A DNA stretch of 64,000 nt from positions 124,001-188,000 of the forward strand of contig UEIJ01000005.1 in the NCBI GenBank assembly GCA_900470195.1, read 5' to 3'. The stretch is from Hyphomicrobiales bacterium (GTDB lineage: Bacteria > Pseudomonadota > Alphaproteobacteria > Rhizobiales > Rhizobiaceae). Each line of letters begins with the position of its first letter. Within the stretch, counting starts at the first letter, position 1. Shown piece after piece: positions 1 to 64,000 of this stretch. The translations under genes were made by a program, and so were the position numbers. The notes under the pieces are model-generated. The model was not told the DNA's origin. It saw nothing but the letters and a program-made list of their open reading frames with translations, and did no database searches.

Positions 1-16
1 GCTCCGCCTCAGTCAA

Positions 17-1294
17 TCAGGCGTGGCTGGCGAGCCAGTTGGACAGCACTTCTTCCAGTGCCTCAACCAGCGTTTCGTCTTCCAGCTCCTCGATAATCTC
101 GGCGATGAATGCCTTGATCAACAGGCCACGAGCCTCGTTTTCCGGAATGCCGCGGGCCATCAGATAGAACAGATAGTCCTTTGACAATTCGGTGACCGTC
201 GCACCATGGCCGCAGGCCACGTCATCGGCGAAGATTTCGAGTTCGGGCTTGGCATCGAACTCGCCTTCGTCCGACAGCAGCAGGGTGTTGCAGGCCATGC
301 GGGCGTCGGTCTTCTGGGCGATCTGCGCGACGCGGATCATGCCCTGGAAAACCCCGCGCGCGCGGTCCTTGACCACATTGCGGACAATCTCGGTCGAGCG
401 GGTGTTCTCCACCAGATGGCCAACCGTCATGGTCACGTCTGTATGGCTGTCATCGGCCAGCAGATTGAGGCCGCGAAGTTCAAAGTCAGAATCTTCTCCG
501 GCAACGTTGACGTGCACTTCCTGACGCACGAGCTTGCCGCCCGCATTGATGATGTAAAGCGTCAGGCGGGAGCCCTTGCCCATCGTCGCATTGAACTGCG
601 AGAGCTGCGTTGCCTGACCGAAATCTCGCAGGATAACCCAGAGAATCTCGGCGCCATCGCCAACGGTTACGTGGTTGACAGAAGTGGAGAAGGCATCGCC
701 CTCGCCGCCATTCTGGCGTTCCACGATCGTGGCCTTGACATTGGCACCAATGCGAACCGGGAAACGTGTGTGCCCCTGTCCGACCTTCTGGATATTCTGG
801 AGTTCCAGCGGGGCTTCCAGTTCGGTGCCATCGGCAATCGAAACCATCCAGCCATCGCTGACATAGGCAGCGTTGATCTGGCCGATCGTATCGTCGAAGC
901 CGCGCGACCGGAGCTGGGTGACGAGCGAGCCGTCAGCCAGCGCTTCGCGGACCGGCGTCAGCGAAACGCCCTGAGGCGCATTCGCACCAAGAGCAACGCC
1001 ATTGCTCGCGGCAACAATCGACGAACCGCCGATGAGCGGGGGCAACGCCTGCGTTCCTGCTGACGTGTCGAACGGCGCCACGCCCTTCAGAAGCGTACGG
1101 AAATCCGTATAGTGCCAGCTTTCGACGCGGCGGGATGGAATGCCGTTTTCCTTGAGCGCTTCAAGGGCCGCATCACGCGCAACGACAACATCGCCATTGC
1201 CCGGCAGGTCGCCCATGCGGTCGGCAAAGCTGTCGATCAGCGCGCTTTCAGCCGGCGTTCGCGGCTTGGAAGCTGGAGCGGTCTGGATATTCAT
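17..1294 (-). CDS. sufD: Fe-S cluster assembly protein SufD
   Basis: This 425-residue protein is SufD, a scaffold partner in the SufBCD complex that assembles Fe-S clusters in the cytosol. The C-terminal half has the SufB/SufD beta-helix pattern and ends with the family motif MARGIPENEARGL, which resembles the matching stretch of the upstream sufB product ([10 protein letters not shown]). That shows the paralogy of the two proteins. It is the fourth gene of a leftward operon (desulfurase, sufB, sufC, sufD), with only 13 bases between it and sufC. A sufS-like gene is expected off the left edge. Length and start agree with the family. Confidence 0.95.
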   Translation of the reverse strand: MNIQTAPASKPRTPAESALIDSFADRMGDLPGNGDVVVARDAALEALKENGIPSRRVESWHYTDFRTLLKGVAPFDTSAGTQALPPLIGGSSIVAASNGVALGANAPQGVSLTPVREALADGSLVTQLRSRGFDDTIGQINAAYVSDGWMVSIADGTELEAPLELQNIQKVGQGHTRFPVRIGANVKATIVERQNGGEGDAFSTSVNHVTVGDGAEILWVILRDFGQATQLSQFNATMGKGSRLTLYIINAGGKLVRQEVHVNVAGEDSDFELRGLNLLADDSHTDVTMTVGHLVENTRSTEIVRNVVKDRARGVFQGMIRVAQIAQKTDARMACNTLLLSDEGEFDAKPELEIFADDVACGHGATVTELSKDYLFYLMARGIPENEARGLLIKAFIAEIIEELEDETLVEALEEVLSNWLASHA

Positions 1295-1307
1295 GATCCA
1301 TCCCTCC

Positions 1308-2063
1308 TCAGGCAGCTTCGCCGATTACGTCGGCATAACCGTTTTCTTCCAGATGCAACGCAAGGCTCTTGTCACCGGACTTGATGACCTGGCCCTTGTA
1401 CAGCACGTGCACGCTGTCCGGAACGATATGTTCGAGCAGACGCTGATAGTGCGTAATGACGACCACGGCGCGATCCGGCGAACGCAGGGCGTTCACGCCT
1501 TCCGAAACGATCTTGAGCGCGTCAATGTCAAGACCGGAATCGGTTTCGTCGAGGACGCACAGGCTCGGTTCCAGAAGCTGCATCTGAAGAATTTCAGCGC
1601 GCTTCTTTTCACCGCCCGAGAAGCCAACATTGAGCGGGCGCTTGAGCATGTTCATGTCGATGTTGAGGCCGCCGGCGGCATCCTTCACGCGCTTGATGAA
1701 TTCCGGGATTTTCAGTTCCGGTTCGCCGCGCGCCTTGCGCTGGCTGTTCATGGCGACTTTCAGGAATTCCATCGTGGCAACGCCCGGAATTTCCATCGGG
1801 TACTGAAAAGCCAGGAAGATGCCCTTGGCGGCGCGTTCTGCCGGGTCGAGCTCAAGGATCGACTCCCCATTGTAAAGAATGTCGCCTTCCGTCACTTCGT
1901 AGTCGTCGCGGCCGGCGAGAATATAGGAAAGCGTGGACTTGCCCGAACCGTTCGGACCCATGATCGCAGCAACTTCACCCTTGTTCACGGTGAGGTTCAG
2001 GCCACGGATGATCTCTGTATCCGTGTCGGCGATCTTTGCATGGAGGTTCTTGATCTCAAGCAT
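1308..2063 (-). CDS. sufC: Fe-S cluster assembly ATPase SufC
   Basis: This is a 251-residue ABC-type ATPase that binds SufB and SufD and drives cluster assembly; it is not a transporter. Walker A (GPNGSGKST) lies at about residues 36-44, the ABC signature reads FSGGEKKR near residue 150, and Walker B is followed by DETDSGLD, a form typical of SufC. I chose the ATG that gives MLEIKNLHAK because it matches the usual SufC N terminus. The open frame continues 31 codons upstream, but that stretch lies in the sufB-sufC spacer and looks non-coding. Confidence 0.96.
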   Translation of the reverse strand: MLEIKNLHAKIADTDTEIIRGLNLTVNKGEVAAIMGPNGSGKSTLSYILAGRDDYEVTEGDILYNGESILELDPAERAAKGIFLAFQYPMEIPGVATMEFLKVAMNSQRKARGEPELKIPEFIKRVKDAAGGLNIDMNMLKRPLNVGFSGGEKKRAEILQMQLLEPSLCVLDETDSGLDIDALKIVSEGVNALRSPDRAVVVITHYQRLLEHIVPDSVHVLYKGQVIKSGDKSLALHLEENGYADVIGEAA

Positions 2064-2136
2064 GAATGTAAACCTTGTTCTAATGCCAGGAAAAGGCTGG
2101 CCAGAAAATCTGATGCGAGATGGAAGGATGCGTCGG

Positions 2137-3660
2137 TTAACCGACGCTGCCCTCAAGCGAAATGCCGATAAGCTTCTGCGCTTCGACGGCGAATTCCATC
2201 GGCAGTTCCTGAATGACTTCCTTCACAAAGCCATTGACGATGAGGGCGATGGCCTCCTCTTCCGGAATGCCGCGCTGCATCACGTAGAACAGCTGGTCTT
2301 CCGAAATCTTGGAGGTGGTTGCCTCATGCTCAAACTGCGCCGTGGCGTTTTTCGCCTCGATATACGGCACCGTATGCGCCCCGCAATCGTTGCCGATCAG
2401 GAGCGAGTCGCACTGGGTAAAGTTACGCGCATTCTCGGCCTTGCGATGGGCCGAAACCTGTCCGCGATAGGTGTTGTTCGACTTGCCGGCCGAAATACCC
2501 TTCGAGATGATGCGGCTCGACGTGTTCTTGCCGAGGTGCAGCATCTTGGTGCCCGAGTCGATCTGCTGATGACCGTTGGAAACGGCAATCGAATAGAACT
2601 CACCGCGGGAATTGTCGCCGCGCAAAATACAGGACGGATATTTCCAGGTGATTGCGGAGCCGGTTTCCACCTGCGTCCACGAAATCTTGGAATTATCGCC
2701 ACGGCAATCGCCACGCTTGGTGACGAAGTTGTAGATGCCGCCCTTGCCATCCTTGTCGCCGGGGAACCAGTTCTGGACCGTCGAATATTTGATTTCGGCG
2801 TTTTCGAGAGCAATCAGCTCAACGACAGCCGCGTGCAGCTGGTTTTCGTCGCGCTGCGGTGCAGTGCAACCTTCGAGATAAGAAACATACGCACCTTCAT
2901 CGGCGATGATGAGCGTCCGTTCAAACTGACCGGTGTTCTTTTCATTGATACGGAAATAGGTCGAAAGTTCCATAGGGCAACGAACGCCCTTTGGAACATA
3001 GACGAACGAACCATCCGTAAAAACAGCCGAATTCAGCGTGGCATAGTAATTGTCCGAAACCGGAACCACAGAAGCCAGATACTTCTGCACCAGTTCAGGA
3101 TGCTCGCGGATCGCTTCCGAAATCGAGCAGAAGATCACGCCAGCTTTGGCAAGTTCTTCCTTGAAGGTCGTGACGACAGACACGCTGTCGAACACGGCAT
3201 CAACGGCCACGCGGCCCGACGCATAGACATTGTCGGACGGATTGCCGTCGATTTCGCTCGGCTCGCCCTGCTTGCGCACACCGGCCAGAATTTCCTGTTC
3301 GCGCAGCGGAATGCCAAGCTTTTCATAGGTCTTCAGCAGTTCCGGATCGACTTCATCAAGCGATTTCGGACCCGACTGGTTTTTCGGCGCCGCATAATAA
3401 TATGCGTCCTGAAAATCGATCTTCGGATAATCGACGCGCGCCCATGTCGGCTCTTCCATGGTGAGCCAGCGTTCATAGGCTTTGAGACGCCATTCCAGCA
3501 TCCATTCCGGCTCGTTTTTCTTGGCGGAAATGAAGCGGATAATATCTTCGTTCAGGCCCTTGGGAGCCTTCTCGGCTTCGATCGTCGTCTCGAAGCCATA
3601 TTTGTACTGGTCCACGTCAAGGCCGCGGACCTGATCAATGGTCTCCTGCACTGCAGGCAT
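2137..3660 (-). CDS. sufB: Fe-S cluster assembly protein SufB
   Basis: SufB is the main scaffold of the SufBCD complex, on which the nascent Fe-S cluster is built with sulfur from a cysteine desulfurase. The protein has 507 residues, a normal length, with the N-terminal helical region and the long beta-helix core of the family. It includes the stretch around [18 protein letters not shown] and the C-terminal [10 protein letters not shown] motif shared with SufD. It lies second in the leftward suf operon, 73 bases before sufC and about 260 bases after the desulfurase gene. That gap may hold a second promoter. Confidence 0.96.
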
Positions 3661-3760
3661 CGGCGTTCTCCATCCTCGTCGGGGTCAAGGCCCGACAGTT
3701 GCAAACGTCAAGGCGATAATAGTCTTGGTTACCGTCTCGATATAGTGTGCGTGCCCCTTC

Positions 3761-3777
3761 TTTAAAACCTCTCTAAA
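3761..3777. promoter_or_regulatory. candidate iron-responsive (Irr-like) box before sufB
   Basis: The 17 bases TTTAAAACCTCTCTAAA form an imperfect AT-rich palindrome, symmetric at 11 of 17 positions, about 100 bases upstream of the sufB start. In Rhizobiales, suf genes are controlled by iron and Fe-S status through Irr and RirA, and Irr boxes have TTTA/TAAA ends like these. The assignment is inferred from position and general shape only. Confidence 0.3.
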
Positions 3778-3839
3778 CTGAATTTCAAGCGCCGGGTTCA
3801 AATTTGCCCGAAAAAATGCGATTAAAACAATCAACTTAT

Positions 3840-3863
3840 AAAAATGCGCGTTGAAACAGCGCA
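3840..3863 (-). terminator. weak terminator or attenuator after the desulfurase gene
   Basis: Read leftwards, a 5-bp stem (TGCGC/GCGCA, 9-base loop) is followed by five T residues. A larger hairpin (CTCGCG at 3864-3869 pairing with CGCGAG at 3889-3894, enclosing the palindrome GCGGGCCCGC) lies directly before it. Together they could reduce read-through from the desulfurase gene into sufB. The stem is short, so this is a weak call. Confidence 0.35.
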
Positions 3864-3921
3864 CTCGCGGGTCTCTGCGGGCCCGCTTCGCGAGGTCATT
3901 TTTAGTTCAGGCTTATTCTGA

Positions 3922-5082
3922 TCAGGCTTTCCTGGCGCGGCGCTCGACAATTTTGCGCAGCACGTCGAGAAAGGCATCAACGTCATCGGGCGTTGCCGTT
4001 GGTTCAAGGGACACACGGATCGCCCCGAGACTGTCTCCGTATCCCATTGCCGACAGCACATGGCTGGGACCGACTTTGCCAGACGAACAGGCCGATCCCG
4101 CCGAAAGAGCGATTCCGCCGAGATCAAATGCGATCTGCACGGTTTCCGCCTTCTGTTCTTCGAGAGAAAAGAAGGTCGTGTTCGGCAGCCGATCGACCGA
4201 CCTGCCGTAGATCACCGCATCGGGAGCGATTGCCACCAGACCCGCTTCCAGCCTGTCCCTCATTGCCGGAGACCAGCCATCGCCGTCAAGCCGTGTCTTG
4301 GCAGCATCAGCGGCAGCGCCGAAACCTGCAATCAGCGGCAGCGCTTCGGTTCCAGCCCTATGCCCCTTCTCCTGACCGCCACCGCGAACAAGCGCGCGCG
4401 GCATCATGAGGTCGGAAATGGCAATGATTGCGCCGACGCCTTTCGGTCCGCCGATCTTGTGTGAGGAGATTATGAGATAATCACCGCAATTATCTGAAAT
4501 ATCTAATTTAATGCGTCCCGCGGCTTGAACCGCATCGACAATATAGATGCCGCCAGCGGCCTTGACTATAGCGGCAATTTCCGCAACCGGCTGAATGACC
4601 CCTGTTTCGTTATTGGCAGCCTGTATCGCAACGAGCGGCAGCCCCGCGCTCTTGTCGTGACGGCCAAAGGCAGCTCTCAGGGAATCGAGCTCCACGATGC
4701 CGTTTGCATCGACCGGCAGCACCGTGACGTCCTGCGGGGCAAACTGGCCACCGGACAGCACGCATGGGTGTTCCGTCCCGCTCACATAGAGATGCGACAG
4801 GCGGACCGGCGACCGCCCCATCATGTAGTGCGGCGTCAGCAGCGTTGAAGCGGCTTCCGTCGCGCCTGATGTAAAGAAAACATGGTCCGGCCTGGCATTG
4901 ACGAGCGCGGCAACGCTGCGACGCGCTGCTTCAACGAGCGCGCGTGCGGCTCGGCCTTCACGATGCACGGAGGATGGATTTCCGGTAATGCCGAGTGCGT
5001 TGACGACCGCATCCCGCGCCTCTTCAAGCAACGGAGCACTGGCATTATAGTCCAGATAGAGCCTCTTGCCGCTCCCGTTCAC
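3922..5082 (-). CDS. cysteine desulfurase (NifS/IscS-type, aminotransferase class V)
   Basis: This PLP enzyme takes sulfur from L-cysteine as an enzyme-bound persulfide and probably feeds the SufBCD scaffold encoded just downstream. The sequence has 386 residues. The N terminus carries the LYLDYNASAP motif, the PLP lysine is Lys209 in SSHKIGGPKG, and the catalytic cysteine is Cys332 in SAGSACSSGK, on the flexible loop of class I (IscS/NifS-like) enzymes. A separate SufS is normally encoded at the far end of this operon, so this would be a second desulfurase. I leave the symbol blank because it could be named iscS, nifS or sufS2. Confidence 0.9.
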   Translation of the reverse strand: MNGSGKRLYLDYNASAPLLEEARDAVVNALGITGNPSSVHREGRAARALVEAARRSVAALVNARPDHVFFTSGATEAASTLLTPHYMMGRSPVRLSHLYVSGTEHPCVLSGGQFAPQDVTVLPVDANGIVELDSLRAAFGRHDKSAGLPLVAIQAANNETGVIQPVAEIAAIVKAAGGIYIVDAVQAAGRIKLDISDNCGDYLIISSHKIGGPKGVGAIIAISDLMMPRALVRGGGQEKGHRAGTEALPLIAGFGAAADAAKTRLDGDGWSPAMRDRLEAGLVAIAPDAVIYGRSVDRLPNTTFFSLEEQKAETVQIAFDLGGIALSAGSACSSGKVGPSHVLSAMGYGDSLGAIRVSLEPTATPDDVDAFLDVLRKIVERRARKA

Positions 5083-5118
5083 CGTACCTATCTCCTAAAC
5101 AAAATTCTGGAAGCGCAA

Positions 5119-5144
5119 TTTTCTTGAATTTTCAATCAAGAAAA
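5119..5144. promoter_or_regulatory. perfect 9-bp palindrome, candidate operator of the suf operon
   Basis: TTTTCTTGA and TCAAGAAAA are perfect inverted repeats separated by 8 bases. They lie about 37 bases upstream of the desulfurase ATG, in the spacer between that gene and the divergent hydrolase gene. The position suits a repressor operator for the suf operon. An Rrf2-family regulator (RirA or IscR-like) would fit family knowledge, but the protein is not encoded here. The arms are too AT-rich for a terminator. Confidence 0.4.
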
Positions 5145-5277
5145 GCCTATTAAGCCCCCATAGGAACTGAAACTCGCTTTCAGTCTGTCGAAATTTCAAA
5201 CCGGTTCTAGAAGCGGCGTCCAACGACGTCAAGTTTCGCCGCCCAGATCCGGCTTTCCCGTTACGAGCGGAGTACAC

Positions 5278-5952
5278 ATGCCAGAAGTCATTTTCAACGG
5301 TCCTGCCGGACGCCTCGAAGGTCGCTATCAGCCTTCCAAAGAAAAGAATGCTCCGATCGCGCTCATCCTTCATCCACATCCGCAGTTCGGCGGAACGATG
5401 AACAACAAGATCGTCTATGATCTGTTCTACATGTTCCAGCAGCGCGGTTTCACAACGTTGCGCTTCAACTTCCGCGGCATTGGACGCAGCCAGGGCGAAT
5501 TCGATCACGGTGCGGGCGAACTGTCGGATGCGGCAAGCGCGCTCGACTGGGTGCAGGCGCTTCACCCCGATTCCAAGACATGCTGGGTTGCCGGCTATTC
5601 ATTCGGCGCCTGGATCGGCATGCAGCTCCTAATGCGCCGCCCGGAAATCGAAGGCTTCATTTCCGTCGCACCGCAGCCGAACACTTATGATTTCTCCTTC
5701 CTGGCGCCCTGCCCTTCGTCCGGTCTCATCATCCATGGCGATAACGACAAGGTTGCGCCGCCGAAGGATGTTCAGGCTCTGGTCGACAAACTGAAGACCC
5801 AGAAGGGCATCACGATCACCCAGACCACGATTCCGGGCGCAAATCACTTCTTCACCGGTCAGGGCGATGAACTCATCGAGGATTGCGCCGAATATCTTGA
5901 TCGCCGTCTGGCTGGCGAACTGGTGGAAGCGCGTCCGAAGCGCCTTCGCTAA
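5278..5952 (+). CDS. alpha/beta hydrolase
   Basis: This is a 224-residue cytosolic alpha/beta hydrolase of the small COG2945-like type. The nucleophile elbow is GYSFGA (Ser108), the acidic residue is probably in HGDNDKVAPP, and the catalytic histidine is in GANHFF. HPHPQFGGT near residues 32-40 is typical of this subfamily. The substrate is unknown. The gene is divergent from the suf operon and is followed by a strong terminator, so it is probably monocistronic. Confidence 0.88.
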   Translation: MPEVIFNGPAGRLEGRYQPSKEKNAPIALILHPHPQFGGTMNNKIVYDLFYMFQQRGFTTLRFNFRGIGRSQGEFDHGAGELSDAASALDWVQALHPDSKTCWVAGYSFGAWIGMQLLMRRPEIEGFISVAPQPNTYDFSFLAPCPSSGLIIHGDNDKVAPPKDVQALVDKLKTQKGITITQTTIPGANHFFTGQGDELIEDCAEYLDRRLAGELVEARPKRLR

Positions 5953-5993
5953 CAAACAATCCGGCAAGTCGTTTTCCAGATTTGCAGCGTCTC

Positions 5994-6020
5994 ATCCGGC
6001 GGGTCTCCCGCCGGATTTTT
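5994..6020 (+). terminator. rho-independent terminator after the hydrolase gene
   Basis: A perfect 10-bp stem (ATCCGGCGGG/CCCGCCGGAT, loop TCT) is followed by a run of T. Confidence 0.9.
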
Positions 6021-6081
6021 CGTGCGATGCTACATCACTATCGAATGATTCGTCCTTTCACATCCATCTCACGAGCGTGAC

Positions 6082-6414
6082 ATGCCGGTTTATGCCATTC
6101 TTGCTATCGCCATCGTGTCTGAAGTCATCGGAACACTCAGCCTCAAGGCGTCCGAAGGCTTTACCCGCCTGGGACCATCCCTGATCGTCGTCGTCGCTTA
6201 TGGGCTGGCCTTCTATTTTCTTTCCATGACGTTGAAGAGCATACCCGTCGGGATTGCCTATGCGGTCTGGTCCGGAATTGGCGTGACGCTCGTTGCACTG
6301 ATCGGCTGGCTTATCTTTGGACAAAAGCTCGACCTGGCCGCAGTGCTCGGCATGGGATTGATTATTGCCGGCGTCATTGTGCTCAATCTCTTTTCGAATA
6401 CAGCGCAACACTGA
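6082..6414 (+). CDS. SMR-family multidrug efflux transporter
   Basis: This is a 110-residue inner-membrane protein with four hydrophobic segments, the size and layout of EmrE-type small multidrug resistance transporters, which export cationic drugs or guanidinium in exchange for protons. The essential membrane glutamate is in SEVIGT near residue 14, followed by [10 protein letters not shown] as in EmrE/SugE proteins. [11 protein letters not shown] in the third segment is also a family signature. Sequence alone does not show whether it exports quaternary ammonium drugs or guanidinium. It lies between a terminator and tyrS. Confidence 0.93.
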
Positions 6415-6576
6415 AAATCATCCGGTCAATATGCCAAATTACTGGTTCGCAACCCGCCGAAACGGGAGTTTCCTTGTTATTGGCGGTTGATTGGTGCTAA
6501 AGGCGGACTTATCACATGGATGTAAGCAGCCGCTTGCGACCAGTTTCAACTTCGCCTTATCAGTCAGGGAAAAGGA

Positions 6577-7830
6577 ATGTCCGGTTTCAAATCCGATTTT
6601 CTTCGCACGCTTTCCGAGCGTGGCTTCATTCATCAGATTTCCGATGAAAGTGGCCTCGACGAATTGTTGGCCAAGGAAACCGTGACAGCCTATATCGGTT
6701 TCGATCCCACGGCTCCAAGCCTTCATGCAGGCGGTCTGATCCAGATCATGATGCTGCACTGGCTCCAGCAGACGGGCCATCGGCCTGTCGCGCTGATGGG
6801 CGGTGGCACCGGCATGGTGGGCGATCCGTCCTTCAAGGACGAAGCACGCAAACTGATGACCGAAGATACGATTGCCGAGAACATTGCCGGCATCAAGCGG
6901 GTCTTCGCCAACTACCTGACTTTTGGTGATGGCCCGACCGACGCGCTGATGGTCAACAATGCCGACTGGCTGCGCAACATCAACTATCTTGAATTCCTGC
7001 GCGATGTTGGCCGTCATTTCTCGGTCAACCGCATGCTTTCGTTCGATTCGGTGAAGATGCGCCTCGATCGTGAGCAGTCGCTATCATTCCTCGAATTCAA
7101 CTACATGATCCTTCAGGCCTACGATTTCGTGGAACTGAACAAGCGTCACGACATTCGTCTGCAGATGGGCGGTTCGGATCAGTGGGGCAATATCATCAAC
7201 GGTATCGATCTCGGTCACCGGATGGGAACGCCGCAGCTTTATGCCCTCACCTCGCCGCTGCTGACGACAGCATCGGGTCAGAAGATGGGCAAGTCGCTTG
7301 GCGGCGCCATCTGGTTGAACGCCGAAATGCTGAGCGCCTATGATTTCTGGCAGTACTGGCGCAACACCGAAGATGCCGATGTCGAGCGGTTCCTGAAGCT
7401 CTACACGACGCTTCCGCTGGATGAAATCGCCAAGCTGGCCGCACTAGAAGGCGTTGAAATCAACGAAGCGAAGAAAATTCTTGCAACCGAAGTGACGGCC
7501 ATGCTGCATGGCCGCAATGCAGCCGAAGAAGCCGCGGAAACCGCCCGCAAGACATTCGAGGACGGCGAGCTTTCGGAAAATCTGCCAACCGTCGGCGTTC
7601 ACAAGGCGACGCTGAATGGCGGCATCGGTGTTCTGGCCCTGATGGTTCTTGCTGAGCTGTGCACCACCAATGGCGAAGCCCGCCGTCACGTCGAAGGCGG
7701 TGCTGTGCGCATCAATGATGAACCAGTCAGCGATCCCCGCATGACCGTCGATGCCGGTGCGCTGAACGATCAGGGTGTTATCAAGCTATCGCTGGGCAAG
7801 AAGCGTCACGTACTGATCCGCCCCGCATAA
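6577..7830 (+). CDS. tyrS: tyrosyl-tRNA synthetase
   Basis: This 417-residue enzyme charges tRNA-Tyr. The Rossmann-fold catalytic domain carries [10 protein letters not shown], the family's HIGH-like element, and KMGKSLGG, its KMSKS-like loop. FDPTAPS and [10 protein letters not shown] are tyrosine-binding motifs of bacterial TyrRS. The C-terminal part is an S4-type RNA-binding domain ([13 protein letters not shown]). Length is normal. It is followed by a terminator and stands alone. Confidence 0.97.
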
Positions 7831-7852
7831 GTCAGACGATATTTGAATGAAC

Positions 7853-7881
7853 AAAGCCGGGCCTTGCGTCCGGCTTTTTTT
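7853..7881 (+). terminator. rho-independent terminator after tyrS
   Basis: An 8-bp stem (AAAGCCGG/CCGGCTTT, 9-base loop) runs directly into T residues, between the convergent tyrS and AsmA-like genes. Confidence 0.88.
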
Positions 7882-7912
7882 GTCTGGAGCATTTCACTTT
7901 TCAGAATAGCTT

Positions 7913-10900
7913 CTAGAACTCGAATATTGAGCGGAATATCCCAGGAGCAATGACCGAAATCGGGTTGACGATCACCTGCGGCTGCTTGGCGCTGCCGGCA
8001 AGCTTGTAGGTAATTCCGATCAAGCCACGGTCGCGCCCGTTGCCGAGCAGCGCACCCACGATGGGAAGTTCCCCGAACAAACGATTGACACCGTAGGCAG
8101 GCATAAATGTTCCGGTAATCGACATATTGCCTTGCTGGTCATAGAGTGTTCCCTGAAAAGTCGTACCGACAGTCGGACCACGCACGACTCCTCTCGACAG
8201 GTTCAGATAACCATTGCCCTTTTCGATCAGCGAGAAACCGCGCTCGACATCCACCCGTGAAACATCGATATCGCGTTTTACAGCCTGGTTGAGGCTTGTG
8301 CCTCCGCTGGAGGGGGGGCTGGAAACGATCTTGGCCAGACGCGGTTCGTTGATAATTGCAAAGTTGCGCGCATCGATCTGGCCGCGCAATGGCCCATTGC
8401 CCTGAGCTGCAAGCCCGACTGTGATCTTGCCGCCGCGCATCTTGTCGTAAAAATCGAAGAAACGAAGCACTGCTCCGGCATCGTTGGACTGAAGCGAGAT
8501 AGAACGCGCATCGCCCTGATCGTTGTTCGTCGCCACGAAGGATTCACCGGACGAGGTAACGGCATTGACCGATACGCCCGAAACCTTGCTGCCAGCGCTT
8601 TCATAGGAAACAGCAACATTGCGCAGCATTTCCCCGTTGAAGCCGCCGACCTCATCGATCTGGGCGCTTACAACCACGCGTGGATTGTTGGACTTGCTGC
8701 CGTTGCCGCCCTTCTCGCCAAGATCTGAAACCTGTTTGATCAAGGCACGTGCGTCGAACTGCGAGCCGCGCACATTCACCCGATAGCTGCCGCCACTTTT
8801 GGTTGCCTTGACGGCGAGACTATCGTTTCTATTGAGGCGTATCTCGCTGAAATTCGCAGACTGGAAGTCACCTTTCGCAATCGAGAGATCGCCCTTGGCA
8901 CCGAAAGCGTCGCCAGTGAAGACAAGATTAGTGATGTCCATCTTACTCTTGTCGTCGGGGTTCTGAACGAGATCGAAGGTCGCCTTCGCCGGTATGCCTG
9001 TGCCCTTGCGCCACCCCAGCCAGGGAAGATCAATCTGCGTCTTGCCAAGATCGGCCGAAACGTGGCGCTTACCGCCATCCTCCATGCCGAGATCAACCGC
9101 CATCGGACCGGAAAAGATGGAGTTCAGCCCCGGAAAGACCGCATTACGGGTCTTGTCATCGATATCCAGCCTGACTTTCTGCTCGCGCTTGACCGGCCCG
9201 GAGCGGTCCACCGGCTCGATCAGGGTGACCTTTGCCGGAATACCGTCAAGCATCGCATCGGCAGTAATATTGGCGGCAGATTGATCGACCTTGATGCTGC
9301 CCGTCGCTTCGCTGACGGTCGACCCGGCTATTGGCTTCGAAATATCGAGACCGGTGAAGCCAATGTCAGCGTTCCAGCGAAGCGTGCCGGGCGGCGGATC
9401 CTTGGAAACGGCAAAGTTCACCCTGACCCGCGACTTCACATCGCCCGTCACGTCTTCGGGTAGAAACGGCACATTCTTCAAAACATCGATGGGCTTGTTC
9501 CCCGCAATTTCAGCAATGGCCGAAGCTTCACCGGAGACACCGAGGTCCAGTTCAGCGATAACCGGGCGCTGTGGCCCCCAGGGAATGATCAGCGTGCCGT
9601 CGGACACATCAACTTTGCGGTTATTTGGCGTGTAGGCCACGCCTTTTAAAAGCTTGATCGTTGTATAAGCCCCGCGGACCGATATTTCGCCCTGGGCATC
9701 GCGCACGGGGGGCAGTTCTCCCACGACATCGAAACGCGTGTCGAAGACCTTGAAATCAGCCTTGATTTCATCGCCCGTCAGCGGAGGCGGCAGGCCTGGC
9801 CCGTTGAAGCGGCCGCCCGCAAGCGAAATATCGATGCGGCTATCCTTGAGCGTTCCGCCGAAAAGGTTTTTCAGCACCCATTCGCGAGCGCCATCCGCCA
9901 CATCGATGGGCCAGAGATGCTTGGCATCGGCAACGGGCATTTTAGGAATGCGAAGCAAGAATATCATTTCGGGCGAACCGGCGCCAAATGCCATGCTTCC
10001 CTGACCAAAAAGCTGTCCGTTTTCCGTCTGCACATCGAGATTGGCAAACTGGATGCGTTGCTGGTCAGCCATATAGCGTCCCGCTATCCGCGTCGCGAAG
10101 GACAATGGAGGATCGGTCGATTCAGACGGCATGCTTGTCGCTGATGTCGTCAGAACCTCGAAGCGATATGTCGGACCACCGGTATTGTTTTCGGTTTCCG
10201 GTTCCGGGCCAAAAGCCCCGTTGAACTGTGCCTGCATACCGCCCAGTTGCAGCCGCGACGTCTTGATCTCAATCTTGCGGCTTCCGACCGTGTGCTCAAG
10301 GCTGAGACGAGCGCCCCCGCGCACGTCTTCAACCTTGCCGATTTGCATATCCAGGTCGTCCACGGCGAGTTCAGTCGCGAGACGTTCGGGCTTATCCGCA
10401 TCGGCTGCAAAACCCATCAGGGATAAGCGCGCCGATGCCGCCAGCTCGAAATGGGCCGGATTGACGCGATTGCCGTTTATAACGGGGGCGACTTCAGGCG
10501 GAGAGCCCAATGTGATTGGAATGTCGCGGATGTTCAGCTCAAACCCGGCCAGGCTGTTATCGCCTGCATGCCGGTCGATCTTGCCATCCAGGGCAATTTT
10601 CTTGCCTTTCCATATGACGCTGCCGGTAATGCCGATTTTTCCGCCATTTTCGACGAGGCGGGCTTCCTCGATGCCCAGAATCTGCTGCTCATCGCCAACC
10701 TTGAAAGCGAGAGTGCTGTTGAAAATGCCTATGGCATGCGTTTCCTGAGCACGCAAAAGCTCCAGACTGCGGCGCATGGCGGCAAAAAGCTCACCTGAAA
10801 CCGCATCGAAATCGAGAATACCATTCTCGTCGTAAGGCAGGGACTTCCAGAAGCCCGGCCCCTTCGTTTCGGGCATTTCAAAGGAAACGCCATCCACTTC

Positions 10901-11356
10901 AAGCTGAGCAACGCGCACCTGGCCGGTGAGAAGCGGCAGCGGTGCCAGTCCCAGACGTACGGATTTGATTCCGCTGATTTCGACGCCCTGCTTCGGATCG
11001 GCGATCGAGACATCCCTGGCTTCGAGCGCGACGTGACTGTCCTGATCCAGTGACAGCGCCGCGCTGCCTATGGAAGCCGATGCGCCATCACCGAGAATAT
11101 GTGTCAGGCTTTTCTGCGCTTCGTCACGCAGAAGATTGCTGTCGATGCCGCTGCGAAGGATGACGAAACCGGCGCCGACAAGAAGAACCAGAAGAATGCA
11201 GATGGACAGAACCGCATGGGAACAGCGCGATAAAATGGAACGGCTCGAACGTGCCGGGCCGGGCAAAAACCCACACTCGCCATCGGCGGCGAGACGCTCG
11301 ATTCTTTTCATCTCCCGCTTGCTGAAGCGGATCTTCTGCGGTTTCTCTATCAACAA
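7913..11356 (-). CDS. AsmA-like envelope protein with DUF3971 (YhdP/TamB class)
   Basis: This 1,147-residue protein has one membrane segment near residues 48-68 and a long, largely beta-stranded periplasmic part. That is the layout of AsmA-like/DUF3971 proteins such as YhdP and TamB, which form lipid-conducting bridges between inner and outer membranes. The C-terminal region around VDVERGFSLIEKGNGYLNLSRG and the final Gly/Pro-rich stretch match the AsmA C-terminal domain. A basic cytosolic tail precedes the membrane segment. The phospholipid-transport role is inferred from the family. It is transcribed alone and is convergent with tyrS. Confidence 0.85.
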   Translation of the reverse strand: MLIEKPQKIRFSKREMKRIERLAADGECGFLPGPARSSRSILSRCSHAVLSICILLVLLVGAGFVILRSGIDSNLLRDEAQKSLTHILGDGASASIGSAALSLDQDSHVALEARDVSIADPKQGVEISGIKSVRLGLAPLPLLTGQVRVAQLEVDGVSFEMPETKGPGFWKSLPYDENGILDFDAVSGELFAAMRRSLELLRAQETHAIGIFNSTLAFKVGDEQQILGIEEARLVENGGKIGITGSVIWKGKKIALDGKIDRHAGDNSLAGFELNIRDIPITLGSPPEVAPVINGNRVNPAHFELAASARLSLMGFAADADKPERLATELAVDDLDMQIGKVEDVRGGARLSLEHTVGSRKIEIKTSRLQLGGMQAQFNGAFGPEPETENNTGGPTYRFEVLTTSATSMPSESTDPPLSFATRIAGRYMADQQRIQFANLDVQTENGQLFGQGSMAFGAGSPEMIFLLRIPKMPVADAKHLWPIDVADGAREWVLKNLFGGTLKDSRIDISLAGGRFNGPGLPPPLTGDEIKADFKVFDTRFDVVGELPPVRDAQGEISVRGAYTTIKLLKGVAYTPNNRKVDVSDGTLIIPWGPQRPVIAELDLGVSGEASAIAEIAGNKPIDVLKNVPFLPEDVTGDVKSRVRVNFAVSKDPPPGTLRWNADIGFTGLDISKPIAGSTVSEATGSIKVDQSAANITADAMLDGIPAKVTLIEPVDRSGPVKREQKVRLDIDDKTRNAVFPGLNSIFSGPMAVDLGMEDGGKRHVSADLGKTQIDLPWLGWRKGTGIPAKATFDLVQNPDDKSKMDITNLVFTGDAFGAKGDLSIAKGDFQSANFSEIRLNRNDSLAVKATKSGGSYRVNVRGSQFDARALIKQVSDLGEKGGNGSKSNNPRVVVSAQIDEVGGFNGEMLRNVAVSYESAGSKVSGVSVNAVTSSGESFVATNNDQGDARSISLQSNDAGAVLRFFDFYDKMRGGKITVGLAAQGNGPLRGQIDARNFAIINEPRLAKIVSSPPSSGGTSLNQAVKRDIDVSRVDVERGFSLIEKGNGYLNLSRGVVRGPTVGTTFQGTLYDQQGNMSITGTFMPAYGVNRLFGELPIVGALLGNGRDRGLIGITYKLAGSAKQPQVIVNPISVIAPGIFRSIFEF

Positions 11357-11599
11357 CCCAGCCAGTAAAAGAGTACCATGCCAAACGATCCCTTAGAATT
11401 TACTTCATTAAGCGATCGTAATTATCTGTTTTATAACTGCTTCCGACCCGTATCGTATACCTGAATCCTCTGTTCTTGTGCTTCCGCACCAACATTAGGA
11501 TGATGCGAGCATCAACGGTTGCACAAGCCTTGCCTGAATGCGATAGCTCGGACTGTAACAGGTGGTTTCCATCCTAATCCATAAAAGAAAGGCACAGAT

Positions 11600-12064
11600 A
11601 TGGCTCATCCCCAAGTTGGCGATCCGGCACCCGATTTCACTCTGCCTTCGGATAATGGCGAAATCTCTCTGTCATCCCTTAAAGGCAAGCCGGTCGTGAT
11701 CTACTTTTATCCGAAAGACGATACTTCCGGCTGCACCAAGGAAGCGATTGCCTTTTCTCAACTGAAACCGGAATTCGACAAGATCGGGGTTCGCGTAGTC
11801 GGCCTTTCTCCCGACAGCGCGACGAAACATGCGAAATTTCGCAAGAAGCATGACTTGACTGTCGATCTCGCCGCCGACGAAGACCGGGTAGCGCTTGAAG
11901 CCTATGGGGTGTGGGTGGAAAAGAGCATGTATGGCCGCAAATATATGGGCGTGGAACGCACGACGTTCCTGATCGATGCGACAGGAAAAATCGCTCAGGT
12001 CTGGAACAAGGTGAAAGTAGACGGCCATGCCAATGCGGTTCTGGAGGCTGCTCGCGCGCTTTGA
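11600..12064 (+). CDS. bcp: thiol peroxidase Bcp (peroxiredoxin)
   Basis: This is a 154-residue atypical 2-Cys or 1-Cys peroxiredoxin that reduces hydrogen peroxide and organic hydroperoxides in the cytosol. The peroxidatic cysteine is Cys45 in YPKDDTSGCTKEA, with the PxxxTxxC pattern of the Bcp/PrxQ group. The resolving cysteine five residues later in many PrxQ proteins is absent here, where the position is Ile, so a 1-Cys mechanism is possible. The gene is 3 bases from the DUF455 gene, and the two are probably co-transcribed. The 243-base spacer upstream must hold the promoter, but no site is obvious. Confidence 0.94.
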   Translation: MAHPQVGDPAPDFTLPSDNGEISLSSLKGKPVVIYFYPKDDTSGCTKEAIAFSQLKPEFDKIGVRVVGLSPDSATKHAKFRKKHDLTVDLAADEDRVALEAYGVWVEKSMYGRKYMGVERTTFLIDATGKIAQVWNKVKVDGHANAVLEAARAL

Positions 12065-12067
12065 ACG

Positions 12068-12895
12068 ATGACAAACAGGCTATCCTATGAACAGACGCTG
12101 CGCGGCAATGCCATCCGTGCCATATCCGCCAGCGATCTTGACGAAAAGGTCAGACTGACACGAGAAACTGCCGCTCGCTGGTTCGGGCGCACACTCTCGG
12201 TTCGCAGTCCGCTCGATCCACCTTTGCCTGAGCGTCCCGGGCGACCGGAAAGACCTGAGCTCGTGCCTCCCCGCATGTTGAAGAAGCGGTCGCTCAACAC
12301 GGAACATGGGCGCATTGCCTTGATGCACGCCCTCGCCCATATCGAGCTGAACGCCATCGATCTTGCGCTCGACATCGTTGCCCGTTTTGCCGCAAAGTCC
12401 ATACCGCGCAGCTTCTTCGATGGCTGGATGAAAGTCGCCGATGACGAAGCCCGGCATTTCACGCTGCTGCGCGACCGACTCAAGTCATTGGGCGCGGACT
12501 ACGGTGACATGCCGGCTCATGACGGGCTCTGGCAATCCGCTCACCAGACCCGCAACGACCTCGAAGCTCGTCTCGCTGTCGTGCCGCTTATTCTCGAGGC
12601 TCGCGGACTCGATGTGACACCGTCATTGCTTGAGAAAATGATCGAGACCGGCGACCATGAGACTGCTGCAATTCTCGACGTTATCTACAATGACGAGAAA
12701 ACGCATGTGGCAGTGGGCGCCAAATGGTTTCGTTTCTTCTGTGCACGGAACAGAATCGATCCGGTCGCCAGATTTCAGGAACTGGTTCGTGCAAATTTTC
12801 GCGGCGACCTGAAGCCGCCGTTCAACGAGCTGGCGCGCGCCGAGGCCGGATTGACCCCGTCCTTTTATCGTTCTCTTTCCCCCGTATCGATCTAG
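12068..12895 (+). CDS. DUF455 ferritin-like protein
   Basis: This 275-residue helical protein belongs to the DUF455 family, a ferritin-like group related to tRNA-modifying MiaE-type diiron proteins. Carboxylate/histidine pairs that could bind a di-metal centre are visible in HALAHIELNAID (about residues 97-108), DDEARHF and NDEKTHVAVG. Its substrate is unknown. It follows bcp with a 3-base gap, which suggests joint expression and perhaps a link to oxidative stress, but that is inference. Confidence 0.85.
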   Translation: MTNRLSYEQTLRGNAIRAISASDLDEKVRLTRETAARWFGRTLSVRSPLDPPLPERPGRPERPELVPPRMLKKRSLNTEHGRIALMHALAHIELNAIDLALDIVARFAAKSIPRSFFDGWMKVADDEARHFTLLRDRLKSLGADYGDMPAHDGLWQSAHQTRNDLEARLAVVPLILEARGLDVTPSLLEKMIETGDHETAAILDVIYNDEKTHVAVGAKWFRFFCARNRIDPVARFQELVRANFRGDLKPPFNELARAEAGLTPSFYRSLSPVSI

Positions 12896-13025
12896 TCCGC
12901 ATCCTGAAGTCCCCTTCGGTAAAACAAACCTCATCGTACGGCCCGCGCAAGCTCCGGATGTAAGGGTCTGTTAACCCTAATAAGTTGTAATCAGGTAAGG
13001 AATCGAGAAGGGGCATGCGGCTGGC

Positions 13026-14378
13026 ATGACTGGGAAACAGGCAAAAATATCGACCAAGAAGGTGTTCGGGGAACGCAAGGAACCGCCTGTCCTGATTATC
13101 GCGCACGGTGAGAAGATCAGCCATTTCACGTTGCGTCCCTGGATGACAGCTCTTGGAGGCGCGGCTTTCCTGGCTCTCTCCGCAGGATATCTTGGCGCGA
13201 CCGCCTATCTGGTGCTACGCGACGACCTCATGAGCGCTGGCATCGCTCGACATGCCCGCAACCAGCAGCTTTATGAAGACCGGATTTCAGCCCTTCGTAC
13301 CGAGGTTGATCGCATTACCAGCCGGCAGATGCTCGATCAGCAGGTGATGGAAAACAAGGTTGCGGAACTGATGCAGCGCCAGCAAACGCTGAGTGCGCGT
13401 GACGGGAAACTTGCACCTTTGCTTGAACGGGCTTCGCAATTGCAGCCGATGCCGGAAATGCCGACGGAAACGGCACCCGATCTTGAGCAGCATAGCCAAT
13501 ACATCCCCAATGAAGCGCTGGCGGGGCGTGACTTCCCCGGTATCGATCCGATCGTCACCGGCCCCGTACCCGGAAAATTACCGGCCGGGAAGCCGGATCG
13601 CCGTGCCGATGCCGGCTCCATGGGATTGCGTCTTTCAGGTGGACTTTCGGGCGAATCGACGCTTGAAACCTCTGACAAGATACTTGCCACCATTACCCAA
13701 AACCTTCATCGCATCGAAAGCGAGCAAAATGGCAAGGTGCGCGTTCTGGCCGATGCTGCCTATGAAAAAGCAGACAGCATTCTCGACACTTTGAACGCCG
13801 CCGGACTGCGCATCGAAACGCCCGGCAACGCATCTGTGGCGATGGGCGGACCGCTTATCCCGGTTTCGTCACCGGGTACGGTAGTCAATGACTTCGACAT
13901 GCAGTTGCGTAATCTTGATAGCGCGCTTGATCGGCTCGATCAGGTACGCAAGCGTGTGAGCGCCCTTCCCCTTGCCAATCCAGCTCCGGGAAAACCCGTG
14001 ACCAGCCTGTTCGGTGTGCGCCGTGATCCGTTTCTAGGTACTGCTGCTTTCCACTCCGGAATCGATTTTCGCGCGGCATATGGTCAGACCGTAAAGACCA
14101 CCGCGGCGGGCAAGGTCGTGAAGGCAGGCCGTTTCGGCGGCTATGGCAACATGGTCGAGATCGATCATGGCAATGGATTCTCGACCCGTTTTGCGCATCT
14201 AAGCCGCGTTCTTGTACGCGACGGACAGCAAGTCGTCGCCGGAGCCGTTGTTGGCGAGGCGGGAAGTTCCGGGCGCTCCACCGGCAGTCATCTGCATTAT
14301 GAAGTCCGTGAGCATGGACGAGCGGTCAATCCGGTCAATTTTCTGAAAGCCGGGAAACAGATAGAGCCACTGCTCTGA
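13026..14378 (+). CDS. M23-family peptidase (LytM/EnvC-like) membrane protein
   Basis: This is a 450-residue protein with a basic cytosolic start, one membrane segment at about residues 40-62, a coiled-coil stalk (about residues 80-135) and a C-terminal M23 (LytM) domain in the periplasm. The zinc-ligand motifs are complete: HSGIDFRAAYG (HxxxD), and HLHYEVRE (HxH) near the C terminus. It could therefore be an active peptidoglycan endopeptidase, unlike EnvC. A cell-division or wall-remodelling role is inferred from the family. The gene stands alone and ends at a strong terminator. Confidence 0.9.
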   Translation: MTGKQAKISTKKVFGERKEPPVLIIAHGEKISHFTLRPWMTALGGAAFLALSAGYLGATAYLVLRDDLMSAGIARHARNQQLYEDRISALRTEVDRITSRQMLDQQVMENKVAELMQRQQTLSARDGKLAPLLERASQLQPMPEMPTETAPDLEQHSQYIPNEALAGRDFPGIDPIVTGPVPGKLPAGKPDRRADAGSMGLRLSGGLSGESTLETSDKILATITQNLHRIESEQNGKVRVLADAAYEKADSILDTLNAAGLRIETPGNASVAMGGPLIPVSSPGTVVNDFDMQLRNLDSALDRLDQVRKRVSALPLANPAPGKPVTSLFGVRRDPFLGTAAFHSGIDFRAAYGQTVKTTAAGKVVKAGRFGGYGNMVEIDHGNGFSTRFAHLSRVLVRDGQQVVAGAVVGEAGSSGRSTGSHLHYEVREHGRAVNPVNFLKAGKQIEPLL

Positions 14379-14391
14379 ATTCAAGAAACGA

Positions 14392-14422
14392 AAAACCCGG
14401 CCAGAGGCCGGGTTTTGTTTTG
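14392..14422. terminator. bidirectional terminator between the M23 gene and prfB
   Basis: A perfect 11-bp stem (AAAACCCGGCC/GGCCGGGTTTT, loop AGA) has A residues on one side and T residues on the other, so it can end transcription of both convergent genes. Confidence 0.9.
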
Positions 14423-14445
14423 TGTCGCATTCAGAGAGCGGCCAA

Positions 14446-15574
14446 TCAGTCGATATCGTCGATCAGTTCACCGCCGCCCTGGATACGATGCGCGAGTGCG
14501 GCTTCCATGAACGGCGTGACAGAACCATCCAGCACTTCCTGCGGGTTGGTGCTTTCGACGCCGGTACGCAGATCTTTCACGAGCTGATAAGGCTGCAGGA
14601 CATAGGAGCGAATCTGATGCCCCCAACCGATATCGGTCTTGGTGGCGTTCGCCGCGTCCGTCGCTGCTTCGCGCTTTTTCAGTTCCTCTTCGTAGAGGCG
14701 AGCGCGCAGCATCGACCAAGCCTTTTCGCGGTTCTTGTGTTGTGAGCGTTCCGCCTGACACTGCACCACGATCCCGGTCGCAATATGCGTGATACGCACT
14801 GCCGAATCGGTCGTGTTGACGTGCTGGCCGCCGGCACCCGAAGCGCGATAGGTATCAATGCGAACATCCGCTTCCGTAACCTGCACATCGATATTGTCAT
14901 CAATGACAGGATAGACCCAGATACTGGCAAAGGAGGTGTGGCGACGGGCGTTAGAGTCATAAGGCGAGATACGGACCAGACGATGGACGCCCGATTCGGT
15001 CTTCATCATGCCATATGAGTTGTGCCCCTTGACGAGAATGGTTGCGGACTTGATGCCCGCTTCTTCGCCTTCATGCACTTCCATCACTTCGACCTTGCGG
15101 CCGTTGCGCTCGGCCCAGCGCGTATACATGCGCAGGAGCATCGAGGCCCAGTCCTGGCTCTCCGTACCGCCGGCACCGGCATGCACTTCGACATAGGTGT
15201 CGTTCGCGTCGGCTTCGCCCGACAAGAGCATATCGATCTGGCGACGGTCGATTTCTTTCTTCAGCTCGCGGATAGTGTTTTCCGCATCCTGAATGATCGA
15301 CTTGTCGTCTTCTTCCTCGCCCATGGCGATCAGTTCGATACTGTCGTTCAGCGTCTGTGTCAGGTGGTTGATGCCATTGATACTGTCTTCCAGCTGCTGG
15401 CGCTCGCGCATCAGCTTCTGGGCTTCCTGGGCATCATTCCAAAGGGAGGGATCTTCGGCCTTCTGATTAAGATAGCCGAGACGTTTTATCGCCTGATCCC
15501 AGTCAAAGATGCCTCCTCAGCAGGCTTATGGCCTGCTGGATTTCGTCAACCAGCGTCTCGATTTCCGCGCGCAT
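14446..15574 (-). CDS. prfB: peptide chain release factor 2 (programmed +1 frameshift)
   Basis: RF2 ends translation at UGA and UAA. The main frame encodes the GAGGTESQDWA-containing domain with the catalytic GGQ in SGAGGQHVNT, and the later part of a normal RF2. The first 23 codons lie in another frame, start at the ATG at 15574 (MRAEIETLVD...) and end in CTT TGA C. A +1 slip there joins the frames to give 375 residues, the usual length. Translating only the continuous frame would lose the N terminus. The frameshift autoregulates RF2: low RF2 means slow reading of the UGA and more slipping. Confidence 0.96.
15502..15517 (-). promoter_or_regulatory. prfB programmed +1 frameshift signal
   Basis: Read leftwards the sequence is AGGAGG CAT CTT TGA C. 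It has an internal Shine-Dalgarno element three bases before the CTT slip codon, then the in-frame UGA followed by C. This is the conserved RF2 recoding element, and it matches the E. coli arrangement. Confidence 0.96.
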
Positions 15575-15729
15575 GGGCAAATCGTTCCTTCAATATTAGT
15601 CTATTTATTTGAGAAGCCGAGCCGATCATTGCGAGGCTCAGGCCTTCGGGCATGGACAGATGGTCCAAGCGCCGCGGACCATAGTGAGCACGCGGCACGG
15701 TGTAAAGGGTAAAGCCCTGTTTTTCCCTA

Positions 15730-18189
15730 TCAGTAAAGTCCGCCGGAGCCTGAGTTGATGGCGCGTGTTGCCTGCGGCGACTGCGGCGCAACCGGAGAAC
15801 CTTCGCGGAAGGAATCCATACCGATAACCGAATAGCTGTCGGATGGACCCGTCCCCGGCTTGAAGGCTTCCATGATCACATTCGGGTCGCCCTGATTGGC
15901 GCGCATACCGGTTTTGCGATTGATCGCGATAACCGTCATGCCTTCCGGTACGCGGAAATCCACTTTCGGCGTGCCGGCCAGAGCCTGTTCCATAAAGGAC
16001 TTGAACACAGGCGCGGCGAGCCCGCCGCCGGTATTACCGCGACCGAGTGGTGTCGGCGTATCATAACCCATGAAGACGCCGACCACGAGATCGGGCGTGA
16101 AACCAACGAACCAGGCGTCCTTCTCGTCGTTCGTCGTACCGGTCTTGCCAGCCATCGGACGGTCAAGGCTCTTCAAGATCTGCGCCGTGCCCCGCTGAAC
16201 CACACCTTCCATCATCGATGTGATCTGGTAGGCCGTCATAGGATCGAGTACCTGATCGCGATTATCGATCAGGGTCGGCTCGTCCTGATTGGCCCAATCC
16301 TGCGCATTGCAGCCTTCGCACTGGCGGGCATCGTGTTTGAACACGGTCTTGCCGTAGCGATCCTGAATGCGGTCGATCATTGAAGGCGTTATGCTCTGAC
16401 CGCCATTCGCCATGATGGAATAGGCTGTCACCATGCGCAGAACTGTCGTTTCGCCTGCACCGAGCGCCATGGAGAGAACCGGCAGCATCTTGTCGTAGAT
16501 ACCGAAGCGTTCCGCATATTCGGCGACAAGCTTCATACCCATGTCCTGCGCGAGACGCACGGTCATGACGTTACGCGACTGTTCAATGCCATAGCGCAGC
16601 GTTGACGGGCCGGAGAACTTGCCCGAATAATTCTTTGGCGCCCAGACACCCAGCGTACCGCCCTGGTTGACTTCCAGCGGACCATCCAGAACCACCGAGG
16701 CAGGCGTATAGCCGTTATCAAGAGCCGCAGCATAGACGAACGGCTTGAACGACGAACCTGGCTGGCGATAGGCCTGCGTTGCGCGGTTGAACTCCGATTC
16801 CGCATAAGAGAACCCGCCCACCATAGCCAGAACACGGCCCGTATGCGGGTCCATGGCAACGAGCGCGCCTTCAAGCTTCGGCGGCTGCTGCAAACGGAAA
16901 CGAGATTCTCCGGTCTTGGAAACATAAACAATGTCGCCCGCCTTCAGTACGCCTTCCGGCGATTTGGCACTGGTCCGCTTGCCGCCGATATTCACGATGC
17001 GCATCGCCCACTTCATATCGTCGGCGGCGATGAATGCGCGCTTGCGCTCCTTGCTGCGCGAGCCCGATGCTTCAAGCGGCGGCTGCAGACCGATATCTGC
17101 GCCAGCGGCGGAAACATTGAGCACAATCGCGAGCTGCCATTCGGGCACATCCGCATAGGACTGCATATCACCAAACGCGGCACCCCAGTCGTTGCCGAGT
17201 TCGACATTCTTCATGGGGCCACGCCAGCCGCGCGCTTCATCATAGCGCAACAGCGCAGCCTGCAAGGACTTGCGGGCCTCGACCTGCAGCGTCGGGTTCA
17301 GCGTGGTGCGAACGGAAAGACCACCCTCGTAAAGCGCATCGACACCATATTTCTGGATGATCTGGCGGCGAACTTCTTCCGTGAAATATTCCGAGGCAAA
17401 CACGTAATGGGCGTCCGAACGTTCTTTCACGCCGAGCGGCTGCTTCTTGGCTTCGGTCGCTTCTTCCGCGGTGATGTAACCGTTTTCGCTCATCCGGTCG
17501 ATGACCCAGTTGCGGCGCTCGATGGCGCGCTCTGGCTGGCGGAACGGATGATAATTATTCGGGCCCTTCGGCAAAGCGGCAAGATATGCGCTTTCGGCGA
17601 TGGAAAGTTCGCCGACCGATTTATCGAAATAAGTCAGAGCCGCGCTGGCAATACCGTAGGAACCAAGGCCGAAGAAGATTTCGTTGAGGTAAAGCTCAAG
17701 AATGCGATCCTTGGAGTAGGCCTGCTCGATGCGCATCGCCAGAATGGCTTCCTTGATCTTGCGATCATAGGTCTGCTTTGACGTCAGAAGGAAGTTTTTC
17801 GCCACCTGCTGCGTGATGGTGGACGCGCCAACAGGACGGCGACCGGAGCCCATGTTCTTGACGTTCGTCAGCATCGCGCGGGCAAGACCGGCGAAATCAA
17901 GACCATGATGTTCGTAGAAGGTCTTGTCTTCAGCCGAAACGAAAGCCGCTTTAACGCGGTTCGGCACCGCCTGGATGGGGATGTAGAGACGGCGCTCACG
18001 GGCGAACTCCGCCATGAGGCTACCATCCGAGGCATGAACACGCGTCATTACAGGCGGCTCGTATTTTGCGAGCACCTCGTAATCTGGCAGATCCTTCGTG
18101 AGACTTCCGACGTAAAGGGCGACGCCACCTGCCACGAGGAGCATCAGCACCGTTCCGATCCCGAAGAAATATCCGATAAGCCTTACCAT
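15730..18189 (-). CDS. mrcA: penicillin-binding protein 1A (glycosyltransferase/transpeptidase)
   Basis: This 819-residue class A PBP polymerises and cross-links peptidoglycan. An N-terminal anchor (about residues 5-27) is followed by the GT51 domain, with the catalytic glutamate Glu87 in EDKTFYEHHG. The transpeptidase domain has the SxxK motif in GSSFKPF, SxN in QSRNVM and KTGTT. An OB-like insertion of PBP1A type lies between the GT and TP domains. The gene follows amiC in the same direction, about 270 bases away, so cell-wall synthesis and splitting enzymes are neighbours. PonA is an alternative name. Confidence 0.95.
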   Translation of the reverse strand: MVRLIGYFFGIGTVLMLLVAGGVALYVGSLTKDLPDYEVLAKYEPPVMTRVHASDGSLMAEFARERRLYIPIQAVPNRVKAAFVSAEDKTFYEHHGLDFAGLARAMLTNVKNMGSGRRPVGASTITQQVAKNFLLTSKQTYDRKIKEAILAMRIEQAYSKDRILELYLNEIFFGLGSYGIASAALTYFDKSVGELSIAESAYLAALPKGPNNYHPFRQPERAIERRNWVIDRMSENGYITAEEATEAKKQPLGVKERSDAHYVFASEYFTEEVRRQIIQKYGVDALYEGGLSVRTTLNPTLQVEARKSLQAALLRYDEARGWRGPMKNVELGNDWGAAFGDMQSYADVPEWQLAIVLNVSAAGADIGLQPPLEASGSRSKERKRAFIAADDMKWAMRIVNIGGKRTSAKSPEGVLKAGDIVYVSKTGESRFRLQQPPKLEGALVAMDPHTGRVLAMVGGFSYAESEFNRATQAYRQPGSSFKPFVYAAALDNGYTPASVVLDGPLEVNQGGTLGVWAPKNYSGKFSGPSTLRYGIEQSRNVMTVRLAQDMGMKLVAEYAERFGIYDKMLPVLSMALGAGETTVLRMVTAYSIMANGGQSITPSMIDRIQDRYGKTVFKHDARQCEGCNAQDWANQDEPTLIDNRDQVLDPMTAYQITSMMEGVVQRGTAQILKSLDRPMAGKTGTTNDEKDAWFVGFTPDLVVGVFMGYDTPTPLGRGNTGGGLAAPVFKSFMEQALAGTPKVDFRVPEGMTVIAINRKTGMRANQGDPNVIMEAFKPGTGPSDSYSVIGMDSFREGSPVAPQSPQATRAINSGSGGLY

Positions 18190-18458
18190 AAATGCGGAAT
18201 CCTGCCTTCAGATTATTCACATGATAAGGGTCAAAGCACGAACAGCCAACCCTTTAGCCCAATTATGCCACGAGGCAATCAATGGCTTAGTGACCAGCAA
18301 ATGAGTCAAAGGCAAGATGGTTTACGTGTTTTTACCAATTTAACGCAGTTGCATTCGTCAGCATGACCAAAATCCCCTAAACTGTTGCAAGCATGCATCT
18401 TATAAGCTGGAGCGCATTTATAAGTGACATCGCCCCAGCGCTCCATATTTCAAGGTCC

Positions 18459-19724
18459 CTATCCTTTACTCATGCGAGCGGGGTGTTTCAGCGCTTCAAA
18501 CGCCTTGATCGCATTCGCGAGCCTGTCCGCGAGCTTCTTACGCCATTCGGGATTGCTGATAAGTTTTTCGTCCTCGGCGTTGGAGAGATATCCGATTTCG
18601 ATCAACACGGATGGCACGTCCGGTGCCCGCAGGACCTGAAAACCGGCAAACCGATGCGGATTATTGATGAGATTCACCTGCCCTTGCAGGGAATGAATCA
18701 CCTTTTCCGCAAAGCTCAGGGAAAATGTATGCGTTTCGCGCCTCGTCAGATCGAGAAGAATATCGGTAACTTCAGGTTGCTCGTCAGGGACAGCGCCCGC
18801 AAGAGTGTCGGACTTGTTTTCCCGTTCAGCCATGGCGCGCGCGACGGAGTCCGATGCTTTATCGGAAATAGTGTAAACCGTCGCGCCGCGAATATCGTGC
18901 TGGTTGATCGTATCGGCATGGATGGAAATAAACAGATCCGCTTCATGCTGGCGGGCGATCCGCACGCGTTCGGAAAGCCGCAGAAAAGTGTCGTCGTCGC
19001 GCGTCATGAGAACTTTTATGTTCACGTCTTGCGCCAGGCGATCTCTGAGTTCTTGCCCGAAAGCGAGCGTCAGGTCCTTTTCCTTGATACCGCTAAGGCT
19101 TTCCGCACCGCTGTCGATCCCGCCGTGGCCGGGATCGATCATCACTGTGAATGGCCGTGTTGCCACACCGTTTTGCGAACCCGCCTCAACTGGCTTCTCA
19201 TCGCGATTCGTGGAGCTTGTTATTTCCTTGCGGCCCTTCATCTGGTCCGCAAATTCCCGGTCTGAAGTCGCAACAATGTCGGCCACAAGCCGGTAGCCCG
19301 GTGCGCTTTCGTTTTTTAAGACCCGCAGGTCCTCCACCTTGAACGGACCGCGCAGTGTCAGAATGAGCCGCGAACGCCCCTTGCCCACCAGTCCATACCG
19401 AACGCGAGACACCAATCCACGGGCTTCAAGACTCTTTTCATCGAAACCGAAGCGTGTTTCCGGCAGGTCGACGACAAGCCGATGCGGATTATCGAGAAGC
19501 AGGGTCGAGAGCTTCGGTTCCCTGTCGAACATAACGACGATGCGCGTTCGCAAATCGTCGCCAGCCATCCGGAACGTCAGCGCAGCTAACGGAGATGTCA
19601 CCCGATCAGCGGCAATGACGGGAGCGGCCTGTAAATACAGGCCCGACAAAAGAGCGACCAACAACAGGAGCCATCGCAGGCTCCGCAATCCTGTCCCAGC
19701 GTTTTCAGCGCATCGAAAATGCAT
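18459..19724 (-). CDS. amiC: N-acetylmuramoyl-L-alanine amidase (AMIN + Amidase_3)
   Basis: This secreted zinc amidase cleaves the stem peptide from N-acetylmuramic acid in peptidoglycan and helps daughter cells separate. It has a signal peptide (hydrophobic stretch at about residues 16-33), an N-terminal AMIN targeting domain, and a C-terminal Amidase_3 domain. Zinc ligands are visible in IDPGHGGIDSGA and FISIHADTIN, and the catalytic Glu is in LIEIGYLSN. I use the ATG at 19724 rather than a TTG four codons upstream. AmiA/B/C cannot be told apart with certainty; activation by a LytM protein (compare the M23 gene nearby) is typical of the family. Confidence 0.92.
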   Translation of the reverse strand: MHFRCAENAGTGLRSLRWLLLLVALLSGLYLQAAPVIAADRVTSPLAALTFRMAGDDLRTRIVVMFDREPKLSTLLLDNPHRLVVDLPETRFGFDEKSLEARGLVSRVRYGLVGKGRSRLILTLRGPFKVEDLRVLKNESAPGYRLVADIVATSDREFADQMKGRKEITSSTNRDEKPVEAGSQNGVATRPFTVMIDPGHGGIDSGAESLSGIKEKDLTLAFGQELRDRLAQDVNIKVLMTRDDDTFLRLSERVRIARQHEADLFISIHADTINQHDIRGATVYTISDKASDSVARAMAERENKSDTLAGAVPDEQPEVTDILLDLTRRETHTFSLSFAEKVIHSLQGQVNLINNPHRFAGFQVLRAPDVPSVLIEIGYLSNAEDEKLISNPEWRKKLADRLANAIKAFEALKHPARMSKG

Positions 19725-19736
19725 CGGCTGCCACAA

Positions 19737-20419
19737 TCAAGAACATCATTGAATGACTGGTATCAATAATCGCGATACCGGCACGCTTGTTCGTGCACCC
19801 TCTCGCCCGAATACCCATTAAAACACTCGTACAGAACTACAGTTAATGAAGGATTTCCAGCCGTATTTCGACCTTGAATGGAGCCTATACTCAGCTTTCG
19901 GCGAAATTGCGATGCGAAGGTCAATTGATATTCGCACTTGTCATCGCTCAAACGACGCCATAAAAGCTATGAAGGTTTTGGGTGAACTATCAGAATCGTT
20001 TGCCGGTTCTCAAAAAGAACCGCAAGGAATGATAGCGAAAACAGCGGCATATTCATTCGCCGCCCCGATAACCGGCACAGAATTCAGCGGAGATGTGGCT
20101 CCCCCGCCCTCCGTTTCCATCGGCCGACTGCGCATCATTACGCGCTGTCGCCAACGCTCGAAAAGAGCAAAGAGGTCGGCCCGGCTTTCCCGGGTCATAT
20201 ATGAGGTCGTTTCGTTCGGAACAGCTATGGGTCAAGCAAGACTGACCATTGCGAGCCTGAAGACCGTGATCGCCACGAGGCCATCGCGCGCGGAGGCAGC
20301 AGCTTTTATTCCGACGAACCCAGAACCATCCGGCAGATGCAACGCAATGAGCACGACAGCCCGCAGGGTTTCGTCCGGCGCACGCGTTTTGCGTCTTCGC
20401 GCCGGCAGGAAAGACAATA
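19737..20419 (+). promoter_or_regulatory. 683-base intergenic region: long rne leader and divergent promoters
   Basis: No convincing gene lies between the divergent amiC and rne. An open frame of about 216 codons overlaps the rne start in another frame, but it has an atypical composition and no recognisable domain. The likely content is promoters for both genes and a long rne 5' untranslated region. In enterobacteria the rne leader is a cleavage target for autoregulation. A small GC-rich hairpin (CCCGG/CCGGG) lies near 20180-20194. No proven control element can be named. Confidence 0.4.
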
Positions 20420-23200
20420 ATGTCCAACAAAATGCTTATAGATGCCTCCCACCCGGAGGAGACCCGGGTTATCGTCACCCGGGGCAACAAGATTGAAGAA
20501 TTCGACTTTGAGTCGGAACATAAAAAGCAGCTGAAAGGCAATATCTACCTCGCACGCGTTACCCGTGTCGAACCTTCGCTTCAGGCTGCATTCGTGGAGT
20601 ATGGCGGCAACCGTCATGGCTTCCTTGCATTTTCCGAAATTCATCCTGACTACTACCAAATCCCGGTAGCGGACCGTCTTGCGCTGCTTGAGGCGGAAGC
20701 CAAAGCCGCACGTTCGGAAGATGATGAAGACGAACCTCGCGCCAAGAACGAACGTAGCGAGCGGAATGATCGATCACGCCGTAACCGCCGTCGCGGACGC
20801 CGTGACGGCCAGAACGGCGATGCGCAGGCTTATGCCACCGACAAGGGATTGCCCGCGGCTGAACCTGTTGGGCCGGCCTTTGAAAATTACGTGCCCGGCA
20901 CACCGGCCATCGCCCTTTCTCAAAAGAGCGACGTGATCTCCGAAGCTGTCGATAACGGCGACGAAGATGACATCGAACATGAAGAGGATATGGTCGAATC
21001 TGTCGGTTCGGAAGATGCGCTTGAAGAGCTTCCGACACCTGCCCGCACCAATCGTCGCCAGTACAATATTCAGGAAGTGATCAAGCGCCGCCAGATTCTT
21101 CTGGTTCAGGTGGTCAAAGAAGAGCGCGGCAACAAGGGCGCGGCTCTGACGACCTATCTGTCGCTGGCCGGCCGCTATTCGGTGCTGATGCCCAATACAG
21201 CGCGTGGGGGTGGCATTTCGCGCAAGATCGTCAACCCGCAGGATCGCAAGCGGCTGAAGGAAATCGTCAAGGAACTCGAAGTGCCACAGGGCATGGGTGT
21301 GATCCTGCGTACGGCTGGCGCAAACCGGACCAAGGCTGAAGTCAAGCGCGACTACGAATATCTGATGCGCCTTTGGGAAAATGTGCGCACACTGACGCTG
21401 CAATCGACGGCGCCTGCCCTCGTCTATGAGGAAGGCAGCCTGATCAAGCGGTCGATCCGCGATCTGTATAACAAGGACATCTCGGAAATTCTCGTTTCCG
21501 GCGAAAACGGCTACCGCGAGGCCAAGGACTTCATGCGCATGCTCATGCCGAGCCATGCCAAGGTCGTCCAGCCTTACCGCGAGCAGGTTCCGATCTTTAC
21601 ACGCAATGGCGTGGAAGCTCAGCTCGACCGCATGCTGCTGCCGCAAGTCACGCTCAAATCGGGCGGCTATCTGATCATCAACCAGACGGAAGCGCTCGTC
21701 GCCATCGACGTGAACTCTGGCCGTTCGACGCGTGAGCACTCGATCGAGGACACCGCGCTCCAGACCAATCTGGAAGCTGCCGAAGAGGTTGCGCGCCAGC
21801 TGCGCCTGCGCGACCTTGCCGGCCTGATCGTCGTCGACTTCATCGACATGGAAGAAAAGCGCAACAACCGCGCTGTCGAAAAGAAGATGAAGGACTGCCT
21901 GAAGGATGATCGCGCGCGCATCCAGGTGGGCCGGATTTCGCATTTCGGCCTTCTGGAAATGTCGCGCCAGCGCATCCGTGCATCCGTGCTCGAAAGCACG
22001 ATGCAGGTCTGCCCGCATTGCGGCGGGACCGGTCATATCCGCTCGGATTCCTCCATGGCGCTCCACATCATTCGCGGCATCGAGGACTACCTCCTGCGCC
22101 ATTCCGGTTTCGACATTCATGTCCGCACACCGGCTGCGTCGGCGCTTTATGTCCTCAATCACAAGCGCCAGCTCCTTGCCGATCTGGAAGGACGCTTTGG
22201 TGTAGCGATCAGCATTGACGCCGATGAGAGCGTCGGTCACCAGCATTTCGTCATCGACAAGGGTGCGCCGTCTACACGGCCTATCACCCAGCCACCGGTG
22301 CAGCCGATGGCCTATATCGAGGACGATATCGAAGATCCGGAAATCCCGGTCGATGAGGACGAAGCCGAAGAAGAAATAAAGGCTGATGTTCAGGCTTCTG
22401 AAGAGCGTGGTGAAGAAGGTGACCGCAAGCGCCGTCGTCGCCGTCGCCGTCGCGGTGGTCGTGATCGCGAGAGCCAGGAGCAGTCTGTCAAGGACGATTC
22501 AATCTCGGATGAATCCTCCAGCGAGGATGAGGACGCCGATGAGACTCAGCTCACATCTTCCAATGCTTTGTTGAGCGAGGAAGATCGTCGCAAGAAGCGC
22601 CGCCGCGGTCGCCGGGGCGGTCGCAAGAATCGTCGCGACGATGAACCGCGCGCGCGCAGGGTTCCTGATCCTGAGTTCGTCGGATACACTCCGGTCCTGC
22701 CGGTAAAGACCGAGGAAGCAGTTGTCGAAGAAATTGCGCCGGTCGCGGTGGAACAAGCGGCTGAAGCCACTGAGGCTGCTGTTCCGGTTGTGGAGACTGT
22801 GGAAGAAGAAAAGCCTGCCAAGGCTGCACGCAAGCCCCGCGCTCGCAAGTCTGCGAAGACCGAAGAAGCGGCTGAGGATGTCGTATCTGCCGAGGCAGAG
22901 GAAAAGCCTGCAAAGCCCGCTCGCAAGACCCGTAGCCGCAAGAAGATAGCCGAAGAAGCTCCTTCCGAGCCTGTGGAGGTAGCCGATGAACCGGCAGCAG
23001 AAGCGGAGAAGCCAAAGCGGCGTACCCGCAGAGCTGCTGTGAAGCCGGCTGCTGAAGTTGAAGACAGCGTGGCGGTAGAAGCGGACGTGGCGACGATTGC
23101 CGAACCGCAGAAAAACGCCGAACCTGTTGTCACCTCCAGCGAAAGCGAAGAGCAGAAGCCGAAGCGCGCCGGCTGGTGGCAGAAGAAGGGTTTCTTCTGA
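20420..23200 (+). CDS. rne: ribonuclease E
   Basis: RNase E is the endonuclease that starts mRNA decay and processes rRNA and tRNA, and it is the core of the degradosome. The 926-residue protein has an S1 RNA-binding domain interrupted by a long acidic/basic insertion (about residues 95-215, rich in D/E and R/N) as in alphaproteobacterial enzymes. The DNase I-like catalytic core carries AIDVNSGRST and VVDFIDMEEKRN (the two Mg-binding aspartates). CPHCGGTGHI is the Zn-link. The C-terminal 300 residues are low-complexity, alternating acidic and arginine-rich blocks, where partners usually bind. Confidence 0.96.
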   Translation: MSNKMLIDASHPEETRVIVTRGNKIEEFDFESEHKKQLKGNIYLARVTRVEPSLQAAFVEYGGNRHGFLAFSEIHPDYYQIPVADRLALLEAEAKAARSEDDEDEPRAKNERSERNDRSRRNRRRGRRDGQNGDAQAYATDKGLPAAEPVGPAFENYVPGTPAIALSQKSDVISEAVDNGDEDDIEHEEDMVESVGSEDALEELPTPARTNRRQYNIQEVIKRRQILLVQVVKEERGNKGAALTTYLSLAGRYSVLMPNTARGGGISRKIVNPQDRKRLKEIVKELEVPQGMGVILRTAGANRTKAEVKRDYEYLMRLWENVRTLTLQSTAPALVYEEGSLIKRSIRDLYNKDISEILVSGENGYREAKDFMRMLMPSHAKVVQPYREQVPIFTRNGVEAQLDRMLLPQVTLKSGGYLIINQTEALVAIDVNSGRSTREHSIEDTALQTNLEAAEEVARQLRLRDLAGLIVVDFIDMEEKRNNRAVEKKMKDCLKDDRARIQVGRISHFGLLEMSRQRIRASVLESTMQVCPHCGGTGHIRSDSSMALHIIRGIEDYLLRHSGFDIHVRTPAASALYVLNHKRQLLADLEGRFGVAISIDADESVGHQHFVIDKGAPSTRPITQPPVQPMAYIEDDIEDPEIPVDEDEAEEEIKADVQASEERGEEGDRKRRRRRRRRGGRDRESQEQSVKDDSISDESSSEDEDADETQLTSSNALLSEEDRRKKRRRGRRGGRKNRRDDEPRARRVPDPEFVGYTPVLPVKTEEAVVEEIAPVAVEQAAEATEAAVPVVETVEEEKPAKAARKPRARKSAKTEEAAEDVVSAEAEEKPAKPARKTRSRKKIAEEAPSEPVEVADEPAAEAEKPKRRTRRAAVKPAAEVEDSVAVEADVATIAEPQKNAEPVVTSSESEEQKPKRAGWWQKKGFF

Positions 23201-23223
23201 GAACCGCTTCAACATTGAAATGA

Positions 23224-23249
23224 AAAAACCGGCGGAAACGCCGGTTTTT
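23224..23249. terminator. terminator between rne and the aminotransferase gene
   Basis: The stem AAAAACCGGCG/CGCCGGTTTTT has a GAAA loop. It is flanked by A and T runs, so it can serve both convergent genes. Confidence 0.9.
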
Positions 23250-23296
23250 CTTTGCCTTTGACGAAAGCTTTATGTTTCCTGATGCCTCGATGAGGC

Positions 23297-24463
23297 TTAC
23301 GCTTTCTGTTGTGGCAACCACTCCTCGAGCCGACGGACAGCCTCTTCCATTTCCTCGATCTTGCCCGCATAGGAAAAGCGCATTGTGCGATGTCCGTCCA
23401 ACGGATCGAAATCGCGCCCCGGTGTTGCTGCAATGTTGATTTCGGCGATCATCCGGCGGGCAAATTCCATACTGTCGTTGGTGAAACGCGAGACATCGCA
23501 ATAGGCATAAAACGCCCCATCCATCGGCGCAGCAAGGCTGAGGCCGATGCGTGGAAGGTGATCGAGCAGGATCAGCCTGTTATGGCGATAGCGATCCTTT
23601 ACCCGCTCAAGTTCGGCGGTGGCATGAAAGGCTTCGATGGCGGCGCGCTGCGAAAGCTCCGGCGCGGAGATATAGAGACTTTGGCTCAGTCGCTCGATTG
23701 CGCGCGTATCGCTCTCGGGCAAAACCATCCAGCCAATACGCCAGCCGGTCATGCAGTAATATTTGGAGAATGAGTTGATGACCGTCACATCGTGGGAAAT
23801 TTCCAATGCGGTGACGTCCTCCGTTTCATATGAAAGACGGTGATAGATTTCATCCGAGATGACCCGGATGCCCAGATCACGAGCCGTTTCAATGATCGCC
23901 TTCAGTTCGGGCTTGTCGATGACTGCGCCGGTCGGATTGGCCGGACTTGCAAACAGCACGCCCTTCAAGGGCTTTTCGGCATGTGCCGCCGCAAGCGCTT
24001 CGGCGGTCAATGAGGCCGACGTTCCGTTGCCCGTGGGTATTTCCACGACCTCAAGGCCAAGCGCCGTCAATATATTGCGGTAGGCGGGATAGCCGGGACG
24101 TGTAATGGCAACCCGGTCGCCCGGATCGAAATAGACCACAAAAGCCAAATTGAAGGCAGCAGATGAGCCGGTCGTTACAGCAATGCGTTCCGGCGAGACC
24201 GAAACGCCGTAATGATCGGCATAATGCGCGGCAATCGCCTCTCTCAGCTCAATCAACCCCAACGCGTCCGTATAACCGATGCGCCCGTCCTTCAAGGCGC
24301 GTTCGGCAGCTTGGCGGACGGCGGCTGGTGCCGGATCGGCAGGCTGCCCGACCGCCATGGATATGATCGGGTGTCCGGCTGCGCGACGGCGGTTAGCCTC
24401 CGCCAGAACGTCCATGGCGTGAAAAGGCTCAACTTCGCTGCGGCTGGAAAGAGTGATCAACAT
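23297..24463 (-). CDS. PLP-dependent aminotransferase (class I/II)
   Basis: This 388-residue fold-type I aminotransferase has the PLP lysine in NSFSKYYCMTGWRIGW, which matches the family SxSKxxxxxGxRxGW pattern. The substrate-binding arginine is near the C terminus in MRFSYAG. The amino-acid specificity cannot be read from sequence; aspartate/tyrosine-type or alanine-type activity is possible. I choose ATG 24463, just after a GGAGG sequence, over an upstream TTG. It is convergent with rne. Confidence 0.88.
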   Translation of the reverse strand: MLITLSSRSEVEPFHAMDVLAEANRRRAAGHPIISMAVGQPADPAPAAVRQAAERALKDGRIGYTDALGLIELREAIAAHYADHYGVSVSPERIAVTTGSSAAFNLAFVVYFDPGDRVAITRPGYPAYRNILTALGLEVVEIPTGNGTSASLTAEALAAAHAEKPLKGVLFASPANPTGAVIDKPELKAIIETARDLGIRVISDEIYHRLSYETEDVTALEISHDVTVINSFSKYYCMTGWRIGWMVLPESDTRAIERLSQSLYISAPELSQRAAIEAFHATAELERVKDRYRHNRLILLDHLPRIGLSLAAPMDGAFYAYCDVSRFTNDSMEFARRMIAEINIAATPGRDFDPLDGHRTMRFSYAGKIEEMEEAVRRLEEWLPQQKA

Positions 24464-24630
24464 TACCTCCAAAAAATTGCGAATGTCGCTTTCTGAACCC
24501 GCCGTATAATCGCCGGATTGCTAAAGCAACAGCACCTTTCGAGAAAATAGATTATCCCACACCTGCCTATCGGTGATTGAATGCAAAGGCTATAAGATTC
24601 GGGCCGGTTTGAAGAAGGAAGAACAGCACG

Positions 24631-26046
24631 ATGGGGATGATGACTTCACCTTTCCCTTCCAGAAGATTTTCTTTCCATAGGATGGTTCGACGTTCGGTCG
24701 CCGTAATGGCTGCGGCGTCCATAGCTGTCACCAGTGCCCTCCCCGCATTCGCGCAGTCGCGCGGCGGTGGCGTTCCCATCGTTCGAGACGCGGAAATCGA
24801 AGCCCTTGTTGCCGATTATGCCGCGCCGATCCTCAAGGCTGCGGGATTGGGCGGCCGCGGCGTACGCGTCATCCTGGTCAATTCGCCGAGTTTCAATGCC
24901 TTCGTTGATGGTCGCCGTATTTTCATCAACACGGGCGCAATCATGCAGGCCGAGACCCCCAATGAAATCATCGGTGTGATCGCCCACGAATCGGGCCATC
25001 TTGCCGGAGGCCATCAGGAGCGCCTGCGCGAACAATTGAGCCGTGCCCGCAATATGGCGATCATCGGGATGCTGCTGGGCGTTGGTGCGGGTGTGGCCGG
25101 TGCTGCAAGCGGTAGCGGCAATGCAGCGGGTGCCGGCGCGGGCATTGCCATGGGTTCCGGCGAAATGGCCATGCGCAGTGTGCTCAACTATCAGCGCACC
25201 GAGGAAATGACCGCCGATCGCCTCGCCGTGAACTATCTCAATGCCACCGGGCAATCCACCAAGGGAATGCTCGACACTTTCGAGCGCTTTGCTTCGGCCT
25301 TGTCGCTTACCGGCACCCAGATCGACCAGTATCGCATCAGCCACCCGTTGCCGCGCGAGCGAATAGCCAACCTGGAAGAGCTTGCGAGAAAGAGCCCTTA
25401 TTTCAACAAGACCGATTCACCGGCCCTGCAGCTGCGCCACGACATGGCGCGCGCCAAGATTGCTGCTTATTCGGGCAATATGGGCGCGCTTCAACGCATG
25501 TTCCGCAATAATCCCGGTGGGCTTCCGGCCCGCTATGGCAATGCGATCACGACATTCCTGAACGGCTCGGCCCGCGCTGCGCTGCCCAAATTCGATGCGT
25601 TGGCCAAGGAACAGCCGAAGAACCCGTATTTTCAGGAAATGCGGGGCGAAGTCCTGCTGAAGGCCAACGACGCCGGAGGGGCTGCAAAGGCTTTCCAGAA
25701 GGCTGTTTCGCTCGATCCGCGCAAATCGCCGCTGTTGCGCATGAGCTATGGACGCGCCCTCATGCTCACCGGCGCCAAGGCGAACATGCCGACTGCGATC
25801 AAGGAGATCAAGGCAGGCATTGCATCCGATCCGGAGTTTCCGGGCGGCTATGGTTATCTGGCACAGGCCTATGGCCAGCAGGGCGATATGGCGCTCGCCG
25901 ATCTCGCCACCGCCGATATGAACTATTATTCTGGCAAACTTCAGCAGGCTCAGATATTCGCCATCCGTGCGCAAAAGCAGATGAAGCCCCGCTCTCCGGA
26001 GTGGCTTCGCGCGCAGGACATCATCAATGCCAAGAAAAGCAAGTAA
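24631..26046 (+). CDS. periplasmic M48 metalloprotease with TPR tail (BepA-like)
   Basis: This 471-residue secreted protein begins with a signal peptide (hydrophobic core at about residues 22-41, ending AFA-Q). The M48 domain follows, with the zinc motif HESGH at residues 119-123 and the third ligand in EEMTADRLA near residue 199. The C-terminal third contains TPR-like helices. This is the architecture of BepA/YfgC, which helps or degrades outer-membrane proteins such as LptD. That role is inferred. The gene precedes the DsbA-like gene by 50 bases, so a shared transcript for envelope protein quality control is likely. Confidence 0.9.
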   Translation: MGMMTSPFPSRRFSFHRMVRRSVAVMAAASIAVTSALPAFAQSRGGGVPIVRDAEIEALVADYAAPILKAAGLGGRGVRVILVNSPSFNAFVDGRRIFINTGAIMQAETPNEIIGVIAHESGHLAGGHQERLREQLSRARNMAIIGMLLGVGAGVAGAASGSGNAAGAGAGIAMGSGEMAMRSVLNYQRTEEMTADRLAVNYLNATGQSTKGMLDTFERFASALSLTGTQIDQYRISHPLPRERIANLEELARKSPYFNKTDSPALQLRHDMARAKIAAYSGNMGALQRMFRNNPGGLPARYGNAITTFLNGSARAALPKFDALAKEQPKNPYFQEMRGEVLLKANDAGGAAKAFQKAVSLDPRKSPLLRMSYGRALMLTGAKANMPTAIKEIKAGIASDPEFPGGYGYLAQAYGQQGDMALADLATADMNYYSGKLQQAQIFAIRAQKQMKPRSPEWLRAQDIINAKKSK

Positions 26047-26096
26047 GGCGGCAATTTACGCCTGATGCCGATATTCAAGACAGATTGGAATTTGGA

Positions 26097-26897
26097 ATGA
26101 AGAATGCAGTTTCCATCACAGTTGCCAGCGGCATTGTAGGCATCGCCGCCCTTGCATTGGGTTACTCCGCCGGAACGGCCCGACAGGTCCCGGCTCCCGT
26201 TGAAAGCCCCGCCGCGGCTCCCGTGGCGATGAACCAGCAGGCCATTGAGAATGTCGTGCGCAATTATCTCATCCAGAATCCGGAACTGATGCTGGAAGTA
26301 CAAAGCGCGCTTGAAACCAAGCAGGCGCACGCGGCACAGGAACAGATCAAGCAGGTTCTGGCCGCCAATCGCGCCGCTCTTTACGACCCCAAGCATGACG
26401 CAGTCTTCGGTAATCCAGACGGCAACGTGACGGTTTACGAATTTTTCGATTACAATTGTGGTTATTGCAAGCGGGCGCTGCCGGACATGGAAGCGATCCT
26501 CAAGACCGACAACAATGTCCGGTTCGTCATGAAGGAGTTCCCGATTCTCGGCCCGGATTCCGCCAAGGCGCATGTCGTGGCACAGGCGTTCAGAGCGTTG
26601 ATGCCGGAAAGATATGCTGAATTCCACGAAGTGTTGCTGGGCGCGCAGGAGCGTGCAACGGAAGAATCCGCCATCGCCGATGCCGTGAAACTGGGAGCGG
26701 ACGAAGCACAGCTGCGCGAAAAGATGAAGGACCCGGCTATTACCGGCGCATTCCAGCAGACCTATCAGCTGGCGCAGCAGCTCAACATTACCGGCACGCC
26801 ATCCTACATTATCGGCGATGAACTGGTTCCCGGCGCGATCGGCGTAGACGGGCTGGTCGAGAGAATCGCCGCAGCGCGCGCTGCCGCAAAAAAATAG
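26097..26897 (+). CDS. DsbA-family thiol-disulfide oxidoreductase
   Basis: This 266-residue periplasmic thioredoxin-fold protein has an uncleaved anchor or signal peptide (about residues 4-25), the active site CGYC (Cys121, Cys124) in FFDYNCGYCKR, and the cis-proline loop NITGTPSYIIG. This is the DsbA/ScsC-like (COG1651) subfamily. An N-terminal helical stretch (about residues 45-95) may mediate oligomers. It may oxidise or isomerise disulfides; the direction cannot be read from sequence. I chose the ATG at 26097 because of the signal peptide; the open frame runs further upstream into the M48 gene. Confidence 0.9.
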   Translation: MKNAVSITVASGIVGIAALALGYSAGTARQVPAPVESPAAAPVAMNQQAIENVVRNYLIQNPELMLEVQSALETKQAHAAQEQIKQVLAANRAALYDPKHDAVFGNPDGNVTVYEFFDYNCGYCKRALPDMEAILKTDNNVRFVMKEFPILGPDSAKAHVVAQAFRALMPERYAEFHEVLLGAQERATEESAIADAVKLGADEAQLREKMKDPAITGAFQQTYQLAQQLNITGTPSYIIGDELVPGAIGVDGLVERIAAARAAAKK

Positions 26898-27142
26898 ACA
26901 ATCGGTTCGGGGCTTGACGGATCACATTTGTGAAACAGTTTAAGCCGCGGCATCCGATGCCTGTATCAGATGAAGAGAAATTGCCGTATTGCCTGCCCGT
27001 TTTGCAAAGAATAGCGGGAAAAACCGGTTCGGCAAAACATCTGCAATCATTTAGAGGGTTTCGGCTTGCGCCCAAGCCCTCTATATGAAATGCGAAGTAT
27101 ACCGAATTTTCGTGGTAATTGCGTTATCGATCGCGGACGGAT

Positions 27143-27616
27143 ATGGCAAAAACGGTTTTTGTTTTGAACGGCCCCAATCTCAACCTTCTCGGCAAACGAG
27201 AACCGGGGATATATGGCGTTGCAACGCTTCAGGATATTGAAGCGAGCTGCAAGCGCGAGGCTGGACAACTCGGACTTGATGTCGATTTCCGCCAGTCCAA
27301 TTACGAAGGCGATCTGGTGACCTGGATTCAGGAAGCGGGCGATAAAAATGCCTATGTCCTCATCAATCCTGCCGCCTATAGCCACACTTCGGTTGCTATT
27401 CACGATGCAATCCGCTCGGCCAAGGTAACGGCCGTGGAAGTGCATCTTTCGAACATTCATGCGCGTGAGGCTTTCCGGCATCACTCCTATGTATCCGCAG
27501 TCGCCAAAGGCGTTATTTGCGGCTTTGGCGCGGAAGGATACCTGCTCGGTCTGCGCGCGCTTGCGGCAATTGCCAAAGAAGAAGAAAACAACGGGCAAAG
27601 CGTTAAAGGGGCCTGA
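27143..27616 (+). CDS. aroQ: type II 3-dehydroquinate dehydratase
   Basis: This 157-residue enzyme dehydrates 3-dehydroquinate to 3-dehydroshikimate in the shikimate pathway. The N-terminal motif [20 protein letters not shown] carries the catalytic tyrosine and arginine; later motifs are [14 protein letters not shown] and [14 protein letters not shown]. The start MAKTVF is the usual one. It begins a tightly spaced set with accB (1-base gap) and accC, an arrangement seen across alphaproteobacteria. The 245-base region upstream probably holds the promoter of the set. Confidence 0.96.
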
Positions 27617-27617
27617 T

Positions 27618-28082
27618 ATGTCCAGCAAAAATTCCGTCATCGACAAGGAAACGATCCGCGACCTGGCGGACATTCTCAATGAAACCGACCTGACCGATAT
27701 CGAAGTGGAACACGGCGACCTGCGTATCCGTGTTTCGCGCAAGGTTACGGTTCAGGCCGCAGCGACCGTTGTGCCTGCAGCAGCCCCCGTTGCTGCTGCT
27801 CCTGCGCCGGTTGCAGCCGCCGCCGAGCCGACAAAGGCCGATCTGTCGAAGAACGCCGTTCCGTCGCCGATGGTTGGCACTGCCTATCTCGCTCCGGCTC
27901 CCGGCGCCCGCAACTTCATCGAGGTCGGTGCACAAGTGAAGGAAGGCCAGACCCTCCTTATCATCGAAGCCATGAAGACGATGAATCAGATCCCGGCCCC
28001 ACGTGCTGGCACGGTGAAGGCCATCCTTATCGAAGACGCTCAGCCGGTTGAATTCGGTGAGCCGCTCGTCGTAATCGAATAA
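27618..28082 (+). CDS. accB: acetyl-CoA carboxylase biotin carboxyl carrier protein
   Basis: This 154-residue carrier moves CO2 on a covalently bound biotin between AccC and the carboxyltransferase, the first step of fatty acid synthesis. The biotinylated lysine is Lys120 in EAMKTMN. An Ala/Pro-rich flexible linker (about residues 46-70) joins the N-terminal region to the biotinyl domain, and the thumb region of AccB is present. The gene is 1 base from aroQ and about 45 bases from accC. Confidence 0.97.
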
Positions 28083-28126
28083 GATAAGAGACTACGGCTT
28101 ATTCAATGAACGGGCAGCAAAGTGCA

Positions 28127-29485
28127 ATGTTTCAAAAGATACTCATAGCCAATCGTGGCGAAATCGCTCTTCGCGTGCTCAGGGCTTGTAAGGAACTGGG
28201 CATCAAGACCGTCGCCGTTCACTCCACGGCAGACGCCGACGCGATGCATGTGCGCCTGGCAGACGAAAGTGTGTGCATCGGCCCGCCGCCCTCGCGCGAC
28301 AGCTATCTGAACATCCATCAGATCGTCGCTGCCTGCGAGATTACCGGCGCGGACGCAATCCATCCGGGTTACGGCTTTCTGTCGGAGAACGCCAAATTTG
28401 CGGAAATCCTTGAAGCGCACGGCATCACCTTCATCGGCCCGACCGCTTCGCATATCCGTATCATGGGCGACAAGATCGAAGCCAAGCGCACTGCAAAGCG
28501 CCTGGGCATTCCGGTCGTTCCGGGTTCGGATGGCGGTGTGACAGACGATGTCGAAGCTGCCCGCATTGCCAAGGAAATCGGCTATCCGGTCATCATCAAG
28601 GCCTCGGCCGGCGGCGGCGGACGCGGCATGAAGGTTGCCCGCAGTGAGGAAGATCTTTCCATCGCTCTCGCGACCGCCCGCTCCGAAGCTGGCGCAGCCT
28701 TTGGTGACGACGCAGTTTATATCGAAAAATATCTCGAAAAGCCGCGTCACATCGAAGTTCAGGTCATGGGCGATGGTGCCGGCAACGCCATCCATCTGGG
28801 CGAACGCGACTGCTCATTGCAGCGCCGTCACCAGAAGGTGTGGGAAGAAGCCAATTCACCGGCGCTCAATGCTGAGGCACGCGACAAGATCGGCATGGTC
28901 TGTGCCAATGCCTGCGCGGAATTGGGCTATCGCGGTGCGGGAACGATTGAGTTCCTCTATGAAGACGGCGAATTCTATTTCATTGAAATGAACACGCGTC
29001 TTCAGGTCGAACATCCGATCACGGAAGCGATCACCGGAATCGATCTCGTTCACGAACAGATTCGCGTCGCAGCCGGCCTCGGCCTGTCGGTAAAGCAGAA
29101 GGATATCCGCTTCTCCGGCCATGCAATCGAGTGCCGTATCAACGCCGAAGATCCGCTGACATTTGCGCCCTCGCCGGGCCTGATCACCCATTATCATACG
29201 CCGGGCGGCCTTGGCATCCGCGTGGATTCGGGCGTCTATTCCGGCTATCGCATTCCGCCATACTATGACAGCCTTATCGGCAAGCTCATAGTGCATGGTC
29301 GTAACCGCGTCGAATGCATGATGCGTCTGCGCCGCGCGCTGGACGAGTTCGTGGTGGATGGTGTGAAAACCACCTTGCCTCTCTTCCAGGATCTGATTGC
29401 CAATCAGGATATCGCCAACGGCGACTATGACATTCATTGGCTTGAAAAATATCTGGCCAAGAAAACCAAGAGCGAAAGCGCCTGA
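28127..29485 (+). CDS. accC: acetyl-CoA carboxylase, biotin carboxylase subunit
   Basis: AccC uses ATP and bicarbonate to carboxylate the biotin on AccB. The sequence has the N-terminal motif [13 protein letters not shown], the ATP-grasp glycine-rich loop ([12 protein letters not shown]), the catalytic motif [16 protein letters not shown] and a normal length of about 452 residues. An ATG seven codons upstream (28106) is also possible. [11 protein letters not shown] fits the usual family start better. It is followed 5 bases later by aat. Confidence 0.97.
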
Positions 29486-29490
29486 CGAAA

Positions 29491-30105
29491 GTGACCGCAG
29501 GAGTGTCCCCGGACGACTATTCAATCGAACCGGAGCTGCTCCTGCGGGCCTATGCCACGGGAGTATTTCCCATGGCCGAAGAAGCCGATGACCCGGAAGT
29601 CTTCTGGGTTCGTCCCGAGAAGCGCGGTGTAATCCCGCTTGATGGCTTCCATGTCCCCAAAAGCCTCCAGAAAACAATCCGACAAGGCATTTTCGATATA
29701 AAGCTCGATAGCGATTTCGATGGCGTGATCGAAGGTTGTGCCAGCGGAACCGGCGAGCGCGCGCGCACGTGGATCAATGGACCAATTCGCGAGGCCTACA
29801 AAAAACTGTTCGAAATCGGACATTGCCACACGGTCGAAGCGTGGCATGACGGCAAGCTTGTCGGCGGACTTTACGGCGTCACGCTCGGGCGCGCTTTTTT
29901 CGGGGAGAGCATGTTTACGCGCAAGCGGGATGCGTCCAAGGTCTGCCTTGCCTATCTGGTCCAGCATCTGGATAAACAGGGCTTCGTTCTTCTCGACACG
30001 CAGTTTACCACGCCGCATCTTGAGAGATTCGGTGCTGTGGAGGTTCCGAGGAAGAAATACGAGAAACTGCTGGAATCTGCGCTCGACGGAATAGCGCGCT
30101 TCTAG
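29491..30105 (+). CDS. aat: leucyl/phenylalanyl-tRNA-protein transferase
   Basis: This 204-residue enzyme adds Leu or Phe from charged tRNA to proteins with N-terminal Arg or Lys, marking them for ClpAP through the N-end rule. Family motifs include [23 protein letters not shown] and [10 protein letters not shown]. The start codon is GTG, five bases after accC, so it is probably expressed with the acc genes. The link between fatty acid synthesis and protein turnover is positional only. Confidence 0.95.
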
Positions 30106-30156
30106 AGCACATCTCCCCCGGCTTACAGAGGATGACGCGTAAACAAAAGGCTGACT

Positions 30157-30618
30157 TTATTTGCGCTGATCCGGCGGAGGCACTTCCGACTTCTGCTTGC
30201 AGTCCTTCAGCCAGACGTCATAGATCGGGTGTTCGACAGCATTGAGGCCGGGGCTATCGGCAAACATCCAGCCGGTAAAAATGCGGCGTATTTTCCGATC
30301 CAGCGTAATCTCATCGACCTGAACGAAACCATCCGTGCGCGGCGCTTCATTTTCCGTACGCGAATAACATACTTTCGGCGTCACCTGCAGAGCACCGAAC
30401 TGAACGGTCTCATTGATGTAGACATCAAACGTCGTGATACGACCGGTGATTTTATCGAGACCCGAGAACTCCGCAACTGGATTGGTAATGCGTTCGGCCA
30501 TCGCTGCCTGAAAGCAGCCGGCAGTCGCCATGAACGAGATCAGGGCAAGTTGAACAGCCCTTTTGATCGAGTTTTTTCCGTTGCCGGGAGATTGCTTCGT
30601 CAAAACGGAGATCCGCAT
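30157..30618 (-). CDS. DUF2155 secreted protein
   Basis: This protein of about 153 residues has an N-terminal signal peptide (hydrophobic core around ALISFMATAGC) and the DUF2155 signature FTGWMFADSPGLNAVEHPIYD. The family is widespread in alphaproteobacteria with no known function. The start is uncertain: the ATG at 30618 is used, but a TTG at 30645 gives nine more residues. It is convergent with aat. Confidence 0.85.
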   Translation of the reverse strand: MRISVLTKQSPGNGKNSIKRAVQLALISFMATAGCFQAAMAERITNPVAEFSGLDKITGRITTFDVYINETVQFGALQVTPKVCYSRTENEAPRTDGFVQVDEITLDRKIRRIFTGWMFADSPGLNAVEHPIYDVWLKDCKQKSEVPPPDQRK

Positions 30619-30766
30619 CCAAAGGGTTAAATTAAGCTGGAACAATTCCTAAGCATGAATTGTGACGATTCGTTGCCCTGCCGCAAGCCGCAATGCAGCC
30701 CCGGAGGGTGAAGCAAACCGTCTATCCTCAAGCCTTTTCAGCGATAGTGTCGAAGGGCAGACATAA

Positions 30767-30794
30767 GAAATCCGGCGCGGGTTAACGCGCCGGA
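30767..30794 (-). terminator. terminator after the NDUFA12-like gene
   Basis: A perfect 9-bp stem (TCCGGCGCG/CGCGCCGGA, 6-base loop) is followed leftwards by a short T-rich tract. Confidence 0.7.
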
Positions 30795-30813
30795 CAAAAA
30801 CCGAAACAGATTA

Positions 30814-31224
30814 TCAGTTGCCCGGTGTCCATGCGTCGTATTCGCCGGTCACACGCGGACGTTCCGCAGGCTCCGCGCCCGGACGGGCAATGGCGCCCTT
30901 CGGGCGATAAGCCAGCGGAGAGCCGGTAAGGTTCTGCAGATGCGGCTTCTGCCATTCGCGCGGACGATAGTCTTCCTTGGACGGCGGCGTATCGACGCGA
31001 TGATGCATCCAGCCGTGCCAGCCCGGAGGAATAGCACTTGCTTCCGCATAGCCATTGAAGATTACCCAGCGGCGCGTGCGACCTTCGGAGTCCTTGCCAC
31101 CCTGATAATAGATATTGCCGAACTCGTCCTCACCGACGCGCTCGCCCTTGCGCCACGTATGAAAACGTGTGCCGAGCGTCTGGCCGTTCCACCAGGTGAA
31201 AACTTGCGTAATAAATTTCTTCAT
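30814..31224 (-). CDS. NADH:ubiquinone oxidoreductase NDUFA12-family subunit
   Basis: This 136-residue protein matches the NDUFA12 (B17.2) accessory subunit of complex I, a subunit shared by mitochondria and alphaproteobacteria. The N-terminal WWNGQTLGTRFHTW and the central GWHGWMHHRVDTPPS are typical. It would sit on the peripheral arm of the inner-membrane complex. The main nuo operon is elsewhere. Its presence supports the alphaproteobacterial assignment. Confidence 0.92.
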   Translation of the reverse strand: MKKFITQVFTWWNGQTLGTRFHTWRKGERVGEDEFGNIYYQGGKDSEGRTRRWVIFNGYAEASAIPPGWHGWMHHRVDTPPSKEDYRPREWQKPHLQNLTGSPLAYRPKGAIARPGAEPAERPRVTGEYDAWTPGN

Positions 31225-31424
31225 GACCTATTCCAGATCCATCATTGCCACAGGTGATTGAAGCCACCGGGTTTTCTTGCTTATGGCCCTATCGCCCGGC
31301 CATGGCAAGGGTCAAGTTGCCGCTGTCACAAGAGTATGAAGAGCCAAAGCGCTGCGCACTTCAGGCTTTTATATTTCCGCATGTCTTGATCCCCAAAACG
31401 GCTCCCGCTTTGGAGAGACATGCT

Positions 31425-31928
31425 TTACATGCTCCAGCCCTCGAGTGACTTTTCCATCACCAGCACTGGTTCCTTGCAATTGGGATCGCCCCAATCTTCA
31501 TTACGGCCGACCTTGCTGTAGCCCTTGCGCTCATAGAAATTCACCGCCCTGGTGTTTCTCTCGATCACCTCCAGCTTCATCGTCCGGACACCGGGAAAAG
31601 CCATCTCGATTTCAGCGAGAAGCATCGTCCCGATACCCTGAACCTGTACATCGGGGCGAACATAAAGCTGATGCAGCGAAGCCTTGCCTTCTTCCGACTG
31701 ACTGGCAAAGGCCATACCGTCGATGCCGCCATTGCCATTATCGGCAACAATGAACTCCGAGTACGGCTTCTTCAGATTAGCCTTCAGTACGGCAATGCTA
31801 TGCCACTGGGCGGTAACGGCATTCACCATTTCCCGCCCAAGAATATCATCGAAGGTCGCGTGCCAGGTCGATACTAGCAGTTCATGCACCGCCTTGAGAT
31901 CGGCCTCTGTCGCGCTTCTGACCCACAT
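31425..31928 (-). CDS. GNAT-family N-acetyltransferase
   Basis: This 167-residue acetyltransferase has the acetyl-CoA pyrophosphate-binding loop QVQGIGTMLL (consensus Q/RxxGxG/A) and the C-terminal RNTRAVNFYERKGY of motif B. The substrate is unknown. Its start overlaps the gatB stop (TAATG), so translation is probably coupled to gatB, and both are transcribed leftwards. Confidence 0.9.
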   Translation of the reverse strand: MWVRSATEADLKAVHELLVSTWHATFDDILGREMVNAVTAQWHSIAVLKANLKKPYSEFIVADNGNGGIDGMAFASQSEEGKASLHQLYVRPDVQVQGIGTMLLAEIEMAFPGVRTMKLEVIERNTRAVNFYERKGYSKVGRNEDWGDPNCKEPVLVMEKSLEGWSM

Positions 31929-33430
31929 TACTCTTCGATCCCGAGCTTGGCCTTGACCAGTTCATTGACGGATTGCGGGTTGGCCTTGCCGCCCGTTGCC
32001 TTCATGACCTGACCCACGAACCAGCCAGCCAGTGTCGGCTTGGCTTTCGCCTGCTCGACCTTTTCCGGATTGGCAGCGATAACATCGTCCACGGCCTTCT
32101 CGATGGCGCCGGTATCCGTGACCTGCTTCATGCCACGTTCTTCAACGAGCGTCTTCGGATCACCACCCTCATTCCAGACGATTTCGAAAAGATCCTTCGC
32201 AATCTTGCCGGAAATCGTGCCTTCCTTGATGAGATCGATGATCGAACCTAGCTGATCAGGGTTGACCGGCGATTCCTCAATATCCTTGCCCGCCTTGTTC
32301 AGCGCGCCAAGAAGGTCGTTGATTACCCAGTTTGCGGCGGCCTTCCCGTCCCGACCGGCAGCAACGGCTTCATAGTAGTCAGCAATCGCCTTCTCGGTCA
32401 CAAGGATGGAGGCGTCATAAACGGAGATGCCCTGCGTTTCCACGAGGCGCTGCTTCTTGACGTCCGGCAGTTCCGGCAGCTCTGCGGCCAGAGCATCCAC
32501 GAATGCCTGATCGAATTCGAGCGGCAAAAGATCCGGATCAGGGAAATAGCGGTAATCATGCGCTTCTTCCTTGGAGCGCATGGACCGTGTTTCGCCCTTG
32601 ACCGGGTCGAACAGCCGCGTTTCCTGATCGATGGAACCGCCATCCTCGAGGATCGCGATCTGGCGGCGCGCTTCATATTCAATCGCCTGGCCAACGAAAC
32701 GGATCGAGTTCACGTTCTTGATTTCACAGCGCGTGCCGAATTCGCCACCGGGGCGACGAACCGAAACGTTCACGTCGGCGCGCATGGAGCCTTCGTCCAT
32801 ATTGCCGTCGCAGGTGCCGAGATAACGGACAATCGTGCGCAGCTTGGTCAGATAGGCGCGGGCCTCATCCGACGAGCGCAGGTCCGGCTTGGACACGATT
32901 TCCATCAAGGCAACGCCAGAACGGTTCAGGTCGACATAGGACATGGTCGGATGCTGGTCGTGCATGGACTTGCCCGCATCCTGCTCCAGATGCAGGCGCT
33001 CAATGCCGATCTCCACGTCTTCGAACTGGCCCTTATTGTCCGGGCCGACCGAAATCATGATCTTGCCCTCGCCGACGATGGGCTGTTTGAACTGCGAAAT
33101 CTGATAGCCCTGCGGCAAATCGGGATAGAAATAGTTCTTGCGGTCGAAAACCGATTTCAGGTTGATCTGCGCATTGAGTCCGATGCCCGTGCGAACCGCC
33201 TGCTTGACGCATTCCAGATTGATGACCGGCAACATGCCCGGCATGGCCGCATCCACGAGAGAAACATTTGAGTTTGGCTCTGCACCGAATGAAGTGGAAG
33301 CGCCGGAAAACAGCTTCGATTCTGACGTGACCTGCGCATGGACTTCCATGCCGATGACGACTTCCCAGTCGCCCGTGGCGCCGGAAATGAAGCGTTTCGG
33401 TTCTGGCGTGCGCGTATCAATAAGGGACAT
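31928..33430 (-). CDS. gatB: aspartyl/glutamyl-tRNA amidotransferase subunit B
   Basis: GatB is the kinase and tRNA-binding subunit of GatCAB, which turns misacylated Glu-tRNA-Gln or Asp-tRNA-Asn into Gln- or Asn-tRNA. The 500-residue sequence has the family motifs [30 protein letters not shown] and the C-terminal YqeY/tail domain ending [11 protein letters not shown]. The start used gives [12 protein letters not shown], just after an alternative upstream start. gatA and gatC are not in this window. Confidence 0.97.
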
Positions 33431-33538
33431 GCTGGCTCGCAAATATCTTGATTGAGCTGAAAAACGGATTGATTACTGGCTAGAGCAAAGCCCCCGTGGA
33501 TGCAAGCTTTTCAGCCGTTTATCCGTGGGTTCAAACGG

Positions 33539-33561
33539 AAAAGGCCGCGCAATGCGCGGCC
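33539..33561 (-). terminator. rho-independent terminator after tig
   Basis: An 8-bp GC stem (GGCCGCGC/GCGCGGCC, 3-base loop) is followed leftwards by TTTT. Confidence 0.88.
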
Positions 33562-33588
33562 AGTTCTAAATTCACCAGACAGAGAAAA

Positions 33589-35022
33589 TCAAGCCTCTTC
33601 GGACTTGTCTTCGTCAGCCTTCTTCTTCGGAGCGGCCTTTTTCTTCGCAGCCGCCTTCTTGGCAGGCTTTGCTTCCGAAGCGGCATCTTCGTCTTCAGCC
33701 GTCAGCTCTTCCTTCGAGACCTTCTTGTCGGTCACGTTGATGTTGGCGAGCAGATGGTCAACGACCTTTTCTTCAAAGATCGGGGCGCGAAGATTGGCAA
33801 CGGCATCCGGCGTCTTGCGCAGGAATTCGTAGATTTCCTTTTCCTGGCCCGGATAGCGGCGAACCTGGTCGTAAACAGCGCGCTGCAGTTCTTCTTCCGT
33901 CACTTCCACGCCTGCCTTCTCGCCGATTTCGGAGAGAACGAGGCCAAGACGAACGCGACGTTCAGCAAGCTTGCGATATTCTTCGCGAGCAGCTTCTTCG
34001 GTGGTTTCTTCGTCTTCAAAGGTGCGGCCAGCCTGCTGCAGGTCGAAGTTGATCTGCTGCCAGATGTTGTTGAACTCGGCGTCAACAAGCTTCTGCGGCG
34101 TTTCGAACTGGTAGTCGCCATCAAGGGCGTCGAGAATCTGACGCTTTACCTTCTGGCGGGTGATCTGGCCGTACTGGCTTTCGATCTGTTCGCGAACAAC
34201 CTGACGCAGACGCTCAAGCGATTCGATGCCGAGCTTCTTTGCGGTTTCGTCATCGAGAACGAGTTCGTTCGGCTTGGCAACTTCCTTGACCTTGATGTCG
34301 AAGGTAGCTTCCTTACCAGCCAGATGGGCAGCGCCGTATTCGGCCGGGAACGTAACGTTGATGACCTTCTCGTCGCCAGCCTTGAGGCCGACGAGCTGCT
34401 CTTCGAAGCCCGGAATGAACTGGCCGGAACCGAGAACGAGCTGCGCGTCGTTGTCCGCACCGCCTTCGAACGGCTCACCGTCGAGCTTGCCCAGATAGTC
34501 GATGGTAACGCGATCTTCGTTCTCTGCCTTGCCCTTCTTGGTTTCGAAGGTGCGGGTCGAAGAAGCGATGCGCTTGACCTGCTCGTCAACTTCCTCATCG
34601 GAAATATCGACGACTTCACGGGTCACGGCAATCTTGGAGAAGTCCTTGACTTCGATTGCCGGCAGAACTTCGTAGTTCAGCGAGAAAACGAAATCGGCCT
34701 TGCCGTCGAGAACCTTTTCGGCCTCTTTTTCGTCTTCCGACATGATGACTTCAGGCTGGGTTGCCGACTTTTCGTTACGGTCAGCGAGAATCGAGCGCGA
34801 CGAATCGTTGAGGATTTCGTTGACGATCTCGGCCATGAAGGACTTGCCGTACATCTTGCGCAGATGACCTGCAGGAACCTTGCCCGGGCGGAAACCGTTG
34901 ATGCGTGCGCGACCGCGCGCCGTTTCAAGCCGCTCCGAGAGCTTGGCTTCGAGGTCCTTGGCCGGAACCACGACTTTGATCTCGCGCTTCAGCCCTTCAT
35001 TGAGCGTTTCGGTAACCTGCAT
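33589..35022 (-). CDS. tig: trigger factor (ribosome-associated chaperone)
   Basis: Trigger factor binds at the ribosome exit tunnel and aids folding of new chains; it also has a peptidyl-prolyl isomerase domain. The 477-residue protein has the ribosome-binding signature GFRPGKVP near residues 44-51, an FKBP-like domain in the middle (around [21 protein letters not shown]), and a helical C-terminal domain. It ends in a lysine/alanine-rich tail (AKKAAAKKK) common in Rhizobiales. The ATG giving MQVTETL is the usual start. It is the last core gene before the prophage. Confidence 0.96.
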
Positions 35023-35110
35023 GTTCAAACCTTCACTTCTTGTCATTGTCCCGCCGTCACCGGCTTTCTTGCCTTGTCGCGGGAGAGAAATTCTTTTGCC
35101 TTATGGCAGT

Positions 35111-35125
35111 TGGTGCGGATGGAGA
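35111..35125 (-). other. probable attachment-site core: 3' end of a tRNA-Leu
   Basis: Read leftwards, these 15 bases (TCTCCATCCGCACCA) look like a tRNA 3' end: half of the T-stem, a 7-base acceptor strand CATCCGC, discriminator A and CCA. The T-loop consensus is missing just beyond, so only the 3' piece remains. This is expected on the side of a prophage away from the rebuilt tRNA. The same bases also form an inverted repeat with CCGCACCA at 35130-35137. Confidence 0.5.
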
Positions 35126-35436
35126 GCAGCCGCACCAAACCCCACCCATTGATTTCCTTGCACAATATCCACCGCAAAGGTAGTCATGTGTCCCAGTTTG
35201 TGTCACAGTACGTATCGCAAAATTGCGCCGCAAAATCACACGTTGGCGCACCTACTACAATCAGCGCCAAAAAAACACAAGATCGGAATACTGACTGCCG
35301 AACAAACGGTTCACAATAATAGAACTCGGCCATGGCATTTTTGGGACGACAGTTCCCCTTATCCAGACGGCTATGCGACATGCAGGAATCACGATACGCT
35401 CGCGCTTGATTACCTCACGGGGGAGGAATTCGAGGC
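35126..35436. other. non-coding left-end region of the prophage
   Basis: No credible gene is seen between the att-like sequence and the proteasome-like gene. The stretch is AT-richer than the core DNA and contains a short 12-base repeat cluster. It probably holds the promoter of the next operon. A Shine-Dalgarno sequence (GGGAGG, 35421-35426) lies at its right end. Confidence 0.5.
35188..35223. repeat. three imperfect 12-base tandem units near the attachment site
   Basis: The units are GTGTCCCAGTTT, GTGTCACAGTAC and GTATCGCAAAAT. The first two differ at three positions and the third is more divergent. Arm-type integrase-binding sites often lie in such a position, 60-110 bases from the core. 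The repeat is short and could be chance. Confidence 0.3.
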
Positions 35437-36702
35437 ATGACATCTGAAGTCTGCATGATGAACCGGCTGGCTGTAGTGTTAGCCGCCGACAGCGCTACCA
35501 CTGTATCGAGGTGGGTAGATGGCAAAAGAGAAGAGCGCTATTTCAAAGGCGCGAACAAAATCTTCCAGCTTTCTAATAGGCATCCCGTTGGGATGATGAT
35601 CTTTGATTCCGCATCAATTCTGAGTGTGCCGTGGGAGACGATCATAAAGTCCTTTCGGCAGGAAATCGGAATAAAATCGTTCAATACTGTCGAAGATTAC
35701 GCGAGCGAACTGTTCAGCTATCTCAACAACAATCAACGATACTTTCCTGAACAAAAGCAGATCGAGCAGTTGGCCAGAGCTGCACAGGGTGTCTCATACG
35801 GCATTATCATATCGGCAATAAAAGACGTCGACGACGCCGATAGATCTGCGGCCATTGACAGCGCATTTTCAGAGAAGGATCGCGCACTTGCTGAAATTGG
35901 CCTCCCAAATGGCTTGAATGAGGACAATGTAGAGCAAGCGTTGGGCGATACGAGAGCATCAGTCTCGGATGTGATGGCTGATTTTCTTCAACATATCGAG
36001 GTGCCGGTTCCCGCGAACATCGACGGATGGTCCGATACAGCCATAAGGGAAGTTATAAAGAACCCAGATCGATACCTCAGCACAACAGGTCTCGTATTTG
36101 CTGGGTTCGGAGACCATGAGTTTTTCCCATCGATGGTCGAATACTGCCATTGCGGAATAGTGAGTGGTCGCCACATATACAAAAGGCAGGCTGCCGAAAC
36201 GATCGATCATGACAAACCTGCCTGGATTTCTGGTTTCGCACAAACTTCGATGACCGATACATTCTCCTTGGGTTTGAGTGCAGACGTCTACGAATCACTG
36301 ATGGTTGCTGTAAACGACACGATCAGGAGCTTTGCGGAGGACATTGCCGCGCAAAGTGGGGGCCAAATGGCCGCAATTGACGATGTGGAGGCTTTGCTTC
36401 AGTCTGCGAAGGATAAAATACGGGACGCAGTACTTGACAAAGCTCGCAAGGAGCACTCTTTGCCCCTTCGGAGCGTCCTCAGCTCCCTCCCTGTTGATGA
36501 GATGGCGGAATTGGCTGAGACATTAATCACTCTTCAATCGTTGAAGGAGAAGGTAACGAAGCCCTCCGAAACGGTTGGTGGGCCCGTAGATGTTGCAATC
36601 GTGACCAAGCATGAGGGACTTGTCTGGATTAAAAGGAAACATTTCTTCAATTCAGACATTAATTCTAGATATCAGCTGCGACAGGCAGCATTGAACACAT
36701 GA
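35437..36702 (+). CDS. proteasome/HslV-like N-terminal threonine hydrolase candidate
   Basis: This is a 421-residue protein of no named family known to me. Its N terminus resembles proteasome beta and HslV subunits. Thr2, exposed if the initiator Met is removed, is 16 residues before Asp18 in VVLAADSATT, exactly the Thr1-Asp17 spacing. A lysine follows in KGANKIFQLS (Lys41), a Lys33-like position after a longer loop, then PVGMMIFD. Later strands GLVFAGFGDHEFFPS and VDVAIVTKHEGLVWIKRK also look Ntn-like. The ATG at 35437 has GGGAGG ten bases upstream. It is twice the usual subunit length, with an extra helical region. It forms a two-gene unit with the next ORF. Protease activity is inference. 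Confidence 0.6.
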   Translation: MTSEVCMMNRLAVVLAADSATTVSRWVDGKREERYFKGANKIFQLSNRHPVGMMIFDSASILSVPWETIIKSFRQEIGIKSFNTVEDYASELFSYLNNNQRYFPEQKQIEQLARAAQGVSYGIIISAIKDVDDADRSAAIDSAFSEKDRALAEIGLPNGLNEDNVEQALGDTRASVSDVMADFLQHIEVPVPANIDGWSDTAIREVIKNPDRYLSTTGLVFAGFGDHEFFPSMVEYCHCGIVSGRHIYKRQAAETIDHDKPAWISGFAQTSMTDTFSLGLSADVYESLMVAVNDTIRSFAEDIAAQSGGQMAAIDDVEALLQSAKDKIRDAVLDKARKEHSLPLRSVLSSLPVDEMAELAETLITLQSLKEKVTKPSETVGGPVDVAIVTKHEGLVWIKRKHFFNSDINSRYQLRQAALNT

Positions 36703-36718
36703 CCGGCGGAGCAAACAT

Positions 36719-36919
36719 ATGACTTCTCAACCTAATTCACTTCGGAAGGCAGTCGACAGGTCGGAACCCACTAAGGATAAACTCCCTCCCCGTCGCATGA
36801 CCGTTGATACCGAAACCATCATTTCCGAAAGCCGCCGACAGTATCGGGGCGTTATCGAAGCAATTAATCGATCAAGTGACAAAGACATTGAGCGAGCGCT
36901 AAAAGCAGCTTCTTATTGA
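36719..36919 (+). CDS. 66-residue protein of unknown function, downstream of the Ntn-like gene
   Basis: I do not recognise this protein. It is hydrophilic, with a Pro/Lys/Arg-rich first half that is probably disordered (about residues 1-28) and a helical second half (ETIISESRRQYRG to the end). It starts 16 bases after the proteasome-like gene with a GGCGGAG ribosome site, and a terminator follows at once, so the two are likely co-transcribed. Its size recalls Pup, but it ends in AASY and lacks the Gly-Gly-Glu/Gln end, so it is not Pup. It could be a partner, regulator or substrate of its neighbour. Confidence 0.6.
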   Translation: MTSQPNSLRKAVDRSEPTKDKLPPRRMTVDTETIISESRRQYRGVIEAINRSSDKDIERALKAASY

Positions 36920-36923
36920 TCTC

Positions 36924-36947
36924 AACCCCGCTCCGGCGGGGTTTTTT
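36924..36947 (+). terminator. terminator of the Ntn-like two-gene unit
   Basis: The stem AACCCCGC/GCGGGGTT (loop TCCG) is followed by six T residues. Confidence 0.92.
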
Positions 36948-37089
36948 ATTACCCCATACATGGGAGTCCCGGAGGTTCTAGGGATTTCCGGCCTTTTCAA
37001 TGGCTTGCAGAAAAGTGGGACAGAAAAGCATGCGTTATAATCATTATGTTTTTTGATGCACCTGCCCCACCGTTCCATCCACGATGATC

Positions 37090-37767
37090 CTACAAATGGA
37101 CGCCTATCCTTTTAACGATGGAGTTGACGTTCTGGGAAGCCATCAAAAGAAAGTCGAACGGGTTTTGATTATTGTCAGATAATTCCGCCTGTATCTCTTC
37201 AATCAGGTCGACTTTTACTCTCTGAGCTCTTCCTGTTGTTTGATCCCAAGCGAACCCTTTAAAGTCGACCACGCCTCCGCTGACTGTCATATGTTCGATA
37301 TAAACATTTTGACCTGCGCCGATTCCAACTCCCCGCGAAACACGAGGATTTATAATGCTCGGATATCGCTCATGTCGGATGGCAGCAATATCCTTCAACA
37401 GCTTCCACCAACAGGCATCGCCAGCAACGAACGGCTGAACTTGCGATATTATCTGCTCTAGCTCCGGCGCAACTTCGCTCAAATGTGCGAGACGATAACG
37501 TTGCAGGCGGTCCAAGTATTTTTCGGCAAGTATTTCACATGGGAAATAGACATCCGGCTTTCTATTCTTATCACGCACATAAGATTGCCAGACAGCGTTC
37601 ATCACCTTGTCCATTGACAAGACAAGAGAATTCACCACATCGCCGATTTCAATTTCGCAATCCTGCCGGATCTCTCGATCTCTCAAATCTAGTTTCGCAG
37701 ACTTAAGATCTTTGGCCTTTTTCAAACTCCGATCAATTGCGCGAGAAATTGATAGATCAATTGGCAA
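37090..37767 (-). CDS. helical protein of unknown function
   Basis: This protein has about 225 residues if translation starts at the TTG at 37767, which has GGAGG six bases upstream; the open frame reaches back to 37821. It is largely helical and charged, with a short beta-like end (NVYIEHMTVSGGVVDFKG). The segment WWKLLKDIAAIRHERYP resembles the W...K/RHxR pattern of some HEPN-like helical proteins found in defence and accessory loci, but this is only a resemblance. It lies on the minus strand between two plus-strand cargo units, in AT-richer DNA. Confidence 0.55.
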   Translation of the reverse strand: MPIDLSISRAIDRSLKKAKDLKSAKLDLRDREIRQDCEIEIGDVVNSLVLSMDKVMNAVWQSYVRDKNRKPDVYFPCEILAEKYLDRLQRYRLAHLSEVAPELEQIISQVQPFVAGDACWWKLLKDIAAIRHERYPSIINPRVSRGVGIGAGQNVYIEHMTVSGGVVDFKGFAWDQTTGRAQRVKVDLIEEIQAELSDNNQNPFDFLLMASQNVNSIVKRIGVHL

Positions 37768-37918
37768 TTCCGCCCTCCATCGCCCAGATTGTGCGCCCAC
37801 TCTATGAAAAGCGTTACCCAATAACAGTCAACCGATTTGCTCGAACTGAAGATAAACGATCTTCATCGTGGAGGATTGGGACAGCGGAAAAATGCAGATT
37901 GACTTAATTTCAAAATGA

Positions 37919-37933
37919 GAACATTTTAGGAAC
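37919..37933 (+). promoter_or_regulatory. LexA (SOS) box, GAAC-N7-GAAC
   Basis: GAACATTTTAGGAAC matches the alphaproteobacterial LexA operator, a direct repeat GTTC-N7-GTTC read on the other strand. It lies about 80 bases upstream of a Y-family DNA polymerase, a classic SOS target. Match and context agree. Confidence 0.75.
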
Positions 37934-37960
37934 ATATCCACATTGAGCGGAATATGTTCC
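37929..37960. promoter_or_regulatory. perfect 9-bp inverted repeat overlapping the SOS box
   Basis: GGAACATAT and ATATGTTCC are separated by 14 bases. The left arm shares bases with the LexA box. The repeat may be an operator for a second regulator, such as the phage repressor, or part of an extended LexA site. It has no T-run, so it is not a terminator. Confidence 0.5.
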
Positions 37961-38014
37961 TGAGCGCATAGGTGCACGGGGCGGGTTGCGCTTGCCCTGA
38001 TTTTGGAGTGTGCC

Positions 38015-39289
38015 TTGCGCCTTCCTGAGACTATAGAGCGTCTTTATTTGGACTTTGACGGCTTTTTTGCGAGCGTCGAACAGCAATGCGACCGGCGTTT
38101 ACGTGGTCGCCCCATCGGAGTCGTGCCCTTCGAAGGCACCGACCGCACTGCCGTCATTGCCTGCTCGAAAGAGGCGAAGAACTTCGGCGTTAAAAATGTC
38201 ATGCCGATCAAAGAAGCGAAGCGGTTATGCCCCGATCTTATCCTAGTCCCGCAAAAGCCAGATCTTTACCGGCGCGCTCACAATGCCCTGCTCTGCGAGA
38301 TCGAGACTGTCATCGCAATCGACACAGCCAAGAGCATTGATGAGCTGACATGCGTTCTCGACGACAGCGGCAAGCGAGATCCGGAGCTATTGGCAGCGCG
38401 CATTAAATCGGCGATCTCTGACAACATCGGCCCGTTCATCACATGCTCAATCGGATTCGCCGCAAACCGCCAGCTTGCAAAGATCGCCTGCAAGGCCGGG
38501 AAAGAAGAAACAAAGCGTCGAGCATCCTACGGCAATGGACTGGCCATTTGGTGGCCTGCGATCATGCCGGACCCGCTTTTGCGCGTCGAGCTGGAGGATA
38601 TACCCGGAGTCGGATCGAATATGGCAAAGCGGCTTTATCGCAATGGCGTGTTTACAACCACCCAGCTCTACGCCTTACAACCGAAACACATGCGGAAGAT
38701 TTGGAACAGCGTCAACGGTGAGCGACTTTGGTATGCCCTTCACGGCTATGATATCCAGGCGCCAGCACAGCAGCGCGGAATGTTTGGCCATGGTCGCGTT
38801 TTGCCGCCTGAAGCCCGCTCAATAACGGGCGCTTATGAGATATCCCGGCTACTGCTGACCAAAGCCGCCCGCCGTCTTCGTCGTGAAAATTTCTATGCAG
38901 CAGGGTTGTGGCTATGGCTTTCAGTGCGTGACGGATCATGGTTCGGCAAACATTACTTGCCGGTAGTGAATGACGATCAAGCTATTCTGTCGGCGCTGCG
39001 CCTGCTCTGGCAACGCGTGCGAGACGACCATCCGCGAGGCATAACCATCTTTCGGGTCGGCGTGACGTTGTATGATCTGTCACCAGCAGGCGAGCGTCAG
39101 ATGGATATGCTGAATAATGACGATGCCGCGCGCCAGAAATGGGAAAAGGCAAACAACGCCGTCGATACGCTCAACACGAAATATTCCGGAACCATCGTAA
39201 GCATGGGCGAATGGAAACCGCCTGCAGGCGGGCACGTGGGCGGCAAGATCAGTTACACCCGCATCCCGTCCGCAGAGGATTTCTGGTAA
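38015..39289 (+). CDS. Y-family (UmuC/DinB-like) translesion DNA polymerase
   Basis: This 424-residue protein belongs to the error-prone polymerases that copy past damaged bases. The first catalytic aspartate is in YLDFDGFFASVE (about residue 13) and the second acidic pair in SIDELTCVL. An HhH-like element (EDIPGVGSNMAKRLYRNGV) and the little-finger domain follow. The start is TTG at 38015, with GGAG six bases before it; a TTG at 38003 is also possible. An SOS box lies upstream, so damage should induce it. Its stop overlaps the next start (TAATG), so the two are translationally coupled. Such pairs are common in Rhizobiales phages. Confidence 0.88.
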   Translation: MRLPETIERLYLDFDGFFASVEQQCDRRLRGRPIGVVPFEGTDRTAVIACSKEAKNFGVKNVMPIKEAKRLCPDLILVPQKPDLYRRAHNALLCEIETVIAIDTAKSIDELTCVLDDSGKRDPELLAARIKSAISDNIGPFITCSIGFAANRQLAKIACKAGKEETKRRASYGNGLAIWWPAIMPDPLLRVELEDIPGVGSNMAKRLYRNGVFTTTQLYALQPKHMRKIWNSVNGERLWYALHGYDIQAPAQQRGMFGHGRVLPPEARSITGAYEISRLLLTKAARRLRRENFYAAGLWLWLSVRDGSWFGKHYLPVVNDDQAILSALRLLWQRVRDDHPRGITIFRVGVTLYDLSPAGERQMDMLNNDDAARQKWEKANNAVDTLNTKYSGTIVSMGEWKPPAGGHVGGKISYTRIPSAEDFW

Positions 39290-39543
39290 TGGGCAACTGG
39301 AAATCCACAATCAAGGTCCGAGATCTGGATGATGAACAGCGACTTGAGCTGACCTGCAAGAAATGTGGTCGCGTGACCTACGCGACAAAGCAGATGCTTT
39401 GCGAGGGGACCGATCGTTCACAGAAATATCTGGATGAGATCGAGGCGAAAGCCCGATGCAAGGCGCGCGGCTGTCATGGGCACATGCGCATGGCCATGGT
39501 CAGACTTCAGGAAATGAGCGGCTTTGTCGGGGGGCTGGCATAA
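39289..39543 (+). CDS. 84-residue cysteine-rich protein coupled to the polymerase
   Basis: This is a small hydrophilic protein with cysteines in LTCKKCGRVTYA (CxxC), CEG, and ARCKARGCHGHMR, a pattern able to bind zinc. The CxxC and the later cysteines resemble a zinc ribbon. Its ATG overlaps the polymerase stop, so it is made with the polymerase and may assist it. No family name is known to me. Confidence 0.8.
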   Translation: MGNWKSTIKVRDLDDEQRLELTCKKCGRVTYATKQMLCEGTDRSQKYLDEIEAKARCKARGCHGHMRMAMVRLQEMSGFVGGLA

Positions 39544-39553
39544 TACCTCCAAA

Positions 39554-39594
39554 GCAAAAAGCCCACCACGTCGTTGACGGGCAGGCTTTTGCTC
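39554..39594. terminator. probable bidirectional terminator between polymerase unit and lysis genes
   Basis: GCAAAAAGCC at 39554-39563 pairs with GGCTTTTGC at 39584-39592 (one bulge), with an inner CGTC-GTT-GACG hairpin. A and T runs border the stem. Confidence 0.5.
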
Positions 39595-39609
39595 GGATTG
39601 ATCGCGGTA

Positions 39610-40026
39610 TCAGGGGCGGCGCTGTCCAGCTTCCAGACGCTGCAGGATCTCCATCACAACACGTACATCCCCACGCACTGTCGTTAATGTTTCCTGTATT
39701 TCCTTCGAATTATCAGCTGCGCTTTTGATCGCCTGAGAGTTTGAGGCAATCTGATAGCTCATGCTTTCCTGGTTACTGGAAAGCTTGCGAATATCGGCCT
39801 CTATAGTTTGGAACCGCTGATCGTTTTTCCCCTTATCCTCGCGCACTTCGGCTAAGCGCTCTTTATGATAAGCCTCGTGCGAGAGCTTCCACTTAGTGAG
39901 ATCTTCAATATCGCGAGATCTGTTGACCCAAATCGTCACGCCGCCGAGGATGAGGACGGCGATCTGCCCGAGCTGCAGCAGCGTGTTGAAGTTCCACTCA
40001 AACTTTCCTTTGCTTGGTAACCGCAT
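39610..40026 (-). CDS. small membrane protein with coiled coil, phage lysis region
   Basis: This 138-residue protein has one membrane segment (about residues 16-34, LLQLGQIAVLILGGVTIWV) and a long coiled-coil tail. It is the last gene of the leftward lysis region, just after Rz1. Its role is unknown; proteins of this shape near lysis genes may act in lysis or superinfection exclusion. A GTG at 40041 is an alternative start. Confidence 0.7.
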   Translation of the reverse strand: MRLPSKGKFEWNFNTLLQLGQIAVLILGGVTIWVNRSRDIEDLTKWKLSHEAYHKERLAEVREDKGKNDQRFQTIEADIRKLSSNQESMSYQIASNSQAIKSAADNSKEIQETLTTVRGDVRVVMEILQRLEAGQRRP

Positions 40027-40037
40027 CGCACCTTCCC

Positions 40038-40337
40038 TCACCGTAGCCCCCTTGCCCAGCTGTCATAGAATTCAGCACATCGATCCGTTCGCGCATTCTG
40101 CCTGTCCAGCGCCGCTCGCTCCCTTTTAAGGATGGAGCGGACTTCCGCCCCCTCGATCAACGGCGCATGCGACTCTTTCTTGCGACAATCATCGGGATAT
40201 TCAGCTGGGACAATGCGCGCCTGCGCCTTGCCCTGCTGTTCAGCAGCCTCTTGCAACAGTCGATCACTGGCGCAGGAACTGCAAATCATCGAAATCAAGC
40301 AGACAGGCACGGCCCGCCACTGCCAGCTGTTTCTCAT
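40038..40337 (-). CDS. Rz1-like outer-membrane spanin lipoprotein
   Basis: This 99-residue protein has a short N-terminal signal sequence and a cysteine cluster (MICSSCAS) that can serve as a lipobox. It is embedded by 74 bases in the end of the Rz-like gene in another frame, as Rz1 genes are in lambda and P2 phages. Rz1 pairs with Rz to fuse inner and outer membranes in the last step of lysis. A C-terminal CRKKES...RCAEFYD region has further cysteines. The call rests on position and layout. Confidence 0.75.
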   Translation of the reverse strand: MRNSWQWRAVPVCLISMICSSCASDRLLQEAAEQQGKAQARIVPAEYPDDCRKKESHAPLIEGAEVRSILKRERAALDRQNARTDRCAEFYDSWARGLR

Positions 40338-40647
40338 AATCCGCTATCTCCTGTTCAGATTTTTCGATCTGTGCGGCCTCAGCTCCGCGAGCGTTCCGCA
40401 ACTGCACCTGGTAAGCTTCAATCACAAGCGCGTTGGCTTTGCCCTGCCGTCGCATCTGGTCGATTTCCGCCCGCAGCGCCGCCGCCTGAAATTCGGGAAC
40501 GAGGCCTTTCTTTGCCTGCCCCTCGAAAACAACGCCGACATAGGGAAGATCTTTGAGAACCGGCACGCCGTTAAAATAGATCGCAGTCAGCACGATCCCG
40601 ACGGCGCAGCCAGCGCCGATCTTGAGATAGTCCAGCAGGCCGAACAT
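40264..40647 (-). CDS. Rz-like inner-membrane spanin
   Basis: This 127-residue protein has one N-terminal membrane segment (IGAGCAVGIVLTAIYF) and a periplasmic coiled-coil tail (AALRAEIDQMRRQGKA to the end), the layout of Rz i-spanins. Its ATG overlaps the lysozyme stop (TGATG), and its 3' end overlaps the Rz1-like gene. It acts in the final, outer-membrane step of lysis. Sequence identity with known Rz was not tested. Confidence 0.75.
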   Translation of the reverse strand: MFGLLDYLKIGAGCAVGIVLTAIYFNGVPVLKDLPYVGVVFEGQAKKGLVPEFQAAALRAEIDQMRRQGKANALVIEAYQVQLRNARGAEAAQIEKSEQEIADYEKQLAVAGRACLLDFDDLQFLRQ

Positions 40648-41153
40648 CACAGACCTGCCAGACAGAGTTCCAGCTCACCGATGCGCTGAGCGTCACCCAG
40701 TTCGCGGCGCTTTTTCAGACCATCCACGACCTTGCCCCCGGCGCGGTTGAATGCAGTCATCGCGTTGCAAGCTGCACGCCATTGCCGTTCACTCATGCGG
40801 CGGGCGGCAGTTGATTTGCAGGCCGCACCAGTCCCGATGTTATAGGAGAGATCCAGCATTGACGCCTGCACGCTGATAGGTGCCTGATCGAAAGTGCGAA
40901 TGCACTTGCGAAGCGGTTGCCGGAAATCGTTTTCCAGACGGGTAATGAGCTTTTCGCGACACTGCCTGTCGGTGTAATAGTCGCCGTTCTGCACGCCTTT
41001 GGTTTCACCCAGGCACACAGTCCAGACCCTGCCGAGCTTGTCATAATAGGCGTGGTTTTCCATACCTTCCCACGGCGCGGTCAGATAAGTCGCCGTCAAA
41101 GCGACGAGCCCCAAACCAGATGCCAGAGCGGCTTTTGCGCGTTTACTCGCCAT
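40647..41153 (-). CDS. phage lysozyme (GH24) with N-terminal signal anchor
   Basis: This 168-residue endolysin has the GH24 triad: glutamate in PWEGMENHAYYD (Glu29), aspartate Asp38, and threonine Thr45 in VWTVCLGET. The N terminus holds a weakly hydrophobic segment (LASGLGLVALTATYLTA), as in signal-arrest-release (SAR) endolysins, which reach the periplasm by Sec and activate when the membrane is depolarised. It hydrolyses the glycan strands of peptidoglycan. The start giving MASKRAK overlaps the end of the holin gene by 11 bases. Confidence 0.88.
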   Translation of the reverse strand: MASKRAKAALASGLGLVALTATYLTAPWEGMENHAYYDKLGRVWTVCLGETKGVQNGDYYTDRQCREKLITRLENDFRQPLRKCIRTFDQAPISVQASMLDLSYNIGTGAACKSTAARRMSERQWRAACNAMTAFNRAGGKVVDGLKKRRELGDAQRIGELELCLAGL

Positions 41154-41364
41154 TTCGAAATACCTTCTGAGAAACAAGGCGCATCACAAAGGCTGCGACC
41201 ACCACGAAGAAGGTCAGCAACGCAAACGCGCCGGAGGGAATGGGAAAAGTGTCGCCAAGGAGCGGCAACACGGCTTCAATGCCGGTTAGAACACCGGCAA
41301 GCAGGATCAGGCGGACAGACCACGCCTTTCGCAAGACGCGCCGCCAATCGGGCGCAAGCTGCAT
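41143..41364 (-). CDS. holin-like protein
   Basis: This 73-residue protein has two hydrophobic segments (VRLILLAGVLTGIEAVL and ALLTFFVVVAAFVM) and a charged C terminus (LVSQKVFRNGE). It sits just before the lysozyme gene and resembles class II phage holins, which open the inner membrane at lysis. The upstream part of the open frame (to 41454) overlaps the neighbouring gene and is left out. Confidence 0.75.
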   Translation of the reverse strand: MQLAPDWRRVLRKAWSVRLILLAGVLTGIEAVLPLLGDTFPIPSGAFALLTFFVVVAAFVMRLVSQKVFRNGE

Positions 41365-41372
41365 GACAGCCT

Positions 41373-41915
41373 CTATTTGACGATGGATATGAGGGAGATC
41401 TTCAGCTGCAGGCTGATATTGTCGTAGGCGACATAGCTCCAGCCGATCCAGCAACCACAGATCCTGCCGAAGAAATTGAAGCGGGCACGATACGAGAAAA
41501 ACAATCGGCCATTCGCGTCTCGATATACACCCTCATAGAATGTGCCGGGTTTCGACCAGTCAAAGCTGCCACTGTCGATCTGATAAACGGTGGTAACGCC
41601 GTCGAACCTGAAACCGAAAACATTGGCCGCAAATCCGTAGGCCGGGTTTCGCATGATCCATCGTGTTCGCTGCCACCACAATTTGAAGCTCTTGGCTTGC
41701 GGCCATCCAAGCTGATGCTGCCCGCCGTCCAGGTCGTCATCATGCGTGTGAAAAAGCGAGCATGGATATGGCAGAACCGAAATCCCTGCCAACACCGACC
41801 AGCGCGCCAATATCGGTGCGATCAGGATCGCTACCAGCTTGGCAATAAGCAGCAAGATCCCGTAGATCGCCCACTTGATGAAGACGACCGGATAATACCG
41901 GATAATGTATTTCAT
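41373..41915 (-). CDS. phage membrane-associated protein of unknown function
   Basis: I do not recognise this 180-residue protein with confidence. It has one long or two short N-terminal membrane segments (about residues 10-35 and 38-50) followed by an aromatic-rich soluble region with repeated tryptophans (LWWQRTRWIMRNPAYGF, and WIGWSYVAYD near the end). Proteins of this type are found next to phage tail or lysis genes. It lies between gpD and the holin. Confidence 0.6.
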   Translation of the reverse strand: MKYIIRYYPVVFIKWAIYGILLLIAKLVAILIAPILARWSVLAGISVLPYPCSLFHTHDDDLDGGQHQLGWPQAKSFKLWWQRTRWIMRNPAYGFAANVFGFRFDGVTTVYQIDSGSFDWSKPGTFYEGVYRDANGRLFFSYRARFNFFGRICGCWIGWSYVAYDNISLQLKISLISIVK

Positions 41916-41943
41916 GATTGCCCCGTTGGAAATTCGAGCGGCG

Positions 41944-43098
41944 CTATGCGCGACCTATACCCATGCCCATAGGTGATCCGCCCGTCGTCGAGATTGCGGG
42001 CGCTTGCGGTTTAGGATCCGGCACCGCAGGCGTTTTAGGACTGTTCTCGTTTGTTTTCGACGTGCTGGCAGCAGTCGACTTTTTCTTATCCTTGGACGCC
42101 TTGCTGGCGACCGGCTTTAGCTTCGCTTCGATATCGGTCATATATCCCGACTTGCTGATGCGGTGGGTTGCTGTCTCGATAATGAATTCTATGCCGTCAA
42201 TTTCCGGCCGCACATTCTGGTAGGAAAACGGCGCGCCTGCCCGAATGGTCGGATCGCCAAACACTGTGACAAAGGTTTTGACAGTTTCCGCCTTGAGGCT
42301 TTCGGCCTTGGACTTCGCAGCTTTTTTCGCTTCGGCTTCCGTGCTGAAATTTTCCTTCACCGTAAAATCGGCAGTGCCTTCCTCATCGCTGTCTTCCTCG
42401 ACCTCGACCGTCTCAGCCTTGGCGCGGTCGCGAACCTTTGCGCGCACTGTTTTGACTTTCTTGCGATAGGCGAAGTTGATGCGACATGTGTCCTGCAGGA
42501 TCTCGAATGGCCCTACAATGATAGGCGTCAGATCCTTTCCGCTCGCTGACTTCCCGCTACCACGCTTCGCAAAAATCAGCTTGCCATCCTTGACCGAGAA
42601 CAATGCACCATGAATACGTGCCAGGCGCTCGCAGACATGCATGTCGCTCTCATCCTGCTGTCCGAACCAGTCGTACTTGTGCGAAGCGACTTCATCGTCG
42701 ATGACGGGCTGCAAACCGTTTTCGGAAGCGATCTGCTGAAGGATCTCAGCAACAGTCTTTTCATCCCAGTGGCGGGAGCGGCTTTGCTTGAACTTGTCGC
42801 GGATATTCGCCCCTCGCCCTCGAATATTCATGCCGTAGGGAAGGCAGCGGATCTCTGGGTCATCCACAGTGAACGCACCGAAAGGGAGTATGCCGGTCTC
42901 TGCATAGCCAAGCGACACCTCAATCTTGTCACCCTTTTTAGGGATGGCGGCAAACGGGTTGCCATCATTCAGGTCGACATCAATCGAGTCCGAGCCGACA
43001 CCCTCTTTGTCAGTGACAGTCAGCGAGATAAGCCGTTCATTCACAATGGACGCGACGGCTTTGCCGTTGACTTTTATTTCAAAGGCTGGAGTCTTCAT
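41944..43098 (-). CDS. phage tail hub / late control protein D (P2 gpD-like)
   Basis: This 384-residue protein resembles P2 gpD, the hub protein at the base of the contractile tail (gp27-like fold). In P2, gpD closes the tail operon, and here too it follows X and U. The sequence has the gpD pattern of an N-terminal KVNGKAVASIVNERLISLTVTD and a conserved GMNIRGRGANIRDKFK region. It ends in a long Ser/Pro/Lys-rich tail (about residues 335-384) that may be disordered. Confidence 0.88.
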   Translation of the reverse strand: MKTPAFEIKVNGKAVASIVNERLISLTVTDKEGVGSDSIDVDLNDGNPFAAIPKKGDKIEVSLGYAETGILPFGAFTVDDPEIRCLPYGMNIRGRGANIRDKFKQSRSRHWDEKTVAEILQQIASENGLQPVIDDEVASHKYDWFGQQDESDMHVCERLARIHGALFSVKDGKLIFAKRGSGKSASGKDLTPIIVGPFEILQDTCRINFAYRKKVKTVRAKVRDRAKAETVEVEEDSDEEGTADFTVKENFSTEAEAKKAAKSKAESLKAETVKTFVTVFGDPTIRAGAPFSYQNVRPEIDGIEFIIETATHRISKSGYMTDIEAKLKPVASKASKDKKKSTAASTSKTNENSPKTPAVPDPKPQAPAISTTGGSPMGMGIGRA

Positions 43099-43137
43099 GA
43101 AGCACCTAGTGCTGAACTTTGATTAGACGGGGGAAAA

Positions 43138-43515
43138 ATGAGGAAGCTTTTTGTTTCTACTGCGCTGCTGAGTAGCATCGTTCAAATCGGCGCTGCGACG
43201 GCAGGTAATAATAGGCCGACACCTCAAGCAGTGACGGCTGCGATGGCAATGGTCAAAATTGTAAGCCAAGACATCAAGAGGGATCCAGAGAATCCAAGGG
43301 TTTTGGTGCAAATCAAAAATGACAGCGACCTTGCGTTCAGCTGGATCACTGTATCTTGTCGCATCATGAAAGGTGACAAGTTCCTCGACGTAGCGGAGGC
43401 ATACATTACAAATGTTCAGCCAGGGGAAACCGCCGGAGAACAGGCAACCTATTCCGCAACACCAGAGAACAATGAAGCTGATCGCGCTATTTGCAGACCA
43501 GCAATTGGCTTGTAG
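43138..43515 (+). CDS. secreted protein on the opposite strand (moron candidate)
   Basis: This 125-residue protein has a signal peptide (MRKLFVSTALLSSIVQ..., ending AATAG) and a small soluble domain with two cysteines. It is the only plus-strand gene in the tail cluster, set between D and X with a GGGGG ribosome site and its own promoter region. Its stop is one base from the gpX stop. Genes like this (morons) are expressed from lysogens. Function is unknown; the mature part has a FxxxC-type beta pattern seen in small periplasmic proteins, but I cannot name it. Confidence 0.75.
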   Translation: MRKLFVSTALLSSIVQIGAATAGNNRPTPQAVTAAMAMVKIVSQDIKRDPENPRVLVQIKNDSDLAFSWITVSCRIMKGDKFLDVAEAYITNVQPGETAGEQATYSATPENNEADRAICRPAIGL

Positions 43516-43516
43516 G

Positions 43517-43729
43517 CTAGTCCCATAGTGCAATCAGCGGTTGGTTTTGATCTGTTCGCAAAGCATCGGGAAGATGAATTTTTGTACCAATTGGCAACCG
43601 ATGCGGCAGCGCCGCCAGCCCTGGGTTAGCTTCCAAAACCCGCTCGACATAGCCGCTTTCGTCGCCATAGACCTTACGGCAGATAGCATCAACCATTTCG
43701 CCTTGTATCGTTGTATAAACACGCCTCAT
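43517..43729 (-). CDS. phage tail protein X (P2 gpX-like)
   Basis: This 70-residue protein has the gpX pattern: an N-terminal RRVYTTIQGEMVDAICRKVYG and an ANPGLAALPHRLPIGTKIHLP ending like a LysM module. In P2 it acts in tail completion. The short ATG start at 43729 is preferred over a longer frame. It lies in the conserved order U-X-D. Confidence 0.85.
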   Translation of the reverse strand: MRRVYTTIQGEMVDAICRKVYGDESGYVERVLEANPGLAALPHRLPIGTKIHLPDALRTDQNQPLIALWD

Positions 43730-43733
43730 GGCA

Positions 43734-44159
43734 TCACCCGAATAGTGACTGAATAACTGAAATCGGCGAAAAGCTGCCACCGCTGTAGCGCTTGAGCTGG
43801 ATGCGAAAAACATCCATTCGCGGCTGTCCTAGCGCAGTATGATACGACTGATCTTCACTAATACCTTCGATCACATGCATACCGTAGACATTCCCGGCTA
43901 GTGTAATAAGCGGCAATACAGTTCCGGCAACAGCCGCCCCGCGAAGGCCTTCAAGGACAGCCAATCCGCCGAACTCATGCGGGAACAACACTCCTTCAAT
44001 TGTGGTGCGATCATCGTCGCCGCCTGTCCATTGGAGGCGCTTCAACCCGCCTACAGTGTTGATGTCGGCCCAACGGGTGGAAAGGTCACGCTTCAATCCC
44101 CGGTAACCGAACCGAAGGGAATGAAACATGAAAGGCCCTAAGCACATCGGAATTGCCAT
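43734..44159 (-). CDS. phage tail protein U (P2 gpU-like)
   Basis: This 141-residue protein is gpU-like, the tail-completion protein of P2 phages. It begins with LGPFMFHSLRFGYR and holds the family's LKRLQWTGGDDDRTTIEGVLFPHEFGG. Its start overlaps the tape-measure stop by one base. The gene order T-U-X-D is as in P2. Confidence 0.88.
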   Translation of the reverse strand: MAIPMCLGPFMFHSLRFGYRGLKRDLSTRWADINTVGGLKRLQWTGGDDDRTTIEGVLFPHEFGGLAVLEGLRGAAVAGTVLPLITLAGNVYGMHVIEGISEDQSYHTALGQPRMDVFRIQLKRYSGGSFSPISVIQSLFG

Positions 44160-46546
44160 TACATTCCCCCGTCGGAATATGCTCCGCCAGACGCCGCACG
44201 GAATTGAGCTGCGACTGCTTGTGCTGTCTGAGATGCGATCTGTTCCGGAGAAGCGCCGGTCTGCACGTTCATATGAACCGTCACCACAGGAGCAGGCTGC
44301 GGATTGGTAACCCGCACATCTTGCGTTCCACTCGGCATGGTCTGTACCGGCGTAGCAACTGAAACAGATGGTGTCCCAACCAACGAAACATCAGCCGGCC
44401 CCTTTGCGCCTGCAATGCCAGCAGTAGGAGACGGCGCGGTCAATGCGTTCCACAGCGCACCGAAACTAAACGGCTGGGACGCGTTTTGCGCGGGCTGATT
44501 TGGCAGAGGCGCGGCTGGTAACACTTGCCCCGTACCAGTACCTGCTTTGGCCCTTTGTTCGTTGGACTTCTGTACGAAAAATTCCGGGTTAATGTAGCGA
44601 GGATCGGACGGACCTTTTGCTTCAAGCCCCTTGTAGAGACCATAGGCCATAAGCCCCCATATGCCACCACGGGCCACCATACCCCCGGTGCCACCGCCAG
44701 CACCAAGAATTCGGCTCAACCATCCAGCACCAGCACCACCAGCAGCTGCAGCGCCACCGCCAACCGCTGTAGAAGCGGCACCAGCCGCCGCCGTTCCTGC
44801 GATCAGGTTTCGCAGGTTTAGGAGCGGACCGGAAACCGCCAACAAACCACCAGCAATCATAGCCCAGTCAACCATTGAAAGTTTGGCCAGATTATCCGCG
44901 AACTCACCAATGCTGTTAGCACCCTTGACGGCATCAATCAGCGTGATAGCTGCGGAAGATACAAGGGCGATCTTCCCAAATGGGGACATAGCTAAACGGG
45001 TGATACCGCGCCCCAAAGTCAGCATCGCTGCGCCGGTAGCGGCAATGCCGAGTGCACTTATCACGGTCGCAGAACCAGACATCTTGCTGAGAGCTTCCGA
45101 GATATTCCCGGCAGCGCCTAACAGATCCCCTTCCCCAATATCTTTGGCGAAGGCTTTCAGGTCTAGACCGATCTTGCGGAAATTGTTCGAGAGCTTGGCC
45201 AGATCAATCATGCGCTGATCGACCTGCGTGCCGTCGCCTTCAAAGGCCTTGCCAAACAGAAGATCACCGAGATCATTGATTAGCTGGCGTGTTCCGCCCT
45301 CGCCCCCATAACCGAAACCGCTCATCAAGCCCTTAACGGCCATTTCGATCTTGTCGATGACGCCCACACGTTTATCCAGCGTGTCCAGCACATCGCCGAT
45401 ACCAAGGCTCATATCCTTGATCGTCGGCAACCAGCTGTCACCAACGCCGATGCCATAAGCTTTGATCTTGTTTCCGAGCAGCTGCAAGGCGTTCGCGGTC
45501 GTTTCAGCGCGAACCATATATTCCTGAAACGCGGATCCGCTGTAGTTCGATTCGGTGCCGATCATCGCAAGCTCGCGGCGCAGTTCTTTTGTATCGGCAA
45601 TGATCGGCATGAGCGCCCGCGCCTCGTCACCGAACAAGGCAGAAGCGATGCTGATATGCTGATCTTTCGGTAGCTGCTGGATCCGCTCGATCACGTTCAA
45701 TGTGGTCTTGAGCGCATCTTTCTGCATGTTCTTCGATACCTTGACGGAATCGAGGCCGAGCTTTGCAAATGCCAAACGCTGCGACTTTGTCGCCTGCTCG
45801 CCTTTCGTCAGCGCTCGCCCCATATTGCGGAACGAGGTCGCCGCAACTTCCGCCTCAGCACCTGCCGAAATCATCGACGCACCGAATGCGAGTGTCTGAG
45901 TATCGGAAAAGCCGAACATCTTGCCGGTCGCAGCAACCCGCTTGTCAAACTCGACGAGGTCGCGAGCAGCCGAAGCGGTATTGTTCGCAAGGTGATTGAT
46001 GGCGTCAGCGTGCAAACCGATCTGGTCGACGTTGAAACCAAGCTGGGTCTTGATCTTTGCCAATGCGTCGCCAGTTTCGCCCTGCGACGTATCCCACGCC
46101 ACGCTGACCTTTGCCGCCATTTCCGAGAACTTTGTCAGTTCCTGCAAGGCAACGCCGGACTGACCGGCAGCAGCATAGATCGAGGCAAGCCCATCGGCAG
46201 TTACCGGGAGTTCCTTCGATAGTCCGAGGATCTCGGATCGAACGACGGACAATTGCGCAGGCGTGCCGTCGACGACCTTGCGGACATCGGCGAACGCTTC
46301 CTCGAATTTCATGGCAGCACCGACGGTGCCGCCGATGCCTTCACGAACGCCGACATAGCCTGCACCAATGGCGACAAGATTGCGAGCCAGCGCCCCGACG
46401 GAAAAGCCGCCGCCCGCCCCCATGATCGCGGACGTGGTTCTGCTGGCGCGACGGTTGAGACCGTCGAGCGCAGCAGCAACACCGCGAGCGGGCCCGGTGA
46501 TCTGATCGACAAGCGAAACAACCAGCTTGGAACTCAGGACAGCCAT
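44159..46546 (-). CDS. phage tail tape-measure protein
   Basis: This 795-residue tape-measure protein sets tail length and is ejected before the DNA. The N-terminal half is the TP901-type domain (VADVRKVVDGTPAQL..., LSKELPVTADGLASIYAAAGQSG), followed by long helices, a Gly/Ala-rich hydrophobic part (about residues 590-640) and a variable tail. Length is in the P2 range. Its start overlaps the E' stop (TAATG). Confidence 0.92.
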   Translation of the reverse strand: MAVLSSKLVVSLVDQITGPARGVAAALDGLNRRASRTTSAIMGAGGGFSVGALARNLVAIGAGYVGVREGIGGTVGAAMKFEEAFADVRKVVDGTPAQLSVVRSEILGLSKELPVTADGLASIYAAAGQSGVALQELTKFSEMAAKVSVAWDTSQGETGDALAKIKTQLGFNVDQIGLHADAINHLANNTASAARDLVEFDKRVAATGKMFGFSDTQTLAFGASMISAGAEAEVAATSFRNMGRALTKGEQATKSQRLAFAKLGLDSVKVSKNMQKDALKTTLNVIERIQQLPKDQHISIASALFGDEARALMPIIADTKELRRELAMIGTESNYSGSAFQEYMVRAETTANALQLLGNKIKAYGIGVGDSWLPTIKDMSLGIGDVLDTLDKRVGVIDKIEMAVKGLMSGFGYGGEGGTRQLINDLGDLLFGKAFEGDGTQVDQRMIDLAKLSNNFRKIGLDLKAFAKDIGEGDLLGAAGNISEALSKMSGSATVISALGIAATGAAMLTLGRGITRLAMSPFGKIALVSSAAITLIDAVKGANSIGEFADNLAKLSMVDWAMIAGGLLAVSGPLLNLRNLIAGTAAAGAASTAVGGGAAAAGGAGAGWLSRILGAGGGTGGMVARGGIWGLMAYGLYKGLEAKGPSDPRYINPEFFVQKSNEQRAKAGTGTGQVLPAAPLPNQPAQNASQPFSFGALWNALTAPSPTAGIAGAKGPADVSLVGTPSVSVATPVQTMPSGTQDVRVTNPQPAPVVTVHMNVQTGASPEQIASQTAQAVAAQFRAASGGAYSDGGM

Positions 46547-46943
46547 TATTTTCTCTTTGCTTTCATCAGATCGACGGCCTCATCACGCCACAGCAAGACT
46601 TCCTGCGGCGTCATTTCCATGAATGTCGATATCGGGGTGTAAAGGTTCTGGCTAAGCCAGATGGTCAGACGTCGCCATCCGAGCTTGCCTCGATCAAGAA
46701 AGGGGTGACGATCTTGCTGCACCTCTTGTAATCACCGAGGGAGAATTGTGCGATTTCTGGCTGAGTTGCCCCAGAGAGTTGTGCAATCATCAGTGCCAGC
46801 ACGGCATTATTGCCGCCGCCATTTGCAACACTTTCGACTGTGATGAGATCCGCGACCTTCGGTTCGCGAATGGTGATTTCATCCGTCTCGACACCGGCAA
46901 TCTTGTAGGTCGTCGAGAGCTTCACTTTTACGGGTTCAGGCAT
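46546..46943 (-). CDS. tail assembly chaperones E and E-E' (programmed -1 frameshift)
   Basis: E is 92 residues (stop at 46665) and matches phage tail assembly chaperone gpE. A -1 slip at CCCTTTC (46704-46698, frame C CCT TTC) joins residue 82 to an open frame of 50 codons, ending QEVLLWRDEAVDLMKAKRK, which resembles the GpE-type extension of P2. The fused product would have 132 residues. The extension ends one base into the tape-measure start. Such E/E' pairs conserve frameshifting and bind the tape measure during tail assembly. Confidence 0.82.
46698..46704 (-). promoter_or_regulatory. -1 frameshift slippery heptamer CCCTTTC
   Basis: Read leftwards, C CCT TTC fits the X XXY YYZ pattern in the E frame. 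The -1 frame is open from here to the tape-measure start and closed one codon after the E stop in the other direction only. Position matches the E/E' recoding site of P2. Confidence 0.75.
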
Positions 46944-46970
46944 TTTCGATCCTTGTCGAACTAGCGAGCA

Positions 46971-47477
46971 TTACGCGAGAAGCGCGCTGCGGATGGATTG
47001 AGTGCGCGACGTGCCGCCTATGGACACATCAAACGGCGTCATTTCGATCAGGGTCGCCCCTTCGACTTCCAGCTTGTAATAGCGAAGCGTAATCGAGAAG
47101 TCGTTTTCAGCCATGTCACCCGGCTTCCAGGCACCGTGATCGTTCTTGATGAGGCGACCGCGAATGTAGGCAGTTGCGTTGACGACGGTGCCATCCTCGT
47201 GCACGAGCGCACCGGTCACCATGAACTCGCGTTCGGAACCGACTTCCAGACCAAACAGCGTGATGACCTGCGGGTCAAAGCCGGAGAGTTTGAAACTGGC
47301 CTCCATCTTTTCATAGCCCATCGGAACATCAATCGGCAGCACCATACCGGCGTTGCGCAGTTCCTCGACTTTTTCCGTCGGCACTGGCAGCGTGATCTCG
47401 CTTGCCTGCCCGATCTTCGATACGCGGTCTGCAAAAATGGTGCAGTTCCGCAGGATATAACGCGGCATGTCAGACAT
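46971..47477 (-). CDS. phage major tail tube protein (P2 FII-like)
   Basis: This 168-residue protein forms the inner tube of the contractile tail. It has the FII pattern: N-terminal YILRNCTIFADRVSKIGQ, PMGYEKMEASFKLSGFD, and C-terminal TLRYYKLEVEGATLIEMTPFD. It follows the sheath gene, the standard FI-FII order. Confidence 0.92.
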   Translation of the reverse strand: MSDMPRYILRNCTIFADRVSKIGQASEITLPVPTEKVEELRNAGMVLPIDVPMGYEKMEASFKLSGFDPQVITLFGLEVGSEREFMVTGALVHEDGTVVNATAYIRGRLIKNDHGAWKPGDMAENDFSITLRYYKLEVEGATLIEMTPFDVSIGGTSRTQSIRSALLA

Positions 47478-47534
47478 GAGCCTAACCCCTTAATGACGTT
47501 GAAGTGGGAGAATTGGAGCGGGATGGGCTGGCAG

Positions 47535-48965
47535 TTAGCCAGCCGATCCAGAAGTGATTTCCTGCGCAACCTGGTTGAGCAGCAGCGTGTAGCTCGCGAT
47601 GTTGCGATATGCCGTGATGCGGATATCAACCATCGGTGCGGGAGGTTCGAACTTCACACCAAGCTTGATGATGCCTTGCGCCATATCGTTGTCGGTGTTC
47701 GTGTCCAGCAACCAGCAGTCATGACCGGGCAAGATTGCGCCTTCGGCTTCCATCTGCCGGAGGAATGCGCGTCCGCCCTCGACCATGAATTTCAGATTGG
47801 CGCGGGAGAACGGCTTGTCGACAAATTCGAGATATGCCTTTTCCAGCGCTTCATTGATCGCGTCAGCAGTGCGCCGCACAGAAATGAATTGCCAGAGAAG
47901 TTCTGCCGCGCATGTCCAGACACCCCAGAGCCGAAAGCCGGTATTATCGATATTGACGATAGTGTTGACCCGGTTTTCATTGAGGTAGTTCGACTGGTCG
48001 CCATATTCGATAGGACGGTTGACGCCGACAATACCGGAGATCCCGACATTCGAACCGGACCACCAAAAGCCTTGCTCCAGATCCATTTTCGCCTGCTTGG
48101 CGGCGAAGATCGGCGAGGATGGGGCCGGAACATTGGCATCAAGTTCCGTGTCATACTTCAAGACTTTCGGATCGCAAATCGCGATGCGCCCCGAATTGAT
48201 CAGCCCACGGTACTGCACTGCAGCCTGATCGGTCGTGTCCGGCCCGTCGACATAAGCCACGGCTTTCAGTTTTTCCGCCACACCCATCAGCTCGGCAACA
48301 ACGGGGTTCATAACAGAACCGATATTGGCTGTTGCGGTCGCATCCTTGGACCCTGCCTTGCCAGTGATCGTAACCGTCGGCGTTCCGGTATAGCCGTAAC
48401 CAGCCTTGCGGACGATGATCGCAGTGATCGCGCCTTCGGCAACAACAGCCTCAGCGACCGCACCCGATCCGGTGCCCGTAATCGCAACCGTTGTCGTGTC
48501 AGCATCATAACCGGTTCCGCCTGCGGTCACATTGATCGAGGCAATGCCGTCGGCTGGCGAGGTCTGAGTGAAGCCAGGAGCAATAAGCAGCTTAGGCTTA
48601 TAAAGCCCGTCCGACGATGCGCGCCGGAATGCGTGGACACCGGTAAAGGCAGTCTGGTCGCCAATCAGGTTCGACCAGGTTTCCGCCGTCGTCTCGCCTT
48701 CCTCAACACGAACCACAATGATCGGACAGCCGACCTGGTCGAAAATGCTGTCGATAGCGTTTTTCAGCGTACCGGCGTTGCCCAGAGTTGCTGCATCCTG
48801 CGGGCGCAGGATCTGCACCGGCTTATTCAACGGGAACGCAAGTACATCCGCATTCGGCGCAGTGCCGATAAGACCGATGACGGCAGTGCGCGCCATGCGT
48901 ACCAGCAGCGGGGTTTCGGCACTTTCGAATACACGCGTGCCATGGTGAAAGGACACAGATGCCAT
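47535..48965 (-). CDS. phage tail sheath protein (P2 FI-like)
   Basis: This 476-residue sheath protein forms the contractile outer tail. The N terminus (SFHHGTRVFESAETPLLVRMARTAVIGLIGTAPNA in part) and the C-terminal core from GFWWSGSNVGISGIVGVNRP are sheath-like. Between them, at about residues 140-225, lies an inserted beta-rich domain with GGTGYDADTT and GYGYTGTPTVTITG repeats, a surface decoration seen in other sheaths. Confidence 0.92.
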   Translation of the reverse strand: MASVSFHHGTRVFESAETPLLVRMARTAVIGLIGTAPNADVLAFPLNKPVQILRPQDAATLGNAGTLKNAIDSIFDQVGCPIIVVRVEEGETTAETWSNLIGDQTAFTGVHAFRRASSDGLYKPKLLIAPGFTQTSPADGIASINVTAGGTGYDADTTTVAITGTGSGAVAEAVVAEGAITAIIVRKAGYGYTGTPTVTITGKAGSKDATATANIGSVMNPVVAELMGVAEKLKAVAYVDGPDTTDQAAVQYRGLINSGRIAICDPKVLKYDTELDANVPAPSSPIFAAKQAKMDLEQGFWWSGSNVGISGIVGVNRPIEYGDQSNYLNENRVNTIVNIDNTGFRLWGVWTCAAELLWQFISVRRTADAINEALEKAYLEFVDKPFSRANLKFMVEGGRAFLRQMEAEGAILPGHDCWLLDTNTDNDMAQGIIKLGVKFEPPAPMVDIRITAYRNIASYTLLLNQVAQEITSGSAG

Positions 48966-49165
48966 AGCGGCACTCCTTGGATTAAGACCTCAGCGGGTCA
49001 GGTTTTCAGGAAGAAACGAAGTGCCGTAATCAGGCACTAGAAAAGTAAATGACTACGCATCCGCGAAACTGCGAATGCGAAGCCAATTCAGTAATGTGCA
49101 GACTGAGAAGTCTACGATACTCAATTCATCGTTAGACCGCGAGGGAAAGCTCGACGTGTTCTGTC

Positions 49166-50047
49166 CTAGCGACGCCCCACACAACGTCGGATGAACTGCG
49201 CAAACCTCCACGCTTTTGAGCTTATGGTTGAATTATACAAGTCAACAAGCTCCGATTCGCGCTTCTGGAGGAACTCGACTTTCGAACTCAGTTCCGACAG
49301 CTCTTTTTCCTTTTCCGCCAATTCGGCGGATAGCTTCTCGTTCTGATCGGCAATTTCAACATTCGGCAAAAGCGTGCGTTTTGCGAGATGTCGCAAGTTG
49401 ATAGCCGCAAGCACATCTCTTCGAACAAAAAAAGCATTGGCATGCGAATTCGTATCGTACTCGTAGCCCATGTCGCTCATGACCTTACGAATGCGATCAA
49501 AACCGGAGTGACCAAACTCAATACACATCACTTTGGGGAGGACTGAAGAATTCCGCATGCCGGACAGCACTGCCAATTCGTGACCCTCGACATCGAGGAC
49601 CATCAAGTCAATTTCCCTCAGACCGGTTCTGGCGATGAAATCGCCCCAGCTGAGGACTTGGATCTCGACTGGCTCGAACCTGCAACCATCTGCCTCCAAA
49701 GCAGATCGAAGTTCTGGCGCATGGTCGATTGCACCGATGGTCGTTTGGCGACCATACTTGGGGTGGATTACGCTTTGAAAGCTGGCAGTACCGGTTTGAT
49801 CCGACAGCCCAAGATTGAAATTATTGCTATTCGGGCGATTGGCTACCAGGCGTTCAAAAATCCACGGCACCGGCTCCAAATTATAAGCCGTCCAACCCAT
49901 GGTTTCTTCGAAAAATTTACATGAACATTCCGTCAGTCCGTCGAATGCACCGCACTCTACAAACGTCCCTCGGATATCAGTATCCGGAAAGTATCGTTCA
50001 AAGATGAAGCGATCAACTTGGTGCTCGAACTGACCGTAGAATTTCAC
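49166..50047 (-). CDS. FkbM-family SAM-dependent methyltransferase
   Basis: This 293-residue protein has the FkbM pattern: SAM-binding FVECGAFDGLTECSCKFFEE, NLEPVPWIFERLVANR, acidic DLMVLDVEGHELAVLSG, and CIEFGHSGFDRI. FkbM enzymes methylate sugars or lipid-linked glycans. The last 60 residues form a coiled coil (DQNEKLSAELAEKEKELSE...). It lies between the fibre assembly and sheath genes, so it may modify a cell-surface glycan or a virion protein; this is inference. It stands alone with about 200 bases before the sheath start and 72 bases after the small fibre gene. Confidence 0.85.
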   Translation of the reverse strand: MKFYGQFEHQVDRFIFERYFPDTDIRGTFVECGAFDGLTECSCKFFEETMGWTAYNLEPVPWIFERLVANRPNSNNFNLGLSDQTGTASFQSVIHPKYGRQTTIGAIDHAPELRSALEADGCRFEPVEIQVLSWGDFIARTGLREIDLMVLDVEGHELAVLSGMRNSSVLPKVMCIEFGHSGFDRIRKVMSDMGYEYDTNSHANAFFVRRDVLAAINLRHLAKRTLLPNVEIADQNEKLSAELAEKEKELSELSSKVEFLQKRESELVDLYNSTISSKAWRFAQFIRRCVGRR

Positions 50048-50119
50048 GTAATGATCCCTTTTATCGATACCGGTTCGACCTATACATATCGATAAGGCGG
50101 ATTACGCAAGGGCGCAGAA

Positions 50120-50296
50120 CTAATTTGGCAGAGCGGGATCGCGATTTCCAATGACTATTTCACCCTCCTCTAGTTCCTTACGAACCATTTCGTATCGCGG
50201 ATGACCCTTTGGAACACATCCTCCCGCAGTTTCTCCCCTCCATACAAGGGTGCCGTCATCTTCAATCCACGCAGCTGTTATGCCTTCAAAGTTCAT
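50120..50296 (-). CDS. 58-residue protein downstream of the tail fibre
   Basis: This short ORF (ATG at 50296, TAG at 50120) starts 13 bases after the fibre stop with GGAGA upstream. The product begins MNFEGITAAWIEDDG, is acidic, and has no membrane segment. Small ORFs in this place are often fibre-assembly or fibre-tip proteins, so it may be one, but I do not recognise it. It is below 60 codons. Confidence 0.65.
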   Translation of the reverse strand: MNFEGITAAWIEDDGTLVWRGETAGGCVPKGHPRYEMVRKELEEGEIVIGNRDPALPN

Positions 50297-50308
50297 CGTG
50301 AGTCTCCC

Positions 50309-51877
50309 TTAGAAATCTGCATCAAAAGTCAGTTCGTATTCCAGCACCATTGTTCCAGCGGCAACCGACTGAAACGCGATTTGGACACCAGAAGCATCAG
50401 CCGACGGCGACGTTAAGTTCTTAACGTTGGACATGGTCGACACACTCCAATTGACGAGCGGAGCGCGCATCATTTCGTTTCTAAGCGAGACCATATCCGT
50501 GAAGTACTGATCTGCGGCGGTCGCCGTAATGGTGATGCGGCGCTTAAGACGCTGGAAATAGCGATCCAGAATCATACTTTCGATATAAGGTTGGTGTGCT
50601 GCATAAAATGTCGGTTTCTTTCCACGCTCACATTTAAGCCGTCCGAGTTTCGTCGGTGCCAGTGCGATGATGGTAATTTCGAGATCCGGACCAATAGCGG
50701 TGTTCGCAAAATCGAAAACGCAATACTTGCGTCCTGATAGAGCGTCGGTGCGGTCTACCGGAATTGTAACCGGAGCCAGTTCGCTCCCAGAGAAAACCGC
50801 ATTTACGCTCCCTTCAAGCACCAGTGCAGACAGCACACCCGCATCGAAATTTGGAGATTCCAGAACGATTTTAATCCGGGCACCAGTCGGTAGTGACAAA
50901 GTTGGTCGCCCTTGCACATCAACTGCCCAAGTAACAGTAATCGCTTGTCCGGTGACATTCTTCCAGTGATCGAACCAATAGGCATTGTTAGGCCAGTTGA
51001 TGTTAACCCTAGAAGCGCCCGGAAAGCGCCTTGAATGATTGAACCATGAATTAAAAATCAGGTTATCGAGGCCAGCAGGCGGCACAACGGCCTGGCGCAA
51101 TCCTGATGGCGTCAAGGCTCCCTTGTCGTCATCCAGATCCATCGGATCAGCTGCGAGCTTAATCAAACCGGCAAAGGTTTTGCTGGCGAGTAGCTCAGTG
51201 TAGGCACCGTTTACTCGCAGGAAAACCCGACCGTCGGGCAAACCGATACCATGACCATCGTCAGGCGTCATGATCGCCCAACCGGCTGCGGTGTATTCTG
51301 CAATTTTGCCCGATTGGCCCGCCCAAGCCCCGGTAGCTCCAGCCGGGATTATATAAACCGCCCCCACCGTCGGTGTAGCCGGTGGCGCTGTGGTTACCAT
51401 CGAAATGACAGGCAACCACGGCAATCGTGAAAGTCGCTGCACCGAAACCTTAAACGCCGGATCGACGATAATCGTTATATTGGCGATGTTCGAGAAGGCG
51501 ACTTCAAGCCGAATTGTTCCTTCGACTGTTTGTCCACTCGACGGAATTGGCTTGCTGATCGGAGGATCGTAGCGCGCAATGGCAATGAGATCGCCATCCT
51601 GATCAATCAACGCCGCCTCGCGAATGGTATACGGACCTTCATCAGCCTCAAGAAAGATATCAAAGTAGGCGACATTCGAGGCACCGACGACAGTTCCGTG
51701 TCCTGAAATCGCCTTCCGAGCGACCTCGTGATAAAGTGCGGTCTCACCGCCCGACGGTACAGTTGTGCCGTCACCGATGGCGATATGGGTGATAACGACC
51801 GCAGTACCATTAGCGATAGCCGCAGCCTCTTTTGCGCGGCCAAGGTTCGTCATCAATGCGAACGTGTTTTGAGCCAT
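50309..51877 (-). CDS. phage tail fibre protein
   Basis: This 522-residue fibre begins with a P2 gpH-like (phage collar/DUF3751) domain (TNLGRAKEAAAIANGTAVVITHIAIGDG). A DUF2793-like part follows (ATPTVGAVYIIPAGATGAWAGQSGKIAEYTAAGW). The C terminus is unlike other fibres I know and probably binds the host. The gene follows I, as fibre genes do in P2. Confidence 0.88.
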   Translation of the reverse strand: MAQNTFALMTNLGRAKEAAAIANGTAVVITHIAIGDGTTVPSGGETALYHEVARKAISGHGTVVGASNVAYFDIFLEADEGPYTIREAALIDQDGDLIAIARYDPPISKPIPSSGQTVEGTIRLEVAFSNIANITIIVDPAFKVSVQRLSRLPWLPVISMVTTAPPATPTVGAVYIIPAGATGAWAGQSGKIAEYTAAGWAIMTPDDGHGIGLPDGRVFLRVNGAYTELLASKTFAGLIKLAADPMDLDDDKGALTPSGLRQAVVPPAGLDNLIFNSWFNHSRRFPGASRVNINWPNNAYWFDHWKNVTGQAITVTWAVDVQGRPTLSLPTGARIKIVLESPNFDAGVLSALVLEGSVNAVFSGSELAPVTIPVDRTDALSGRKYCVFDFANTAIGPDLEITIIALAPTKLGRLKCERGKKPTFYAAHQPYIESMILDRYFQRLKRRITITATAADQYFTDMVSLRNEMMRAPLVNWSVSTMSNVKNLTSPSADASGVQIAFQSVAAGTMVLEYELTFDADF

Positions 51878-51881
51878 ATTC

Positions 51882-52547
51882 CTAAACCTTGTAGTGAGCC
51901 GTCACCGACAGGAACGCACAGGGCGCTACGGCGACATAACCGGTCGCCCTGAGTACGGGCGGTTCAAATGCAAATGGATGGGCAATAGCTGCCAGACTGG
52001 TTCTCATAAATGCGCCGACATAGAGAGGACCGCGAGCCTGCACGACTGCGCGCGTGGCAAACACACGAGACTTTGGTTTCGCGGCATCAACTGATGCAAT
52101 TGCCGCCGCCTGTGTCTCCAGATCAAAAACCGGACTGCCATTTCGATAGAGGATTTCCACACGGAATGTTCCGCGCCTCGAACCATCCTCCCACCATTCG
52201 ACAATGCGCGTTTCCAGTTCAAATGCCGCAAGCGCCCGCTCGACAGCACCACGCGTGCCCTTGAGACGATGCACCATTGGCGAGGCGGCAATAACCCTGC
52301 GCTGCTGCGCTTCTGGCCAGTCTGCAGACCACACATCGACAGACACCCCCATCGCCAGGTATGGCAGCAGCACTTTAGGACAGGTGGCGGGGTTCCAGAT
52401 CGTCGCAATGACGGTGGGATCAACCGTCGCAATCCGTGCCAGTTCAGCAGCGAGCAATGCGACAGTGAGTGGCGAAGAACGCGCAGGAAGAATGGAGCGT
52501 GCGAGATCTGCAACGGCGTCAATTGATTCTGCTGGCGTCATTGCCAC
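51882..52547 (-). CDS. phage baseplate protein I (P2 gpI-like)
   Basis: This 221-residue protein matches tail protein I of P2-type phages: conserved PYLAMGVSVDVW and the central QRRVIAASPMVHRLKGTRGAVERAL. It joins the baseplate to the fibres. Its start overlaps the J end by 10 bases, so translation is coupled. Confidence 0.9.
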   Translation of the reverse strand: MAMTPAESIDAVADLARSILPARSSPLTVALLAAELARIATVDPTVIATIWNPATCPKVLLPYLAMGVSVDVWSADWPEAQQRRVIAASPMVHRLKGTRGAVERALAAFELETRIVEWWEDGSRRGTFRVEILYRNGSPVFDLETQAAAIASVDAAKPKSRVFATRAVVQARGPLYVGAFMRTSLAAIAHPFAFEPPVLRATGYVAVAPCAFLSVTAHYKV

Positions 52548-53587
52548 GATCCTTGCGTTTGAACCGTATTGACAGTGATTGTCCCGACTTGTCCGACACC
52601 TTTCGAACCCGGCTCAATATCAGCAGCAGGCGATACAACTTCGACAGTGACATTGTCATCAACCGCCGCGCGACCGCCGATAACCTCACGCTGCACAGCC
52701 AATCCGATACGACGGCGAGACGCTGCATATGCAGTCAGCCGCTTTTTCGCTTCCGCTGCCATAGCCGACACATCGACACCCGGCGCATAATAAAGAGTAA
52801 CCTCGATATCGTAGGCCGTGACCGTTGCCGGCTCGATACGAACATTGTCGCCTATTGGCCGCACATCCTTTGGGGTTACGGCTTGAAAAGCCCGGTTCAA
52901 CAATGGCTGGTCAGCGGGTCCATAGGTAACCGTCGGAAGGATCACGACGAGGATTTCTGGCGCAAGCACCGGATTGCCGGTAGCCCGACCGGAAAAAGGG
53001 TTTGGGATCAGGCCCATTGAATAGGCGTCTGCATGAAGCCCGTTCGTATAGGACGCAGCATCTTCCTCGGAATAGACCGCGACATCGGCGATATCCCGCT
53101 TTCCATCCAGCTCCAGCGCATGAAAGGCATATGCACCTTCCGGCCCTGCTGTTGAAAACGCTTCAAAGGCGAGCAGGATGCGGGCACGGAAAGTGTCGTC
53201 GAGTTCGACCCACTTCCCCAGAACCGGATCCCATTGCGAATTTTCCGGCTGATCGTTTTCGGCATTGTCGTAGACAAGGCGCGAGATCCCGGCATAGGTC
53301 GCTGCGATATGGTCAAGGTCGCCGCCAATGGCCGTCGCAAGTGACAGGGCGCGGATTGCTTCATTAACCCGCTGGCGAAACTTCATTTCCTGATAGCCGC
53401 CGCCTTCCGAAAAGGCGATCACCATCGGATCAGTTTCCAGCTTCTCAACATCGTAAGAAACGCCGAACCGCTCCAGCGCTGCAATCAGATATTCGTCGCG
53501 TGAGCTTTTGATTTCCTCGAAATCAACTGCGACGACGCTTGGAACATCGCCAAGGTCAGCCAGGTTCGGCGCAACAAAGCGGCTCAT
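52538..53587 (-). CDS. phage baseplate assembly protein J (P2 gpJ-like)
   Basis: This 349-residue wedge protein of the baseplate begins MSRFVAPNLADLGDVPSV and carries RFGVSYDVEKLETDPMVIAFSEGGGY, GISRLVYDNAENDQPENSQWDPVLG and a C-terminal VEVVSPAADIEPGSKGVGQV typical of gpJ/gp47. The ATG at 53587 overlaps the W end (ATGA). The longer open frame upstream lies in W and is not coding. Confidence 0.92.
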   Translation of the reverse strand: MSRFVAPNLADLGDVPSVVAVDFEEIKSSRDEYLIAALERFGVSYDVEKLETDPMVIAFSEGGGYQEMKFRQRVNEAIRALSLATAIGGDLDHIAATYAGISRLVYDNAENDQPENSQWDPVLGKWVELDDTFRARILLAFEAFSTAGPEGAYAFHALELDGKRDIADVAVYSEEDAASYTNGLHADAYSMGLIPNPFSGRATGNPVLAPEILVVILPTVTYGPADQPLLNRAFQAVTPKDVRPIGDNVRIEPATVTAYDIEVTLYYAPGVDVSAMAAEAKKRLTAYAASRRRIGLAVQREVIGGRAAVDDNVTVEVVSPAADIEPGSKGVGQVGTITVNTVQTQGSWQ

Positions 53588-53967
53588 GACATTGTCCTTG
53601 CTATGGTGATGTTCGTGGAGGTCTCGCCTTCGGTCACTGAAAAATCGCCCTTGTGACCGTTCGGGTAATAGACACCCCGTATCTGGAGGTCGATGACGCC
53701 CTGTTCGTTCAGATCGCCTATGTTTATGCCGGTTACCGCAAAGCGCGGCTCCCATTTCGCAATGGCCATGGCGCAGGCTGAATAGATGCCGAGAATGACG
53801 CGGTCATTCATCGGTCTATCGATCAGGCCCATCAGCTCGGAACCGAAGTCCCGACGCATCACGCGAGATCCAACCGGCGTTGTCAGAATGACCTCAATCG
53901 ACTGCCGAACATGGTCAAAGCCCGCCAGCAGTGAACCATCCACATTCGAAAAGCCGAGGGATGACAT
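53584..53967 (-). CDS. phage baseplate protein W (gp25-like)
   Basis: This 127-residue baseplate wedge protein is of the GPW/gp25 family. Typical motifs are TPVGSRVMRRDFGSELMGLIDRP and the C-terminal NEQGVIDLQIRGVY. It follows a small ORF and overlaps J by 4 bases. Confidence 0.92.
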   Translation of the reverse strand: MSSLGFSNVDGSLLAGFDHVRQSIEVILTTPVGSRVMRRDFGSELMGLIDRPMNDRVILGIYSACAMAIAKWEPRFAVTGINIGDLNEQGVIDLQIRGVYYPNGHKGDFSVTEGETSTNITIARTMS

Positions 53968-53970
53968 GGC

Positions 53971-54141
53971 CTATTCCTTGACCGGGCGCACAGCCTTTTG
54001 CCGTTCAGACGGCTTTTCCAGCTGATGACCGTATGGAGCCATAAATTGTTTGGCGACGGCATCCGGCATTTCCTGCTCGGCAGCTTTGGCTATGTAATAG
54101 GTGCCGCCGTAAAAGCCGCTTTCCTTCACGATGACTTTCAT
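53971..54141 (-). CDS. 56-residue phage protein between W and PAAR
   Basis: This short protein (MKVIVKESGFYGGTYYIAKA...) has the pattern of small phage proteins often found beside baseplate genes; its function is unknown. ATG 54141 has an AAAGGAGAAACG ribosome site, and the longer open frame upstream is in other genes. It ends 3 bases before W. Confidence 0.7.
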   Translation of the reverse strand: MKVIVKESGFYGGTYYIAKAAEQEMPDAVAKQFMAPYGHQLEKPSERQKAVRPVKE

Positions 54142-54158
54142 CGCCGTTTCTCCTTTGG

Positions 54159-54422
54159 TCAGTCGCACGACCACTTGGTCGCGCCAGAAATGAGACTTGC
54201 GCCGCAACCCGTCGTGTCGCCGGTTCGCGCCACGGGATCGCCTTCGCAGATGAATTTCGATGATCCCGATACAATCGGCGTGACACCGTGGCCGGGAATG
54301 GGGCAGGAGTGCAGATCGCCTTTTCTGGCGATGAGCTTTCCCTCGCAGCTCCACTTGTCGGCGGACGAAATTACGGTGCCGCCATGACTGGAGGTATCAC
54401 CGAGACGAACAATCAGTGGCAT
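54159..54422 (-). CDS. PAAR-motif spike tip protein
   Basis: This 87-residue protein holds PAAR-type repeats with conserved GDxxxHGG, CEGKLIARKGDLHSCP and CEGDPVARTGDTTGCG. It caps the gpV spike and sharpens the tip of the contractile tail. Cysteine and histidine residues at the tip probably bind a metal. Its start overlaps the V stop by one base. It belongs to the tail, not to a type VI system. Confidence 0.9.
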   Translation of the reverse strand: MPLIVRLGDTSSHGGTVISSADKWSCEGKLIARKGDLHSCPIPGHGVTPIVSGSSKFICEGDPVARTGDTTGCGASLISGATKWSCD

Positions 54423-54859
54423 CAGGCAAGGTTTCCGTTGGAGGCAGTAAAGGTGATGTTCGCCGCATCAATCGTGACAGTGTCGTCGCTGATGAATAAG
54501 CGGACACCGCCCTTGACGATCACCGCATCCGGCCCGTCATGCGGGCGCGGATTCGCGTTTGAGTGTGTAGAGAAATCGATGACGGCGTCAGTCAGGTCAC
54601 CGCTTTCCGACATGACATCAACCTGCTGTCCGACCGTTGGCGGGATATGTGTCGAAATCCCGCCAGCTGCGATTTCCTTCCACGGGATCCAGCCAGTTCG
54701 GAAAGGTTGCTCGCCGCCTTCGATTTTCACACGGGCGACGCCCTTGCCATGGTCGATTTCATCGATGACGCCGGTTCGACGATGATTAGCCAGGCGACGC
54801 TCGACCTCAAACAGTCGGCGGTGCAGCTCGACGAGAATATCAGGGAGATTGTCAGCCAT
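54422..54859 (-). CDS. phage baseplate spike protein V (P2 gpV-like)
   Basis: This 145-residue protein is the tail spike of P2-type phages, which pierces the host membrane. The N-terminal part is an OB-fold domain (VIDEIDHGKGVARVKIEGGEQPFRTGWIPW) and the C-terminal part is a beta-helical stretch. It overlaps the next upstream gene by one base. The ATG at 54859 is chosen because the upstream stretch lies in that gene. Confidence 0.9.
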   Translation of the reverse strand: MADNLPDILVELHRRLFEVERRLANHRRTGVIDEIDHGKGVARVKIEGGEQPFRTGWIPWKEIAAGGISTHIPPTVGQQVDVMSESGDLTDAVIDFSTHSNANPRPHDGPDAVIVKGGVRLFISDDTVTIDAANITFTASNGNLA

Positions 54860-55635
54860 CAGATTTTCTCGAAATCGACCCGCGTAATGTCTGGTTCTGT
54901 CGCTTCCGCTGCCAGCGGAGGCACATCGCAAAGCGCCCTCGCCTCATCCAGCGTGAAACCGAACCGTCGGCGCTGATCGATGGAATTGAGCTGGGTGACG
55001 GTCACACCCATCAGTTCTTGCAGTTTCTGCAAATACGGATGCTGGACCCCTTCCATCTGATCGAGCAGTTTCTGCCATACAGAGGTCGCCGCAACCGGCT
55101 CGCCGAAAACCGGATCCGGCAACAAATCACAGGTGATGCTTTGCTGATGCGCTGCCATACGGGTGCCGGTTTCGGCATCAGCCGTTCGCCTGCGCTCGAC
55201 TTTCACGACATCGCGAACAAGCGTCCGCCAAATCTCTGCCCATGGATTGTCGGGATCCATCAAGGCGGCGATTGATTGCCTATCGACAACATCGAGAAAC
55301 AATTCGAAGGCAGAGTCAGTTGCGGGTATTCCCGGAATGATCGTGCTTTCACCAGTCTCCTGATTGGTTTCGACCATCGACGCTGCGACGCCGGTTTCAA
55401 TCAAAAGTTCAGTAAGTCCGTTCTGCCAGAGACGCCGCGCACCGCTTAGATCTTCCGCCTTCGATCCGTCGGTATAAACCGAGATAAAGGGCTTCTCCTG
55501 ATCGGTGCGAAGGCTACCGTCCGCGTCGACATCAATCGATCCAATTTCACTGTCGAGAACATTGGAACCGACCGAGGTCGCACCGTTGAGCGCACCGATT
55601 GTCGCGATACGCAGTGCAATTCGACCTATAGACAT
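54859..55635 (-). CDS. phage protein of unknown function between capsid and tail genes
   Basis: This 258-residue protein lies between the putative head connector and spike V. It is acidic to neutral, with a helical N-terminal half (SGARRLWQNGLTELLIETG) and no membrane segment. Proteins here are often tail-completion or head-tail joining proteins; I cannot assign this one. Gene overlaps on both sides (one base each) suggest tight co-translation. Confidence 0.65.
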   Translation of the reverse strand: MSIGRIALRIATIGALNGATSVGSNVLDSEIGSIDVDADGSLRTDQEKPFISVYTDGSKAEDLSGARRLWQNGLTELLIETGVAASMVETNQETGESTIIPGIPATDSAFELFLDVVDRQSIAALMDPDNPWAEIWRTLVRDVVKVERRRTADAETGTRMAAHQQSITCDLLPDPVFGEPVAATSVWQKLLDQMEGVQHPYLQKLQELMGVTVTQLNSIDQRRRFGFTLDEARALCDVPPLAAEATEPDITRVDFEKI

Positions 55636-56003
55636 CAGACCTGCCCCAATTTCACGACGATGAGATTGCTATACCGATCCGATACTGCGGCGACTTCAAA
55701 CCAGGGCTTTCCCGCCCGATCATTCGCACGGACCTTGTCGCCAACCTTCGGATCAGGACCCGAATAGGTTGAACGATCCAGAAACAGTTCCGCCTCGCCC
55801 AACGACAACCGAGATCTATACGTCCCGGTAGGACCGGGAGCGCGCGAGTCATCCCCACCGACATGCAGGAGCGCGATAATCTCGACCGTTGGCCGATCAG
55901 GATCGACCACCTGCTTTTTCATGAAAGACAGGCGAACCGACTCGCCATAGCTACGCGCCATCTTTTGATCGACCATAGCTTCCAGTTTTCGCCAGTTCGC
56001 CAT
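55635..56003 (-). CDS. probable head-tail connector protein
   Basis: This 122-residue protein starts with a helical MANWRKLEAMVDQKMARSYGESVRL and has a beta-rich C-terminal half (GDKVRANDRAGKPWFEVAAVSDRYSNLIVVKLGQV). Its position after the capsid cement gene and its size fit a head-tail joining protein (FII-like head). The role is inferred from position. Confidence 0.6.
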   Translation of the reverse strand: MANWRKLEAMVDQKMARSYGESVRLSFMKKQVVDPDRPTVEIIALLHVGGDDSRAPGPTGTYRSRLSLGEAELFLDRSTYSGPDPKVGDKVRANDRAGKPWFEVAAVSDRYSNLIVVKLGQV

Positions 56004-56008
56004 GTCGC

Positions 56009-56332
56009 TTATACCGAAAGACGCACCGCGCCGAAGTCAGAAGGGTTCGCTGCCGCTTCGGTAGCGTGACCGATGAAGGTGTTACCGGTCGCTATCGTCG
56101 AGATATTTTTGTCGGCGGCAACGTAATAGACCTTGGCACCAACGGCCCACGCTTGCGCGGAAACCTTCGGCAAGGCGAAGACGCCCTTGGTAGCGATTTC
56201 CACATCTTCGCCAGCTTTTGCGGAGAACTGGGCAACGCCGAACAGATCGCCGACAACAACCAGGTCGCCAGAATTCACGTCAGCTGGAGCCGGAACGGTG
56301 ACGCTGTCACCCGGCTGAATATAGTTTTTCAT
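56009..56332 (-). CDS. DUF2190 capsid decoration protein
   Basis: This 107-residue beta-rich protein is of the DUF2190 family, often found next to capsid genes and thought to stabilise heads. Motifs include IQPGDSVTVPAPADVNSGDLVVVGDLFGVAQ and VGAKVYYVAADKNISTI. It lies 66 bases after the capsid stop. Confidence 0.85.
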   Translation of the reverse strand: MKNYIQPGDSVTVPAPADVNSGDLVVVGDLFGVAQFSAKAGEDVEIATKGVFALPKVSAQAWAVGAKVYYVAADKNISTIATGNTFIGHATEAAANPSDFGAVRLSV

Positions 56333-56398
56333 GGGAGTTTTTCCTTATGAAGGATCAGAGCGGAAGGGATGGCGGGTCAATGACCCGCCCTATTTCGA

Positions 56399-58039
56399 TC
56401 AGGCCCCGGCGTTTTTGTAGCCAAAGCGATAGTCGGTCGCGCCACAGCCGAAGTCATGTTCAACCGACATGCTGAAACCTTGACGCCCGAACGGCTCATC
56501 CATGCGCACGCGCGGTGCCTCGTAGCCTTCCAGATAGCCCCAGCGATAGTTCGAGCCTGCTGCCGGGTCAGAGAACAGATGCCAGGCATTACCCTTGATC
56601 TGGGTGCTTTCGATCAGCTCAAGCCGGCCAGAGAAAATATTGACATTCGCAACGGTCGCAGGCGTGATCGAGGTCAGAAGCTTTTCAGCTTCGGTCAGCT
56701 TATCCGGCCCGACAAGCATGATGCGCGGCGAGTTGGACAGCAACGGATTTCCATCTTTGCTTTCCTGCTTGCCCATAGCCGTGCGACCAAGTCCGACGCT
56801 ATCAACGGTGATGGCAGAAGCGGTAGCGGCCAGGTTCTTATGATCCGCATCAAATACGGTTTTGCCGTCAGCAAGTTTGCCGTTGAAAGCACCCGCATAG
56901 AAAGTGACTTCCTCGAACAGTGCGACCGACGCACCATAGCTGGTCAGAAGCTCGGAGATCGCCCCCAGGTCGTCATTGATCAACATCTGGCGGCTGATGT
57001 TGAGCGCGATGGCGTAGCTGTACGCCTGCACTTGCTCCTTGCCTTCACCGAACGAGCCGTATTTGATCTCGCCGTTTTCCAGCACCTTTTTCAGGAGCGG
57101 GAAATCACCGACTTTGACGGTGGTATCGGGACGGAAATCACGGAAATTTCGCTTGCGTGCGAATCGCTTGAATGTCGGCTGGGCAAGCGCATAGCGCTGT
57201 TCGAGCGTCCGGTTGACGGCACCTTCGAATATCGCCGGGAAATCAGAGGTAGAATGCGAAGCGCGCGTAAACACATCGTCGATGTCACGGGCATTCATCA
57301 TGCGACGACCGCGATAGTTGACGCTCTCGGCAGCCAGATCGACAAGGCCCATGCCCATATACTGACGAGCAGCTGCAGAAGGACCAGCCTGCGGCGTCGG
57401 TGCACCAAGTCCGTATGCCAGCGCCTCGATCTGGGCTGACCGACGAGTGACCGCCTCATCGTGAACCACATCCACACGCACACGGCTGTCGGTCGGGCTC
57501 TGGCGCTCATTCGAAACCATGTGATCAAGAAGCAAGCTGCGGAACTGCTCGACCGGCGTGCCTGCGCGAACATGCTCGCGACCGAGATCGGGAAAACCGG
57601 AACGGGTTGCCAGGTCTTCAATAATGCTGGACCGCTCACGCTCGGCGCGCACGCCTTCATCGACAGCAGCTCGGACCGAAGGATCAACCGTCGGTGCGTT
57701 GCGCTGCTCGCTTTCCATCCGGGTTATATCCGCACGGACCTGGTCGGCCTCAGCCAGAATGCCCGCGTGTTCCTGTTCGATTGCCCGAACCGCATCTTCA
57801 TCGAGATCGTCGGTAATACGGGCGCGGGCAGCTTCCGCACGGTCTGTGATTTCTTTCAGCTTCGAACGCAGGCCCAGCAAGGCAATGTTGGCACCGATCA
57901 GGTGCATTCCGTCAGGCTGTACGAAAGCACGATAATCGAGGGATGCTGCATGCGATGGATCTGCGGCGAACAACGCCATAGCCAGACCGACGCAGACAAA
58001 TGCGGCGACGGTCGCGAAAATGTAAGCACCCTTTTTCAT
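56399..58039 (-). CDS. phage major capsid protein (Mu gpT-like) with scaffold-type N terminus
   Basis: This 546-residue protein has a C-terminal Mu gpT-like major head domain (from about residue 250: RRMMNARDIDDVFTRASHSTSDF, VGDFPLLKKVLENGEIKYG). Its N-terminal part is a helical delta-like region (about residues 52-110), as in HK97-type heads where a protease removes it. The first 31 residues resemble a signal peptide (MKKGAYIFATVAAFVCVGLAMAL...SHA). AAGGAAAC lies before the ATG at 58039, so this start is supported; an ATG at 57907 would skip it. Confidence 0.85.
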   Translation of the reverse strand: MKKGAYIFATVAAFVCVGLAMALFAADPSHAASLDYRAFVQPDGMHLIGANIALLGLRSKLKEITDRAEAARARITDDLDEDAVRAIEQEHAGILAEADQVRADITRMESEQRNAPTVDPSVRAAVDEGVRAERERSSIIEDLATRSGFPDLGREHVRAGTPVEQFRSLLLDHMVSNERQSPTDSRVRVDVVHDEAVTRRSAQIEALAYGLGAPTPQAGPSAAARQYMGMGLVDLAAESVNYRGRRMMNARDIDDVFTRASHSTSDFPAIFEGAVNRTLEQRYALAQPTFKRFARKRNFRDFRPDTTVKVGDFPLLKKVLENGEIKYGSFGEGKEQVQAYSYAIALNISRQMLINDDLGAISELLTSYGASVALFEEVTFYAGAFNGKLADGKTVFDADHKNLAATASAITVDSVGLGRTAMGKQESKDGNPLLSNSPRIMLVGPDKLTEAEKLLTSITPATVANVNIFSGRLELIESTQIKGNAWHLFSDPAAGSNYRWGYLEGYEAPRVRMDEPFGRQGFSMSVEHDFGCGATDYRFGYKNAGA

Positions 58040-58136
58040 GGTGTGCGTTTCCTTCTATGTACCGGGCAAAACAAGCGCCGTCGCCCTGCAACCCCGGAGA
58101 ATTGCAGGCGGCAAACTGGAATTGATGATTTCTGGA

Positions 58137-58790
58137 TTAAGCGAGGCGGCGGACGGCTTCGGCCATTCTCATCCGGGCTGAGGCCGCAAAGGTCGAGACT
58201 GGCTTACGGTCGATCATGAGCGGGAACGTATCCGCGTGATTGCGAACCTGCGCGCCGGGATCTGCCGGAACCGTCACGAATGAAATTTCGTTCGGCGTCC
58301 AGCGCTCGACGAACACCTTTTCGACGTCGCCCTTTTTTTGGGCTTCCTCAATCCGGATCTTGTCGATGGAATAGCCGACCGACACATTCTTGATGATACC
58401 ATCGGAGACAAGGCCGAACATGCGGTCGGCGCGCTCGTCAATCCCGGCTTTTGGAAACCGGATCTTCGCTTTACCTTCACCGCCGTCAACCCACGCCCGC
58501 TCGACAACGGCGACCTGCGAAAAGGTCGACCAGACGGAATGACTATCCAGAACCGGTGCACCTGCATTCATACGCGATAGGTCGATTGCCTTGTCGCTGA
58601 CAAGAAGGATCTCATCGAAAGGAACAACCGTATCCCAGCCGACATAACGGCGACGGCGAACAGTTGCGCCGGTAGTCCATACCAGATCCAGCGTGCGTGT
58701 TTCAGCATCGACACCGGAAGGAAGCAACCGGACCTCCTGCATCTGCATCGGCAGACTGTCCGGCATCTTGCGCAGGTTAAGTTTCGTCAT
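58137..58790 (-). CDS. phage prohead protease
   Basis: This 217-residue protein is of the HK97 prohead protease family. It cleaves scaffold or capsid N termini during head maturation. SAPVLDSHS-like motif NAGAPVLDSHSV near residue 84 and the later NVSVGYSI carry the probable catalytic His and Ser. The ATG at 58790 begins MTKLNLRKMPDSL and overlaps the end of portal by 14 bases. It precedes the capsid gene in the usual order. Confidence 0.85.
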   Translation of the reverse strand: MTKLNLRKMPDSLPMQMQEVRLLPSGVDAETRTLDLVWTTGATVRRRRYVGWDTVVPFDEILLVSDKAIDLSRMNAGAPVLDSHSVWSTFSQVAVVERAWVDGGEGKAKIRFPKAGIDERADRMFGLVSDGIIKNVSVGYSIDKIRIEEAQKKGDVEKVFVERWTPNEISFVTVPADPGAQVRNHADTFPLMIDRKPVSTFAASARMRMAEAVRRLA

Positions 58791-60309
58791 CGTTTTCGTC
58801 CTTCTCAGGAGGATCGTCAGTATCAACGGGCTGTTGAACCTGACCGGCCTGCGATATGCGGCGCGGGTCGCTGTCGAGGATAATGCCGCGCTTGTCCAGC
58901 TTGGCGTTGTCCGACTGGATTTCGTCCAGAACGTCGTCCGTGTTCTCGCCAGTCTCGGCAATTGCCGATGAGAGCGAGCGGAAACCGGCCCGAACCTCCT
59001 TGATCCTGGCGTTCACATCCTTCAGCGGGTCTGCCGAGTAGAAACGCGGCGGCGACCAGTCGACCGCCACTGTCGGAGTGCTGATCTTTCCGGCCAGATA
59101 AGCCGCTTCACAAAACCAGTCCCAAATCGGCTGCAACAGCATTGGAATGATGATCTGCCATTGCAGCATTGAGATCATGCGCCGGAAGCCTTCCAGACCG
59201 ATCTTGCTCGACGAATAATTGACCTTGTCGAGCCGACCTGTCATCAGCGCGTACGGAACGCGCCAGCCAGCTGAGATCGTATGCAGCATCGAAACTTTGT
59301 AAGGATCGTAGCTGTCGGTTACGGCTGGCTGTGAGAATTTCATATCTCGACCGCCAACTGCATTGTAGAACATGCCCGGCGTGAACTTTTCGACACGCTG
59401 GCCGTGCACATTGTAAATGCCCGGTGTTGTCGCCTCGCCATCCTTGCCGGTCAGCGGCAACCCTATGGTGTCGTCAATGTCACCGCCGGTCATCACACCG
59501 ACAATGCAGGACTCAAGGCGCTTTCTGACAAGCTCTGACTGCTCATACTCGGCAAGGTCGAATGTATCGTCCATTGCTGGCGTCCCCCATGGAACGCCCC
59601 TGACCTGCGTGCGCTGTTTTTCGAAGACATGCGCAATATCAGCTGCCGGGACAGGCTTCGAAACTATGGTCGATTGCGGGTCAAAAAAGCTGTTTCCGGG
59701 GTGAGATCCGAACATCCAGTAGGCGCGCTTACGGCCTATCGCATCGAACTCGATCCCCTGAATTGCCTTGCCACCACCTGACAACACCCCTTCCTTGGTA
59801 CTATCGAGCAGATCCGATTCAATCACCTGCAATTGCAATGGCACAGGAAGACCATCTTCCAGCCTACGGCGGCGGCGGCGTACTATGCCGTCGCCGCTCT
59901 CAAACATTTCCCGAACTGTCAGGGCAACGATGCCGTTGAAGTCGAGATCGCCATCAGCATCGCAAACCTTGCTCCATTCGTGAAAGAGTTTGATTGCTTC
60001 CTTGTTTTTTGAGCGCGGGATAATTCCGTCGCCGATGGCATGGCTGACCAGCTCGGAGACAGCTTTGGCCGCATAAGGATTGTTGCGTACCAGATCCCGC
60101 ATACGGTCGCGAAGCTTGCGACCGGCGCGAGCGATCTCGGCATCTGCCGAAGTCGATTTCGCGCGGCGACCTGATTTCAGGCGATTTGTTTCCGCACCGG
60201 AATAGCTACGCTGGACGATCTCCATTGCAGCCCGGTGACGAACACGGCGCAAGCCTGCCTCCGGCGACACATAGCCGATGGCCTTATCAAGAATGTTCCC
60301 GATGCCCAT
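58777..60309 (-). CDS. phage portal protein (lambda gpB-like)
   Basis: This 510-residue portal forms the ring through which DNA enters and leaves the head. It carries the lambda family pattern: RSYSGAETNRLKSGRR, RNNPYAAKAVSELVSHAIGDGI and the C-terminal VAVDWSPPRFYSADPLKDVNARIKEVRAGF. Its start overlaps the gpW-like stop (TAATG), and its end overlaps the protease start. Confidence 0.95.
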   Translation of the reverse strand: MGIGNILDKAIGYVSPEAGLRRVRHRAAMEIVQRSYSGAETNRLKSGRRAKSTSADAEIARAGRKLRDRMRDLVRNNPYAAKAVSELVSHAIGDGIIPRSKNKEAIKLFHEWSKVCDADGDLDFNGIVALTVREMFESGDGIVRRRRRRLEDGLPVPLQLQVIESDLLDSTKEGVLSGGGKAIQGIEFDAIGRKRAYWMFGSHPGNSFFDPQSTIVSKPVPAADIAHVFEKQRTQVRGVPWGTPAMDDTFDLAEYEQSELVRKRLESCIVGVMTGGDIDDTIGLPLTGKDGEATTPGIYNVHGQRVEKFTPGMFYNAVGGRDMKFSQPAVTDSYDPYKVSMLHTISAGWRVPYALMTGRLDKVNYSSSKIGLEGFRRMISMLQWQIIIPMLLQPIWDWFCEAAYLAGKISTPTVAVDWSPPRFYSADPLKDVNARIKEVRAGFRSLSSAIAETGENTDDVLDEIQSDNAKLDKRGIILDSDPRRISQAGQVQQPVDTDDPPEKDENDDET

Positions 60310-60503
60310 TAGTCTAACGCCGCCAGAATGGTGCGAGGGCCGCGCGATTTACGGGCCCGAAGATCCGCAAGCGTTTCCCGCATGTCCTTCAAGGAATGAT
60401 ATTCCACCTCACGGCGGGTGCCGCCTGAGTGGAAGATGACCTTTTTTGCGCCGGTCAGAATAGCTTCCTCTAGCGCTGCGATCTGATCGTCTATTGACGC
60501 CAT
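60309..60503 (-). CDS. gpW-like head-tail joining protein
   Basis: This 64-residue protein matches the gpW family: DDQIAALEEAILTGAKKV, then YHSLKDMRETLADLRAR. In lambda, gpW stabilises the packaged head between terminase and portal, and the gene order here (terminase, W, portal) is the same. The ATG at 60503 is 2 bases before the terminase stop. Confidence 0.88.
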   Translation of the reverse strand: MASIDDQIAALEEAILTGAKKVIFHSGGTRREVEYHSLKDMRETLADLRARKSRGPRTILAALD

Positions 60504-60505
60504 GA

Positions 60506-62323
60506 TTATAACCACTCCGAAGGTGCGATCTGTGGAAGGGATGAAACAGGTTTGATTTCCGGTGGCGTCGACAACTCACCCTCACGGTGCGCCCAGTTCG
60601 CATTCACCATCTGGCGAGCGGCGAAGGCATAAACCGTGCAGTCGAGAGCTTCGTGTCGTCGCCCTGGCACCGGAACGAATTGCCGAACCGTTTGTCCGCG
60701 CGAATATTTGACTACCAGTTGTTCGCCCACGAGCTGCTCAAACCAGACATCAGGCAGAGATTTCGAAAAACGCATGGAACTCGCACGCGCCAGCCGACCG
60801 AAAATGTGGCTCTTGATGCCATCGACACCAACGATGAACAGCTTGCCGCCCTTCACTGTCGATTTGGATTTCTCAATCCAAGGCCTGTTGCCGCCCACGC
60901 CCTTGATCGCAAACACGCGCCTGCGGAACCGTGGAAAAGCATAACGATAGACTGTTTCCATCGTTTCGCCGTCCGAGCTATCGATGCAGGTGGCATCGAC
61001 CTTGATCTTGCCGCCGAGCGGATGATCCCATTGCGTGCCGAGTGCGACATCCAATTCCGACCAGGTCGTGTGATCGTCGTATCGGCCCCAGATCACTTCA
61101 TGTCCGAGGGCGTAAGGAATCCCCTCTTTGTCCCAACCTATGAAGGTGATTTCCAATCGATCATCCTGCACGTCAACGCCTGCGGTGATGATGAGAACCT
61201 GAACAGGAATGCCGGTCGTGGCGGTCGCATCGTCATCGTCTGGAGTTTCCGCAACCAAGCTGAAATCTTCGGCGCGGCTTGCAAGCTCAATATCATCCAG
61301 CTCGTCGGTGTTTTCCTTCCAGCCTTGCGCGAGGATCGTGTTGATGAACGTTTGAAGCTTCGACGGATCATTCTTCGCGCCGACAAATTCTTTCGCCAAT
61401 CGCCCCCAAGACGCATTCGGTAGCAGGGAAATCAGGGCGTTCATCCGAAACCCTGCATGGTCCTTTACTTCCGGTTTCAGTGCCCGCCAGCGACCATTCG
61501 CAACCATGCCGGGTTTATGGCGCTCATCGATAACCGAGCCGCATTCCCGGCAAACATAGTAAGCTTTCTCCGGCTCACCTTCCGGCCATTGAATATCGGA
61601 CCACTGGATCTCGTGGAAGTGCCCGCACTCAGGGCAAGGCACCTCATAAATTCGCTTGTCAGACTGTTCATAGGATTGCAGCACATGGCTGGTTTCCTCA
61701 TAAACCGGCGTCGACCCCATAACGATCTTGCGATCCGCAAACGACAGGGTGCGGCGCTCGGCGAGCAGGATCGGCGACCCTTCCTTGGTCGCCGACATGC
61801 CGTCTGCCTCATCGATAAACAGGATGCGAACATTATGGCGGCGCAAGTTGCGCGGTGCCTTTGCAGCAATGACTTTCAGAAACCCGCCTGGAAAGCGCCG
61901 AGAAAGCAGAGTGTTTCTGCCTCCCTCATCCACATCGCCGGTCAACAATCCGTTGAGCGCGGGCGAGGCATCAAAGATCGGCTCGACATCCGAAACCATA
62001 TAGTCGCGGCAGTCGGCCTCAGTCGGCAGGAGCGAAAGGATCGGCGACGGATCATTCGAACAGAAACTGGCCATCGCGCTTGTCAGAAGCGTCGTGAAAC
62101 CGACGCGCACCGGCTTCACCAGTGTGACACGCTCAATCGCACTGTCGCCGATAGCGTCTGCAATCTCACGCTGCGGTGGCCAGAGCCTGACCCGACCAGT
62201 GAGGGACGATACACCCTCTGGGAGATAAACTGTCTGCTCAATCCAATCCGAGAGCTTCAGTTTCGGTGGCGGCGTCAGGGCTTCCCACACCGCCCGCCGC
62301 AAGATCGCCAGAGCCGTCGTCAT
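60506..62323 (-). CDS. phage terminase large subunit (lambda gpA-like)
   Basis: This 605-residue motor and nuclease cuts and packages phage DNA. The ATPase domain has a Walker A-like LVKPVRVGFTT and Walker B ILFIDEADG. CPECGHFHEIQW and CRECGSVID form a possible zinc element, and the C-terminal nuclease has VDVQDDRLEI and DCTVYAFAARQ. It overlaps the small terminase by 86 bases. The ATG at 62323 has AAAAGGA just upstream. Confidence 0.95.
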   Translation of the reverse strand: MTTALAILRRAVWEALTPPPKLKLSDWIEQTVYLPEGVSSLTGRVRLWPPQREIADAIGDSAIERVTLVKPVRVGFTTLLTSAMASFCSNDPSPILSLLPTEADCRDYMVSDVEPIFDASPALNGLLTGDVDEGGRNTLLSRRFPGGFLKVIAAKAPRNLRRHNVRILFIDEADGMSATKEGSPILLAERRTLSFADRKIVMGSTPVYEETSHVLQSYEQSDKRIYEVPCPECGHFHEIQWSDIQWPEGEPEKAYYVCRECGSVIDERHKPGMVANGRWRALKPEVKDHAGFRMNALISLLPNASWGRLAKEFVGAKNDPSKLQTFINTILAQGWKENTDELDDIELASRAEDFSLVAETPDDDDATATTGIPVQVLIITAGVDVQDDRLEITFIGWDKEGIPYALGHEVIWGRYDDHTTWSELDVALGTQWDHPLGGKIKVDATCIDSSDGETMETVYRYAFPRFRRRVFAIKGVGGNRPWIEKSKSTVKGGKLFIVGVDGIKSHIFGRLARASSMRFSKSLPDVWFEQLVGEQLVVKYSRGQTVRQFVPVPGRRHEALDCTVYAFAARQMVNANWAHREGELSTPPEIKPVSSLPQIAPSEWL

Positions 62324-62972
62324 CGTCCTTTTCACCAAGCTCTGTAAGTGCCGTGCGAATTTCCTCGTCGATCAGGTCGACATCGAAAGTGGTTAGGTGG
62401 GGCAGCATTTGGCGGCATCTGGATGGAACCGCCATCATCACGTTTCGGACCCGTCGGGCTATCGAAACCCATTCGTTGCGAACCTCGGCAATAGGGACCA
62501 GTTCCTTGCGCATTGCAGCATTGCGCAATGCTGCCTGGTCGGCCTGCTCTCGCGCCAGTCTGGCGCGTTCTGTTGCGAGCGTATCGACATTGTCACCGCC
62601 TCGACCTGCCGCGATCCCGCGCAGGTGCTCGCAATAGAGCTGGACGGACTTGCGCAGGTCGAAGCGATTCCGACCTGTCTTCACGATGATTCCACGCTCG
62701 ACGTAATCGGATATTGCCCGCTTCGAAACGCCCAGGATCTCTGCGAGATCCGCCGCTGTTATCTCGGCATCGTTTTCAGGCTGTTCGTCATCCTCAAGCG
62801 GCTCTTGCTCCGGCAAAAGCGGCTGCGCGGCCTGATCGACGTGCTTCTTGTGCGATTTGGCAGCAAAGCTGGGGCTGACACTGAACTTTTCCGCTGCCTG
62901 CCGGACGGTATGGCCTTCCTCAATGAAGGCTATGACCTGCTGGCGCAGCTCGTCTGAATACCCTTTGGCCAT
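62238..62972 (-). CDS. phage terminase small subunit with extra HTH domain
   Basis: This 244-residue DNA-recognition subunit starts with an HTH like that of IS630-type transposases (MAKGYSDELRQQVIAFIEEGHTVRQ in part), then a charged acidic linker. A Nu1-like HTH (AADLAEILGVSKRAISDYVERG) and a C-terminal part with the terminase-binding pattern follow. The first domain is not usual in Nu1. The ATG at 62972 is chosen; the longer upstream frame looks non-coding. Confidence 0.85.
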   Translation of the reverse strand: MAKGYSDELRQQVIAFIEEGHTVRQAAEKFSVSPSFAAKSHKKHVDQAAQPLLPEQEPLEDDEQPENDAEITAADLAEILGVSKRAISDYVERGIIVKTGRNRFDLRKSVQLYCEHLRGIAAGRGGDNVDTLATERARLAREQADQAALRNAAMRKELVPIAEVRNEWVSIARRVRNVMMAVPSRCRQMLPHLTTFDVDLIDEEIRTALTELGEKDDDDGSGDLAAGGVGSPDAATETEALGLD

Positions 62973-63286
62973 GTGATTCCGATTCCATTCAAAGGGCGGT
63001 GGAATCCCCCTGTAAAAATTCGCAGAGACCGAAATCCCGCAGTCGCGCTCACCCGCTCCGGTGATAGGTCCGGAAAAGGACCCAATGGAGGGGGGTGGGG
63101 TCGGGGTCGGTCGGTGCACTCGGCCCTCGACATGCCTACCAGTCGGGTCACCCGACCCAACGAATTGTCGCGCTTCTAGCCTCCTGTGGGAGCGCCGTGC
63201 GCGCTGGCTTCTCGCTCGCCTCCATGTCCGACACCAGAAAACGGAACATGGTCACGGCTCTGGCCGACCCAGAGCATGGTAACGGT
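62973..63286. other. 314-base non-coding region upstream of the terminase genes
   Basis: No gene is seen. It holds a G-rich run at 63090-63110 (G6, G4, G4 and GG separated by T or TC), and a few short inverted repeats. The spot, just upstream of small terminase, is where cos or pac sites usually lie, so it may contain the packaging site. This is inferred from position. Confidence 0.45.
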
Positions 63287-63856
63287 TCAAGGCAGTAGCT
63301 TTTTGAGAGCAGCATCGACACGCTGTTGCAGCAAAGGTGCCGCCGTTCTCTCAAATGCCGATCTGGTTGCACCCTTGGTCATTTCCATCGGGATGAAGAC
63401 GCCCGACCGGGTGTAGGTGATCTTGGTTCCGGACTTGTTCAGCCTATGGAAAGCATGGCCGTAAAACTTTGGAACGTTGACGCGACCTGGGAAGCGTCCG
63501 CCTTTCAGAAACGATCCCACGAACAACTTCCGCTGCCCAAATGGCTTTGCGGAAACGCCCGCACGCAATTCGCGAGGCGAAAGATATTTCAGACGAATAT
63601 CGCCGCCTCGCGTTACCATTTCGTAGGAAAGCTTGCCCGGTCGTGCGACGCCCGGATCCCCGACCGCTTTGACGATTGTCTTGCGCGCCAGCCCCGTTTG
63701 CTTGGTCAGGTTTCGAATAACCTGTGTCTTTGCCCGGTTGCCGACCTGATTGACGATGCGAGGGAGAACTTTCGGAAAACGCGAATTGAGAACCGCGACC
63801 CTCGATCCGAACAGCGAGAGGTGTTTGTCAGCCCACTTGGCCGTAATCGTTGCCAT
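63287..63856 (-). CDS. prophage minor tail protein Z-like
   Basis: This 189-residue basic protein matches the gpZ (prophage minor tail) family: FPKVLPRIVNQVGNRAKTQVIRNLTKQTGL, FVGSFLKGGRFPGRV. In lambda, Z acts in tail completion. Its place upstream of terminase is unusual, because the rest of the tail lies far to the left. Confidence 0.85.
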   Translation of the reverse strand: MATITAKWADKHLSLFGSRVAVLNSRFPKVLPRIVNQVGNRAKTQVIRNLTKQTGLARKTIVKAVGDPGVARPGKLSYEMVTRGGDIRLKYLSPRELRAGVSAKPFGQRKLFVGSFLKGGRFPGRVNVPKFYGHAFHRLNKSGTKITYTRSGVFIPMEMTKGATRSAFERTAAPLLQQRVDAALKKLLP

Positions 63857-63871
63857 GGCAGCAAACCTCGA

Positions 63872-64000
63872 TCACTTGCAGGCGCTGCTGCTAAAATAGT
63901 CATCCATCGTGCAGAAATGCTTTGCGCATCCACTCAGCGCAAAGGCGACCAGCAGCAGTGCGATCAGGACAAACAGCCGATTGTCGATAGTTCTGATCAT
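63872..64000 (-). CDS. 42-residue lipoprotein at the window edge
   Basis: This small ORF starts with ATG at 64000 and reads MIRTIDNRLFVLIALLLVAFALSGCAKHFC..., a signal sequence with a lipobox LSGC. It is too short for a long-ORF caller. It may be an outer-membrane lipoprotein of the phage. If the true start lies further right, it is truncated here. Confidence 0.7.
   Translation of the reverse strand: MIRTIDNRLFVLIALLLVAFALSGCAKHFCTMDDYFSSSACK

What the first reader, a model, noticed from the sequence alone, without database searches (positions are those of the whole stretch)
35437..36702. Phage-borne protein with proteasome-type catalytic spacing
Seen: Thr2 and Asp18 (VVLAADS) are 16 residues apart, matching Thr1 and Asp17 of proteasome beta and HslV, and a Lys (ANKIFQ) follows. 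Met removal would expose Thr as the nucleophile, because a Met-Thr start is a good substrate for methionine aminopeptidase. Known: these residues form the active site of N-terminal-threonine hydrolases. Inferred: this is an unusual, double-length Ntn hydrolase used as cargo, perhaps for defence, lysogen protection or host-protein turnover. I know of no named family with this layout.
Basis: partly seen in the sequence, partly recalled or inferred. Interest (0 to 1): 0.8.

Follow-up and report, generated by a model that had tools for sequence, protein, structure and literature searches.

The report
Prophage proteasome-like enzyme with small partner
A prophage carries, as optional cargo, a proteasome-like enzyme gene next to a tiny partner gene; the pair recurs in bacteria, archaea and phages, and one branch sits beside bacterial ubiquitin-type genes, which gives a first clue to what this uncharacterised enzyme family does.

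Summary
ORF 35437-36702 (421 aa) is a real gene; Thr2, Asp18 and Lys41 are kept in 158 of 158 relatives examined, and its moderate-confidence model has the proteasome/Anbu fold. It is not a duplication: one core carries two helical insertions. It fits a named family of unknown function, PMI-4 (Fuchs, Alva, Lupas 2021, PMC8665760). It is cargo of a ~42 kb prophage in a tRNA-Leu gene; a related prophage in the same site lacks the block. Two things go beyond that paper, which reported no informative gene context. (1) A 40-95 aa ORF with a ribosome-binding motif follows directly in 104 of 130 distinct loci, against 122 of 787 control ORFs; partner families follow the enzyme tree; ORF66 (36719-36919) is the local one and under purifying selection. 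(2) One clade, 8 loci seen, sits beside ubiquitin-like genes: ThiF-E1 and multi-ubiquitin/E2. Best reading: an N-terminal-threonine peptidase aimed or restrained by a dedicated small partner. Lysogen protection fits the prophage sites but is unproven; gene neighbourhoods in cellular genomes show no recurrent function.

The parts
35437..36702 (+). PMI-4-like proteasome-fold N-terminal threonine hydrolase, 421 aa (phrog_5990, function unknown)
35440..35442 (+). codon of Thr2, presumed nucleophile after removal of the initiator Met
   Evidence: 158 of 158 relatives keep Thr, directly after an ATG, GTG or TTG codon; removal of Met is inferred, not shown
35488..35490 (+). codon of Asp18 (proteasome Asp/Glu17 equivalent)
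   Evidence: 158 of 158 (partly selected for by the scan pattern); aligned to Glu17 of proteasome beta
35557..35559 (+). codon of Lys41 (proteasome Lys33 equivalent)
   Evidence: 158 of 158
35605..35607 (+). codon of Asp57, at or near the place of the oxyanion Gly47; Gly in 109, Asn in 27, Asp in 17 of 158 relatives
   Evidence: the equivalence to Gly47 is inference
36719..36919 (+). small partner gene, 66 aa, second gene of the unit
   Evidence: similar ORF in 10 of 172 loci, some of them the same locus from two sources; pN 0.135, pS 0.677 against L001
36924..36943 (+). terminator-like stem-loop with T run, 5 bases after the small gene
   Evidence: consensus match; 7 such sites in the region, 2.1 in shuffles
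35111..35124 (.). left attachment repeat of the prophage (14 bp; second copy at the 3' end of tRNA-Leu beyond the window, L167:13069-13082)
35290..37880 (.). cargo block present here and absent from the related prophage of G003 in the same site, where 123 bp stand in its place
37090..37821 (-). further ORF in the block, 243 aa as listed (TTG start uncertain), not linked to the enzyme in the other loci held
   Evidence: 0 of 172 loci; no PHROG or Pfam match
38003..39289 (+). phage DNA polymerase gene, first gene shared with the cassette-free prophage
   Evidence: phrog_1268; shared with G003 and L001

Best explanation
[quoted passage not shown] It is the first gene of a two-gene cargo unit with a 66-aa partner. 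Proposed mechanism: methionine aminopeptidase removes Met1 (inferred); Thr2, with Asp18 and Lys41, attacks a peptide or isopeptide bond (inferred from conservation and fold); the insertions stand in for ring gating and no dedicated unfoldase is needed (inferred); the small partner binds the enzyme and either restrains it or brings it its target (inferred from linkage and shared descent). In the prophage it is accessory cargo, most likely serving the lysogen. In one clade the enzyme is joined to ubiquitin-like conjugation genes, which suggests cleavage of tagged or adaptor-delivered proteins as a common theme. Separate estimates: active Thr hydrolase 0.85; small gene a true functional partner 0.85; partner acts on the enzyme (inhibitor or adaptor) 0.55; service to the lysogen against other phages 0.35.
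Against: The model is moderate (mean pLDDT 72.8, pTM 0.64) and under 50 at residues 1-5, 20-26, 30-37, 268-277, 340-348, 365-383, 399-413 and 419-421, which include the nucleophile and part of the C-terminal region; a second prediction with the deeper alignment could not be run. The window protein itself has no significant Pfam, NCBIfam or PADLOC match. Position 57 is Asp, not Gly. No activity is known here. 26 of 130 loci fail the small-gene test, which is generous (best start in a 155-base window, loose ribosome-binding motifs), and 58 of 119 small ORFs fall in no family found. In 398 Pseudomonadota genomes neither the 30 Multi_ubiq loci (15 genomes) nor the 11 enzyme loci (9 genomes) fetched show the two together within about 1.5 kb, so the ubiquitin link is a trait of one clade. 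Nearest neighbours in cellular genomes share no recurrent family: at most 3 of 130 for any Pfam family and at most 2 of 130 for any PADLOC family among the 25 shown of 163 matched.
Confidence: 0.6

Rival explanations
1. The small protein is the enzyme's substrate, not its regulator: a precursor that the Thr hydrolase cuts or ligates, connectase-like, releasing or joining a peptide.
For: Linkage of one enzyme with one small gene and shared descent; the small proteins diverge fast and keep short motifs, such as an aromatic-aromatic-Pro core in family B. Connectase, a proteasome homologue, is a ligase (PMC8665760, abstract).
Against: No invariant column, so no common cleavage-site motif, in an alignment of 22 small proteins (A4); no helix before residue 66 in the model, where connectase has its two-helix insertion, though residues 20-26 and 30-37 are of low confidence.
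Confidence: 0.2
2. Toxin-antitoxin-like addiction or abortive-infection pair: the peptidase is toxic when freed from a labile small protein and kills the infected or cured cell.
For: Solitary two-gene unit with sporadic distribution, found on phages, satellites and plasmids.
Against: The small gene lies downstream, while usual antitoxin genes lie upstream (recalled); no PADLOC match to a toxin; no toxicity data.
Confidence: 0.15
3. A catalytically idle, proteasome-alpha-like scaffold; conservation of Thr, Asp and Lys reflects something other than hydrolysis.
For: Asp or Asn at the presumed Gly47 position in 44 of 158 relatives, and in the window protein.
Against: 158 of 158 keep Thr2, Asp18 and Lys41 across bacteria, archaea and phages; Thr2 directly follows the start codon.
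Confidence: 0.07

Closest known systems
PMI-4, proteasome homolog with multiple insertions (Fuchs, Alva, Lupas 2021, PMC8665760)
   Same: Insertions after H1/H2 and between H3/H4; spread over bacteria, Euryarchaeota and phages; function unknown (sections 10 and 14 and passages read).
   Different: The paper reports no informative genomic context and no co-occurring AAA+ partner for its new homologues; here a recurrent small partner gene and a ubiquitin-linked clade are found. Identity to its representative HDY66466.1 could not be tested.
20S proteasome beta subunit (1PMA)
   Same: Core fold and Thr1/Asp17/Lys33.
   Different: 421 aa against about 200; Thr follows the start codon, no propeptide; two helical insertions.
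Anbu (5LOX, 5NYW)
   Different: Longer helical insertions here; Anbu's own gene neighbours were not compared.
Bacterial ubiquitin-like operons of row 6e in Iyer et al. 2006 (PMC1779556; section 14 and passages read)
   Same: ThiF E1 with an N-terminal JAB-like part, and a multi-ubiquitin domain fused to an E2-like domain, as in L026 (the JAB match is weak, E 0.009).
   Different: That section names no proteasome-like gene; in eight loci here a PMI-4-like enzyme ends the divergent arm. The window's enzyme has no such neighbours known: the genome's one Multi_ubiq match lies on another contig.

Membership tests
proteasome-like family (Fuchs 2021 description) | Proteasome-type Ntn core fold | tested here: met
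proteasome-like family (Fuchs 2021 description) | Thr/Ser1, Asp17, Lys33 triad | tested here: met
proteasome-like family (Fuchs 2021 description) | Oxyanion Gly47 | tested here: inconclusive
   Presumed position 57 is Asp in the window; Gly in 109 of 158 relatives; equivalence not fixed by a structure
Pfam Proteasome PF00227 | Match to the Pfam model | tested here: inconclusive
   PF00227 not among the matches of the window protein (max E 10, with HMMER's filters); 2 of 86 relatives match, best E 2.4e-4
PMI-4 | Long insertion after H1/H2 | tested here: met
   Helices 105-213 follow H66-77 and H85-98 in the model (helices assigned by eye)
PMI-4 | Insertion between H3 and H4 | tested here: met
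   Helix 317-349 between 282-307 and 353-373 (assigned by eye, residues 340-348 and 365-383 of low confidence)
PMI-4 | Occurrence in bacteria of several phyla, archaea and phages (Table 1; PMI-3 shares both insertions but has no phage entry) | tested here: met
PMI-4 | Sequence similarity to HDY66466.1 or the published alignment | not testable with these tools
   Neither the sequence nor the Mendeley data set is held
20S proteasome / HslV | Ring assembly and an AAA+ unfoldase partner | not testable with these tools
   Assembly needs experiment; no recurrent AAA+ family among the 25 Pfam families shown of 126 matched in 130 neighbours
connectase | Two-helix insertion between strands 3 and 4 | tested here: inconclusive
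   No helix before residue 66 in the model, but residues 20-26 and 30-37 are of low confidence
row 6e ubiquitin-like operon | E1 and multi-ubiquitin/E2 genes beside the enzyme | tested here: not met
   Window locus: the genome's only Multi_ubiq match is on contig C39, the window is on C61; E1 genes were not searched for there. Met in 7 of 79 distinct genome loci and one plasmid locus

The most novel reading that the evidence does not exclude
The small partner is a dedicated targeting tag or adaptor for a proteasome-like peptidase that needs no unfoldase, and the ubiquitin-linked clade has added ubiquitin-like conjugation or exchanged the partner for it: a family of compact, mobile 'tag plus threonine peptidase' systems in bacteria and archaea, of which the prophage cassette is the minimal form.
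Probability: 0.2. Interest if true: 0.88.

Novelty: new variant of a known kind. Interest (0 to 1): 0.62.

Why it matters
A proteasome-homologue subfamily described in 2021 without any clue to function now has two: a small partner gene that follows it in bacteria, archaea and phages, and a clade beside bacterial ubiquitin-like genes. The second touches an old question, whether bacterial ubiquitin-like systems feed a protease: Iyer et al. [quoted passage not shown] Both points can be tested with two- to five-gene constructs. Related DNA exists in 22 of 5426 E. coli genomes, by short distant matches; of the four such records opened, two have the family-D small gene directly downstream, unannotated, and two have no convincing one.

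Tried and rejected
Named families: Pfam, NCBIfam and PADLOC on the window protein gave nothing significant (DapH_N E 0.16, WcaC E 0.042, both rejected); NCBIfam on 86 relatives nothing; PADLOC on 86 relatives one marginal Cas6d (E 8.1e-4), rejected as chance. PDB by single sequence: only chance hits. ORF66 against PHROGs: E 0.043 at best, rejected; 22 small proteins against Pfam: six families with one member each, best DUF1127 E 0.0037, rejected.

Defence-island idea: 130 nearest neighbour ORFs from the 72 non-ubiquitin genome loci were scanned. No Pfam family is in more than 3. In PADLOC 163 families matched, 25 are shown, each with at most 2 members (type I specificity subunits, mad2, mad5, pVip); how many of the 130 match anything is not shown, and no baseline set was run. 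So the scan neither shows nor excludes an enrichment.

Ubiquitin link as a family-wide trait: rejected (in one search the L026 ubiquitin/E2 protein has only weak partial matches in 3 of 299 genomes).

Double domain or duplication: rejected on the model. tRNA in the window: none; tRNA-Leu lies just beyond the far end of the prophage.

Not found in print: searches, and the sections named in the report; the library holds open-licence papers only. PMC11354881 was seen in passages only; other titles only in listings.

Corrections to my notes: I wrote 76 distinct genome loci; the count is 79. One search gives 106 small ORFs among 139 loci, one search gives 104 among 130; they differ by four phage records and by flank rules.

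Full report
What is there. A search of the large protein set returned 2064 matches at E <= 1e-3 among the 8000 candidates scored. PHROGs has it as phrog_5990, function unknown, E 2.6e-81 over the full length. None of the 14 control genomes of the genome search matches phrog_5990.

Conservation. From 80 genome loci (of 406 confirmed) and 80 viral loci (of 164) I translated 158 relatives; L091 and L092 were dropped because their match begins at residue 42. 135 of the 158 are distinct. Thr2, Asp18 and Lys41 are kept in 158 of 158; so are Ser19, Gly218, Gly223, Gly225 and Pro231. The scans used conserved peptides (AADSA and VGGPxDVA for genomes, VGGPxDV and GLVFAGxG for viral contigs), so Asp18, Ser19, the glycines and the C-terminal motif are partly selected for; Thr2 and Lys41 are not. 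Record titles name Alpha-, Beta- and Gammaproteobacteria, Bacteroidales, Bacillota, Planctomycetota, Acidobacteriota, Anaerolineae and archaea (Pyrohabitans, Altarchaeum, Methanosaeta, Thermoplasmata, Thermococcaceae). Position 57, which I take to lie at or near the oxyanion Gly47, is Gly in 109, Asn in 27 and Asp in 17 of 158; the window has Asp.

Known name. Fuchs, Alva and Lupas 2021 (PMC8665760; abstract, sections 10 and 14 and found passages read) describe 22 proteasome homologues. [quoted passage not shown] Table 1 has a phage entry for PMI-4 and none for PMI-3. The window protein fits PMI-4 in each feature I could test; the representative HDY66466.1 could not be compared. [quoted passage not shown]

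Prophage and cargo. The left host flank is found in 24 of 24 same-genus genomes. In 11 fetched loci the host DNA matches up to window 35124, and in ten of them it resumes at 77069 (L167:13069) with no insert; the two ends share a 14-bp repeat. The repeat is the 3' end of tRNA-Leu(TAG), intact at the far end, beside an ORF that reads as a tyrosine integrase (by eye, not run against a library). The eleventh locus, G003, holds a related prophage in the same site. Its matched pieces lie in the same order at 72-80% identity (higher only within a tandem-repeat gene and the host flank). It runs from 35289 to 37881 with 123 bp in between, so the block with ORF421, ORF66 and ORF243 is missing; other unmatched stretches, such as 49.0-51.2, 66.0-67.8, 69.8-71.6 and 73.5-75.6 kb, have DNA of at least half the length in their place. 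In L001 (Brucella pecoris record) the phage DNA after the cassette is 95-97% identical to the window's, while the pieces over the enzyme and ORF66 are 84% and 77% with an unmatched gap between them, and ORF243 is absent. So the spot occurs in three states. Genes at 41-60 kb include tail sheath, baseplate, tape measure, head and portal: a contractile-tailed phage. The gene is in 1 of 24 same-genus genomes, 9 of 297 of the family, four of these by short partial matches, and 10 of 398 of the phylum; each count includes the window's own genome.

Elsewhere on mobile DNA. 13 of 50,697 phage records and 10 of 72,556 plasmid records match. In those opened the places are typical of accessory genes: last gene of Streptococcus phage Javan85 after the lysis genes, next to last in satellite Javan103, followed by a 55-aa gene, before the holin in Providencia phage PSTRCR_117lys, against the direction of its neighbours in Stenotrophomonas phage BUCT708, between antiterminator Q and a methyltransferase in two E. 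coli prophages and next to helix-turn-helix regulator genes in two others. By distant DNA match 22 of 5426 E. coli genomes have a related stretch, covering 12-14% of the query in the 15 rows shown.

The small partner. For each distinct locus I looked for an ORF starting from 35 bases before to 120 bases after the enzyme's stop. A 40-95 aa ORF with a ribosome-binding motif (loosely defined) is the best candidate in 104 of 130 loci, against 122 of 787 other ORFs of 250 aa or more in the same loci; with ATG starts 95 of 130 against 72 of 787. An ORF66-like ORF is in 10 of 172 loci, some of them one locus from two sources; against L001 ORF66 shows pN 0.135 and pS 0.677. From hand-picked seeds, profile searches gathered four families: A (rhizobial and other alphaproteobacterial, 11 including ORF66), B (bacteria and archaea, 28), C (13) and D (9, with near copies): 61 of 119 small ORFs; 0 of 2380 shuffled sequences pass in each of the four. 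On a FastTree tree of 136 enzymes these labels and the ubiquitin-linked label need 4 changes, the least possible; A, D and the ubiquitin-linked group have support 100, C only 5, B needs 2 changes, and 67 rows carry no label. In the window the unit ends in a terminator-like hairpin 5 bases after ORF66.

The ubiquitin-linked clade. In 7 of 79 distinct genome loci (L023, L026, L028, L058, L062, L079, L080; 66 of the 79 hold at least 3.4 kb upstream) the enzyme lies 1.1-1.3 kb from a divergent pair. In L026 these are ThiF E1 (E 9e-28) with a weak JAB-like N-terminus (E 0.009), and Multi_ubiq fused to Prok-E2_E; the other six encode relatives of both at about 59-71% identity. Between them lie a 190-228 aa protein, similar in all, and directly before the enzyme another ORF, 131 aa as annotated in Mesorhizobium, whose similarity is detectable only among some of the loci. 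A Mesorhizobium plasmid has the same order, annotated ThiF, multiubiquitin, two hypothetical proteins, enzyme. The eight enzymes form one clade, support 100. All keep Thr, Asp and Lys (seven, the eighth read from its sequence there). L023, L058, L062, L080 and the plasmid lack a convincing downstream small gene; L026, L028 and L079 have one. Iyer et al. 2006 describe this operon type (row 6e) in section 14 without a proteasome-like gene. Against a family-wide link: in 398 genomes, 15 with Multi_ubiq and 10 with the enzyme, the fetched loci show no adjacency within about 1.5 kb (the window's own locus was not among the 11 enzyme loci compared, but the genome's only Multi_ubiq match is on another contig).

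How it most likely works. Shown by sequence: a conserved Thr directly after the start codon, conserved Asp and Lys, a predicted proteasome fold, a recurrent two-gene unit, cargo status. Recalled: Met-Thr starts are processed by methionine aminopeptidase; Ntn hydrolases use the freed alpha-amino group. Inferred: Thr2-dependent cleavage, the partner as restraint or adaptor, service to the lysogen. The ubiquitin-linked clade makes delivery of tagged proteins the most attractive common theme, but it is one clade and the window's cassette has no such genes known.

Function in the prophage. Accessory position, sporadic presence and exchange at a cargo site fit lysogen-benefit genes in general, superinfection exclusion among them. 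The neighbour scans in cellular genomes show no recurrent family and have no baseline, so they neither support nor exclude defence. I give lysogen protection 0.35, unchanged by the corrections made on rechecking.

Noticed in passing
L167:9590-11460 (beyond the window, same prophage, beside the integrase-like ORF): A second cargo pair at the other end of the prophage: an ATPase matching AAA_15 and AAA_21 (459 aa) overlapping a 165-aa gene without Pfam match; the region is not matched in the G003 prophage.
   Followed up: partly
window:37090-37821: A 243-aa ORF between the cassette and the polymerase gene, found in none of 172 related loci and without Pfam or PHROG match; looks like a separate insertion into the cargo site.
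   Followed up: partly
L026:8924-9607 and counterparts in L023, L028, L058, L062, L079, L080, L238: A 190-228 aa protein conserved in all eight ubiquitin-linked loci; to the eye it resembles a small sigma-factor-like protein, but the L026 copy has no Pfam match.
   Followed up: no
L235, L236 (E. coli prophages): The annotated start of the enzyme lies about 30 residues upstream of the MTAE start that the family uses; an in-frame Met sits exactly there, so the annotated N-terminus is probably too long.
   Followed up: no
L233 and L234, downstream of 7213: A 49-aa family-D small ORF directly after the enzyme gene is not annotated in the RefSeq records.
   Followed up: no
L167:8396-9340: Prophage ORF with many copies of a nine-residue repeat (SAATATGDR and variants), also repeated in the G003 prophage.
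   Followed up: no
G000:C39:48831-49031: The window's own genome has a Multi_ubiq match on another contig, unlinked to the enzyme.
   Followed up: no
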